Program-made: the position numbers and the translations under genes
Notes under the pieces: model-generated
The model's input: the letters and a program-made list of their open reading frames with translations, nothing else
The model's database searches: none
What the model was told of the DNA's origin: nothing
Shown here: positions 1 through 64,000 of the stretch, piece after piece
Numbering within the stretch: the first letter of the stretch is position 1
Layout of the letters: every line of letters begins with the position of its first letter
Assembly: GCA_014904845.1 (NCBI GenBank)
Contig: MU119448.1
Coordinates: forward strand, 22,045-86,044
Source of the DNA: Acephala macrosclerotiorum
Lineage: Eukaryota > Ascomycota > Leotiomycetes > Helotiales > Mollisiaceae
Direction: 5' to 3'
Length of the DNA stretch: 64,000 nt

Positions 1-204
1 GCAGCACGTCTCGCCTCCGGAGACTTGAGTTCACTGGAACCAAAGATCCCTCTTACACAACAATCGATTGATCTACCAGCGAATGAGGAGGGTACTATTA
101 GGGGGGCGTTGGATGCTGGGGATAAGAGGGAGGAGTTGAGGGAGGCGATGAGGAGGGAGAGGAGGAATAAGATTAAGGAGAATAATTTCTTGAAGGGCAT
201 GTAA
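1..204 (+). CDS. 3' end of an unidentified gene
   Basis: The frame is open from the first base and ends with TAA at 202-204, giving the last 67 residues of a protein whose start lies outside the window. The visible part is hydrophilic; its last third is rich in Arg, Glu and Lys and ends in a basic stretch followed by Phe-Leu-Lys-Gly-Met. That could be a helical tail. I do not recognise the family. It runs toward the TAF7 gene, which is transcribed from the opposite strand, so the two 3' ends converge. Confidence 0.6.
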   Translation, partial: AARLASGDLSSLEPKIPLTQQSIDLPANEEGTIRGALDAGDKREELREAMRRERRNKIKENNFLKGM

Positions 205-603
205 AGCAGGTATTTGTTTACGATGACTTAGGGGAGGGGAGGTGGGATGTGGGGAGGTGTATGGTATGGGAGGAGGATATAAATGTCACGGCCGGGAGGG
301 ACATGTCAAAAGTGCCATGGCACAAGATGTCAATATTGTATGATTTGGTGTCTGTATTATAGACTGCTGCAAAATCGACGCAGGTCATGAAGACGCTTCT
401 GTCCTAATGTATCATACAAGTTGGTACATGGTACATAGCTGCCCTTGTGAGACGGTTCTGAGGCCTGCTCAACTCTATCCGAATGCAATGACCTACGTAT
501 CTGGGTACTTTGATGGCTGTATCTTTGGGTGTCGGCGAGCAAATGCGTTTCTCCTTGTGTGTTTTGCCTGAGTTAGGTGACGAGATACGGCTACTAAGCT
601 TTC
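205..603. other. convergent 3' intergenic region
   Basis: This stretch lies between two gene ends that face each other. It must hold both 3' UTRs. I see no coding frame I would defend and no clear repeat. Confidence 0.5.
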
Positions 604-2130
604 CTACTCATTCTCCTCTCCCTCCCCAATAGAGGACATCTTCAGGTTCAATTCTCGCTTCTGGGCCCGAATTGTATCTTCTAGACGATTTCGAATAAGA
701 ACATTCGTTGACCTTGAAAGACTTTGCTCGTTTTGCCAGAGTACTCTCTTAAGGTCGGCAATATCCTCTCTAATACCATCAATACGAGCCTGTTCTTGCT
801 TCTGCTCTTCATCCAGCTCAGCAGGAACCACAGCAGCTTCTTCACCGTCACCCTCGTCGTCAAATGACTCGTCTCCGCTATCTTCTTCTGGCTCAGCAGC
901 CGGTGCAGCTGATGGAGTCTCGGCAACATCAGGAGTCGGTGCTTCGAACTCGTCCGCGAAGGCTTCCTCCATCTCGCGCTCAAGGTCTGGGTCATCCTCT
1001 ACTTCTTCCTCGTGACCATTGACTGGTTGATGGTTGAAGTATCCTTGGTCTTGGTCGTCTTCTTCTTCTCCTTCTGCGTCTTCTTCGTCGTCATGGCCAT
1101 AACCTGAATTACTTTCTGCGTCGAAATGATCGAAGTGACTGGCTCGTCTCTCCTCCGCATCTGGATCGATAATCTCGTAGCTTGAAGACATAGCGCTCTC
1201 ATCCGCCTTCAATAGTCTCTGGACTTCTTCCTCAACACGTTCGATAGTAGACTTGTGCAGACGCTTTCTGAATCGACGCTGGCGGGCAAAGTGCATCGGC
1301 GGCGTCAGTCCATGAGGATATTGGTGAGTGTCACGGTCGATCTCGTTGGGGAGGGCGATTGTCCTAGCTTCTTCTTCTGACTTGACTGGAGCGAATACCA
1401 AAAGCATCTGGCAGATGTCGGCACTCTTCCACCATCCTCTCTTGTCCCAACTCTTCATGCCCTCGGTGATAGATGGGAGATCAACCAGTGTAGCTGCGTA
1501 GATGCTTCCCCGCACAGTGACTGTTCCACGACGTCCATGTAATTCGAAGAACTTTATCGAGATGTCGGCGCCGCCTTGATTCCTAGGAATACCAATTTTC
1601 TTCTCCTCGATCATCTTCCGCACGTAGTCGCAATCATTGCCAGGCAGCATTCGCATAACAAATTGTTCCTCAATGACTGGGTCAATCTCACGATCGCTGG
1701 CTTCGGAGTCATATCCGGTGCCTGGGTCTCGAGGTGGTGGCCTTCCCTTCACCTTCGTCTTGATAACCACTGGTGTGATTGGCGTTTTCAAAGCCGGTGT
1801 CTTTGATCCGCCGAAAGTCAATTTGACCTTCTTCGCGGCAGGTTGCTGAACACTGATTGTGCCTCCATCATCCTCTCCTTCTGTATCTGTTTCGATCTTG
1901 ATGCGCTTCTTGCTCTCTACGAGCTTTTGGCTGGGCTTGGAAGTTCTACCCGTCTTTGTCTTCTTGGGTTTCTGATTATCAGAGGGGGCAGGAGCAGGAG
2001 TAGATGGATTGGACTTGAGACTGAGCTTGAGCTTTGGTTTCGATCCTCCAGGTGTCGCAGTCGTAGGCGTAGCCAGGGATGGAGCTTTTGCGGAACCAGT
2101 ATTAGTGTTGAGCTTGAGCTTGAAGCTCAT
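604..2130 (-). CDS. TAF7: TFIID subunit TAF7
   Basis: Predicted 508-aa nuclear protein, a subunit of the general transcription factor TFIID. Residues about 153-310 form the TAFII55 N-terminal conserved domain, recognisable by EEQFVMRMLPG, by GRRGTVTVRGS and by the PPMHFARQRRFRK segment. The N-terminus (MSFKLKL) is a low-complexity, Lys/Thr/Pro-rich stretch usual in fungal TAF7. After the domain come long acidic runs (about 330-470) and a charged, probably coiled-coil tail. The frame is open further upstream to a GTG at 2325, but the ATG at 2128-2130 starts the family-like sequence, so I chose it. No intron is needed. The gene diverges from a second TFIID subunit gene across about 390 bp. Confidence 0.93.
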   Translation of the reverse strand: MSFKLKLNTNTGSAKAPSLATPTTATPGGSKPKLKLSLKSNPSTPAPAPSDNQKPKKTKTGRTSKPSQKLVESKKRIKIETDTEGEDDGGTISVQQPAAKKVKLTFGGSKTPALKTPITPVVIKTKVKGRPPPRDPGTGYDSEASDREIDPVIEEQFVMRMLPGNDCDYVRKMIEEKKIGIPRNQGGADISIKFFELHGRRGTVTVRGSIYAATLVDLPSITEGMKSWDKRGWWKSADICQMLLVFAPVKSEEEARTIALPNEIDRDTHQYPHGLTPPMHFARQRRFRKRLHKSTIERVEEEVQRLLKADESAMSSSYEIIDPDAEERRASHFDHFDAESNSGYGHDDEEDAEGEEEDDQDQGYFNHQPVNGHEEEVEDDPDLEREMEEAFADEFEAPTPDVAETPSAAPAAEPEEDSGDESFDDEGDGEEAAVVPAELDEEQKQEQARIDGIREDIADLKRVLWQNEQSLSRSTNVLIRNRLEDTIRAQKRELNLKMSSIGEGEENE

Positions 2131-2521
2131 CGTAGCGGTGTTGTCTTTCTGCTCAGGGTCAAAATTCCATGGAGTAGCGAGACAGTATGGGTGATTTATC
2201 GTAAACAGTCGTGTGGCGTAAAAGAATCGGTGATCGTTGAGAGGTGTGGGATGTTGGAATGTCCCTGGAATCGGGAGACAAGGCTGAGGGATATCCAAAT
2301 TCGCTACGGGTGGCGCTAAGACCACTAGTGCGGTTTGCTACGACAGCGTCTTCAATAACCCAGTCTAGACATTCTGAACCGCCTCAAGGCTTTGCTACAA
2401 CAAATTCACCTTCATCCAAAGCTTCTGCTTGACAAACTTCTACAGCACTGACTCTTCATGAGCTGCTGGCCATGAAGCTTTCCAAGTCACTCAGTCTCCG
2501 ACCTTGAGTTGACAATCCAAA
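2131..2521. promoter_or_regulatory. shared promoter of TAF7 and TAF3-like genes
   Basis: The two start codons are 391 bp apart and point away from each other, so both promoters must lie here. No TATA box is obvious. The inference that the two TFIID subunits are co-expressed rests on this arrangement only. Confidence 0.5.
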
Positions 2522-3215
2522 ATGTCCACCCCTCACTCTCTCCATCACTCTCTCTTGCGACCATGCATCCTCCACGTCTTGCGCGCAGCAGGCTACCACC
2601 AGGCAAAACCCAGCACGCTTGACACGCTTACCGATCTCGCGGCTCGATACATGGAGCTGCTTGCACAAACGACTGCGAGTCACGCTGCGCTGAATCATAC
2701 CGATCCGGAGCTTGCTTTGAATATTTCGATTTCAGATGTCAGGATGGCGATGCAGGATTGCGGCGCGTTGACACCCGAAAAAATATTGAAAGAGCAAGAA
2801 TTTAATGGGGAAGAGGATCTACGAGGCGTTGAGAATTTTATTGCATGGGCTATGGGCTCTGGGAATCGCGAAATCAGAAGAATTGCACTGGAGGGCAGTG
2901 ATGGTGCCAGAGACGATTATTTGACGGGTCGGTTCTTCTCCTGAGGTTTCGTGCATAAGTTAATCTAGCACAGCTCTTAAGAAAAAGCACAGTACGGCCG
3001 ATGAGCAATCGAGGTACAATGGCACGGTCCTGGGTAAACCTGCGGAACCACGAGTTGTCAAGGTCGAAGGCAGCGACATTACAAGCCTGAAGGAATGGAC
3101 ACAGAAGCTCAGGAGCCCTCCCGCACCGGTAACGGTCCTTACGACTTCGTCAAGACGTCAATCATCTGCACTGAGCTCTTTGGGGGACCAGTCGATGATG
3201 GAGATGGATTTCTAG
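2522..3215 (+). CDS. TAF3-type histone-fold protein (bromodomain-associated)
   Basis: Two exons, 2522-2927 and 2974-3215, encode 215 aa. The 46-nt intron (2928-2973, GTCGGT...CAG) is needed because the first frame stops soon after DDYLT; splicing gives ALKKKHS, the expected continuation of the family. Residues 1 to about 85 (MSTPHSLHHSLLRPCILHVL onward, then TLTDLAARYMELL) match the BTP/bromodomain-associated histone fold of TAF3 and TAF8-like TFIID subunits. That fold pairs with TAF10 in TFIID. The remainder is basic then Ser-rich. TAF3 is preferred over TAF8 from the overall pattern. The short protein lacks a PHD finger, as is usual in fungi. Confidence 0.85.
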
Positions 3216-3488
3216 GGGGTCATTTTTCTGCATTGCGACGGCGTTGGGGATTGGTATGTATAATAAGATTGGGAATACCCTCAAAATGAACATGGAGCCT
3301 TGGTACATCCAACAGGCTTCTTACAGACCTACAGATCTACAGGCCTCCAGCCCTATCGTTTCAGCGTTGCCGTTGTCCCAACCTTGCCTCCGCATTAGCG
3401 ACTTTCACCAGCTAAAGTGCAACAGATGTAATATCTCAGCTTGCCGAGCCTCCTTGAGTCTCCAAGCCAGCCAAGAACATCCTCTTCT

Positions 3489-3929
3489 TCATACTAAACC
3501 CATTCCTTCGTTTTCAATTCTGTTTCCAGCTCCACCATCAACATTCTGCCCTTGTCTCGCTGCCTGAACTCCTTCTCTAGCACTCTTTTGCTCTGCCTTT
3601 TGTCTGTCAAGACCGCTCGTCAAGCTACCTTGCTCGCCCCATCCAGCGTCCTTCTTGTTGAATTGTGCATCCATCACATCTCCTTCTCCAGGGGCCCTCA
3701 TCTGCTCTGCTTCCAGATCTTCGTTCTGCGGTCCTACCTTGGACCCTGGTAGGGTTGCGTTGCTGTCGTCTGCATTGTCTTGAGGATGATCGCCGTGTCC
3801 AACAGCAGTAGCTGAACCTACTGATGTCCCTAGTGTTGCAGCAGAGGAGGGCTTGGTGTCATTTGGTCCAAAGGTCGTGCCTACACCACGGGCTGAGTTG
3901 AGGGAGGATTGGTCTTGGGAGGCAGACAT
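3489..3929 (-). CDS. small hydrophilic conserved fungal protein
   Basis: A single exon of 146 aa. The protein is very hydrophilic, rich in Gly, Ala, Asp and Gln, with no membrane segment and almost no bulky hydrophobics, so it is probably disordered. The motif GPQNEDLEAEQMRAPGEGDV followed by KKDAGWGEQGSL is one I associate with a widespread uncharacterised ascomycete family. The composition resembles stress hydrophilins or LEA-type proteins, but that is only a likeness. The gene diverges from palC. Confidence 0.75.
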   Translation of the reverse strand: MSASQDQSSLNSARGVGTTFGPNDTKPSSAATLGTSVGSATAVGHGDHPQDNADDSNATLPGSKVGPQNEDLEAEQMRAPGEGDVMDAQFNKKDAGWGEQGSLTSGLDRQKAEQKSAREGVQAARQGQNVDGGAGNRIENEGMGLV

Positions 3930-4353
3930 GGTGATTGAGGTATCTTTTGAGAGTGAGGCTTTATGAGATCTTGTGCTGTTATTTGGGAGTGACTTTTATA
4001 CCAAGTAGAAGAATTATACAACACGAATCCATGGCAGATGGATTTTCATAGTCCTCCCCCACTAGACAGTGACGTCGATGGAGTTTGTTACACTCACCCC
4101 CTCGCGGCGCTAAAATCGACCTTCAGCCTTGCGCAGCCTCAGCCAAGACAACAACGTTTCAACAACATCACGACCAGCAATATATCCTCATATGCTGTGA
4201 CGCGGACACTCCAGACCCTCGACTCCGATTCTTCCTCACTTGGTCCATATTTGAACTGTATTCTGGTCCTGGACTTTGGGAAGTGCTGGGGACACTTCCT
4301 CGCCACACCCCGCCAAACTGGATTCGGCATGATCACTGGCTGATCTCGTCGAC
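3930..4353. promoter_or_regulatory. divergent intergenic region upstream of palC
   Basis: 424 bp between the starts of the hydrophilic-protein gene and palC. It should contain both promoters. I could not identify a convincing PacC site or TATA box. Confidence 0.35.
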
Positions 4354-5837
4354 ATGCCTTTCCCATTCGCGCTCCCTACGACATCGTCTTTTTCTTTTTC
4401 AAACTTCTTCACCAGTGATACCCATCCTTCATTGCCTCTTTCAGCAAGCACATATCGAGGGGTTCTGAGAGACACCTTGAAGAAACACAAACGTCTACCT
4501 CCATCCGAGCAGGGGCCCCATCTGTCTTCTGTTCTTCTGAGCTTGAACAACTATATACCATACCTACTAGCTCTCGATGATGGCCTTGGCAGCAAACCAG
4601 TCGCCGGCGAGGAAGTAGACGTTGTCCTCAAATCAACGCCCACCTCAGAATGGCGACCAACTTTATCAGAAGCCGCGGTGCCTGGTCGAGAGATGGGCCG
4701 ACTAAAAATTCAATCGTTGGAATATGAGACATACTTCGTCCTATCCACGCTGGCATACACGTATACCCTCCTTTCACGAGCCTCGCTTCATCCTCTCTAC
4801 TCCTCAGCAGCTGCATCACCCAGCACCGAGCAACGAACCTCAGCGATAACTACTGCTACGAAGCATCTTCTTCAAGCGGCTTCAATCCACGACTTCCTAT
4901 CTACACGATCGGATTCAGTGTCTTCAGCTCCGCCATGCGTCGATATCGCCAAGTCTACCTTCAGGGCACTTATGTCCCTTGCTCTCGCCGAAGCTACCCT
5001 TCTTGCAGTTTTGAAGGACGATCCTTACCCCGCAGCCGTTGCTCAAGACCGAAACAAGAACGACAAGGAATGGATGATCAAGGCACCTGAGATCCCCAAG
5101 GTTCGGGCACATCTCTTTGCTCGATTATGCCTAGCAACTGCAGAGCATGCTGCAAATACTCTATCATTACTGCACACCAGCTCTGGAGCAACGAAGGGGA
5201 AGGTCGATGGTGATCTGTTGAAGTACGTTGAGGATCTGAGAAGGACAGGAAGAGGAAAAGCGTGTCGCTTCTTTGGCATTGATGCTGACTTAGGAGGGAA
5301 TACTGGCGAGGGTATCGCATGGCTGAAGGCTGGCATGCACGAACTCGGTCTGGCCTCGAAGGAAGAAGGCAAGAAGGGATTGAGTTTCGGAAGGCTGAAG
5401 AAGGGATGGGACGAAAAGAGGGAAGACAGACGTGTCGAAAAAGAATCTCACTGGGGCGCCGATGCAGGAAGACTCGAAGAAGGAAGAGTTCTGGAAATGT
5501 TGGAGAAGAAATGGTCAAAAATGAACGATACTGTGAGTATCTCGAGAAATTTGAGGATCCTCCCACTTACACTCCTCTACAGATCAACACCCAAGCTATC
5601 CCTCTAACCGGCCCTCTTATGGCTGCAATGCCATCCGGTAGAGAGATGTACAGTGTCAAACCTTTCACTCCGCCAGTCCTCGATGTTACCATTCTCGAAA
5701 GCATGCGGGCTCCACCTGATCGAGCAGATGACTATGGAGGGGATGGTAGTTCCGACGAGGAAGCCGATGAGCAAGCACCTGCAGGCGCATTTCCCGGAAC
5801 CAAAGGCGGTTACTCGGGTAGCGGTGGCTATTATTGA
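4354..5837 (+). CDS. palC: pH-response regulator PalC (BRO1-like)
   Basis: Two exons, 4354-5532 and 5583-5837, give 477 aa. The 50-nt intron has GTGAGT and CTACAG ends and joins KMNDT to INTQAIPL. PalC is a BRO1-domain protein that links the plasma-membrane pH sensor complex to ESCRT-III in the Pal/Rim alkaline-pH pathway leading to PacC proteolysis. The start [19 protein letters not shown], the internal [20 protein letters not shown], the [19 protein letters not shown] stretch and the tail [12 protein letters not shown]...MRAPPD are typical of fungal PalC. The C-terminus is Gly-rich and ends GGYY. I see no damage. Confidence 0.93.
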
Positions 5838-6050
5838 TCAATTCGGACCAAGATACATTCGAAATTCAATCATTGCCAGAGGAATGTCAGTGCTCCTCCA
5901 GATAGGTGGGTGAAACTTGAAGCCTCCAGTGAGGCTCCACCAGCTCCTTCCGAATTGGGATGAAACAAGATCTAAGTTTTCAATGAAAGCGAGGGAACAC
6001 TTGATCAATGCTTCCAATCACCTATTCATTCAAGTTCGCGTCTGCTACCT

Positions 6051-7102
6051 ATGCGCATGATGAGGGAAATGGCAAAATGCATGTCCTCGGATTCGCGCCC
6101 TCAGTACTTCAAGTTCTCTATCGTCGCATTCCTCTTCCTACCAGAAACATTCTCACCTATGATTCTCCAATGGAAAGCCGTCTCTCTTCGGAAAACAACA
6201 GGAGACAGCCACTTTAAATCCTCCCTCGAGCTCCAAGACTCCCTGATATCTCGACTCAAAACAAACATCACCCGGCCCATCATATTCTTTACTCGGGAAC
6301 CAATCGTCATCCTCCTCGGTTTCTATCTTACCCTGATCTACGTCCTAGTCTCCACCTTTCTGAAGGTTTCACATTCATATTCGTTAACACCTACAACTTC
6401 TCACAAGGTCAATGAGGTACAGCCTTCCTCGCAATCGCCATTGGCGTCCTCTTAAACACAGCAACCACTCCAGTTTTCAGACGGAAATACCTCCAACGTC
6501 TCAACGCCGCAGAGAAAGAACAAACCACCGAATACTCACACAAAGAAACTTCCATACCACCCAAAGTCCGGCTCCTACCCGTCCTATTCTGCGCCCCTCT
6601 CTTCCCCATCTCCCTCTTCTGGCTAGGCTGGATGAACCGTCCCTCAATTTCACTTTGGTCTGACCTCATCGCCGCAGTCCTCTTCAGTTTCTCCCTTATG
6701 GGCATCTTTGTGTCCAGTTATCAATACGTGATTGATAGCTATGAGACGAATTCTGCTAATGCGTTGAGTATTATTACGTTTCTGAGGTATTTTGTTGCTG
6801 GTGGGATGGTGGTTGCTGCTAGGCCGATGTGAGTGCTCATTTCCACCTCCCAGTTTACCAGAAATGGCGGGGCAGTTTTTACCACGCACTCGCATGTAAA
6901 GTCGGTCTGTGGTGGAAAACATATGCAACTTTCTGATTCTTTTATGTGTACTGGCTAATAATATTTTCTGAAAAGGTACGAGGGCATTGGGGTGCATTGG
7001 GTGATGACAATCATGGGGAGCGCTGCTTGCTCCGGTCCCATTTTTATTCTAGAGATATGGCGACAAAATCAAAAAGAGGAGTGGGTTTACGAGGAAGTTT
7101 GA
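6051..7102 (+). pseudogene. 5'-truncated MFS transporter (DHA1-like) remnant
   Basis: This is the C-terminal half of a major facilitator superfamily drug/polyamine-type transporter. LFLPETFSPMILQWKA is the typical segment after TM6, followed by the central loop and by TM7-TM12 (for example SYQYVIDSYETNSANALSI). TM1-6 are absent upstream. The frame shifts by one base near 6365, and an in-frame TGA lies at 6413-6415 where Arg (CGA) would fit, a C-to-T change. The last intron (6829-6975, GTGAGT...AAAAG) is still recognisable and joins AARPM to YEGIGVHW. The reading then runs to a normal end at 7102. Confidence 0.82.
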
Positions 7103-7262
7103 GGCATGGGATGTATGATTCCTAGTGATAATGAAGAGCAAAATAGTGATGTTTGTGTACAATATCTAGCGTTCATAGGCCATGTTAACGGGGATGTGGG
7201 GAAATTGAAAGACCTTTGTCTCACATAACATTCATAAATCATTCTTCCTGACCTTCCTCCTT

Positions 7263-9045
7263 TCAGTCGGCCTTGTACAGGTCATGCTCTTCCGCTCCGC
7301 TCTCACTCTTCTTCATATCCACCTTCTCCGCCTCAGCAGTTGGTTTCTGCTCCTTCTCCGTCTTGACCTCCTTTTGAACATCTGCCTCGGCCCAGTCCGC
7401 CTTTACTTCATCTATCTCCTCAACATCATCCTCATCCTCAGTATCCTCAAAGTTCTCCCACTCCTGAACCGTCGTGCTCCTCCCCTGCTCTGGGAGTGGC
7501 TCCACTACGTCAGTTTCATCAAACCCCTCCCCCTTCATCAAAGCCTCCAATTTCGCCTCGCCGCATTTTAGTCTCATCGGCAACACAGGAGCTGGTAGTT
7601 CCACCTCTTCCTCTTTTCCTTGTTCCTCGCTCTCTAGGACTTTCTCAACAACTTCTTCTATTTTATATACACCGACTGTATCGGACTGCGAACCCTTCAC
7701 CACACCCTCACTATCATTAGGTAACAAACTCGTTGGCAGCGTCCCAAGCTCCTTCCAAATCCCATACTCCTTAACCGCCCTACCCAAATGCTCATGTGCC
7801 AAATCAAGATCCTTCAGATACTCAATGGTTGTTAAATCAATAAACCCTTGACGAGAAAGCATTGGCGTGTTGGGTTTGAAGCTGATGGATTGGCGGATTC
7901 GTCTTTCAACTGCGGAGGTAGGTTCCTCGGTGGGACTAGTGAGGGTTTTAGAGCGGACGCCAAGGATGTGGGATATGTTATTTTCGGAGTAGTAGAGGCC
8001 GAGTTCTAGGTCTGCCATGTCTTTTGAGCTGTCGGTTGTGTCGCTTCCTAAGGTTTTCTTCCCTGTTGAGAGGTTAGTGGTTGGTCATTGTGCATCAATC
8101 ATGGTAGGGCAACGTTTTTGATCTCCAAGTCTTGACACGACAATCGAGAATGCTCGGATAGGTTGAGATACTGAGTACAGAAAAAGCCTCCTGATATCGG
8201 CCAACGCCGCCTTCGCTCAAAGGAAATACCTCGAGCCCAATAAGTCTAGAAAAGGCTGGGTGATCGAGAAGATTGGGGAACTTACATGGATTCACATCCG
8301 ACTCACACCCTTGGACATCCAAGAAGGCGGAATATACTTCCGGCGTCAAATACCCAGTATGCTCCGGGTCAAGATGGCCAAATATAGTACTCATCAGCGC
8401 CACGAAGATCGGGGTGGGAGTCCCGTCCGCTCCAAACAGCTGTTTCCACTCCGCTGGCCTAGGGTACGAAGGAGCCTCGCTGTCGGTTCGATTGATACCT
8501 CCGCGAACCGACTTCGGTGGAGATGGCGGCAAGTTGTTGACTGGATTCTGTGACAGCGGAGAGGAAGCATTGCTGCCGCCCTTGCCGTTGTCCTCGAGCC
8601 CGCTGGTCATTACAGCGTCGGAACGTCCGCGAGTGGCGTCTACGCTGCTTTTCCTACCCTTCTTGTCCATCTTCTCGAGCGGAGCTTTGATAGCGCTCCA
8701 TAGCGCTCCCCAATTCGCCGTCGGCATCTCAGAGACTCGGACTGCTTGTCGAGTATTGACGGTGGAGTTCTGGCGGGGTGGCAGCGCTGGAGCGGGGCGG
8801 GGAGGAAATCCTGGTGGAGGAGGAACGACAAATCCGGAGAGCTTGAGTACCATCGTAGTATGGGACTCTACATGAGGTCTGGAATACTGCTTAATCACTG
8901 CACAGTTTGCACAGAGATGATAATCGGGGCAGGTATGGCATGCCACTCGGGCTCGGTCGGTGGGAATCCGCTCACTGCAACCATCGCAGGAGTACAGTTC
9001 TTGAGGCCTCTCGTCTCCCATTTTCCCGCGATTTTCAAAGAACAT
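7263..9045 (-). CDS. ZZ-type zinc finger protein with EF-hand-like region
   Basis: Two exons, 9045-8172 and 8062-7263, with a 109-nt intron (GTATCT donor, CACTAAC branch, CAACAG acceptor), about 557 aa. A ZZ zinc finger lies near the N-terminus: YSCDGC, then VACHTC and HLCANC, then the His pair PHVESHTT. A Pro-rich linker follows, then WKQLFGADGTPTPIFVALMS and HLDPEHTGYLTPEVYSAFLD, an EF-hand-like segment. Exon 2 continues with DLELGLYYSENNISHIL, then RQGFIDLTTIEYL, before a long acidic tail. I read the two exons as one gene because fungal homologues I recall have these parts in this order. The ATG at 9021 is an alternative start. Ligand and function are unknown. Confidence 0.78.
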
Positions 9046-9581
9046 TGAATGAGGGGACAATGAAGATAGATATCAAAGAACGACGAAAACAAAACAAGTA
9101 TTTGATGATGTTTCCAACGACATGTTCGATCATGCTCTGGCCATTTCAGTGGTCCTAGACCAGTATGTGAGAGGTCAGAAATATGGGGTGTCCATCTTGG
9201 CTGTGGTCAATGCGCTGTATCAAGATGGCGCGTTTGCTGCAAACGCTTGGATAAACAAATGGAACTGTCAGGGAAGGATGTTGAGCTTGGCGGAACTTTG
9301 ATCATGATCGCCGTAATAAGGCTGGGATAATAGCATGCTCTCGACTTGGTCTCAGCAGCTGATAAGGGCCTGTGTAGATCTGCCTCTGAGATACTGTTCT
9401 CAGGAGATTGTAACATTGCTGAGTTGAATGGATTTATGGTGGAAGAAGGATAAAAGGAGGGAAGAAGAAAATTTGAGGTCAAAGCTGTGTCACGTGTCGC
9501 CTGCCAAAATCATCAGGCGCTGAACCTCACTTCATCATCACCTCATCACTGAGAATCCTAGTCATCAAAACATACTACCTG
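9046..9581. other. divergent intergenic region
   Basis: 536 bp between two divergent starts. No frame here looks coding. A short inverted repeat CGCCTG/CAGGCG occurs near 9498-9520. Promoters of both neighbours are expected here. Confidence 0.35.
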
Positions 9582-11312
9582 ATGAGCATCCTCTTGAGAA
9601 GATGGAAGCATGCATTTAACACTGGCCAAGCCCGTAGCTTTCACGCCAGTATGTCCTCAAACGCAAACGCAAGCCTAAGACAGAGATCTGTCGTCTCCAG
9701 CTTCATCTGCACCCCGCCGAACTCTCCTTCCGGCTTCACATTCGCTCTTTTCAAACGCAGCGAAGATGTCTCTACATATCGGTGAGTCTCGAGAATGGGT
9801 TTCGGGAACAGAATGTGCTTGCATGTCCCAGCCCGAGAGGGACATTCGGAATTGCATCACTGACAACATGACAGAGGCAAATGGGCAGTCTGCTCCGGCT
9901 CTATCGACAAGACGGACGTGAGTCCTGCCGCTGCAGCAAAGCGGGAAATCCTAGAAGAGACAGGACTTTCGGACTGTGACTTCTCAATGCTCCGAAGGGG
10001 CAAGCCATTCAGTCTCATCGACTCAGCTCTCCAAACGGAATGGACCGTTCATCCCTTCGCATGGCAATTGTCCCCGAATGCCAAAGACATCACGTTCGAC
10101 TGGGAGCACACCGAATACAAGTTCGTTAAGCCTGAAGACCTCGGTACTATGGATCATGTGCCGCAGTTGGAGGTCGGTCTTGAGAGGGTAATGGTGAGCC
10201 CAAAGACCCAGAAGGCGTTGGACGTTCTGAGAAATGATCATGAGAGTGGTGCTCAAGCATTGTCCTTGAAGGCTCTGGGCTTTCTACTCGAAGCTACTAG
10301 GAGCGAAGAGCTTGCCGGTATTGGATCGAGCGAGGAGTATTGGAAGCAGCTGCGATGGAGAGCTTGGCACCTTGCGAAAAATGGTAGACCGAGTATGGGT
10401 GCTGCGATCGAGTCGGCCATTTTGAACGCTTTAGATGACGTTGAAAACCATCTCGATGTACTGGATGTCGGCTCAGTTCCTCTTGCACGACTAGTTAGTG
10501 TTGTTGAGTCTGTCATCTCATCAAGACTCGAGGAAGGAGCGGCAAACCTTGGTCCTATAGCAGCAAGCTTCACGGACCTCCTCCTCTCAAGTATCACGAA
10601 ACCTGCGGCTGACGCACCACCGCCAAGTCGCTATGAACATCCCCGGCCACCCAGAATCCACATAGCAACTATCTCTGCATCGGGCACAATCAAGGCCGGA
10701 CTCTTGCGCGCAATTCCGCAACTCATCGACCAAGGTTTGGAAGTTAAGTTGACGATCCTCGAATCACGACCAAATTTCGAAGGCGCCTCCTTCGTGAACA
10801 CTCTTCTCAACCAACTCCCAGATGATCCAGACATCCTCACCAAGCTGCACATTGAAATCGTGTCAGATGCTAGCGTCGCTTCGGCTGTCACTGATGCTCA
10901 TTTCGTCGTCTTTGGTGGAGACAAAGTGATTCCCAACGGTGATGTCAGCAATAAGATCGGAACATTTACGCTTGCAGCTATGGCCAAGCTCGTGAATCCT
11001 AAATGCAAAGTTGTCGCATTATTCGAGACGAATAAGATTACGGGATCGGGGTTCGACTCTGAGTACATTACAGTCGAGGAGAATGATCCCGAGGAGATTA
11101 TCAAATCTTGGCCTTTGGTACTTCAATCGGACTTGTACATGAAAGAAGAACTCGGAGCACAGGTCAGGGTCAAGAACGCCTATTTCGAATGGGTCCCAGC
11201 GAAATTCATCGACCAATACATCACCGAAAGGGGGCTTTGGAGCTTGGATGATATTGCGAAGCTCGCAGCAGAAGTTGAGGAACGCGAGAAGCGGCTTTTT
11301 GGAGATTTGTGA
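9582..11312 (+). CDS. Nudix domain fused to eIF2B-alpha/MTNA-like domain
   Basis: Two exons, 9582-9781 and 9875-11312 (93-nt intron, GTGAGT...ACAG), encode 545 aa. The first about 20 residues are Arg-rich without acidic residues and end in RSFHAS, which suggests a mitochondrial presequence; an ATG at 9651 would give a version without it. Residues about 25-160 are a Nudix hydrolase domain with REILEETG. The box is imperfect: the expected Glu upstream of REILEE is not visible. From about 230 on the sequence matches the eIF2B alpha/beta/delta and methylthioribose-1-phosphate isomerase-like fold ([39 protein letters not shown]). Fungi have such fusions, but the substrate is unknown to me. Confidence 0.85.
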
Positions 11313-11433
11313 GAGGTCAAAGCCCCGAAGAAGCACAGCACTGTACGTTACTTTCAGAATCGGAAAGCTCTACGCATTCTACTTTAACCTCAGCCTGACT
11401 AATTACCGCTCCTCATTACAAACTGCCAAAGTC

Positions 11434-11745
11434 CTAGGCCCAGCTGAACCGACTCACCAACCTACTTCTCCTCTTGTCATTCTTGTCAATTTTCCTAAGC
11501 GGGCTCGCGGCTATCTCTGTCGTCTTCTTGATCTTGGCATCGTACTCGATCTTTATCTCAGTACTAGCATTGCGACCTCTGATGTTGTCCTCTACCAGCT
11601 GCATGTCCAGCACTCTCATTCTCTGTTCGAGTTTTTGGGCCTCTTCAGCTCTTTTCTTGCTCTCCTCAATGCCGATTGCTGAAAGTAGTCTGTCGAGCCC
11701 TTCGTCAGAGAGGTTAGAGATGTATTCGTCAGTGAGGATGGACAT
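11434..11745 (-). CDS. small coiled-coil protein, possibly a last exon
   Basis: A frame of 103 aa from ATG 11745 to the stop at 11434. The N-terminal part reads ISNLSDEGLDRLLSAIG, then a Glu/Lys/Arg-rich helix likely to form a coiled coil, then a basic end. The same frame stays open upstream of the ATG and encodes PPWEPA just before it. The neighbouring gene at 12176-12811 has SPWELIM at a comparable place followed by a similar short helix, so the two may be diverged duplicates and an upstream exon may exist. I do not recognise the family. Confidence 0.5.
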   Translation of the reverse strand: MSILTDEYISNLSDEGLDRLLSAIGIEESKKRAEEAQKLEQRMRVLDMQLVEDNIRGRNASTEIKIEYDAKIKKTTEIAASPLRKIDKNDKRRSRLVSRFSWA

Positions 11746-12175
11746 CGCTGGCTCCCAAGGTGGCTCAGGTGAGCCCAGGGGATGTGGAAGTCTTTGGGGA
11801 TCGGCAGCTAATTATTTTTTGTGGCGGGCTGAATTGGGAACGAATGATGGAAATTTTGTTCTGCAGGACTTTATATACAAGAATTATGGCACTAGCCTTT
11901 GACTCACGATAGGAGGACTGAATGAGCAGTATACTCGCGTTGTGTGATTCGATTCGAGAAAATAGATTCAGGTCGAAATCGACTTCTCGTATCCACTGAG
12001 CGCAAGGAGACGAAACAACTCGTTCAATAATTGATCCTTTCTAGTTGCACAATCGAAAACTACACGGCCGTCACGAGAAGGCAGCGCTACAGTAGAGTGC
12101 ACAATATGGCGAAAGGATCAAATACACTTCGCATTCTATTTGCAACATCCACATATTGAACACTTCTCCTTCGAA
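11746..12175. other. intergenic region between two small coiled-coil genes
   Basis: 430 bp. The part next to 11746 stays open in frame with the downstream gene and may be coding. The rest shows no feature I can name. Confidence 0.3.
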
Positions 12176-12811
12176 TCAACACCTCTCATCCCCGACCGTA
12201 AGGTCTTGGACTCCAGCCCTAGCCTCCATGGTCTCCACATCATCCTCTCCCTCCTCATCCCTTCTCAGCTCCTCAGCCTCCTGGCCCTCAACTATATCCC
12301 CCTTCTCCTCAATCTGCCCCCTCTCCCATTCCTCAAACTCCCTAATCGCATCATCGAGTCTCTTCTTCTGCCTCAACCTCTCGGCCTTCCTCTTCTCCCC
12401 CAAAACCTTCAATTTGTCAAACAACTCCGTAATCTCCTTCACTGCCTCATCTCTCTTCTTCCCGTCTAGTTCTTCATATCTCAAGAGTTGGGAGATTCGT
12501 TGCATCATCTCGTCCTCCGAACTCTCATCTTTGTCTAGGGACTTGGCTTGCTCAACGTCGGGTTTTGGGCCTTTGGAATTGTTCGAGGATATAGAGTTCA
12601 ATTTTGATCGAGACTTCCCCTGCGCCAGTTCGAGCTTGGCGATTAGTTCATCGACTTGCTCCTCAGCGAAACTTTGCCTGCGAAGCTCGCCCATTTCACT
12701 GACGGACATGATCAGCTCCCAAGGAGAACTTGTTCCTGATGATGTAGAGGTTTGCGGGCGGGATCGAGGTGTATGGTACGTTTCTGGTGGCGTAATGTGT
12801 AATTCGGACAT
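12176..12811 (-). CDS. coiled-coil protein of unknown function
   Basis: From ATG 12811 the frame gives 211 aa; an ATG at 12883 would add 24 hydrophobic residues that look like a signal peptide. I prefer the shorter form because the body is a highly charged helical protein: Ser/Thr/Pro-rich start, SPWELIM, then QVDELIAKLELAQGK, then long Glu/Lys/Arg heptad-like runs with LRYEELDGKKRDEAVKEI and an acidic end. No catalytic motif is visible. It lies in the same orientation as, and may be related to, the 11434-11745 frame. Confidence 0.55.
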   Translation of the reverse strand: MSELHITPPETYHTPRSRPQTSTSSGTSSPWELIMSVSEMGELRRQSFAEEQVDELIAKLELAQGKSRSKLNSISSNNSKGPKPDVEQAKSLDKDESSEDEMMQRISQLLRYEELDGKKRDEAVKEITELFDKLKVLGEKRKAERLRQKKRLDDAIREFEEWERGQIEEKGDIVEGQEAEELRRDEEGEDDVETMEARAGVQDLTVGDERC

Positions 12812-13058
12812 AATGTGAGCGTTGAGGATGTATCCGAAGGAAAGGCTAGATGTAAGAAGTAGCGCGGTAACAAGGTGCATCATTCAGTGAAGAAAAACCG
12901 TGGAATAAGATACGTGTGACGTGTGAATCGAAAACGGAGAATGCTGAAGGCGATGACTGGACTTCCAGAGTGCAGTGAATAGCAAGACACCAGAAGAACG
13001 AATTACACATGGCGAATGAGGAGAATAGAAGTACACTGCTTCGAACAAACGTATTCGT

Positions 13059-14106
13059 CTATGCCAAAGCAGCCTTGATAGTAGCCTTGAGATCGTCCTT
13101 GGGCAGACCCAATTCCTTATTCGCCAGATCCTCCTCTTTCGGACTCTGCCCCTTCCCATCCGCGAAGAAGTACACCTTCAAATAGTCACCAAAGCTCGAA
13201 TAATCTCCCTTCGCCAGCTTCTCATCAGCAATCTTGCCTGACTCTTCAGTACTCTTCTTCTCCACAGCCCACTTGCTTCCTGATTCCTCTTCGAAAAGTT
13301 TCAGTATCTCATTCTGTGTCGTCACAAAGGAGGCAATCTCGATGTATTTATTCGCTGTTGGGGCTGGGTTCTTGAGGATCGCAGCAATGGCGAGACCGAT
13401 AAAGGGAAGGTTAGTCCCTGTGAATGGTTCGTTTCCAGAATCGAAGATTGTCGCTTTCTTTTCCTTGGCCTTGAAGCCTAGAGAGCCAACTTTCAGACCC
13501 TATTTGTCCCCCGTAATTAGTTTCCATTCTTTCACACAGAAGAGGAAAAGGGGTGGCGAGAAAGCTATACCCAATCGAAAAATAATCCAGTGCTCACACC
13601 CGTCCAGCTGAAACTCGGATTCGCAGTAGCAGCTTTTGCTAACTGCTCCTGCAACGCAATCTTCGTACCCAATATCTTCTTCGCCCCACCAGTAACCTTC
13701 TGCGTGTTCAACCCAAATTCGCTCGGTATAAACCTCTTCACTCCCGCCTTCACTGCTTCCTCAATTATACTTCCTTGTTGCGTCAATGCCAGTGTGGCGA
13801 TTGTGGAGACGACGGCGTCTTGACCTTTCAAGGCTTCTGCGATGGAGGATGAGGAGGTGTAGTCGACTTTGGCGACTTTGACTGAGGGCGGGAAGGTGGC
13901 TTTTGATTCGGTTCGTGTCAACGCGGTGACTGTGAAACCTGCATCTAGCAGGGCTTGGACGATTGCTGGCCCTAGGTTTCCGGAACCCTATTGTTACTAG
14001 AAGTTAGCCAATTGCTCAATCCATGATCGTTTTTCTCTTCTTCGCAGGCTTGAAAACAGAGGGTGGGACATACGCCAATGACAGCTACATTCTTAATTGT
14101 CGACAT
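13059..14106 (-). CDS. NmrA-like / isoflavone-reductase-type NAD(P)-binding protein
   Basis: Three exons, 14106-14074, 13987-13571 and 13499-13059, encode 296 aa. All junctions are phase 0 (introns 86 and 71 nt; donors GTATGT and GTATAG). The first exon is only 11 codons, MSTIKNVAVIG, and joins GSGNLGPAIVQALLDAGF to build the N-terminal Rossmann GxxGxxG dinucleotide-binding loop. VVSTIATLALTQQ, then AGVKRFIPSEFGLNT, are typical of the NmrA/PCBER branch of atypical short-chain dehydrogenases. The C-terminal third is the variable substrate region. Such proteins act as cytosolic reductases or redox-sensing regulators; I cannot say which. Confidence 0.88.
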
Positions 14107-14887
14107 CTTGCTTGGGGTATTGAATAACGCGTAGAATAGCAGACTGATGGCGAGGACTATGATGGTAGACCTAGGCTTATATAGAAAAGCAAACATGGTG
14201 ATGCCATTGAGGATTGGGATGGCGTGTTATATCAGTGGATTGCTTGCCGTGAAGCTGTGAGGCTGTTGGAGGTTCGGCCCCACAATGGGAGGTTTCGCAA
14301 TCGTCGGCCAGCATTGCGGTGCGGGGTTCAGTGATCGGAAGCATTGTTGCAGAGTGGGAGCCGATACTCTAAATAAGCTGCTGATGGTTTTCTAGAGTTG
14401 GAGGAAGCGCTGCTGGGCAGGCTTCGGTTGGCGGTTATGGAGATGTTTGGAGAGAGTTGAAAGCTTGAGGTGAGGTGTGTTCGGAAGCCAAAAAAAGGTG
14501 GGGTCGAATCGCGTATTCCGTATTCACTCCGAGGTGGAGGGCCATGCATGAGATACGGTATTGCTTACTTTATCATCTCTCCGCTTTCCAATTTTCTTGC
14601 AACATTCCGAGCTAAAGCTTTCTTTGGAGGACTCTGAATAATTTTTTGTATTTGTAAGAACTTCAAAAGTGCAATTTCTAAGAACCAATCGATTCAATCC
14701 AGTCGCATCTTCACAGGCAAGCCAGAAATTTGCTTGCTGATTCGTAATGTCATTGACTTTCGGACTCGAGTCGCTCTCTACATCCATGAAAATGCTTCAA
14801 AACGCCAAAACCATGCATGCCGCCCAAGGGTATATCATCAATCATCACACATCTCTCAGCATCCGTACTACCTCATCCTTGAGCCTC
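14107..14887. other. intergenic region, no gene recognised
   Basis: About 780 bp between the NmrA-like start and the 3' end of the AIM6-like gene, both on the minus strand. Short open frames exist but none has codon pattern, length or motif that I would call a gene. Confidence 0.4.
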
Positions 14888-16064
14888 CTAGCACAGATGC
14901 AAATTCAACACATTGCACCATCTCCAGTTCCACCTACTCGCCTCGAAGATTTCATCTGCATTCAACATTCCCACTTCGGCATCCACCAGCTGCTTCCACA
15001 CATTAATGCGCCTTGTGCTTGGCCAACCAGGGGTATTCCAGTACCGACTCACCAACCCCAACTCCTTCGCTTTGGCGATCTGTCCATCAACAACAGCTAG
15101 TTGGCTGGTAGAGAGACCACTATGGCTAACGTGCCAGAACATATGCGACATCGAGGTACTGGCGTAATAGGAATTGGAGATGTTGTACATCCCAGAGGAA
15201 AGGTCATCGAGAGGCGCGTCGAAGAACACATCTCTGTACGTGGAGTTGGCGTAGCTGGAGTTGAGGACAGCAGAGAATGGAGTGTTGCCAGTTCCAACGT
15301 GAATTATCGGACCAGGTACAATGCCAGTGCCATTCCAGTATGTTAACCAGCCTTTCTCGCGGAACGTTTGGAGTTGTGCTTGTACAGCGTCGAGGGTGGA
15401 GGCGCCTTCTGTTTTGAGATCGGTCATCAGGACGATACTTCGTATAGGCTCGGTATCCCATACGCCGTTGGCCGTTGTGTCGTTTGTGAGGGTCGTGTTT
15501 GGGTTCTGGTTCTCGAGAATGGTGGTCAACGGATCGAGGTAGAGAGAGCGAAATGTGCGATTGGGACGAAGAGATCGTGCGGTATGTCCCACTAATAGCT
15601 CGCCGTTGATGAGATGGCAATCTGCCTCCACCCCTGTTACACCCAAGCTCAGGGCATCGAACAATGGCACTGGGCGCCAGTAATCGTTATGCGAATGTAT
15701 CGGCTTCGGCATGATATCCTGGCTGAAGTGCTCTAACCACGAAGGAGGGGCAGGAGTGACAGTCCCAGGCTCTCTCCAAGCAGCCACGATCTTCGATAAC
15801 CCATTATCAGGAAGCTTTGGAGGTGCCAAGACTCGTACAAGGTCGATGATCAAAGAGTGGTATATTCTATCTCGGAATCAGCCATGGTAAAGGAGAAAGT
15901 GGGAGGTTCAATCTGTACATCATAGTGATCGTCCCCAGGATCACAGCAGCAGTGAGGATGTAGACCAGATGTCTGACGATCTTCGGCCATGGTGATTCTT
16001 CTGTTTGGCTCTTCCTGTCGAAGGAGCGCCGTAATATCGAGCGGGTACTTCTCATCCAATTCCG

Positions 16065-16073
16065 GTACTTAGT
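16065..16073 (+). repeat. target site duplication, left copy
   Basis: GTACTTAGT directly beside the left end of the inserted element. The identical 9-mer lies at 18677-18685. In the interrupted gene this sequence encodes Thr-Lys-Tyr on the minus strand, and one copy suffices to restore the frame. Confidence 0.85.
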
Positions 16074-16078
16074 GCTTG

Positions 16079-16106
16079 TAGAAATTCCGTAGACAACTTC
16101 TCGCTT
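16079..16106 (+). repeat. left terminal inverted repeat of the MULE
   Basis: 28 bp identical to the reverse complement of 18645-18672. The similarity stops abruptly on the inner side, so the inverted repeat is short for a MULE. Confidence 0.85.
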
Positions 16107-17099
16107 AAGGCTCGAGAATAATTGGCGCCGAGGTACTCGCCGCACTCTCAACTTTACTAGTAATTTTGCACTAAACGGTGAGGCCCATCGAAGTACTTTT
16201 CTGCCAATTGGTCTTAGCCTTTTACACGTGACCATTCTCTCACATAGCTTCGACATTCGTAAAAACATTAAACACTACTACTATTGTAAACTTTTATCAA
16301 CTCTATTACTTTCAACGACTACATTATAGTTACTTCTAGTCATTTTTTGATAGTTAATCCAAATGGACTCGAAGATAGACGACAATAGTTCTTCTATTTG
16401 CGCGCAAGGTCTCTATTTATGCTTTTGGAGACGATTGGAATGAGTAGAAGCACCTACGAGAAAATATGGCCTTATATAATTAACGTTTACTTTAAAGTCA
16501 ACTTGAAAAGATATTCTTCGCAGAATAAAAAATAGAGGACATACTACAACTGCAAATGGAGACGTACTCTCGACGACTTAACTCTATAGATACACAAGAG
16601 TGCTAGTGCGTCGAGAGTTTTAGTCAGTGGAAAATGCTATACTATTATTTCATGTTTTATGACGTTTGTAATTCGAGAAGATGAAGTAGAGGAGAATCTC
16701 ATATTCTGAGCAATTTATCGAGAAGAATACACACACACGCTAGATAATATGAATATGTGAAAGCAGAATAACGCTGTTAAGATGACTATTTAAGTAGAGC
16801 TACGAAAGGACTATAGTGCTGGCCATATTACTAATATCTTTTTGTTAAAAAGAAGAGATAGTGCTTGGTTTACTTTACAAACTGCAAAAAGTCAATATTT
16901 CAATCGAATTACTGTACAAAACTGAAAGAGATTTGTTGATATTATAAGTGCTATTAACAACTTTCGATTGACTCAAATCGGCGTTACATGGAAATAAGAA
17001 CTTGTCGCCGCAGAAATTCAATGCATTGATTTAAGTTTTCGTTATAAGATTTTACACGTTCAAAATTAAATTGGCGCTATAATTCATAGAATTATTTGG

Positions 17100-18473
17100 G
17101 CTTCGAATTACTGTTTTCGCGTTTTTATAGTTCGCGATTATTTAACTTTATTCGATTCTACACATAAAACGAATCAAAAGAAATGGAAATTGTTTATATG
17201 GATAGTTCGCACGGAAATAAATATGAGATTGCTTTGTGCAAAAGCTTTAATTAATAGAGAAAATAGAAATACAATCGATCAGACTATAATCACATTACGC
17301 TATTGAATAAAAGAGTTTGTTTTAGTTTGGCAGATTTATTACGCGTTGACAAACGATTTTGCGGTAGAACAATAAGCTTTTTAAATCGGTTTTTTTTCTA
17401 CGAATTCTGGCGTTTATAGTAGAGTTATTTATTTTTTTTGCTATTGGCATTCTATGTAAACATGCGATTGAAAGCTTTCTAGCGATCTATTTCGAGATGC
17501 GAATAAATACATCAAAGTAGCATTATTTGAAAAGAGATCAAAAGCTGATTGTATTGAGTCGATTCAAACTGCGTTTGATTCTATAGTAGAAAGCACTATA
17601 ATTCGAAGAAATAGTAAGGATTGGGACTTAAAGCGATACATTAAAAGGGAATGGATACTTACAAGAGCAAATTGGATCAATTTTGCTAGGCAACACGAGT
17701 ATATTCTTATGTAGATTGAAACAATTAGTATGAACGAAAAATGGTATAACGCGTTGAAAATTGCTCTAGGATTAGCTCGCGGTCAAAACTCTTATTACTT
17801 ATTTGCTAGAGTTATTGAGACCTTCGAAGACTGCGCTCGATATGTCGATTACGCGTATACCAAAGCTTAAAGCAAGTGGAAAGTACGGCAATTTGATTTA
17901 GTTTTCGAGTAGTTTTGATTGAAGTTATTTCTATTTTTTGCGCAGATTATTCTCGCAGAGAGTTTTCGAGACGCCAAATCCCATCAATTTGATGTGCAAA
18001 CTCGATTTTTACGCTCTTTTAACGAGAATAATAAATGCTATTGTCAGTATTTTCGAAAGTAGAATTTGCTTTGCGATCATATAATGAAATTGTAGTTATT
18101 TAGTGCTTAAATCAATCAACAGTTCGACGACGCGATAAAGTCTAATTGGGAAAAGTATATTGCAATGTTTAGAGACCAGCAATTCGAAGTCTACGAGAAT
18201 AAACGCGTTGATCAAACTCTCGTTGTCGCAGGCCAAGATAAACGGGAAATCCATGTATTGAATCGAACGCTCGCGCGCAGTCGAGTTGATATAAAGGAGA
18301 TTATTACGAACGTTCGAGACCGAAGATTCGAGTTCGAAGTTGGAATTAGAGAGCGTGGAATATTAGTAGAAGTTGCCCAGCGAACTATAGAAGCGTTCAA
18401 TCAAACTTACTCTATTGTAATAGCGCGTATTATGACGCTAACGCTAAAAAGGCTAATAGGCGGCGAGAACTAG
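17100..18473 (+). pseudogene. MULE transposase remnant
   Basis: One reading frame holds the recognisable parts, with several in-frame stops. LFDSTHKTN at about 17148-17174 corresponds to the first catalytic Asp region of MULE transposases (usual form DxTYKTN). Further on, EWILTRANWINFARQHEY and EKWYNALKIALG look like the post-catalytic helical part. At 18036-18080 the pattern Cys-x-Cys...Cys-x-His is a SWIM zinc finger, interrupted by a TAG at 18060-18062. A longer open tail follows from 18165 to 18473. It cannot encode a functional transposase as it stands. Confidence 0.75.
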
Positions 18474-18644
18474 AATAAGAGTAATAGAAAGCGTATTGTT
18501 GTTGTTATTATGGTTTAGACGCGAGAGCAAAGAATTACATCTTCGAGCTTGTACTATAAATATCAGGTTGAGTACGCTATGGGCGCTTTTGCCTGCTAAA
18601 TTGACCCCAAGTGTGCAGAATAATACTTATGCCGAGATGCCGTA

Positions 18645-18672
18645 AAGCGAGAAGTTGTCTACGGAATTTCTA
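18645..18672 (-). repeat. right terminal inverted repeat of the MULE
   Basis: Reverse complement of 16079-16106 over 28 bp, next to the right-hand target duplication with only four bases (TTTC) between. Confidence 0.85.
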
Positions 18673-18676
18673 TTTC

Positions 18677-18685
18677 GTACTTAGT
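18677..18685 (+). repeat. target site duplication, right copy
   Basis: GTACTTAGT, identical to 16065-16073, at the right edge of the MULE. Confidence 0.85.
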
Positions 18686-19124
18686 TCGTCGGGATGGACG
18701 TGGTAACCTCTCCTCTAGCTCGACTATCGAGACCCGAGGTTCTGCCTTTGTATTCTCTGAGACCTCAATGATATCCATGGCGACTGGCGCCCTTGAAAAT
18801 CCCGGGGAATGAAACAAACCGTCAAAGCTGTTCGGATTCAAGACAGAAAATATCGACCTTAAGAAGTGCTCATCACAAACTTCATAAAAAAATCCCAAGA
18901 GATGCAGACAAGGTCCATCTCTGACCTCTGCAGCGGAGAAACCCATACTTATGGATTCCACCTTATTTGAGCCCCTTCCCCGAACCCAGCTGGACAACTC
19001 TGTCAGTCACACTGGCTTCTGGAAGCGCATTTGCCTGTTAGTGGCGTAACCAAGATCCCGTGCCAAATCCCATCCCTGCCAAAATCCTACCTTTATTTAA
19101 ATGTTACGAGAAACCCTCCACATC

Positions 19125-19159
19125 CACGTGCTACGCACGTGACCTCTGTCTATATATAG
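19125..19159. promoter_or_regulatory. CACGTG pair and TATA-like sequence
   Basis: Two CACGTG E-boxes (19125-19130 and 19136-19141) are separated by five bases, and a palindromic CTATATATAG lies at 19150-19159. They sit about 350-380 bp upstream of the AIM6-like start on the minus strand and just before the AT-rich block on the plus strand. The role is inferred only. Confidence 0.35.
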
Positions 19160-19194
19160 TCGAGCTCTCCATCCATAGATCATCATCTCAATCA

Positions 19195-22100
19195 TTATTT
19201 ATATTACACATATTTATTTATTTTCGTGATATTAAATAATAAAATTTAAATATTTTAATTAATATTTAATAAAATTATTTGAAATTTAAAATTTAAAATA
19301 AATATATTTAAATTTTTTATAATATATTATATTTTTTTTATTATATAAATATTTAAATTTTATTTAACAATCAAATAATAAATTAATTACTATTTTCAAT
19401 CGATTTAATTACTATTTTCTATAATCGATTTATTAAAATCTCGTATCGTTTTATTATTCGTATAATTAATTATTAAAATAATACAATTATACAAATTTTA
19501 CGTTGATTAATTTACTATAAAAATATTAAAAATAAACGAGTAAATCAAATTATTATTATTTAAAAAATTATTTCTTTTTTATTTTCGTTTAATATTTTGA
19601 GATAAAAAAAAACAAAAAACGATTTTTTATTATTATTATTTTTTCGTAATTTAAAATAATAATTATTTTATTTTTTTATTTATTTTTTTTATTTTATTTT
19701 TTTCAAATTTTTTATATTTAATTATTATTATTTTTCGTTTTATTTTTTATTTTTTATTTTTTTTTCTATTTATTATTATTATTTAAATAATAATTTATTT
19801 TTTTATATTTTTAGTTTTATTTTTTTATTTTTAATCGTTATTATTATTATTTTTTTTAATTAATTTAATCGATATACGTCGTTATTAATAATTAATATTA
19901 AATCTTTTTTTTTTTAATAACAATAAATCAAATATTGAAAATCATTTTAATATAAAAAATAAACAAAAAAAAATCGATATTAAAATTGAATTAACGAATA
20001 TTAATATTAATATTAATAAAAACAATAAAATAAATTTATTAAATTTAAAATAATTTACTATAATAAATATTAATATTAATATTAATAAAAATAATAAAAT
20101 AAATTTATTAAATTTAAAATAATTTACTAAAAAAAAGAATATTTATTTATTAAAATATTATTTCAATTAAAAAAATAATTTTAATAAATTTCAAAATAAA
20201 AATAAAAATTATAATAATAAAATTTTTTTTTTTTAAATATAATTAAAAGAAATTTTTATTGATAAATATATATATATTTTTTTTATTTATTATTTTTTAT
20301 TATCGAATTTATTAATTTAATTTTTTTTATAAATATTATAAATATATATAAAAAAATTTTATTCGAATAATATAAATCGTTTTTTATTGTATTTTTAAAT
20401 TTTTTTTTAAATAAATATTAAATTAATATTAAAAAAAGAATAAAATTTTTTTTATTAATATTTAATTAATTAATATATTTAAAATATATTAAAAAAATTT
20501 TTAATTCGTATACGAATAAATAATTAAAAAAAAAAATAGAAAAAAAAAAAAATAGTTATATATATTAAATAAATAATATTTTTTGTTTATTTGTTTAATT
20601 TAATTCGAATTATTATCAATAAAAACTAATAAAATATTTATTATAAATTTTTAAAAAATTAATAAAAAAATATTATTTATCGACGAAAAAATACAATAAT
20701 ATTACAATATATATTGAAAATTTTATAAACGTTTTATAAATTAATTTAATTACAATAAAATAAAAATATATATATAATTAATAATAAATTTAATTTAATT
20801 TTTTTTATTAATTAATTATTTTTTTTATAAATCGATTTTTAATACTTTTAAAATTTCGTTATAATAATATCGCAATAAATTTATTTTAAAATTTTAATAA
20901 TAAATTTCATCGAATTTTAATCGAATTTATATATAAATTTACGAAAAAATATTTTAATATAAAAAATATATAAATTTAATTTTAAACTTTTTTTCGTTTT
21001 TTCGTTTTTTATTATTTTTATTTAATATTTTTTATTTTTTTTTATTTTAATCAAAACATACAATTTATATAGAAATTAAAAATACGTTTATATTTTTCGA
21101 AATTATTTTTAATTCGTTTTTAATTTTTAATTCGTATATTATTTTTTTAAATTTTATTTTTATTAATAATACGTTTTTAATTTCGAGTTTTATATTAATA
21201 GCGAAAATTAATAAATTAAATATTAAATTTAATTATAAATAATTATTTTTATATTTAAAATCGAAAATAATTAATATTTTTATTTTTCGCAAATTTATTA
21301 AAACGTCGTATAATTAAAAAATTTCGTTCGATTAATTATTATCGTATACGATTCTCTTAAAATAAATAAAGCGATTCGATATATTTATTAAATTCTTACA
21401 AATTATATGTTTGTATTTTTTTTAATACAATACTAATAACGCTTTCAATTAAAACGATATATATTATACGATTTTTTTCTCGTAAATTTATTTTTACTCG
21501 TAATACAATATATTAATTATAAATTAATAAATAACGTAAACAATACACTTTAAAATATAATAATATAATATACTAAAATTAATATTTTTATTAAATACTA
21601 TTTTCAACGAACAATTATTACTAATACGCGAATTATTATTTTCAATTACAAATTTTAATACGATTTAATATAAATAATTTATCAAATAATTTATTAAATC
21701 GATTTTAATCAATCACAAAAATTTATACTTAAAAAATTTTTATTTATTAATAAAAATCTCGTCGTTCGTCGTTTTATTATAAAACGAAAAAAATAAAAAT
21801 ACTATTTTTAAAATATAATAATATAATAATTCAAATATCGAATTATTAATCGCGCGATTTTCAATATTAAATAACAATTAAAAATTACATTTTTTAAATA
21901 TATTTAAAAATATTAAAATTTAAAATATTTAATCAATAAAATCAAATAATAATTTTTCGAATTTAAATTTAATTAAAACGTAAAAATTATTTTAAATTAA
22001 AACAATAAAATATTTTTACTTTAAAAACATTTAATCAAAACAATAATAATACTTTTAAAAACAATTATCAAAAAAAAATTCTATTATTATAATACGATTA

Positions 22101-23760
22101 TCAATATAATCATTATTTATTATTATTTCCAAAAAAAAAAAATCGCTATTTAATTACACAAAAAATCGTCAATACAACAAACGAATTCGATATCATCGAA
22201 AAAAACTAATTCGCAATTAACAATCGTCAAAATCGAAAAACAAATATTAAATAATATTATATTATTAGTATTTATCGAAAAAAAAATTTTTATTTATTTT
22301 TTTTATTTAAAAAAATAAAATTTATTATTCAAAAAATACACTTACAAATTTATTAATTCGAAAAATTTAACAAAATATTTCAAACGAAAATATTTAATTT
22401 ATATTAAAAAAAAAATCGATTTTAATATAAAATTTATCAAATAAAATTACAATACAAATAATATTTTTAAAATTACACAAAAACTATTTACAAAATCGTT
22501 TTTTAATATTTTAATAATATATTAAAAATATATAATTATAAAATTTATATTTATTTTATTTTATTTTTATTTTTTTACTTTTTCTCGATTATATATTATT
22601 TTTATAATATATTTTTTAAAATAAAATCAAATTAAATAAAACTTTAATAATTATATAAAAATAAAAAATTATTTTTAAAAAAAAATTAATTTATAAACTA
22701 TTAATATAATTTTATAAACTTTTTTTTATTCGTAATAAATTTAAAATTTATTAAAATTAATTCAAAATTATAAAAAACGTTATATATTAATATTTATCGA
22801 ATTTTAATATTATTATTATATATTTTTAATTTAATTTAATAATTATTATATTTTAAATTAATAAAATTATTATAAATAAAATATATTACGATAAAAAAAA
22901 TCGATTAAAATAAAATAATATAATTATTATTTTTTATATTAATTTTATATTTAAAATTTATTATAATTTTAATTTTTTTTTAATTTATTTTTAAAAATTT
23001 AAAAATTTTCAAAATTTATAAAAATTCTAAAAAATTTGTTTTTAAAATTATAAAAATTTTTAAAAACGATAATTTTAAAATATATTGTAATCTCAAAATT
23101 TTTATCGATTTTAAAAATTAATAAATATTATATATATAATTAAAATTTAATCGTATTTTGAATTTATATAATAAATTTATTCAAATTATATTATTATATA
23201 AACAAATTTTTATTACGATTTTTTTATATTAATTATTTGTTTGTATTAATTATTTTTTTATAATATTAATTTTATAGTATTAATATTTTATTTATATTTA
23301 TAATTTTATAGTATTAATAATTTTTTAATATTAATTGTTTTTTTGTACTAATTATATATTTGTACTAATTATTTTTTAATACAAATAGTTTTATAATATT
23401 TATTTTTGCGTATCGAAAAACTTTATATATTGAAAAAAATAATAAATATTTTAATTTTAAATATTATAAAATTAATATATATTATAATATTTTTTATTAT
23501 TTTTTATAAATTATATTTTATAATTATTTTTAAATACTTTAAATATTTTCGATTAAAAATTTTATATTCTCGTCGTCGTTTTTACGTTTAATTTATTAAA
23601 AAAAAAATTTATAATATAATAAACTTTTTTTATTATAATTGTATTATTAAATTTATATTATTTTTAAAATTTATAAAAAGTTTTAATCGAATTTTTAAAT
23701 TTTTTTATTATACGAAAAATTATTAATATTCTTATAACGATTATAATATATAAATTTATA
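19195..23760. repeat. AT-rich RIP-mutated block
   Basis: About 4.6 kb of extreme AT content with a sharp left edge at about 19195. No protein is recognisable. The few remaining G and C residues are often in CpG (TTCG, ACGA), as expected when C next to A, T or C has been converted to T. The original content was presumably transposons. The long open frames here are artefacts of base composition. A near-perfect tandem duplication of about 66 bp occurs at about 19997-20129, and the right end contains the inverted copy of the dispersed repeat described at 23160-23810. Confidence 0.8.
19997..20129. repeat. tandem duplication of about 66 bp
   Basis: Two adjacent copies of a segment that starts with (AATATT)-rich sequence and ends in AAAATAATTTACTA. 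The copies differ at very few positions, unlike the surrounding highly mutated DNA, which suggests the duplication is younger than most of the mutation. Confidence 0.6.
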
Positions 23761-23810
23761 CAAGATCGTTACACGAATCGATACCTCGAATCGAAGCGAG
23801 TGACGAATAA
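23160..23810 (-). repeat. dispersed upstream repeat, inverted copy
   Basis: Read on the minus strand, 23750-23810 (CGCTTCGATTCGAGGTATCG, later GATCTTGTATAA) matches 27235-27285 and 49545-49595. The neighbouring AT-rich part (ATTGAAAAAAATAATAAATA) matches 49900-49925 in inverted orientation. C-to-T differences distinguish it from the less mutated copy at 27150. Confidence 0.75.
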
Positions 23811-24059
23811 TCCCGTACGTACTACTATATTTACGCGATAAATTCACTTATATAATTACTACCTCGATAAATAAAAAACACCAAAGCAACAAAACTTTGG
23901 AAAACTGTTGCCTAAATATTTAGTTCTTAGTAACGTATCCAACCTCCCTTTATCGTTACCCTTGCGCGCCTAGGGATTCCCAACATACCATTACGCTTCA
24001 CGTTAACATCGACAGTCGAATATGTATCCGACATCAATGGATTCATCTACCGAGGCTCC

Positions 24060-24305
24060 CCTGCCTCTGTCTGTGGCTCATGTGCCTCTAGTGCAGCACT
24101 TTTACGCTGTCGGCCACTTTCCCCCTTGCCCTTGATGACCTCCTTCGCAGCACGGGCTGTTCTTGCCACCTCGATGTCAAAGCTCATCATCACCTTCGCC
24201 TTTCCGAGTACGACTGACCTAAGATCTTAGTGGAGCGGCGAACCTTAGCGTCGTTGTTCATTTCGGTCAGTAGCTGGTTCTGGTCATGGTCGACTCGTGA
24301 GCTAA
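24060..24305 (-). mobile_element. fragment of Pogo/Fot1 transposase C-terminal end
   Basis: On the minus strand this piece matches the plus strand at about 45720-45940, the C-terminal tail of the nearly intact transposase (AATGAACAACGA, then GAAGGAGGTCATCAAGGGCA). Small insertions and deletions break the frame. No catalytic region is left. It lies between the AT-rich block and the HET gene. Confidence 0.8.
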
Positions 24306-24436
24306 ACTCGTATCCCAAATGTAAAAATGAGATTGATATTGGGCTAGTCTTTTTAAGGAAAAATTGACATTGCTATTTGTCACCTGCATATTCTGCGGCA
24401 TCACATGTAGCCCTTCCAGACATCTCTCTTTGGGAT

Positions 24437-26753
24437 TCAGCGTATTCGAATATCTTCCAAAGGCGGCATGTTCCCAGATTGGAGAAGCGCGTCATTAGCG
24501 ATGCCTGGTATGTGAGCTGGGCCGATGAGCGAGTGAGTTCCATCGCCCAGCGGTCTCAGGATAACAGGTAGCCCAAGTCGAGCAAGAACTACGACTTGGT
24601 CGCCAACTTGAACTGCTGGCAAACCTCCGGGGCTATTATCTCCCATGGGCCCGATCCCCATGGCAGACCTCGAGCCGAAAAAGATATTCCGGCCATAGCG
24701 AAGAGTCGAGACTCCATTCTCCTTGTAGAGATGGAAGTGTTGAAGGAGACCCATGGCTAGTCCCCCCACTCCACCCTCAAAATAGTTGAGAAAGAGCCTC
24801 AGATCCTGATGTGAGTAGCTGGACGAAATCGAGTCTGAGATTGACAAGAACAGCCGTGTGACTAGTTGATGTTCTTCCCCCGACAGCCTTAGCCGCTTGT
24901 TTTCCTCGATGACTTCCTTTGTGACGCCGAACCCTTCCAGAACCCATTTAGAAAACAGGATAAAGAAGCTTAGCTGTCGTCTAGACTTGTCATCTGCTGA
25001 CTGCGAAGGACTACTGGGCGGGCTAATTAATGACCAAATGGTCTGAAGAAGAACTTTGGTTCCGTCTCCTAGCCTCGGTTGTTGGAGCTTCAGTTCATGG
25101 TACATTCTCAGTATTTCGGATTGAAAATTTGCCGCACATAAGTTTTGCGATACTGTTCTGACTTGGTCGAGGACAAATCCTCCCGTGACCAAAATTGCTT
25201 GAGGAAGAGATGCCCCAAGTAGCTCATCAAGTGGGACAGGAACGTGCCCTTCTACAAACTTGAATACATCGTGCCGACAGATAACACGATCCCCGAACTG
25301 GAAAGTAATTGGGTAGTTCATCTCGGCTGTAACAGGATCCAAGGGGCATGGGAAGCGATCCTGTGGTTCAAAGTCCGAGAAACCAACCCAAGAGGGAAGC
25401 TGTGGTCTTTCATAAGCGACATCAATCCAGATGAAATGGTTGAGGAGTTGTGACTCAAGCACCATGACGCAAGCTGCCTTTTCAAATATCTCTTCCGCTT
25501 CCACGTTGTAGTTCGCCGGGAGAAGTAGCTCACTTGTATGCTCGTTGACCATGCCGAGTAACGCGAACACGCGGTCATGACGTTTGAATACCTGTCTCTG
25601 CTGTAGTTCTGTGTATCCCAGAGATGCCATTAGAGGAAATCCGACAAATGAGCGAATTCTGATCTTGGTTGGACTGTCACTGATACCCTGTCAGTACGCT
25701 CCTAGAGCAAGGCATGTGATTTTCAACCTACCTGTTTGCTGCTAGTGCAAACATAGGGCCAGAACTCTCCTCATGTCGTCTAGCATCTTCTTCAAAAGGG
25801 AATTCCGCTATTGCTGCGTCTTCAGGAATCGCTCGATGCAAGACGATCTGCATAGACCTCAAGTTCCCTACCGTGTTGATCACCGATTTATCTACGTCGA
25901 TGGATTCGCGAAGAGATTTGCAGGAATTCAACAACCGCGCTGCACGGTGAAAGTCTAGCCACGAGCACGAGAAGTCTCCGCATAAGACTTGCGCGGTTGC
26001 TTCGTTCGCTAGAGCGACCTCCTGCATTATCCAAAGCCGTGTAAAATATGGTCGTAATGCCAATACGTCGATGACATCGGACCAAGCTTTTTTCAAGAGG
26101 AGCTGCTGCAGCTGAAACCCGTTGTCGAGTACCCTGTCACCAACCACATCAAACTCTAGGTCCTGAAATTCTTCAAACTGTCCAGCTGTCCGGCTCAGTA
26201 GAGAAATCGTCTCGAACACTTCTCTCGAGAGTCTTGTTTCCTCTCCAATCCACATGAGGACCGCTGCTGAATCCCGGTATATTTTGCTCATTAGCGGCAA
26301 TTGTTCGGCTTTGTCTTTGTTGTCGTCTTGGTCTATACAGATAGCATCGATCCAGAGAAACTTCGTTTTAGCAGGCGGGGTGGCTGCTACACGACGCCGA
26401 AGGTGGTGGAGAACCGTGATGAGGTTGGAGGTTCCTTTGACCACCTGGCCATCGCAGATGATATCATGACGTCTATCGGGGTCGCCCCATTCGTAAGAAA
26501 GTGCTTCGCACTTGGCGAGGGAACGAAGAGGTTGATGTGATAGCTTGATGTGGATCTGGTCGTTGTCTTGTCCTGGAAGGATTTCGAGCATTCTCAAACT
26601 ATCAGGTTTCTCCACCGGCTTGTAAACATATCTAGGTAGATTAGAGGCTGAAGTAGTCATGGTGACTGCAGGCTGTACTGGCCGTGTATCGACAACACTC
26701 GGGTTTGGTGAAGCACTTTGTCTAGAAAGAGTTTCTAGACTGCTAATCGTCAT
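24437..26753 (-). CDS. HET-domain heterokaryon incompatibility protein
   Basis: Two exons, 26753-25732 and 25673-24437, with a 58-nt intron (GTAGGT...GACAG), encode 752 aa. The HET domain covers about residues 80-240: CEALSYEWGDPDRRHDIICD, then FLWIDAICIDQDDNKDKAEQ, then the IYRDSAAVLMWIGEE block, and later RLWIMQEVALA. The region after it contains RHDRVFALLGMV, the usual second conserved block. HET proteins trigger non-self cell death after fusion of incompatible strains and probably act in the cytosol, some downstream of NLRs. The frame has no stops, in contrast to the HET pseudogene 1.6 kb upstream. Its upstream sequence belongs to a dispersed repeat. Confidence 0.9.
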
Positions 26754-27149
26754 TGAGGCATCGGCACATTTATGAAATCAAAATGAGGTTCGTTTGCAAG
26801 CCACTGTGAGACTACGCGCTGGTGGCTGAAACGGGCTGATCTTGCGGCATTTATATAGCATCTCAGCTCAGAGCTAGGGTATCCACACGGAAAGTGATTC
26901 TAAGAGGCACCAGCGCACGTCTTCCCTTATTTCTCTTTGCATTTTCGTCAATATCATCAAATCGTACCAATTCCTGGACCCTCAACTGACGATATCAAAC
27001 TTCTCCACACTCCGGGTCTCTGTTCCTGGCGTCACCCCATGTGGGGCACCCGGGGCATCCGCACATGATGGTACCTGAATATTCAGCTCCCTCCCTGTAA
27101 TGCTACACTATGTATGCATTATGGGCGTCCCAAGATGCTGGAACCATGC
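26754..27149. other. upstream region of the HET gene
   Basis: About 400 bp with no defensible coding frame. It contains a TATA-like TTTATATAGC near 26850, about 95 bp upstream of the HET start on the minus strand, and then runs into the dispersed repeat. Confidence 0.35.
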
Positions 27150-27560
27150 CAACCAATTTTGGCCTTTCTGCCTAAGGCTCCAAATCCCAGAAAATTACGG
27201 TGTAAGTATTACCGGGGCGTGCGCTAAAACCTCAATCGCTTCGATCCGAGGTACCGACTCGCGTGGCGATCTTGTATGAATCTGCACGCCGCAGCCGCCA
27301 CAAGGCTATTGACGATTCCCCGTATAGTGGGGAGGGACTAAGAATATAGCTAAGGCTTTTTTATAAGTTCTAGGGATAGTGGAAGCTTAGTGGTACGTCT
27401 GTGGTAGAGGGAGTCTAGTACGATATAAAAGGAGACTCTTTACAAATCAAACATAGAGCGACGATGTGAATGTAAATTTTTCGGTCGAAGGTATTTAGAA
27501 TTTTCGGGAGTGGTTATAGAATGTAATCTATAAAAGAGAATAAGAGATATTGCGTTGTGC
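27150..27560 (+). repeat. dispersed upstream repeat, least mutated copy
   Basis: The segment TCGATCCGAGGTACCGACTC (about 27241-27260) and GGCGATCTTGTATGAATCTG are shared with the copy at 49300-49960, and in mutated form with 30640-31260 and inverted 23160-23810. It retains normal GC content, so it is closest to the original sequence. It lies upstream of the HET gene on the minus strand. Confidence 0.75.
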
Positions 27561-28010
27561 ATAAAACTTTATGATGCTTGAAGTCAATGTACCGGTTGCA
27601 TTTTCCGTCACGTAGGGTTTTCCGTCACGTAGGGTTTTCCGTTACGCAGGGATGGACGTTAACTACTTATTCCCGGAATTCGGGCCTATAATTTAGAGCT
27701 TCCATTAAGTTTAAATCTAATTCTAAAGTTTGAAGACATAGAGTACAAGGAAACCTGCCTGCCGGATTGATCCGGAAAAGTGGGTGGTACACAGATTGCC
27801 GCGTCCTAATAAGCGAGGAAGAATTTATCGCCCCACCTAATATTTCACTCGCTGCCACGTAAATCGTAAAGAAATTACGCAGTTTGAAAAAGATCACGTG
27901 ATAATATGGCGCACCGGGGCATGCTTCTGGAAGTCTCCACAGCCACGCCTCTCCCAGTCCTTTCAATTCCCATCCTCCTCACTTTGTCCCTATTTCCATG
28001 TAAGGTACGG

Positions 28011-28146
28011 AGGTAATGCTTCATGAGCGGCCGCGCTAGTAAAGCCATTGCAGAGGCCTCCCTGCCGGGAGAGCCTCGAACATACGATGCCAGATTGAAA
28101 CGTAGTAGGGTCCCTCTAACTACCCTTTATTATCGCGATCATGCAG
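28011..28146 (+). mobile_element. N-terminal fragment of a Pogo/Fot1 transposase
   Basis: From AATGCTTCATGAGCGGCCGC onward this matches 44331-44460, the start of the nearly intact transposase. About 40 codons are kept and similarity ends at CGCGATCATG. The 100 bp before it, from TCACGTGA at about 27893 to GGTACGGAGGTA, differs from the intact copy but resembles 35903-36022. Confidence 0.82.
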
Positions 28147-28313
28147 TTGTAAAATCGAAACAATAGAAGCCGAGTTGAGTGCCGCAAGATTTTTTAATTA
28201 ACTTATATACTTTTAGCGGAGTTGATTCTTGTCCATTCCATACCTCATACTCAACTATACGAGTACAACGAAAGGTGACTATCTTAAAGTAATGCCCAAA
28301 AACAAAACTCTCA

Positions 28314-30575
28314 TCAGAAGATTGTCAGCGGTTCTTTCTTAAGCTCAAATTGTTTTCTGCAGGTATCAACTGCCTTTATCACCTTATTCCATTCGTCTAT
28401 TGTCTCATAAGCCAATTTGAGGCAATTCTTACAGGTGCGAAAATATCCGAGTCTCACAAAGGCGCTAGAATCTACCTTTGATATTCCAAGCAGTAATCCA
28501 TGTAGCTGGTCGTCAGCTTCCCCTATAATGATACAAGTAACAGTGGCCTCGAACGATTCCTGGAAGTCATGCGGGGCCCTTCGCACGCTATACCTGGGCT
28601 CGGCCTAATTTGTGGGTGGGATTTCCCAAGATTCGAGAACTGTATCGGGGATGACCCACAACTCTTGCGCGTCGATTATGACTGATGAGAGAGCATAGGT
28701 GCGCTCTCCGTCCTTTGTGACTAAGCATGTCAATTTTAATTCCGCCCTTGGAACGGTCATAGTAATTGAGCTACCATTGCTGACACTTCCGTACACATTT
28801 TTGCCGGACTTCGGGACGACCGTATCTTGAAACGAAGTAATCAAAGGCTTGAATGAAGTAGAGTCGGCTCCAAAGGCCATCCCATCTCCTTGGACAGATG
28901 CCCACGACCAAGAGGGTGCAACATATTCTCCAGACACAAACCCTTCGGTTCTTAGCGTCCTCCAGCACAGTTCACGAGTCCAGCACAGGTCAGGAGCCAA
29001 GCTAGGCTTCCAAAGCCCTGCTAGATACCGCGGCTTGGGTTCTGGAAGCTTTCTGGCAAAACTGTCAGCCAATCCGCTGAGCGCTGGCAGCCTATCACAC
29101 TCTCTCGTGAGTCTTAATGGGAAGTAGTCGCGAACAAGATCGCGCCAACGCTTCCACGGCTGTAAGTCGCGCGTATAAGACTCAAGGGTCTTATTCCATT
29201 GTCTAATTCTCTTGAATAGGTCCTTGGTTCCTTTAAAGATGGTTGTCGAACCCACAATCTTCTCGGCCCTGAGCCCATGTCTGCATTCATACAGAACTCC
29301 AAGCTCCTCTAACCCCGTGAAATGGATCACCCGCGCCGATAGCGTATTCTCCTGGAACACCCACGCTCGTGATGCGACCGGCTTTGTGGTCGACATCGGG
29401 GCTTGCGTCTTTCGAGATGAACGAAAGCCGGGCGCCACTGACCACGCTGCTTTATCCGCATCAAGCCGCTGTATACGGACTTCAACTTTCTTTCCATTCT
29501 TGTCTGCGTCTAGGAATGTGATAGGGACAGGTTTATGCTTAGATACCTGCTTCCCTAGAAAATGCTCCGAGCTCTCCGCCGAGCATGTTCCGGAAATGGT
29601 AATATATGCGTTACTATAATAGTCGCATATACGCCCGGATTTACTCGTCTAGTCCTTATCGTCGCCTTGGATAATGCACAGAAAGTCAATCCAGAGATGT
29701 TTGAAGTCTAGCGCGCGATACACCGTTACGGCGTCTTGGAATGTGGCCGGCAGTTTTGCATAATCAATGTTCTCCATCCTCTCTTGCAGATTGCCACGAC
29801 TGGTTACAAAGGAAGGCGGACCGCCCTCCTTCGGCTCTCCCTAACAGTAGCTGAGTGCCGCGTAGTTGACTACTTGGGGTGCATTCACCGTCTCGATCAG
29901 CCGTACCGCTTTCTCCCTAATCTCAAGCAACCTTGTTGGGAGCGTTGGCGGAGGTGCCGGCGTAGGACATTCGACGTGCCTCGTACACTCTCGAATAGCA
30001 TCTCTAACGAATTCGATGCTCTCCTCAACCCCCGTCTCTACCCGGGTTGCTAGGCTAGGCCACGCCTCTATTCTACCTTCCTCTGGGTTATACACCACAA
30101 ACGTGCGCGATGTTTCTATTACTGGGACTGATTCCATTTGATGAGGTGCCGCAGGCTTATCGTACGACAACATAGGGAAGAACTCCAGCGTCATATGCCC
30201 CGTTCCTCCATTTTTCGGCCCGCGGATATGAACATAAGACTTTCCAATGTTATAGACATCTCTCCAATCTTTGTTTTCCTCGTGATTCCAGACTTCGAGG
30301 ATGAGCTTGCAGAATTTGCAGCCTTTTCCTGCAGCTGTAACTAGATTGGCTTGGTTTCCTGTTCTGACCTGTGGAAGGTTTGGATGCTCTAGCTCGCTAC
30401 AGTCGTTGCACAAGCCACAAGGCATGTTTGTGGGAGATTCTTCTTGAAGTTTATCAGGCCTTATCTGCGTCTTGTGGTGTAGTCGATGTAGGATTGGAAA
30501 GTCCGGCGATCTAGCTTGAGGGCATACAAGTCGGCCTAGCCGCAACTTAGCAGGGCGCTTAAGGGTCTCTAGCAT
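28314..30575 (-). pseudogene. HET-domain gene inactivated by RIP-type stops
   Basis: A single frame runs from ATG 30575 (or 30425) to the TAG at 28314 and is broken only by three TAG codons at 29841-29843, 29649-29651 and 28605-28607. The first two fall where Trp is expected (NYAALSYC then GEPKE; GDDKD then TSKSG), so TGG became TAG; the third fits CAG to TAG. The protein has a Cys-rich start (MPCGLCNDC), the HET core (LWIDFLCIIQ), VASRAWVFQENTLSARVIHF and YVAPSWSWASVQGD, all typical of HET proteins. About 750 codons. It is probably not functional, unless stops are read through. Confidence 0.85.
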
Positions 30576-30639
30576 GCGGGATTTTAGCAAATGCGAGAGG
30601 ATAGGTTCGATGCTGGCTTGAATGCGAATTTGGATATAG

Positions 30640-31260
30640 GCTTTGTTACGTTCAAAGTTTTGTTTGTGATTTTCGTGTTTGTACGAACTACGCTAAGTTT
30701 GAAATCATTTATTATTAAACTGGATATGGCACATTACGCACTACAGTATTTTTAGCCACTGTTGACCTTTATACCTAAGACTTTATAAAAACAATTATAG
30801 CGTAAATTTTATAAAAACGTGCGAGATCGTTTTATTTTAATTAAAAATCGTTAATTGTTTTAACGCGTAATATTAATTCGCGTAGTAATTTGATATAAAT
30901 TTGTACATTGTAATAATTATAAAATTAAAAACGATTTTTTGTAAAATAATAAAATTTTAAAATTCAAATATTATTTTTTAATATATAATAAAAAAAATAA
31001 AAATTTAATAATAAAACTATAATAAAAAAATTATATTATATTATAAAAAAATACTTTTTTGTAAATTAAATATAAAAACAATAATATATATTTGATTATT
31101 TAATAAAAAAAATTAAAAATATTTAAAATTAATTATAAAATATAATTTATAAAATATTATAAAAAATTTTAAAATATATATAAATTTTAAAATTTATAAA
31201 ATTAAAATACTTATTATTTTTTCCAATATATTATAACGAATTTAATTTATTTATTCTCGT
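30640..31260 (+). repeat. dispersed upstream repeat, RIP-mutated copy
   Basis: Aligns by eye along its length with 49300-49960: CTTTATACCTAAGACTTTAT corresponds to CTTTATGCCTAAGGCCTTAT, and the following AT-rich half shares the order ATACTTTTT, AAATATAAAAAC and AATATTTATTATTTTTT-like blocks. Almost all differences are C-to-T or G-to-A. It is upstream of the HET pseudogene. Confidence 0.72.
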
Positions 31261-31536
31261 ATCAATTATTTTTACTCGTAGTATTCACGTATAAAAATTA
31301 GAATTTACATTGATTACGATCTAATCGTAGCGAGTAATAAAAAGTTACATAATCTAAGAACATTTTTCGATCATATAATATAAATTGATTATTGAATTAT
31401 TAATTAATACAAAAATCCAAATTAATTATTTATTTATTTTAAAACTAAATTTATACTTTTATTTTTTTACATATTTTTTAATAATTTAATTTAAATTCAA
31501 ATTTCGACGTTTTTTTCGATTTGACTTTTTATAATA

Positions 31537-31618
<82 letters not shown>

Positions 31619-31989
31619 AAGATTATTACAAAGTTCAAATTATAATTACAAATTTGAAACAAATTAAATTTGAAATTATTCTTTTTACAAGTAATTCGCA
31701 AGACTCGTAAAAAATCGTAATTATATAATCTTCAAAATATATCCGTAATACACGCAAAATTTTTATTAGATTTCAAATCACATATAATTGTTTATTAAAC
31801 AATTACAATATATTATTTATATAAAAACATTTAAACAATCAATTTCTATAATTAAACATATTATTATCACTTTTTTTTTCCAATTTTCAATTGTTTTCCA
31901 ATACACAAAAATAAATATTATTTTACTATTATTAATATATTTTTTCAATTTCTATATATTTACCAATTTTATTTTATTTAATTCAACGT
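30790..31989. repeat. AT-rich block with long poly-A tract
   Basis: RIP-mutated sequence between the HET pseudogene and the NLR pseudogene. At 31538-31616 there is an almost pure A tract interrupted once by TTTT. I see no gene here. Confidence 0.7.
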
Positions 31990-32800
31990 CTATCGATATA
32001 TAGTTTTAATCGCGTCGTACTTATTTTAACTCTTTAAAAAAAATGCGAAATTATTTATACTTATAAAAATCTAAAAATACTCTTTATCGAAAACTTTCTC
32101 TATAAATCGTAACGTCTTCCAATAAAGCGATTCGACCTCGTTATACTTATTCTAGTACTCAAAAAAAAAATACGAAATTATTTATATTTGTAAAAATCTA
32201 AAAATACTTTTTGTCGAAAACTTTTTTTTTAAATCGCAACGTTTTTCAATCGAGTAACTCAACCGCGTCGTATTTACTCTAACGCTCTAAAACTTCTACG
32301 AGATTATTCATACTTGTAAAAATCTAAAAATACTCCTTACTAAAAACCTTCTCTATGTACCGTAGCGTCTCCTAGTAAAGCGACTCGACCGCGTCGTACT
32401 TGTTCTAACTATTTAAAAAAAAAGCGAAATTGTTCATACTCGCAAAAATATTAAAATACTCCTTACCAAAAACCTTCTCTATAAACCGTAGCGTCTCCCG
32501 ATAAAGCGACTCGATCGCGTCGTACTTGCCCTGACTCTTTAAAAATAGTGCGAGATTGTTTATACTTGTAAAAGTATCAAAGTACTCTTTGCCGAGAACT
32601 TTCTCTCTGAGTCGTAGCGTCTCCCGATAAAGCGACTCGGCCGCGTCGTACTTACTTTGACTCTTTAAGAGAAGGGCAAGACTGTTCATACTTATAAGAG
32701 TATCAGGATACTCCTTGCCGAGGACCTTCTCTCTGAGCCGCAGCGTCTCCCGGCAGAGCGGCTCGGCCGCATCGTACTTGCCTCTAAACTCATAAACAAA
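31990..32800 (-). repeat. tandem TPR-coding repeats of about 126 bp
   Basis: About six or seven units encoding 42-residue TPRs (core KYDAAEPLCRETLRLREKVL). Units near 32800 are nearly normal in base composition, and units toward 31990 are progressively AT-rich. Confidence 0.8.
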
Positions 32801-34400
32801 GTCTACCATTGTCATACTATCCAGCGTATCACTGTGCTCTTGACCGAGAATCCTCTTTCTAACTTTCATTGCTTGAACCGACGTCTTCTCCGCCTCTACC
32901 CCTTTCCCCATTCTCTATGCGTACTATGCTGCCTTGTATAATATTAAAGCCCAGTCCCTTAATGAGTCTTAGTCCTCCGGCTGCTGTGCTGCTACTGATT
33001 GCGCGTGCGGGAAAAGCGCTTGACACGTTACCCAATTCGTGTACTCTCCGGTTGGAAGCTCTACATCAAGATTTCTAATAAACTGCTGTTTCCATCTCTC
33101 TTGCTGCTCGTGAGCTTTAAGCCATTCTCGCGTGGCTAACTGCACCAGTCCATGCATTTCGAAGGTTGCGCCGTCTATATTAATAGAGATAAAGAAGTAA
33201 CTTCGTAGAATTAAGATATCGTCTTCAAACCTATCACTTACACTAGACTTTGATGTATCATCTTCATTGTCGTCACCATAATCAGCGCTTTGCATCTAGT
33301 CTTGCTCCGAGTCTTTCCGCTCGCTTCGACTTCGAAGTAGAGTCTCGGGAATTCCTTGCCGATCAAAAAAGCTCATAAGTAACAATAAATCAACAGCTGA
33401 TAGTCTGATTTCACGAATATGATCGAATGAGATCTGCCATGTAATAATGATAGAATTCTCCGTCTCTTGATCTCGACGGAATTGTTCGCCTTCGTAATTA
33501 AAGAGACTCGTTCTCTTGCGATTACTTTTTCGAAAGTCTTAGAGGTAGTATTGGACAGAATAGCGCGGCACTCTTTGGAAGATATATGCAATAGCTTGAA
33601 CGATGGCAAGCGGTATAAACTCGAGTGCCGCGGCGAGCTCGGCAATATCGCCGCCGTCGCACCCTTTTAACTTCTTTCCAAAAAGTGCTAACCCATTTTC
33701 TTTACTCATTGGTTCGATTGCAATAATATCGCGCTATTCAACCAATTTGATAGCCACATGTTTGCTCCGTATTGTTATTAGAATCGATTTATTCGAGTAC
33801 TGCGGCAAGTATAATACGAGCGGTCGCAAGTTTCCACTGCCTATGCCGTCCATTGGCGCATCCTGACCGGTAGTTTGAGCTTTGAGGAGAAAGTTAGCAT
33901 TATCCATATTGTCAAGTATAAGAATCCACTGTCTATTCACGTTGCGCAGCCAGTCGTGTACAAACTGGAATATATTGGCCTATGGATTCTGCCGCCTAGA
34001 GATCTTAACGCAATTTGCAATATCTCGAATGCCCTACTCGAACCGGGCCGCGTTGCTTGCGTGGACCCAAAAAACCCACGTCTCCGGCGACGAGTCTCGG
34101 ATTCGGTACGCATATTCGATGGCGAGTTGTGACTTGCTTCGCAACGGTTAGCGGTGTACATTTACGCCAAGGTTTATGCTTACTCGACGCCGCCCAGGCC
34201 AACAAGCGCGGTTCAAGATCCTGAGGCGGCGCATTTCTGGTGGATCTGATGAAGTATTGTCTTTCGCTCGACGAAGTCTGTGTCGCGACTAAAGGGTATA
34301 ACGACCGACGGGTTCGGTGGGGTCTCTGGTCGCTCTAGGGAGAGCCCGTCATTAGCGCGGGTCAGCTTGGACTTTGCAACTTACCGGGAAAGGCGTAGTG

Positions 34401-34472
34401 ATAGAACTCAGTATTAACCGGACCGTTGATTATTGCGGCTTGCAAGTCGGAGTTGGCGGGGCCAAAAGATAT
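34401..34472 (-). other. putative amyloid-signalling motif in NLR exon 1
   Basis: Residues 5-28 of the NLR pseudogene. It shares Phe-Gly, Asn-Ser, Gln-Ala, Ile-Ile-Asn-Gly and Val at matching spacing with the effector tail at 35461-35532: 11 identities in 24 ungapped positions. Location at the very N-terminus, directly before the NB-ARC domain, is typical of such motifs. Confidence 0.7.
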
Positions 34473-34662
34473 GGCGGATGCCATCGCAGCAGAGTGGTTT
34501 GCGACGAGGTGTTGATAGCAGTTGAGTGTGTTAATGTCGTTCGCTATTCTTCAGTCGCAATAACTGAGGGACTTCCAATCAGATTGCACGGCGCCTCCAA
34601 AGCTTTAGCTCCTGGTTTGGGTCTTCGTTTCCCGCCCGCTTTCTGTCATCAACAAATAAAAA

Positions 34663-35544
34663 ATGATCGATCCTCTCAGTATTACAGCTAGTGTCGTGGG
34701 TATTGTTGTGCCGATTTTGCATGGCACACGACTACTTCTAGAAGATCTGCAGCAGCTCAAAGATGCACCAAAAGCCGTCAAGCGCCTGGTAGAAGATGTG
34801 CACTCTGTCGACACGGCACTCGAATTGCTCAAAAGTATAGAGAAGAAAGAATGGAGCTTACTTGGCGCAGACGTAGCTAAGCAATCGAAGACGACGATTA
34901 GCAGTAGCACGCAAGTATGCAACCTTTTCAGGGCTGATCTCCAGAAGTGGACTAGACACTCAGAAGATGGAAAGCTAGCATGGCTGGACCGAGCAAATGT
35001 GGGATTCTTCAAGAAAGACCAAATTAAAGCCATGTCGAAGCAGCTTCAAAACTGTAAGCTGACCATTAACCTCATCGTCGGCGTTGCAACTTTGTTGGTA
35101 GCTCCAGTCCGCCTATGCTAGAGGATGGACTAACCTTCCTACAGGTACAGCTCTGTCCGTAATAGCCATATCACGGAGAAGATAAAGAATACAATAGCTA
35201 CAAAGCAGGACGAGGTCAAAGGTGCTATTACTACGGCGGATAAGCAGCTGATAGTGTTAGAGAACAAAGTGGAAGAGATGAACCTCAGCGACGATGATAA
35301 GGAAGTGGCTACACCGGTAGAAGGCAAAACTGAGGCATTGCAACAACTTGAAAAAGAACTCAAAGGGGTGAAAGCGTCTCAGAAGCTGCTAAGTGAACTG
35401 CTATCAAAGTCGCAGGAAGATGCTGTTGCGAAAGCCGCGGGGGATCAGAGCGGTTCGACGGTGACATTCGGTGCTCAGAACTCGGGCTTTCAAGCTGGGA
35501 TCATCAACGGCGGAGTTAGTGGAACAAGTTTTGGAGGAAAATGA
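34663..35544 (+). CDS. PigL_N/HeLo-like effector with C-terminal amyloid-type motif
   Basis: Two exons, 34663-35093 and 35145-35544, with a 51-nt intron (GTTGGT, GGACTAACC branch, CTACAG), encode 276 aa. The N-terminal half (MIDPLSITASVVGIVVPILH, DAPKAVKRLVEDVHSVDTAL, LQKWTRHSEDGKLAWLDRAN) belongs to the fungal STAND N-terminal domain family I know as PigL_N, related to SesA/HeLo-type helical domains. A charged coiled-coil region follows, and the last about 25 residues (FGAQNSGFQAGIINGGVSG) form a Gly/Asn-rich motif. Proteins of this design are thought to be membrane-acting cell-death executors switched on by an NLR through amyloid templating. The divergent NLR pseudogene carries the matching motif. 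The frame is intact. Confidence 0.85.
35461..35532 (+). other. putative amyloid-signalling motif in effector tail
   Basis: The 24 residues starting at Val-Thr-Phe-Gly, near the C-terminus. V-x-F-G-x-x-N recalls the core of RHIM/HRAM-like motifs. It aligns without gaps to the NLR motif at 34401-34472. Confidence 0.65.
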
Positions 35545-35902
35545 GCATATAACATCATTGTAACGGCCGATTAATACATTCTTAATTGAATAGTGACATC
35601 CTTTGAACTTCCCAAGGCCAAAGACTCGAGGGGTCCCATGCGCACTTCGTTGCCAGATGCGCACGGGCCACTGCTCGTGCAAGTTGTCCTTTCGACAACA
35701 GCACGTCAGTGAAGATGTTCATGCTCACAGCAATCGCTCCCTAGAATAGCGCCGAATCTCGCAGATTCGCAGCATGTGCAGATTTGCGATATGACCTTGA
35801 GTAGTCCTCCTGCTAAAGTATCTAACGTTGTAGGTTGCAGTGAGTGTTCTGTGTTTGCGATATAGTAAAACCTTCGTCATTTTGGCTCCACTGTACGAAA
35901 CT
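35545..35902. other. intergenic region, no feature recognised
   Basis: About 360 bp downstream of the effector. Base composition is normal. I see no gene. Confidence 0.4.
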
Positions 35903-36025
35903 CACGTGAAGTGTGGCGTTATTCTAGAAGTTTCCATGAGCGGCCACGTACGTGCCCGCTTCTGCATCTGCCACTCAGTCGTGCCAATCCCCATCCCCAT
36001 CTCCATGTAAGGTACGGAGGTACGT
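35903..36025 (+). repeat. remnant resembling the 5' flank of the Pogo fragment
   Basis: From CTCACGTGA to CATGTAAGGTACGGAGGTA it parallels 27892-28014, including TTCTAGAAGTTTCCA against TTCTGGAAGTCTCCA and the identical 19-mer at the right. It may be the leftover end of a related element. Confidence 0.55.
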
Positions 36026-36027
36026 GG

Positions 36028-36148
36028 GTGCTCGCCTGCGGCTCACACGAAGCCTTCGAAATTGATTAGAGTAGTGGAAGTAAGGTGGATGAAATCGACA
36101 AAGTTTCAGGCGCGGCGCACGGGCAGCAGCAAACCCCCAGGCGAGCAC
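36028..36148. repeat. short inverted repeat pair, MITE-like
   Basis: GTGCTCGCCTG at 36028-36038 and CAGGCGAGCAC at 36138-36148 are perfect inverted copies 99 bp apart. No coding capacity lies between. It could be a small non-autonomous element or a coincidence. Confidence 0.4.
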
Positions 36149-36269
36149 GTGACGCGAACTATCAGAAACAGCAGGGTAGGATTTAGTAGACAGTGAACCG
36201 TGAAAAAGAAGGATTATAGGAGGAAACAGCCTGCATATAATTACATGTTAAGAGAAGACGTAGGGTCTG

Positions 36270-37248
36270 CTATAATATGCGTCTCCGTTTAGTAACTGGG
36301 CTGCTATTCAGGCTTGAGGAAGTAGAAGAACCAGCTTGCAACCTCCACAACTTCAACAGACGGAACGTGGGTCCGGATACAGTCTTCCCAGACTTGTTTG
36401 TGAAGACGTAGCTACCAAACCAAGCTTGAACGGCGACCTTATCACCCGCGGTGAAACGAGAGGCATCTATGTCGTCGCCGTCTTGGTCGTCGTCCGTGGT
36501 CGTTCCGTCGAAGGTAGAGGGAAAGGGGTCCCCGGGAGTGAAAGAAGGTGAGGTAATGTCCGACTCGGCCACCTTAAGACGCAAGGGATTCGTAACAGTG
36601 AGGTTCCTATCCCGCTGACGTATCAGGACCTTCAAGACCTCAAGAGACCTCTCATCCACTTGTAATTGTAAGGAAAACTCAGGCTTGTCCGGGTTGAAAT
36701 TGTTTACGGCACTCTTGAGTGTAGTAAACTGACCGAGCTGGCCTAGGAGGATAATACCCAAGGGAGCAGGTTCTTCATCATCGTATATGTCGTCTGGTTC
36801 ATTATGAGCCAGCCACTTTGTTCCCGCTCCACTGAAAGCCTCCCACGAAAGCTTCGGATCGAGACGCTCGAGGTTCCCAACATATACCCACTGGCCCCGA
36901 AAGTACGGAAGGTTTGGGACGCCGTCAAAGTTCAAGGCTGGAGGAGGAGTCGCTGGTCTCTTACTCGGAGATGCATATGATGAGGGAGTGAAGGCCGTTT
37001 GAGGCGTATGTGGATCGATAGAATTGGATTGATATGGGCTAGCGTAGTTACTGTCCGAGCGAGCGGTTATAGGACTGCGTGGAATCTAAACAGTTAATAT
37101 ATAGAAAGAGCTAGGCAAGAGGGAAACTTGCAGAGAATTGGTCAGTAATATGAACTGTATCGTCCTCATTACCGGCCTCCTCCCAACCCGGTGAACCGTC
37201 CGATGTAACCGTAGTCCTTCCGCCAGGCGGCTTACGATTACGAGCCAT
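36270..37248 (-). CDS. Helitron-associated protein, possible OB-fold ssDNA-binding factor
   Basis: Exons 37248-37132 and 37085-36270 give 310 aa. The 46-nt intron appears to be a GC-AG intron (GCAAGT...GTTTAG); it is the only junction found that keeps phase, and exon 2 has no ATG of its own in frame. The N-terminal 90 residues are Ser/Pro-rich and probably disordered. The body contains FRGQWVYVGNLERL, PEFSLQLQVDERSLEVLKVL and GDKVAVQAWFGSYVFTNKSG, a pattern of beta strands that suggests an OB fold; the end KRRRIL may be a nuclear localisation signal. It lies just downstream of the Helitron Rep-helicase in the same orientation. The ssDNA-binding role is inference. Confidence 0.6.
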
Positions 37249-37580
37249 TGCAGCGGTGTAGCTGTGATGAAGTGAAAGAATCAAAGTAGTGGAAAGATGC
37301 AAAATACTTTCTAAAAGAAACAGTGATTGAGAAAGAAAGAGGCATATGGGGAGTAAAAGCCGACGTTCTAGAGATAGAGACAATGAAAAAGCAACACATG
37401 AAACAGTGGGCAATGATACTGAGGTAGGTGGTCCTAGCTCTAAGTGTATCAGTACGCTCGCAACAAATGCCTAGAAGGTAAAGAAAAGCAATATATTACA
37501 TATCTGGCAAGACAAACCTAACTACGAGGCAGATATGATACATGGAATGAAGTGAAGAGTAGTACTCAGGGTTAAGAGAG

Positions 37581-40500
37581 CTATCCCATTGGATCATAGG
37601 GCTCCGAACTCTCCCACAGACCGATTGTCTGTTGTTCTAGAGTCTCAAGCCGGGACAGCTCAATCCGGAGATCCGGGTGAGGGGTAAACGAAACGTCCTC
37701 AAGCGTGATCGGTTCTCGTAACCAAACCCCTGACAACGATTTGACCCTGCCAAGCTGGACGTTGATCGAGGTCCATTTGCCATGCTGATCAACGCCGCGC
37801 TGCTTACCAAAGACGAGATCGAGAATAAGCCTGTCGAACGTACTACCCTGGCTCTTGTAATCAGTGAAGGCGAATCCAAGCGTTAGTGGAACCTGATGTC
37901 GGTAAAAGGACAGTCCTGGTAGGTTTGGGATCTGACCGCTCATATGTACCGGGAAGACGGGGATAAGACCGTCGGGAATATTAGAAAAAGATAGGTTGTG
38001 GTCGTGTGCAGGTCGAACGAGGACACACATGAGAGGAGCGGTACAGAGTATAAACTGACTATCAAGTTCCATCCACGAAGCTATCGACATAGTTAGCAAA
38101 TAGAGTCATCGAGAATAATATCTATCTTTATACCTTGTACACTAGCATCTAAGATAACTTCCTCGGCAGTACCTCTCATGCCATTGACCAAGCCAGCATA
38201 TGTATTCGTGTTCTGTTGCAGCATAATAGGCATACTCTTCGTGAAGGCAAAGAAGCCAGGTCCCTTTAGATACCCCTCTTCACCGACCTGGTAGATCATC
38301 CGGAGCAACGTGAGAAGGTCCAAATTCGTGCCCGTAGGTGCATCGTGTTTAGCGGGGAAGAGATAGATCTTCTGAGCTTGTTTCTTGGCAAACGCTCGGA
38401 GATGATGAACGTTAGCTTCCTCGCGGATGCGATTAAGTCTAATAATGGCCCTCTCAAGTGGAGTCTCTCCATTAGCAATTCTGTTCTCAGTAGTACACGA
38501 GTTGAGAGTAGCAACGTCGTCCTCAGTCAGAGTAGCAGATCGCGCTCTCTGTAGGAGTTCTTGGAATACCAGATCTTCTGCCTGACGCATCTGCTCCGTG
38601 AGGAATACCACGTGAGTAAATCGACACCAGATAGATCTTCTTGATTGTAAGACAGCAATATCGCTGATAAGCTGGCTCCATATCGCATGACCACGGACTG
38701 GCCTAAACTGGTTGAAATCCCCTAGAAATATGACGACAAGTAGACCACCAAAAACCGTATCGAACGCTCGATTCAGATCCCAAATAGCATTACATCGATC
38801 GTTGATCTGGACCAGATTCTCGACACTAACCATACTGATCTCGTCGAGGATAAAGATCTTCTTATGAGAGAGTCTTGACCTCGTCGCTTGACGTACGGGC
38901 TGGTTTCCATTCTTGCCATATCCAAGGGCAGAGTAGTAAGTAGCGCCGTTGATGTTCGCAGCAGCCGCACCGATCGAAGCAGTGAGTAGAACATCGTCAT
39001 GCTTTTGTAGTATGGAGAGACCGAACATAAAAGCCTTAATGAGGTGGGTCTTACCAACCCCGCCAATACCGCCAAGGTAGAGTAAAAACTGATCACGGAC
39101 GGAAATGATCCGAATAGGGTGCAGAATCCGGAGGATTAGAGCCCTGATAATCAACCGCTGTTTCTTGTTGAGAGAGTACTGGCTAGTGACTAGAGTCAAC
39201 AAATTGTCGACAGACGGATCGGCTTCAAACGAAGCCCGTAGGTATTGTAGAGACGCCATAGATTCAGTGCTATAACCAAGAACCGGAACGAGAGCAGCTT
39301 CCCGGCTGTTTGTATCCAGCTGAGAAGAGACGTTCGCATCATCATTAGCGTCGTCGAGATCTGATCTGTCTTGATCCTTAAAAGCCTTTAACTCCCTAAA
39401 CCAAGTCTTGACTAGGGCGGTAGGCGCGAACTGGGCTCCAAGCAACCGAGGGTTGCGGGAAAACCGTAACGAAGATAGGCCATCGGCGGCAACACCTGGG
39501 AAAGCCAGAGCAGCCTGGAGCAGATTGCTCTCTGTTGGTCGAAGCGTAACAAAGTCCACGTCCACATTAGCCTCGTCATCCTCGTTATAGACGTCTTGGT
39601 CTATAGTCTCAAGATAGTCATCAAACTCTATGCCACGCTCCTTCCTATCCCGATCAGCAGCCTCCTTGCTCCGCCGGAGGAGCACGACGTTCTCTGATAG
39701 CTGGACCAGGTAAGGAGAGAGAGACGGGAGGACGAAGTTCCATAGCCACGTATTTCTGTACGGTGCAGCACGGAGAGATTCAAGATGGTAGCTATGGAGA
39801 TTCTGAAGCTTATTCCACGGGTGGAACAGACCTAAAAGGACCTCATGTATCTCGTCTTGAGTCCTTAGTGTAGTATCGAGAGTGTCAGTATCTTGCTCTG
39901 ACATAGACGTAAAACTGCCACATAGAGAGGGAGTCTTTAACGACTCTAGAGAGCTGACAGAGACCTGGATATGAGTAGTATGCAATGGGTGAGAAGAATC
40001 GAAGGGAAAAAGGAATGCTCGATTTTTAGCGCCATTGAACGTCTGCACAAAGATCTGGGCCGTATACTCGTAGAAACACAAGTGAGCAAGTCTGGCGCCC
40101 CGGTGCTCGTAGTTCTCATAAATTGACGGGCGGCGAGTACGGCCATCAAAGTTCACGTACTGATCCGCGGATTCCGCAACGTCCTCATCAGTAGACTTTT
40201 CAAGTAAGCTATTCAGAACCCTTCGAATGTTTGTTTTAACCCAATGAAAATTGATCGTCACAGACTTGTCGCTCTTTGGAATATACGCAGACGGTTGTCC
40301 AAGTAGGAAGTGAGCCACTGCCGGAGCGCCGATCTCCACGTCTCTTGTGAAGCGATTATAGGCCTTTAACGCGAACTTGGACATATCAAGCGGTTCCGGC
40401 GCCGGCAAGTCACTGTCCTCAGCGGCAGCCGCTTCAGCCGTCTCCTGGGCTTTCTTCAGCACGGCCGCAGCGAGTACAAGCTGACCGCGATCCACCTGAG

Positions 40501-43500
40501 CTTTGGTTGCATAGTTCGTCATGTAGTAGATGGCAGAAAGGACCTTGGGAGACGAAGGGGTGAAATTGACATCGTGGTTACACCGTATAGCAGATGCAAT
40601 AACAGGGTTATACTTATTTAAGTATTGGTGATTCCTCTCCATCCGGATATAGCCCTCTTCTGTGACCATAGACTTGGGAACAAGCGATCTTGGAAACAAG
40701 AACCGACAAATCTGTAAGGGTAACTGTCTAGGAATCTCTAAACGCTGTAAAGGCTCGCCGATGTCTGTTGCTATTCCTTGGCACTGGACAATCGGAGCAG
40801 GATCTGCCCTTATACGTGGACGTCGAGTGTTCTGATATTTAGTACAAGTCTTGCCATGAGTATGCATCTGGTTCTGGGCCGCTACATTGTTCGAGTCGAT
40901 GTCAAGAGCCTCTTGAAATTCAGACGGAGTCATATCGTTCGGTATAGTAAAAACAGAAGTGCCAGGAGTTTCTGATGTAAACCGTTGACCAAGAGCAAGA
41001 TCCACCGTCTCCCTAATTATCGAACGGAGGTAAGAGAGTACCCGGTCCTTGAATTCAGGGTCCGAAAGAAGCCTCTGATGTAGGTTCGCAGCGCCAAAAT
41101 TGCCCGCAAGCCAGGCAAATCCGTGGAGATGTAGTATCATCCGCGTTGTCGACTCGACTATTCCAAAATGAGAAGTCACCGTGCCAAAGATCCCCGCCTC
41201 CTTAGAAAGCGTCTTAAAGAAGCACGTAAAGAAGGAGATGACAACAACATGGAAGAACTGAGCGACGAGACTCGGGTTCTTAATCGTTAGTTGCAAGAGT
41301 TTCGACTTGATACCCGGCTCGTCTACTGAGATCTCTTCCCCGGCAAGTCTAACCACAAAGACATTGCCAATGTCTTTCGGGTTAAGGGTAAACCAGATAA
41401 GTGGAATCCCAAGACGGGCGATCTTGCCGAATATCAGGTTCCTAAACTTCATCTTTTCTCCAAACGACTCCGGGTTGAACGACGAGATGATTCTCATATT
41501 AGTAATCAGACTGTGGATGGCAGGGTTCGAGATCTTCTTCCCGTCGGTAAATTCTTGTGCCGCACGTTGGAGATCATCACCTGACAGCTTAGAAAGTTCG
41601 TATGTAGCTTTAGCCCAATAGCCGTTCCTGACCTGAACGTGATTCCCGAAAGAAGCTTGCCGTATCAAGATTAAGTCGTATAAATAAAACATGAATATAT
41701 AGTATTGAGAGAAACTGTAAAGATTAGAACGACACGATAGTCAGAAGTGAACACCCACAGCAAGGAATAGTGGAGCATAGTATATCTCGCAAAGGCCTTG
41801 AGAGATACCTCCTCCGGACGGTCGCTATTCGCATCGCCAAGATGGCCGCCTATGCCAAACGGAAACAGAGTAAAGAACGCTGCCGTGAAGTAGTCCGGGT
41901 CTGTAAAGGCATTCATTGCGGGTAAGTGCTGTGTCGTCTTGTAAGAGATATGCGGCAAGCGAGAATTATCGTTTGGTGCGCCCTCCCAATCACTTTGGAC
42001 ATCAACAGCATCGTCTTCTCCTAGCTCGGAACGGTCAGGATCCTGCTCTTGGAGGATGGCCTGGAGGCTTGCCAAAGTGGCCGGGATGGAGTGGAGATCT
42101 TGACCGTGAAAGTCGGAGAAAAAGGATCGGCTGAGAATGCTGCCGGGCTCGGCGTCCCTCTCCTCTGCATCTAGCTCGTTCTCAAACAGTCCATTCTGTA
42201 AGGTCGTAGTATAGCTTTCCCGTTCGTCTTCCACCGGGGTATCCGTCGAGCCTGGCTCGGGACCTAATGTCATAAAGGCGTCTCGGATCTCCTGAGGAAT
42301 GTGGTAATCAGGCCAAGAGTTCAGAACAGAGTAGTCGACGACCACCGACTTGTAGTCGGGATTATTGGCACACAGCCATAGCAAGGCATTCACGACCTTC
42401 GCTTTGTCGACAGAGCAAAACCGCGCAAGGTTCTCCTCCGACGGCGGGGTTCCACGGTCCCAGCTGACGGTGATCGTTGTATGATCTCGCAACCTTGCGG
42501 CTGGTAAGATCTTCAGAAGCTCACTCGGATCCTGCCTTACGGCGACAGAATGACCCCGACTGCCTCTATAACTGATCCCACTCTTAGCACCCGAGGTAAG
42601 TTTTAAGAATATGCCAACAACATGAGCCCGTGCTATAAAAGCCTCTTCGACAGTATTGAGATTCTTCAGAGCCTCTGAGTAGTCTTGACAAAACAGGCAA
42701 TTGACAAAGTTACCAGCCGAGAGCGGAGGGATAGCCCGTTTTACAATCGCCGAGTTACAGGTCGTACACAGGCCGACCATCTCGTCTCTGACGGCGCAAC
42801 AGTCAGGGGCCGTCTTCGTCCTCTGAAGGAAGTACTGTAGGTCGTCGGTTTGAAGGCTAAGCCTAACCATCTCGTCCTCCTGGAACAAGCCCCCACAAAT
42901 CCCACACGGTAAACGTCTCGAGGCATCCGAGATCGCCCTCTGGTAATCCCTCATACACCTCATCTGTTTATAAGAGATGATCTCCTCTAGAAAATCGGCC
43001 GAAGCCTGCTTCATATACTGGTACTCCTCATCTAGGAAAGATGGGAGAACACCATTGAAGGCAACGATACGTCCTTCCGTGAGTAATTTCTGCTGGGCCT
43101 TCTGAGCTTGAAGGGCAGCTTTGTGGCGCTGAATAGCCTGTCTACCAGCCTCATCCCGCTTCTCCCGATCGCGACGATGAACCTCCTCTTGTAGATCTCG
43201 TACAGCTTGCCTCTGAACGATTCCGAGAGACCTCTGATTCCTTTGCCTTTCCACCTGTTCTCGAAGTAGCGTATCCTCCGCCTTCCTCGCCTGGATAGCA
43301 AACTCCCGTTCCCGCTTCTCGGCTCGCCGCAACTCCAGCTCTTGATCACGCAAGACCCTCTTATGCTCCGCCTCTTTAAACTTTGCCAGCTTGATTTCGG
43401 GCGTCCCTCTCTCTACCGCGCTGGACTCGTCCCTCGAAAGAAAGTAAGTCTCTCTTCCTCTTCTCTTCTATACTTAACAGCCTACGCTCCTCAGCAAGCT

Positions 43501-43945
43501 CAGAGTCCCTCTTAACCTTTGCTAGCTTACTCTCCTCCGCCTTCCTCGCCTCTTCAGCAGTCTGATGGCGTAAGAGTGCTTGCATAGCAGAATCATCCCG
43601 CGCCTCCCTATCCTTGCTACGCAGTTCCTCTTGCTGATGAAACCTCGCTCGCCCCTGTTGTAGCCGATTCTCTGCATCCCGCGCCACAATAGCTTTATGG
43701 CGTAGGAGAGCCTGTGAAGTGGTCGCCTCCTGGGCCAGCCTATCTCTACGACGCAGCTCCGCTCGGTGGTGAGCAGTTCGCCTGCGCTCCTCAGCCGCAT
43801 GCTCAAGAGCTCGAATCTTCGCGCGTTGCTGTTCAATTCTCGCAGCCAAGTCTTGCCGACCCTGCCCCTCAGTACTCAGGAACGATTCACCTAGCGAGTT
43901 AGAAGGTTGAGAGGTAGAAGGGGTAAATAGAAAGGGGGTAGACAT
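37581..43945 (-). CDS. Helitron Rep-helicase transposase
   Basis: Main exons: about 43465-41759, 41714-38134 and 38080-37581, with introns of 44 nt (GTGGGT...TTACAG) and 53 nt (GTATAA, GCTAAC branch, GATAG). Together they give about 1,900 aa in one frame. Order: coiled coil; Cys-rich region (LPCGICGGLF, GLCTTCNSAI, NCLFCQDY) of DUF6570 type; Helitron-like N domain with the HUH motif HLHGFAW at about 41,125; catalytic Tyr pair in IYYMTNYATK at about 40,520; PIF1 helicase with Walker A GGIGGVGKT (about 39,055), FILDEISMV, GDFNQFRPV and GFAFTDYKSQGSTF. The 5' coiled-coil part, from ATG 43945 to about 43440, is in another frame; a 49-nt GTTAAG...ATAG intron or a one-base indel could explain this. 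Confidence 0.85.
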
Positions 43946-44301
43946 AATTAGGACCATCACAAATAGTATAAGAATGTATAAAGGGTCTTTGATAACAAAA
44001 TTAACAACAATATAATACTTACCAAGAACCAAACTGCACCTTAGATGGTGCACGTGCCTTAGATGGCGCACGGATTGAGAGGAAGCTGCTACAAGGTCGA
44101 AACGCTGTATAAGAAAAGAAATATCAATACCTATAAGCATGTCACATGAGAACGGAACGGAAATACTTTTTAGAGCTGAGGACCGAGGACGCTAGCGCCA
44201 AAAAAAAAATCCTCGGAGAAACCCAAGCTCTGGGAAGCGCCAAGGCCGGATCAAAGAATGGCCGAAGGCCCCGCGCTCTCTTCTCTTCGAAGAACCTTCT
44301 T

Positions 44302-44321
44302 ATTTTAGCTTCCGCTAAAAT
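44302..44321. repeat. perfect 8-bp stem hairpin
   Basis: ATTTTAGC and GCTAAAAT flank the four bases TTCC, 17 bp before the transposase ATG. It could be part of the Pogo element promoter or UTR. Confidence 0.45.
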
Positions 44322-44338
44322 TTCGAAGGCAATGCTTC

Positions 44339-46129
44339 ATGAGCGACCGCGCAAGTAAAGCTCTTGCAGAGGCCTCCCTGCCAGGAGAGCCTCGAACATA
44401 CGATGCCAGATCGAAACGTAGTGGGGTCCCTCTGACTACCCTTTACTATCGCGATCATGGGCGGCCCTCGAGAGAAGAGAAGGCCCAGGGCCAACAGTAT
44501 CTCATTCCATCGGAGGAGAAAGCCCTCGAAAAGTATTTGAAACTAATGGCTGACCTCGGGAATCCTGTGCGAATCAAGTGCCTGCCTACCCTCGCCTTCA
44601 GTATCGCCCGCCAGCGTTCGACGAATAAAGCAGCCAAGCCTCCAAGCAAGAACTGGCCTCAGGGCTTCCAGAAGCGTCATCCAGCACTCAGATCACGACG
44701 AGTAAGGGCGATGGCCTGAGAATGCCACGAGAATAACGTCTATGATAAGATAACACATTGGTTTGAGGTGATCGAAGAGGTATTACAAGATCCGGCCATC
44801 CTCGCCGAGAACGTCTATAACATGGACGAGATTGGAGTCATGCTGTGCATGCTTGGCTCTATCAAGGTCCTAATAAGTAGGGACGACCCGCGAGACTATA
44901 GAGGCGCGGGCGTCATGCGCACGATGGTTACCGCCATCGAATACATTAGTGCAAACGGTAAGTCTTTGTTACTAATGATTATCTGGCCAGCTATAACCCA
45001 TCGAAGCAACTGGACCACGTTCCCCACCCCTAGGTGGCACTATGCGTGCTCCGAATCTGGATACACCGACTCTAAGATCAGCTTGGAGTGGCTCAAGCGC
45101 GTGTTTGATCCCCAAACGAGAGAACAGGCTAACCAGAAACCCCGGGTGCTGATTTGTGACGGCTTCGGGACGCACGAGACCCTCGAAGCCTTAGAGTTTT
45201 GTTTCGAAAACAACATTATCCTGTGTCGCCTCCCCTCCCACACCTCCCACAAGCTCCAGCCCTGCGACGTCGGAGTGTTTGCCCCCTTGAAGGCAGCCTA
45301 CCGCGATGAGGCTGAGAGGCTGTTCCAAGGAGGGGCAAATACAGTCGGCAAGCAACATTTCACCTCTCTGTACAGCCCTGCGAGGGAGAAGGCGTTCACG
45401 AAGAGAAATATCACGGCCGCATGGGCGGCCTGTGGTTTGTTTCCGTTCAACCCAGACAGAGTCCTCAGGGTGACACCGAAGCCCCCCGCTCAATCAACTG
45501 TTCCGAGGGCCGATGAGATAAGGGTAGGTTCTTGTCATCAAGACGAAGTACCACAAACGCCTGTAACGCCAGTGTCAGCAGAGGGCCTTGCGTCACTGCA
45601 TAATCTGATCAAACAGGATGCTCATACGCTTAATGGGACGAGTATACAACGCCTGGAGAAGCATGTACAGAAGCTTGTCGATGCCGCCCAGATATCCTTC
45701 GCCGAACGTGCCCTCCTCCATGATCAAAAACAGATGTTGACTAGAATGAACAACGAAGCTAAGGTTCGCCGATCAACCCAGTCACTCGTACTCGGGAAGG
45801 CGAAGGTGATGAGCTTTGAGGACATCGAGGTGGCACGAGCAGCGCGTGCTGCGAAGGAGGTCATCAAGGGCAAGGGGAAACGTGGTCGGAAGCGTAAGAG
45901 TACTGCAATAGAGGCAGATGATCCGGAGCCAGACGCAGAACCAGACTCAGAGCCAGACTCAGAGCCAGAAGTGGCGCGTGCTGCGGAAGAGGTCATAAAC
46001 GGCAGGGGAAAACGTCGTCGAAAGCGTAAGAGTGTTACGCCAGAGGCAGATGAGCCAGAGCCAGAGCCAGAAGTGGCGCGGACGATCGAGGCGCCAGTAT
46101 GGACGGCACCAGTTGCGCGGATGATATGA
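44339..46129 (+). pseudogene. Pogo/Fot1 (DDE_1) transposase with one stop codon
   Basis: One frame of 596 codons starting at ATG 44339, interrupted only by TGA at 44717-44719, where family proteins have Trp (TGG to TGA). The N-terminal part is a psq/CENP-B-type helix-turn-helix region (TYDARSKRSGVPLTTLYYRD; SIARQR...NWPQGFQKRHP). The catalytic acidic residues are at 44825 (YNMDEIGV), 45158 (LICDGFGTHE) and 45266 (LQPCDVGVF), so the last two are 35 residues apart. The tail is basic and contains imperfect repeats rich in Pro, Glu and Asp. Terminal inverted repeats were not found. Two fragments of close relatives lie at 24060 and 28011. Confidence 0.88.
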
Positions 46130-46316
46130 GACTGTTGCACGAAAGAATGGAGTATTGTTTCCCACATCCTTTAGTTCGGATTTGGTTTTATGGAGGTAGG
46201 AAATCGGACACAAGTAATCTTAATGTTCGTAGCATTCTCGGCGCAATAGAAGAAGACGGAGTTATGGTTCGCCTGCAAGCCATTAGCAAGCAGTCTTTGT
46301 GTCAAGGCCAGATCGT

Positions 46317-47228
46317 CTAACTCAAGTGTTTGACACCCGGTTCGCAAGAGCGCCTTGAGAAGTATTGCGGATAGCTCTGAATCTCTCTATCCCTCTCAGC
46401 TACTTCAGCGTTCCACCTCTGACGATCCTGCGTGCCTTTCTTGACCTGACAACATCTCGGTACTGCGAGGACCCTCTTCCCTGTGTATTCTGTCGGGTCT
46501 ATTTGAAACAAGAGGACTTTGTTGGCGAATGCTCCTCCGTCGTTATCCACTTCAATAATGCTAATTGCCAGCACTTCTGGGTTTGGATCGTCGGCAGGAA
46601 CAAGGTGATCGAATGTAACTCCGTAGTAGTCGATATGGCTAAAGCAATGGGTAACGGTCAGCTAACAATAATAGGGTACGACGTTCTCAGCAATGCCCAC
46701 TTACTCTAATGGTCTTCTTCCTTCCATTGCCCATGCCAAATACTCATCTCGCACGGCTGGAATACTACCCTCCTCGCCATACAGCGCCCGATGTGTAAGG
46801 CTCGCGAGCTCTAACCCTCCTGGCTGCGGAAAGCGCACAATCTTGTCCCATGATGTCTTCGGAAGAAGCTTCTGGATCGACTCCAGCGGCCCTTGAATCT
46901 GGATTCTGAGTGGCTTGGCAGGTGGTGGAGGATGGAGACGATGACACGGGCTGTGGATGCAAGGAGGAATGAAAAGCTCAAGAGCCATCGATATCTGTGG
47001 GTCGCTCTCAGTTGAGAGCTGAAGCAAAGTCGTGGTAAGGCACAAACCCCAGACAGCTGAAAAGTTAACCTTCAAGGGGCAGATAATACTTGTTGCCAAG
47101 ACGTTTGGCCTGGTATCTAAGGCATGCAGTTTCCCGCCTACGGATCCGTAAAGGCGGGGCAGTCGTAAGGTAACGGGATCGCCATCAACACCACCTTCTG
47201 CTGGATGCTTCACAGTTGCTATTATCAT
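46317..47228 (-). CDS. unrecognised two-exon protein
   Basis: Exons 47228-46705 and 46638-46317 are joined by a 66-nt intron with GTAAGT and GCTTTAG ends; phase is kept and the combined frame gives 281 aa. A later ATG at SMALELF could also be the start. The central part is Pro-rich (HRLHPPPPAKPLRIQIQG), followed by LASLTHRALYGEEGSIPAVR and, in exon 2, FDHLVPADDPNPEVLAISII. There is no signal peptide or membrane segment. I know of no family; the good splice sites argue for a real gene. It lies beside the Pogo transposase end, tail to tail. Confidence 0.5.
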
Positions 47229-47614
47229 CGGCACGCATTGCACGCATTACACGTGAGGTAAGTCTAGTAGCTGCTACCATAACAGAACCTCTTATTAGCG
47301 ATAGGTTAGGATGTGTGATTCAACCACGACGTTTTACTCCTGCGGTCACATCAAAAGCCGAAATGTAATAAGCAACCCTTGCTTGACCCCTTCGACCTGC
47401 GTAAAGAATTATAAGGAAGCAAACGACCCTAATAACTGCGGCGACACGGCCTGCAACACGCCACCCTCCTCTTAAAACGATCCACAACGGTGTTGTCTTC
47501 GAGACTACGTTCGACGTCGTGATTCGATTCGCGAAGCAGGAAACGTATACCAGTTGACGGAGAAGCGGTCAGCGTGTTTGCTCGAGTACAGTATTAGCTG
47601 CTGTTGCATTCTGA
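47229..47614. other. intergenic region, no feature recognised
   Basis: About 390 bp between two divergent starts, normal composition, no frame or repeat that I can support. Confidence 0.35.
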
Positions 47615-47656
47615 GTGTCCTTGGTAACGTTTTGTAGCCATTTTGGGGTCAAGAAA

Positions 47657-48220
47657 ATGGATCTGAGGTCGCCTCATCTAGGGACTCGCCCTACTATGTT
47701 TTATCGAGTTCAGCATCAAGATTCATTCACCATCTTCGAAAACAACATCTTTGAGTCTAATGGCCACTACTGCATAGCATATAGCCATTGGCTCAATCGC
47801 CAGAAAGTAAATAGACACTTAGATTGGCAAGATCGGTCTGTCGAACCTAGCCCATTTATCTCGGTCTTTGATAACAAAGGTACGCGTATATAAACCCTTG
47901 AGACAGAGACCAGTGTTCTGAGATCATCATTAGCCAATGCTCTGAAACGTGTTCAACACCACCTGAAGCGTTGTCATCAGAGGGTGTTAATGGCGCAAAT
48001 ATCGTCGCAACTGTTAACTCCAACACACCTAGAGATTAACTTCAAGGAGAAAACAGTGCATCTCCCTGTCTGGACGGATGAGAGAGACACGGTGTTTGTC
48101 TCCACGTCGGATTTGCGACACTACTTGCAAATTGATTTTGCAACCAGCGATAGTTCAGAGTGGCTGGCGTTGGATTACATACCCGGATGGCGAATTGCGG
48201 GTATCCAGCGTTTCAATTAA
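47657..48220 (+). pseudogene. DUF7587-like protein gene with an internal stop
   Basis: One frame from ATG 47657 to 48220, broken by a TAA at 47891-47893 that fits CAA to TAA. The first part (TMFYRVQHQDS, then VEPSPFISVFDNKG) resembles the start of DUF7587 domains, which have an Arg in the first strand and a Ser-containing strand about 60 residues later. The second part contains HLPVWTDERDTVFVSTSDLR and WLALDYIPGWRIAGIQ. About 187 codons. Assignment to DUF7587 is from memory and tentative. It ends 40 bp from the convergent gene at 48261. Confidence 0.5.
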
Positions 48221-48260
48221 TCTAAGTATGAGAATACTGAATTGGAGAGTTCGAAGAAAG

Positions 48261-49280
48261 TTATAAACCTATCATCATAGCTTTTGCTTCCACAGTTGCC
48301 CTGATCTTCTCATGCTTAGACAACAATTTATTCCGTGCCTCGTCATACAATAACTTTTCCTTCTCAGAAATCTCTCTAGTTGTTTCACCATAGCCAACAT
48401 CGTGCCAAGTTTCCCAGAACTCAATCAGATCCCAGGCTATACCGTCTTCCATCACATCTTGCCACTCCTTGAATCCTTCGTAGTCTAGGAAGAAGTCGAT
48501 ATCTGCAAGCCACCAATCGTACAGGACAGTCTCAATTCCGTGATCCAATTCACAAAAGAAGTCGAAATCAACAGTTTCAGAATATTCATCTGCATATTTG
48601 AGCCTCACCACGTCGTCGTCAACAATCTTCGTCCACACACAATCGGAGAAAAGCTGGTGGGAAATCCAGTCGAGCGGAGCTCTAGCTCCAAAGTTCCGTG
48701 CAAAACAAGCTAGGTAAACGCCAACTTCCCAGGGCCCATACCCACGGCTAGCATGCTGGAGATCCCTCGCGATACAGCATCGTAATTCTGCAGTCGATAA
48801 AGGTTGAAGCTCGGGGCCACTTGGACGAAATTGCTCCCACTGAAGCCCACGATCCATCAAGGTTTGCAGGGAGACCGTGTGTAGGACATACTTCTCGGGT
48901 ATAGCCCATTCAAAAATGATCTCGTGAGAGAATACCCCTGGTTCCGGGAGCCTGCACTCCTCTGCCAAGAGTCGTGCAGCATGGACCCGGGCAGGTTCTT
49001 CATGTGTGGCAGCTGGGATCTCAATGAAAGCGACAGCAATATCTGCTGGTGACTCGCCATCCTCATATTCCTTCTCAAAGGCACGCTTCACCGTGTCGAC
49101 GATGCGATCACTGACTGACACTAAGGCTGTAGGCTCTCGATTGTATTTGTTCGCATGCTTTCGAAACTCATCGCGGAGCTCTGTTCGGGATAATGGATCG
49201 CCTTTTGGTGCTTTAGCGGAGGCAAGTTGCCCAGCACTGCCTTTAGAGTATACTCGAGTGTATATCTTGCGATTAGCCAT
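48261..49280 (-). CDS. 339-aa protein, possibly DUF7587/ADP-ribosyltransferase-like fold
   Basis: A single intact exon from ATG 49280. The N-terminal half follows the pattern I associate with DUF7587: KIYTRVYSKGSAG (Arg in strand 1), REPTALVSVSDRIVDTVKRA (Ser strand followed by a helix), IAVAFIEIP, then SHEIIFEWAIPEKYVLHTV (Glu-containing strand). The Arg, Ser and Glu placement recalls ADP-ribosyltransferases, which is inference only. The second half is acidic and Trp-rich (YDWWLADIDFFLDYEGFKEW) and ends in a charged helix. No secretion signal. Its upstream sequence belongs to the same dispersed repeat as those of the two HET genes. Confidence 0.55.
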   Translation of the reverse strand: MANRKIYTRVYSKGSAGQLASAKAPKGDPLSRTELRDEFRKHANKYNREPTALVSVSDRIVDTVKRAFEKEYEDGESPADIAVAFIEIPAATHEEPARVHAARLLAEECRLPEPGVFSHEIIFEWAIPEKYVLHTVSLQTLMDRGLQWEQFRPSGPELQPLSTAELRCCIARDLQHASRGYGPWEVGVYLACFARNFGARAPLDWISHQLFSDCVWTKIVDDDVVRLKYADEYSETVDFDFFCELDHGIETVLYDWWLADIDFFLDYEGFKEWQDVMEDGIAWDLIEFWETWHDVGYGETTREISEKEKLLYDEARNKLLSKHEKIRATVEAKAMMIGL

Positions 49281-49299
49281 GGTTCGGGAGGGTAGTAGG

Positions 49300-49960
49300 C
49301 ATGTTACGAGTTTCCGGCCCAGCCGTCACAAGAATGCAGGGCCTGCTCTTCTGTTCAAAGATTTTGTTCATGATTTTTATGCTTGAAACAATTACGCTAG
49401 GCATTGAAATGATTACCAAGCTGGATGTGGCGACCACCGCGCACCACAGTACCTCGCAACTGTGGGCCTTTATGCCTAAGGCCTTATAAATGAAATTACA
49501 ACGTAAATATTGCGGGGTTGTTTCGCACCAACCAAAATCGTCTCGCTTTGATCCGAGGTACAGATCCGCGTGGCGATCTTGTATGAATCTGTACGCTATA
49601 ATAATCACAAAACTAATAACGATTTTCTGTATCGTAATAAGACTTTAAAGTTCAAATAAAACTTTTTTATAAGTATTAGTAATAATATAAATTCGATTGT
49701 AAAATTGTAATAAAAAAAAATTTATTATATTATAAAAAAATACTTTTTATAAATCAAATATAAAAACGATAATACGAATATAATTTTTTAGTAAAAAAAA
49801 TTTAAAATATTTGAAAATAATTACAAAATATAATTTATAAAAAAATATAAAATATATTAAAATATATACAAATTTTAAAATATTTAAAATTAAAATATTT
49901 ATTATTTTTTTCAATATATAAAATTTTTTATTATACAAAAATAAATATTAATATTAATAA
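49300..49960 (+). repeat. dispersed upstream repeat, right copy
   Basis: Shares blocks with 27150-27560 (GATCCGAGGTAC, GCGTGGCGATCTTGTATGAA) and, over its whole length, with 30640-31260. The right half is AT-rich and matches 23160-23700 in inverted orientation. It begins immediately upstream of the gene at 48261-49280. Confidence 0.75.
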
Positions 49961-50450
49961 ATAGTTTATATTAGTAATTTAATAGTATTATTAATTTTTT
50001 AATACTAATTATATATTTGTATTAATTATTTTATAATACAAATATTTTTATAATATTAATAAATAGTTTATATTAATAATTTAATAATATTATTAATTTT
50101 TTAATATTAATTAAATTATAGTATTAATTGTATTTTAATATTAATAATTTTTTAGTATTAATTTAATTTTTATATTAATTATTTTTTAATATAAAAATTT
50201 AATATATTTATATAATTTTAATTTGATTTCATGATTTTATAAATTTTATTTAATAATATTAAATAATTATTATTATTAAAATAATGTTTTTAATTATAAT
50301 AATTGTAAATAATAAACTAGAAATTAATATTCGAATAATATTATTTGAAAATAAATAATTTATAATTATAATTATTCGAATAATATTAATAATATTATTA
50401 ATTTTTGAGAAAATAATTTTATTTGATTATATATATTAAATTATATAATA

Positions 50451-50677
50451 TTGAAACGTTCGAGAACAAATCACGAAATATTAAAATCTTAATCTAATAT
50501 CAATAATTCAATTCTATTTACTTTTTCTTAAAAAGAGTATTTTTTTATCTATATAATTAAACAGAGTAAACGTAAAATTAAAAAGTGAATATTAAAGTAA
50601 TTGTTATCAAAAGTAATAGAAATTATAATTAAAATTATTTAATCGATCGCTTAAGTAATCATATGATTGAATCGATA
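50451..50677. repeat. left LTR-like direct repeat
   Basis: Starts TTGAAACGTTCGAGAACAAA and ends GAATCGATA; its partner starts at 56535. Confidence 0.65.
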
Positions 50678-53600
50678 CTAGTAATTCTTTTTTTGAGAGA
50701 AGACGTTCTTTTCAACTCGTAAACCAAATATAGAAAAAAGTATTACCGCGATTACTAATGCGCTATTCCACTACCAAATACTAAAAAAAAATTTAATCGT
50801 GAATTAATCGCCGTTACGTATTATAATACTTGATCGATTAAATTAGATTTAAAAGAATTCTTTTAAACTCGGTATTTATAATCTTCGAATCAATCGAAAA
50901 CTCTATTTTTAAAAACATTGAAAATATCGAAAAATACTAAAAATATTAAAACAATAATTACACGTTTCTTTTTTTAATATTGTTTTTTTCAATGATCGCT
51001 TTTTTTATTATTTTCGTTTTCGTCGATTAATTTTTAGACTTCGAGACGTTATATTTATTTCTATATTTTAATATTAAAATAATTAATATTAATAAGCGAT
51101 TTAAATACTTTATTAATATTGGATTTAGTTATAATATCAATTGAATTATTATTTTTAACAATTTATCGAATCTTCGAGAATTTTTTACGTTTATACGATT
51201 GTTTAATAATTATAATATTGATCATAAAACGCTTTTTTTTAATAATATCGAATTTGATTATATATTCGTAGAAAGAAAAGAAATCAATACAAATAATTAC
51301 GAAAATTAAATTCAATTCGAATCGTTTTATAATAAGATCAAAAGTAATAAAAATCGAGATTTTTATGTCGATTTCTATTATTATTATATATAGTTTAGAA
51401 ATTAAAATAATACGAGTAATTTTTTTGTACTTCGTTAAATTCTAATAAAATAAATTGTTTCGTAAATCGAATTGTTTATCGCTATAAGTTTTATTACCAA
51501 AAATAATAATATATTCGATTTGCGAATTAAAGTTTTTATTTATAGTAAAAAAATTGTTTACAAAAACGAAAAATTTCGTTAAATATAAATTCAAACAAAA
51601 AAATCGAAGTTTATAATTGAAATTGTCTATTTATTATTATAATCGTTTATTCAATACTATAATTTGTTTTTTTTCAAAATATTAATATTAAATTATCGTC
51701 GATATATTATACGCAATTTTCGATTGATAAATAGAATTAATGTATACTTTTTGAGTATATTACTCGAAATACGTTTATTTATAGAAATTTGATTTCGAAT
51801 TAATTAAATTTAAACGTTTGTTTTATTCTTTTTACGAAAATATAATCTCATTTTTAGTTTTATTTACTATTAGTTTGTATTCGTTAAATAGTAAAAAAAT
51901 ATTCGACGTAAAAAACTTTATAGACTTAATTAGCAATTTGACCTTTTATAATTTAAAGTTTTTTAATTCTACAAAAATTTAATCTCTTAAAATGAACGTA
52001 TCGTCGATTTATATATTGATTATCTCGAATAAAATATAATTATTTTTCGTAATAAATAAATAAAAATCGAAAATTGAAAATTCTATCGAAAACTTATTCT
52101 TATAATAAGTATTATACGTTTTATATTAGTACATTCTCGTTTTCGAGACTCTATAAAGAAATTTAATTACTTTAAAAACGACGTTTAATAAAAATTTATT
52201 TGTTATTTTTTTCGAAAATTTAATAAAAATAATACGTACTAATAAAATTATTAATTATACGTATATTTAAATAATATTTCTTAAATAAAAATTGATTTCT
52301 TTGGATTTGAGAAATAAAATTAAAACGACGATAATTTGTTGATTGATATATTAAATAATCGAAAATTGAATCAATATTATTTTTTTGTTTTTATCGTTAA
52401 ATATTTAAATCACAAAACGAAATTTCTCGTATAAAATTACTGTTTTTATACTTTTAATCTCGTTTACTAATTTTAAATCGAAGATTTATTAATTATTAAT
52501 TTTTTTCGAATTATTGAAAATCAATTTAAAATTTTTTTTCGCGATTAATTTATTAATTTCTTTTCTATAAAAAACTACGAATAAATCGCTTAAAGTAATA
52601 ATAATTTTTTTTGCACGAAAATCTATAAACAATTGTTTATTTTTAGTTTTTTTTTCGATCAAATAAATTTTAAAAATTTTTATATTTATATAAATTATTA
52701 TATAAATGTATTTATTGAAATTGAAAACGTAAAAAAAGATTTTTATCGCAATTCGAAATAAGTATAAATTTTCTTTCGAAGTATATAAAGTTTTTTTAGT
52801 CGAGCGAAATAAATTAAATATATTTTTTTTTGTTTTCGAATTTCTTTTAAAGAAATTTGATTTTGAGTTTAAATCCTTTAATAAGTTTTCTTTTAATAAA
52901 TGATTTTTTTATTGTTTTTTGAATTGTTTAAAGTTTTAATAAAATAATTTTATTATAATATTATAAAAACTTTTTAATTTATTTAATAATTGTAATTAAT
53001 ATATTTCTCTATTTACTACTAAAAACGTATACAATTCTTTTTATTTTTTGTTTTTTTTTTCAAATAAATACGTTTGAATTTAAAGATAAATCGATTAAAT
53101 AATAATTTTATAAATTATTTTTTATTCGTAAAATGTCGTTAATTTAGCGAATAATGTAATATTTTCGAATTGCGATTATTGTACTTTTTATCGTTTTAGT
53201 TTTAATAGTAATTAATATTGTAAATACGTTTTATTATAATATTCGAAAGTAAATATCGAAAACAAAAAATGTAAAAATAATATTATTTAATTTCGTCGTA
53301 TTATTAATTATTTTGATTATTATTTAAAATCGCTTTTTTTTTTATAAATCGAGAAATTCTCGAAATAATATATTATATGCACGTTTTAATAAAACGTAGT
53401 ATCTTTTTATTAAATTAATCGAATTATAAGTTTTTATTAATATAATTTTCGAATCAATATTTATATTTTTAGTATTATCGCGGAATTCTTTAGAATTGAA
53501 ATTCGTTTCGAGATTATAAATAGCAAATATCGATAATTCAAAGTAAATATCGATTTAATACACTCAAAAAACGTTTTATATTTTTTTTATCGATATATTT

Positions 53601-56534
53601 ACAAAGAATTTCACGATTTGAAATATTATAATTTCGTTTACGATTTGAAATACTAGTTTTCTATCGATTTACAATACGTTTAAATAAATAAAGTAATTGA
53701 AATTATAATCGTCGCGTAATATAAATTTGAAACGATCGAAAAATTTATTATTCATTTAATATTATTAATAGAATTTCGTTATTTTTTTAATTTCTTTGAA
53801 ATTCGTAAAATGTTTTTTACGTTTTAATACTCGTACGAATTTAACGATCGATAAATATTCAAAGCGTTTGTACAATCGTTTGAGTTTCGTTTTAATTAAA
53901 TAATAAATAGTAAAATCGGTTTTTGTCGTAAAAATTTTACAATTACTATAAATTAAATTTTCGAGTAAATCAAATAATATTTAAAAATGTTTAAACGTTT
54001 TAATAATAAGTATATATTGTTTATTTCAAATAAATATATTATTAAAATTATCGAATTTAATTCGCAATTTGTTTATATTTTAAAAATACAATAAAAAAAG
54101 TACGTTTATTGAAATTACGTGAAATGTAATACGTTCAATTGATATATCGATATTAATAATTTTAAGAAATGAAATTTCGTCGATTTTAAATTTGATTATT
54201 ATTTTTTCAATTTTAAATTCGTTTAATTTGACGTTTTGAATTCGTTAAAAAGTCAAATATTGACTTTCGTTGATAATCGATCGTTGAACGATATTAATAT
54301 CGATTATAATATTTATAAAAACGTTTAATGCGTAGTAATTCGTCAAATACGTTTTTGTATTAATAGATATTGAAAGCGGTTTCAATTATATTGTAATACT
54401 CGATATCGTATAATAAATTGATTAATAATCGAGTAATTCGATGATTCTAAGTTTATTAATCGTATTGTAAAATGTTATAAAGTAATTGATCGATCGCGTA
54501 ATATTGTTTTTATGTAAATTTTTTTTTTTGACAAATTTAATAATAAATTGTTTATATTTCTTAATAATATCGAGATTTAATTTTTTGAATTCAATTACAA
54601 ATGAAATTATTTTGTTTTTATTGAACGATTTCGATTTCTTAAAATTGTTATACGCTTTTTTTTTCTTTTTTAGTGTATAGTAAATATTTCAATAATTCGA
54701 GTTTTTATAAACGAAATACTTTTTTCGTTTTAATATATTGTCGATTTTTTGTAATTAATTCGATTATTATATTAAATATTTTTATTGTAATATTTGCAAT
54801 TTGCGAAATATAATTTGATTATATTTCGATAAATTTTTTTTTTTTCGATTATAAAAATTTTAAAAATTGTTTTTATTTTCGTTTAAAGTAAAATCGTATT
54901 ACGAACGTTTTCATATATCACTTGAAAATTCGATAAAAATCGAAGAAACGTTTAATAGTATTTTAGTACGTTTTAACAAACGTAATAAAATTTGTTTTGT
55001 ATAATAGTTTTTATTCGTATATTCGAATGTAAATTAAATTGTTTTTGAATTAGTTTTTAATACAATATCTCGAAATATTCGAGAGTCGTTTTATTTGAAT
55101 TTTACGCTCGAATTGACGCGAGTATAATCGTATTCTATTAATTGAATATTTTATTTTGACGTTTTTCGATTTTAAAATTCGATTTTACAATTTTAATTAT
55201 TTTATTGAAAAATAGACTTTTTTTAGCGAGTTTTTAGTAATAAAACTCGTTAGTTTCGTCGATAAATATAATTGAAAACGCGTTATAATAATTTTCAAAT
55301 TTAATATTTATTTTCGAATATAAGTCTTCGAATATTCGTATAAATATATTTAATAAGTTTTTTTTTTCGTAGTATTTGAATTTATTATTATAAATTTTTA
55401 TAAAAATAATTAATTCTTTATCGAAATTAAATATTATTTAATTCTCGCGATCGAAATTGTATATTGATCGATTAAAATCCTTTGATAATTTTTTAGTTTT
55501 TAGTAATAATAAAAACGACGAATTTCGTTTCGAGTTTTCGTTTTTTAATAGTAAATCTAATAATAATATTCTATTGTACTTTTAGAATTGTTTTTAGAGT
55601 ATCGTACGTTCGAGTAACGTCGTTTACTCTATAAAAAGTTTTGTAATAAGTTTTAATAATTGAAAAGAAAAATTCGAAAATATTAATATTATTTTTTTAA
55701 TTTTCTCGATAAAAATAATAAAAAACACTAGTTTTCGAATTTGTTTTATTTTTGAATCGATTGTATTTTTTTATGAATTGAAATTTCTTATTAAATTTAT
55801 TTTTATAATTTCTTTATGCGATTATTTTGATTGTTTTTTCTTATTTGCAATATTTATTAATATTTTTAAAACTTTAATAAATCGTTTTTTCGATATTTAT
55901 ATTTCGTTTATTCGTAAAATTTTACGTAGTTTTTTTTTTGTATTTTCGTTTATTTTTTTTTTAAATATTTTTTTTGTTTATTTTAAAAATACTTTTTTAT
56001 ATTTTATTTATAATTTATAATTTCGATTATTTCTCGTTTTAAAACTTTGTATTTATTTCAATATATATTATATTGAATCAAGAAATAAAAAAAGTAATAA
56101 AAAAACTTTTTTTTGATTAAAATCGTACTTTGAGAGAATATAATCGTACTTTCAAAGAGCATTTTATTGAGTCGTATTGTATTCGATAAATATATTAGTT
56201 CGATAAGTTTTCGTATCGAGTTTATAAAAATTGTTTTTAATATTATTTAATAAATTATAATACAATACTTATTATTAATACGCGATAAAATGTAAAGTAA
56301 AAAATCAATTAATTTTAAATCGAGAAAAACAAAACGAACGTAGAATCGCAATATTCTTTGGAGATTTAATAGTTTTTTTTAGTACAAATAAAAACTACTT
56401 TTTTTTACGTTCAATTGAATCAATAGATTATATATAATTTGAATTTTTTTATTCGATCGATTTTATTTAATTACTGTTTTTTTGTAAATAATTTTACTAT
56501 TTTGTAATCGAATGAATTCAATTACTAATTAATA

Positions 56535-56761
56535 TTAAAACGTTCGAAAACAAATCACGAAATACTAAAATCTTAGTTTAATGTCAATAATTCAATTCTA
56601 TTTGCTTTTTCTCAGAAAAAGCATTTTTTTATTTATATAATTAAATAGAATAAACGTAAAATTAAAAAGTGAATATTAAAACAATTATTATCAAAGACAA
56701 TAAAAATTATAATTAAAATCATTTAATCGATCGTTTAAACGATCACATAATTGAATCGATA
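56535..56761. repeat. right LTR-like direct repeat
   Basis: Starts TTAAAACGTTCGAAAACAAA, the G-to-A changed form of the left copy, and ends GAATCGATA. Confidence 0.65.
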
Positions 56762-57576
56762 TATAATAAAATTTTTATTTTGTATATAAAATAATAATTA
56801 TTTATTTTTACGATAATTTTTACAAATATTATATCAAATAATAAAAAAACAAAAAAAAAAATATTAATTAAAAAAGTTTATTAATTAAAAAAATTTATTA
56901 ATTAAAAAAATATTTTAAATTTAAAATAATTTTATTTATTTATTAATAAAATAAAATTATTATATACTAATTAATAAACTACGAATTTTAGTAATTAATA
57001 ATAATAAAAATAATATATATAATTCGTATAAATTAAATTTGTAATTAATAAATTAAATTTAAAAATTTGTATATTCAATTTTAAAAAAATTATTATTATA
57101 TTATTTTAAAAAATAAATTTATTAAAAATATTTGAAATAAAAAATTTAATATTAATTGTTTTATAGAAATATTATAATAATACGAAATAAAATAAATATA
57201 AAAAATATATATTAAAATTTAATTTACGTATATTTTTATTATATTATAAAATTTAATTTTATACGAAAAATTTTTTTTAATCAAATATTTATAAAATATA
57301 ATATGTAATTAATTTTTTTTTTTTATAATAATTATAAATATAATATTTATATAATTTTAATATAAAAATAAATATTTAAAACAAAAAAAAAAAAATATTG
57401 TATATTTTATAATAATCAATATACTTTGTTTCGATATTTAAAATATTTTATTATATTAATAATATTTATTATTTGAACGAATTGTAATAAGTTTTAAAAA
57501 ATAAAATTTTATATTTTTAAAATTCAAATTATATTCGATATTTTAAAAAACAAATAAAATATACGAATTAAATATT

Positions 57577-57805
57577 ACGTAAAAATCAAATAATATATAA
57601 ATACTAAAAAATGTATAAAAATCAAATAATATATAAATACTAAAAAATATATAAATATTAAATAATATATAAAAATTAAATAATATGTAAAAATCGTTTA
57701 ATATATAAATATTAAATAATATATAAAAATTAAATTATATATAAAAATTAAATAATATATAAAAATCAAATAATATATAAAAATCAAATAATATATACAT
57801 ATTAA
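57577..57805. repeat. AT minisatellite, unit about 18-21 bp
   Basis: About a dozen imperfect units around AAATCAAATAATATATAA. Confidence 0.7.
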
Positions 57806-59864
57806 ATATTTTATTTTAAATTAATAAATCGATTTTTTTAAATAAATTAAAATTTAAACGAATTCAATATAATATTATATTATTAACGAAATATAAAATG
57901 TACGTAAATTATATTATAAAATCATTTTTTGATATTATTTTAATTATTTTATATTTTTATATAATACGACGAAACGTATTGTCGATATAAACTTTTCGTA
58001 TACGTTTTCGATTTTTAATATTATTTTCGTATTAATTTAATATATTATAATAATTGAAATATAAATATAATAAAAAATAATTATAAATTAAATTTAATTT
58101 TAAATATTTTTTCGAATAATAATATTATATTAATAATCGAATTTTGAAACGTATAATTAAAAATTCAATTTTAATATTTTTAATATATTTTAAAAGTTTT
58201 TAATATTATATTCGAATTTATTTAAAATAAAAATAAATTTTTTTTTAAAGAATTTTTACAAAAAATTCGATTAATAAAAAACGATATTAATATATTGTAC
58301 ATAATTTGTTATATTATTTATTATTATAATAATAATATATTACAATTTTTAATATTAAATTTTTTTTTTCAAATTACTATTAAAATTAATAAATACAATT
58401 TTAATATTACTTTAAAATACATTAAAATATAATAATTAAAATCTAAAAAAAAATCGAAAAAAAAAAATATAAAATATTTTTTAATTATAATTTTTTTATT
58501 TAATAATATAAATATATTTATAATATATATTTTAATATTAATTTTTTATTATATAAAATTTTATTTTAAAATTTTTAAATAATAAAATTATTAATTAAAT
58601 TGTTTTTTAAAAAACGTTTTATATATAATAATTTTAATATTTCAAATATTAAATTAATAATTAATTTTTTTAAATTTATTAAAAAAACGAAAAAATCGAA
58701 TATAAATAAAATTGTATTAATTATTAAAAAATAAAATTAATTTTTTCGATAGTTATTTTAATTGTAATTAAAATAAAAATCGTAATAATAAATATAAAAT
58801 ATTTTAATTTAATTATAAATTATTAAAAATATTTGAAATTGTTATATTAAAAATTATTAAAAATATAAAAATAATTTCATATAAAAATATAATACGAATA
58901 TATTATTTAAATATTCGTAATTATTATTATAAAATATTAATTTACAGTAAAACGTTTATTAAAAAATTAAAAACTATAAAAAAAAAAATTAATATTTGTT
59001 TTAATTACGTACGAAATAATAATATTATAATACTTTATAAATTTCAATATAAGTAAAAAAACAAAAACGAAAAAAATCATTAAAAACGAATATTTGATAT
59101 TGTATAAACTATAGAAATATTTTAAATTTTTATATTATTAATCGAAATAATTTAAATTTTAATACAAATTTTCAATTTACTTGAAATTTTATTAAATTGA
59201 ATTCGTATATTTTAAATCAAAATAATTCGAATTATATTATTATAATTCGAATTATTTTAATTTGAAATATAAATAAAATATATATACAATTTTGTAATAT
59301 ATTAAAATATTTTATTTTAAACGTAATTATTTTAAAGTATATTATTTTAAATCAATATAATTATAATTGTAATATTTCGAATTTAAAAATAATTTCGATA
59401 TAAAATAATTTATTATATTATATATTTTTTATATAATTTTCGAAATTATTTGTTTTAAAAAAATCGAATTAAATTTCAAAGTATTAATATTACAAATAAA
59501 TAAAATTCGATTTTTTAAAAAAAATCGATTTAAATTTTTTATTATTTAATTAAAATTTTTTTTCGATTAAAATTTTAAAAAATTAAAAATTCAAATACAA
59601 TTTTTTATTACTTTGATTTAAAAAAAATCGATTTAAGTTTTTTATTGTATAATTATAAATTTAAAATCGATTTTTATATTTTTATTAATTAATATACGAA
59701 AGTTTTTAAAAACAATTATTTAAATAAAAAGTTTTTAATAAAATACGATTTAAAATAATAAATAATTTTTAAATACTTTAAATTTAATATTTAAAATATA
59801 TTAAAATTAATTTAAATAAATTATTTTTTAATATTAATAAATATTACAAACGTTAAACGAAAAA

Positions 59865-59866
<2 letters not shown>

Positions 59867-59908
<42 letters not shown>
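59867..59908. repeat. poly-A tract
   Basis: 42 consecutive A residues in the AT-rich block. Confidence 0.8.
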
Positions 59909-59909
<1 letters not shown>

Positions 59910-61339
59910 GAGAAATTAAATAAAAAAAAAATTTTTTAATTAAAAAAATTTATAAATTAAAAAAATTTAATAATATTAATATTATTTTGATTATTTACAA
60001 ATATAATTAATATATTACGTATAAATTTAAAAATTACGTATTGTAGTTTTTTTTTATAAAAAAAATTATAAATAAAATAATTTTTTATTTGATATATATA
60101 ATTGATATTAATATTAATTTAATAAATTATTTTTTTTTTTCGAAAAATATATTATTGAAAAATATCGAAAAATGCGTTTTTAAATATATTGAAAGAAAAT
60201 TAATTCAAAAGAATAAAAAAATTGAAAAAATAAATTATAAATAAACTATTTACAAATAGATAAATAATTAATAAATTTACAAAATAAAAATAAAATTACG
60301 ATTATTAAATTTTTAAAATTTTCAAAAAAAATAATTTTTTTTTTATTAATTATAAATTTATTCTAATAACGACTTTTTATTATTTTTAGTATAAAATCTA
60401 TTATAAAATTTTTTATTTTTCGAATAAATTTTTGAAACGATTTTTTTTAAAAATTTTTTTATTTGTATAAAATTATTGTATTTATTATAATATTTTTTAT
60501 ATTATTTAAATCGATATTATTCGATATTAAATATATTTCGCAAATAAAATTAAAAAACGTATTATTAATTTAATATTATTATAATTATTATTCGAATTTT
60601 TTATATATAATTATTTTTAATTTTTTTATTTGAAATATATTTATTAAAATAAATATTTGCAAATATTTAAATAATTTAAAATTATTATTTATAAAATATT
60701 AATTTCAATATTTTAATAAAAAAATAAAAAATTTTCAAAATATAAAATTTTAAAAAATTTATGAAAATAATTCTTTATATAAATATAATAAAATATTTAC
60801 CAAAGAATATACGAATTATTTTTTTCAAAATTAATTTTATTTGTTATATTTTTTTTGAATTCGCTTTAAAATATATCGTCAAAATACGAATAATAAGTTT
60901 TTAAATTTATTTAATATATTATAAAAAAAATTTTCGATTTTTTGAAATATATAATTATATTAAAATTTTTTTTATTATTGAATAAATTAAAATATAATTA
61001 ATATTATTATATAAATTTTAAAAAATATTATATTTTATTTATCGAATATTATTTTAAAATTTAAATCGAGTTTATTGAAAATAATTCGTATTATTATTAT
61101 AAAATTATACGTAAAAACATTCAATTGTAAAATTAATTAATAAAATATTCGAATTTATAATAATTATTATTTTTGATTACGTTTTTAATTTTATATTAAT
61201 CTTTTCAATTTTTAATATTATTTGCGATTTTTAAATAATTACAATTATCGACGTCGTATTTTCGTTTATTAAATAAATGCGATTTAAATAAAACGAAATA
61301 AAATATTAATAATAATATAAAATAAATAATAATTAAATA

Positions 61340-61580
61340 AATTTTTTTTAATATTAATATTTGTAATATATTATTATAATAAAAATATTAATATAATAAA
61401 ATCAATTTTTGTTTTTTTTTTAATATTAATATTTATTAAATGTTAATATAATTAAAATATTAATATAAAAAAATCAATTTTTTTTTTTTTTTTAATATTA
61501 ATAATCGTTAAATATTATTGTAATAAAAATATTAATATAATAAAATCAGTTTTTGTTTTTTTGTATTAATATATTTATTT
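61340..61580. repeat. tandem repeat, unit about 75 bp, three copies
   Basis: Each unit has TTTTAATATTAATA near its start, AAAATATTAATATAATAAAA in the middle and TCAGTTTTTG or TCAATTTTT near its end. Confidence 0.6.
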
Positions 61581-62036
61581 CGATAGCGTTTAACGAATAC
61601 TAGTATCAAAAATAAAATTAAACTTTTTAACGTTAATATATTTATTATAATAATAATTGAAAATAGTAAAATTGAATTTTTTGATATTAGTATATTTATT
61701 ATATTAATATTTGGAATTTTAAATATTATTAAAATATTATTAGTTTTATAAAATTATTTTAATTTTTAAATAAATAAATTTAATTTTTAAAAGTTTTAAA
61801 ATATAAATAGATTAAAAGTTTTGATTTAATAATAATTTGTTTTTATTTTATTTTTTATATAAAAATTTTTAAAAATAAAATTTTTTAAAAAATAGATTTA
61901 TTTATTTAAAAATCAAAATAATAAATATACGAAATATAATTGTATTATATTATAAAATTATTATTTATCGATATTTTAAAAATTAAAATCGAAAATTCAA
62001 TTTTATATTAATTTTATTTTATTTATTATTGATTTA

Positions 62037-62240
62037 TCGTTTAATTATTTACGTCGTTTAATTATATTAATCGTTTAATTACATTAATCGTTTAATTATA
62101 CTCGTTGTTTAATTATTTACGTTATTTAATTATTTTTATCGTTTAATTATATTCGTTGTTTAATTATATATTTCGTTTAATTATATATTTCGTTTAATTA
62201 CATATTTTATTTAATTACAATTTTCGTTTAATTATTTTTG
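62037..62240. repeat. minisatellite, unit about 17 bp
   Basis: About twelve units of TCGTTTAATTATATTAA with small changes, such as TTGTTTAATTATTTACG. Confidence 0.7.
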
Positions 62241-62319
62241 ATAGAATAGCGTTTTAATAATTTTGAAAATTTTAAAACTTTAAAATACTTCAAATATTTC
62301 GTTTTAATTAATCGAATTA

Positions 62320-62565
62320 TATAACAAATTATTATATAATAAATAATCGTACAATGAATTAATATACAACAAATTATTATATAATAAATAATCGTATAAC
62401 GAATTAATATATAACAAGTAATTGTACAACAAATCGTTATATAACAAATTATTATATAACAAGTAATTGTATAACGAATTATTATATAATAAATAATTAT
62501 ACAATAAATCGTTAAATAATAAATAATTGTATAATAAATTATTATATAATAAATAATTTATAAAA
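62320..62565. repeat. minisatellite, unit about 15 bp
   Basis: Repeats of AACAAATTATTATAT type. The minus strand frame through it is a pure Leu/Tyr/Asn repeat and is not a gene. Confidence 0.7.
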
Positions 62566-62689
62566 TAATATATTGAAATTCAAATTATTTTTATTTGTTC
62601 GATATAAATAATTAATTTAATATTGTATTATTATTTTGACGAGATTATTTCGACGTTAAATTACTTTTAATTTCAGTATTTTTCAAATA

Positions 62690-62850
62690 TTAATATTTTA
62701 ATTTATTTTGATTAAATTATTAATATTAAAAATATTTTTAATAAAATAAAATTAATAATATTTTAATTTTTTTAATTAGATTATTAATATTAAAAATATT
62801 TTTAATAAAATAAAATTAATAATATTTTGATTTTTTTAATCAAATTATTA
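62690..62850. repeat. tandem repeat, unit about 67 bp
   Basis: Two nearly identical copies plus a partial third, each with TTATTAATATTAAAAATATT followed by TTTAATAAAATAAAATTAAT. Confidence 0.65.
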
Positions 62851-64000
62851 ATATAAGAAAATAAAAATCTTAAAAAAACGTTTTTAAAATATAATTATAA
62901 AAAGAAAATTTTTAAGAAAATTTCTATATTAATATAATAATAAAATTTTTTTTTTAGAAAATTAAAATCTTTAAATTATTATAGTAATTAAAAGTAAATT
63001 TTTTGAAAAATAAAATTTTTAAAAAAATATTTTTACGAATTTAAAATTTTTATAAAACAATTTTTAGATTATTATATCGTTTTATAGTTTTTAAAAAAAT
63101 TACTTTAAAGTTTTTATAATTTCAAATTTCAATTTTTGTAGTAATTAGATTTATATTACAAATATAAATAAAATAGAATAAATTTATTATATTTCGAAAA
63201 AAATTAAAAATATACAAATAAAATAAATAGAAATAAATAAAATTGTAATTAAATTTATATTATATTGTTTATTTTATATCGTTTTATCGTTTAATTATTT
63301 ATATTATTTAAAATTTATATTATTATTTATTGTTTTTAAAAATAAAACTTTTTATAATATATTATAAAAAAGAAATTGAATAAAATAATATTATAAAAAA
63401 TTAAATTGTATTAAATTTATTTTTAGAATTATAAATTCAAATTTGATTGTTTATTATATATATTTAAAAAAATTAATTTAAATTTTTATTGTATAATTGA
63501 ACTTTTTTCGATTAAAATTTGAAAAATTGTAAAATTAAATTCGATTTTTATATTGTTTGAAAAAAGATCGATTTAAATTATTTATTATATTATTAAATTT
63601 TTTAATTAAAATTTCGCGGATTAGAAATTTAAATGCGATTTTTATATTTAGTTTTTTTAATGTCGTTTTTTTAGTACGTAGTACGTTTCGTTTTTGTATA
63701 ATAATTTTTTAAATTATTCGTTTGAAAAATTAATATTAATTACAATTATTTAATATAGTTTTTTTATTAAATTTTAAAAAAATATTTTTTTTTTTAAACG
63801 TATTAAAAATACAAAAAAAGTTTTAAAATAATTATTAATAATAAAAAGTTTTTTATAAAATACGATTTTAAATAATAAAACAATTTTTAAATATATTAAA
63901 TTTAAAATTTAAAATATATTAAATAATAATTCAAAATTTTTTTTTATAATTTTTAAAAATTTTTTTATATAAATAAAAATTAAAAAATAAAAGAAAATAA

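Follow-up and report, generated by a model that had tools for sequence, protein, structure and literature searches.

Gene pair at the locus

The window (the whole stretch of 64,000 nucleotides of the Acephala macrosclerotiorum genome that was analysed) contained two divergent genes, and the intergenic region common to both, between their start codons, was 178 bp long (34485..34662). The plus-strand gene was intact and encoded an executioner-type effector with a HeLo-like domain. Its exon 1 (34663..35093) was followed by a 51-bp GT...AG intron (35094..35144) after nt 431 of the coding sequence, and exon 2 (35145..35544) ran from a helical region into a C-terminal motif tail and the stop codon; an alternative intron acceptor 6 bp downstream also kept the frame open. 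The Pfam scan identified the protein as PigL_N (PF17111, E = 1.3e-19), a domain that is termed HeLo-like in PMC9815663. The effector type given in the preliminary description was thus confirmed, and with a complete spliced model of 276 aa and its conserved columns kept (see below) the effector was intact, as had been claimed.

The minus-strand gene was a pseudogene of an NB-ARC/TPR receptor (NLR). Exon 1 (34385..34484, minus strand; ATG at 34484, GT donor at 34384) encoded MASAISFGPANSDLQAAIINGPVNTEFYHYAFP, and this N-terminus was 65% identical to that of an intact paralogue on another contig of the same genome (contig C1). Intron 1 (34335..34384, minus strand; 50 bp, after CDS nt 100) could be aligned with intron 1 of the C1 gene. 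The decayed rest (32788..34334, minus strand) comprised a linker, the NB-ARC region, a DUF7779 remnant and the first TPR, and it was followed by a tandem array of TPR units (32011..32787, minus strand; 126-bp unit, 6.2 copies). DNA identity to the C1 gene was 78% across the first 1705 of 2080 bases searched, and it was by this identity only that the NB-ARC region was recognised, since its piece 33734-33979 alone had no Pfam match. The Pfam scan found TPR matches in this copy, and the DUF7779 remnant was found at E = 7.7e-4, below the cut-off. In the frame of the C1 paralogue, nine in-frame stops were counted before the TPR array begins. The sensor had been called dead, which is correct for the window locus; elsewhere in the genome, on contig C1, a sensor with this motif is still intact.

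Decay of the receptor gene

Comparison of the window NLR with its paralogue showed 182 C-to-T plus G-to-A changes versus 93 reverse changes, and CpA was the most affected context in both directions, mildly so. Across six successive units of the TPR array the GC content dropped from 53% to 25-26%, a RIP-like gradient, and the RIP composite index was 1.26 to 1.38 within 32100-32699. In a DNA search with 32405-34484 the array matched only itself and the upstream part matched the C1 gene, so RIP triggered by the internal TPR repeats was the likely cause of the decay. The gradient began at the TPR repeats and ran into an adjoining, extremely AT-rich block (approximately 30720-32300), which had long poly-A tracts and, in one 300-base step, a GC content as low as 4%.

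RIP is able to break a gene within a few sexual generations. It may be that the whole locus is dying, with an NLR recently killed by RIP and an effector intact only for want of decay time, and we give this reading slightly less than an even chance. The speed of RIP, the excess of RIP-type changes and the index of the array speak for it, and the evidence comes from one genome. On the other hand, the window effector looks conserved, as it retained all 17 invariant columns and 43 of the 45 that were nearly invariant (60 of the 62 together), and its end branch was 0.048 (tree median 0.075) versus 0.34 for the window NLR (median 0.15), which leaves the death of the NLR undated. Because RIP is so fast, conservation of the effector is no proof that it has long outlived the receptor. 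In the effector tree, built from the window copy and 30 of the 120 listed effectors, the window copy grouped with Halenospora (SH-aLRT 93), and in the 25-row tree of NLRs the window copy had no supported placement.

A motif shared by the two genes

The effector ended in ...TFGAQNSGFQAGIINGGVSGTSFGGK, which included an amyloid-type motif, TFGAQNSGFQAGIINGGVSGTSFG (35464..35535, plus strand), and the NLR pseudogene carried the motif SFGPANSDLQAAIINGPVNTEFYH close to its start (34398..34469, minus strand). Ungapped alignment of these 24-residue segments (34469-34398 on the minus strand and 35464-35535 on the plus strand) gave 11 of 24 identities, so the positions and the number of identities first described were borne out. 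Between short peptides with a high content of Gly, Asn and Ser some resemblance may arise by chance, and this had to be considered. The best ungapped score was 59, and when the shuffled-sequence check was run, 0 of 10,000 shuffles of the NLR exon reached it (maximum 52). By this test chance similarity was ruled out, and with the recurrence in other species and the linkage described below its probability is negligible.

The preliminary description in fact understated the match, because the motif copy in the pseudogene has drifted. The intact C1 NLR carried FGSNNSGLEAGTINGPV and its own effector FGAQNSGFQAGTINGGV, which was a closer match than that of the window pair.

An intact sister pair and other copies in the genome

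Contig C1 contained a second divergent pair in which NLR and effector were both intact, and its start-to-start distance was 186 bp, versus 179 bp at the window locus. The C1 effector had 276 aa, was identical to the public protein P0015 and ended in TTVTFGAQNSGFQAGTINGGVSGITFGSK. We read the C1 NLR, with the N-terminus MASISFGSNNSGLEAGTINGPVNTEF, as a protein of 729 aa with two introns, the first after nt 97 and the second inside the glycine codon preceding the P-loop lysine. Its public model, P0121, had 720 aa, matched our reading fully at residues 1-60 and scored 30.1 bits for NB-ARC (cut-off 23.5) and 203.7 bits for TPR_10. P0121 also scored 325 bits (cut-off 300) for the bacterial NCBIfam model of FxSxx-COOH system TPR protein, and it was named putative kinesin in public records.

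The window and C1 effectors were 73% identical (dN 0.152, dS 0.603), and their tails were 80% identical over 30 aa. At this divergence the pairs count as old paralogues. With its matching motif, the intact C1 NLR could activate both executioners in trans, in which case the orphan effector of the window would have been retained for this. The very similar tails are in favour of such activation, and so is a published case of one NLR with two effectors, C. globosum PNT1 with HELLP and SBP (PMC5485727). The activation is putative, however, and the age of the two paralogous pairs stands against it, so we regard this explanation as doubtful.

The AlphaFold model of the C1 effector, made from a 34-sequence alignment with this effector as first row, had a mean pLDDT of 75.1 and was mainly helical, with helices up to residue 241 and a tail of low confidence without helix. 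Comparison of the model with solved structures gave no fold match at E<=0.001, and no HeLo or MLKL chain was among the matches listed; a sequence search of solved structures with the effector gave nothing meaningful.

A six-frame search of the genome with the N-terminal peptide of the C1 NLR gave four places at E<=10 (best candidates scored), namely the C1 NLR itself, the window exon, a relic on contig C258 (E = 0.0097) and the C1 effector tail (E = 0.07). The relic (C258:32825-32902) was a third PP-type NLR, with a motif exon that had an in-frame stop and then a fragment of the linker exon. A further effector homologue, more distant at 31% identity and interrupted by three in-frame stops, lay at C204:38174-38677. 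At C251:48777-50234 we found a weak match to the PigL_N part of the effector (E = 0.0096) directly upstream of an NB-ARC on the same strand, an arrangement which suggests the fused form of a HeLo-like NLR. Neither of the two single-peptide genome searches found a further effector with the motif, for instance an SBP-type lipase, and a distant PP lipase could escape them. Two other NLRs with the common linker exon, on contigs C129 and C110, had no such motif in the stretches read; by eye their N-termini looked SesA-like and patatin-like.

Recurrence and linkage in other species

The effector search gave 207 homologues at E<=0.001, of which 120 were listed, and the motif core was present within the last 60 residues in 85 of the 95 listed homologues of at least 246 aa. 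A profile was built from 87 effector tails, with the window and C1 tails omitted, and run on 23 NLR homologues plus the window exon. It matched 23 of these 24 NLR sequences at E<=1.3e-6, and the motif of the window NLR scored 22.9 bits; P0142 was weak (E = 0.16 for the protein, 0.0014 for the best domain). The best domain started within the first 8 residues in 22 of the 24, and at residue 40 in P0142 and residue 109 in P0137. As the 23 homologues had been chosen by similarity of their first 60 residues to the C1 NLR, this result shows effector-to-NLR similarity and is no unbiased census.

The presence of NLR and effector on equal-sized contigs was used as a proxy for linkage, and some of these contigs were megabases long, so sharing is not the same as adjacency. 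Among the organisms listed with both proteins, taken from 120 of the 207 effectors, 10 of 14 had the two on equal-sized contigs, and the chance expectation was 0.8 (P about 4e-13, with an assumed 30-Mb genome). The ten were Acephala, Botrytis fragariae, Rhexocercosporidium, Leptodontidium MPI-SDFR-AT-0119, Hyaloscypha finlandica, Tricladium, Cadophora MPI-SDFR-AT-0126, Seiridium, Halenospora and Pseudogymnoascus VKM F-4517, and in the last of these the two genes had consecutive locus tags (V498_04837 and V498_04838). Acephala supplied the query, and without it the count was 9 of 13. No equal-sized contig was found in Pseudogymnoascus 23342-1-I1, Mollisia, Cadophora M221 and Rutstroemia, nor was there a shared contig in Aaosphaeria (P0040, P0214), whose NLR came only from the P0142 search described below; it lies outside the 14 and would be a fifth miss. 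In other species the motif was thus present at NLR N-termini and effector C-termini alike, which supports the pairing that had been expected of it.

Co-variation of motif subtypes within pairs did not go beyond chance and gave no further support, with 6 matches at two positions in 9 pairs (p = 0.21); these were 9 of the 10 same-contig pairs, and Seiridium was omitted for its tail without the core. The mirror correlation of NLR and effector distances (r = 0.68, 45 comparisons) was set aside, because shared species history can explain it. By their public names several of the receptors were annotated as kinesin and several of the effectors as pigment-cluster proteins.

Class of the motif

The Pfam library contains models of the sigma motif (NACHT_sigma) and of the HET-s motif. 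Neither NACHT_sigma nor the HET-s motif model (HRAM / HET-s class) matched any of 24 motif peptides at E<=10, and the only recurring model was Ses_B, with 20 of 24 peptides at E<=10 (best E 7.3e-8). Six of the 24 were of canonical PP type, so Ses_B was present in at least 14 of the 18 derived peptides. The motif peptide of the window NLR alone had no Pfam match, and the window effector scored 11.1 bits for Ses_B at residues 249-266, under the cut-off of 23.2. In a scan of eight relatives Ses_B appeared in four, P0142 (21.1), P0117 (17.3), P0082 (15.3) and P0116 (13.8), all below the same cut-off, and was absent from P0121 (scanned as a whole protein), P0143, P0029 and P0075. Ses_B corresponds to the PP motif according to PMC8086366.

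A search with P0142 gave 99 NLR rows, five of them with Ses_B in the database. The NLRs of these 99 rows commonly read SFGPxNxGxQVGQNYGxINTEFHLPPERPETPP, which was collinear with SFGPANSDLQAAIINGPVNTEF...PERPETPP of the window, and the window motif had the same columns and flanks as the motif in Ses_B-bearing NLRs. A canonical PP profile was built from 35 distinct strict-core PP motifs of the NLRs fetched with P0142. It scored at least 5 bits in 82 of 121 effectors and 20 of 23 NLR sequences, and after shuffling in 0 of 121 whole proteins, 0 of 23 NLRs and 8 of 1210 tails. The strict core NxGxQxGxN was rare (1 of 95 effector tails and 1 of 23 NLR homologues), and 60 of the 95 effector tails had a shifted core, NxGxQxGxxN. 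The window core, NSGFQAGIIN, likewise had its asparagine one place later than the strict core.

The motif is classed here as a derived relative of PP (pseudopalindromic, RHIM-like), which is its nearest class, and not as a canonical member, because the strict core was rare and the Ses_B scores were below the cut-off. In the preliminary description it could not be placed firmly in a named class and was perhaps of a less-known one, and this no longer holds. An unknown class, sigma, HRAM and PUASM (pattern FxGxGxQxxGxGxF with a PNP_UDP effector, PMC9815663) were set aside for derived PP on the grounds of Ses_B, the PP profile and the alignment. The common peptide might also be a conventional docking or oligomerisation motif rather than an amyloid one, and in the literature examined we found no fibril evidence for the derived motif. 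But it could be aligned, column for column, with the PP motifs that NLRs of its type carry, and the PP regions of P. anserina form prions (PMC7885112), which makes a docking motif improbable.

Comparison with known systems

The closest likeness was to HELLP/PNT1 (Podospora anserina Pa_5_8070/Pa_5_8060; Chaetomium globosum hellp-sbp-pnt1), in which the NB-ARC/TPR receptor likewise has the motif near residues 1-31 and the adjacent gene encodes a HeLo-like effector of 271-276 aa with a C-terminal motif. In P. anserina a single intron interrupts each of the two genes, of 47 bp in hellp (ORF nt 429-475; 271 aa encoded) and of 54 bp in pnt1 (ORF nt 95-148), according to PMC7885112. With a single effector intron near nt 430 and a first NLR intron near nt 95-100, the intron positions of the pairs studied here agreed with the published ones to within two codons. 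PNT1(1-31) and HELLP(214-271) were described as forming prions, with cross-conversion and cell death (PMC7885112), and in C. globosum one NLR, PNT1, drives two effectors, HELLP and SBP (PMC5485727). Unlike these systems, the core here is NxGxQxGxxN instead of NxGxQxGxN, the window NLR is dead, the intact C1 NLR has a second intron, and an SBP-type lipase was not found in the single-peptide searches.

The divergent arrangement of NLR and effector was also like that of HET-S/NWD2 of P. anserina, where nwd2 in het-s strains is a precedent for a dead sensor beside an intact effector. But that effector has a HeLo domain (PF14479) and the HET-s motif twice, its receptor is of NACHT/WD type, and nwd2 was broken by a transposon scar, unlike the RIP-like change of the window NLR. 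NLR/effector pairs with a common terminal motif are also known from sigma (SESA/SESB/HET-eN) and PUASM; unlike in those systems, no sigma model was among the matches of the 24 motif peptides, and the pattern and the effector type of PUASM were not seen here.

Our literature search, which mostly did not extend to subscription papers, found nothing that dealt with this locus or with Leotiomycete PP pairs, and the main text of PMC9815663, supplements aside, contains neither "Leotiomycetes" nor "Helotiales". We make no claim that this family of pairs is unpublished.

Proposed mechanism

We consider the locus to be a divergent NLR/executioner pair of the hellp/pnt1 type, whose motif is a derived PP and whose receptor is dead, with a probability of about 0.87. 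The interpretation as an amyloid-signalling pair, which the preliminary description had proposed, was supported by the recurrence of the motif at both protein ends, the contig co-residence, the second intact pair and the hellp/pnt1-like gene structure. For the steps of the pathway, that is ligand binding, oligomerisation, templating and membrane action, we infer the following from the HELLP/PNT1 and HET-S/NWD2 literature. A working receptor, as at C1, would bind its ligand, probably via the TPRs, and would then oligomerise, so that the N-terminal motifs stack into a small amyloid seed. This seed would template the same fold in the effector tail, and the HeLo-like domain, thereby released, would attack the cell's own membrane. 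As the window receptor is dead through stop codons and RIP-like mutation, the window effector would need another source of seeds before it could act, and the simplest candidates are the intact C1 receptor and another effector copy that is already amyloid.

Beyond this pathway, the orphan executioner may have been kept for a new use, though we think this rather unlikely. It could serve a trans-response with C1, in which one sensor commands two unlinked killers, or could have turned into a self-propagating prion-type allorecognition protein, as HET-s did in strains with a dead nwd2. The shifted-palindrome motif would then form a PP subclass of its own, without cross-seeding to canonical PP.

Under the hellp/pnt1-type reading, pathways of the PP/HELLP/PNT1 kind also include a family with representatives in Leotiomycetes and, by organism names, in other ascomycetes. 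The pathway is concealed in public annotation by kinesin and pigment-cluster names, and Pfam's PP model scores the shifted core below its cut-off. With the pathway present twice in one natural genome, once intact and once without its receptor, trans-activation, insulation of parallel pathways and exaptation after receptor loss become testable. The locus is a natural half-broken duplicate of interest and no new principle.

Other features of the window

The split ORFs at 28605-30692 (minus strand) resemble by eye what we take to be a HET-domain gene, and the two of them that were scanned had no Pfam match at E<=0.01. Further ORFs at 36270-38105 likewise had no Pfam match at E<=0.01. Beyond the effector, at 38093-43467 (minus strand), there was a Helitron-type element, with Helitron_like_N, PIF1 helicase and DUF6570 in two ORFs in different frames.
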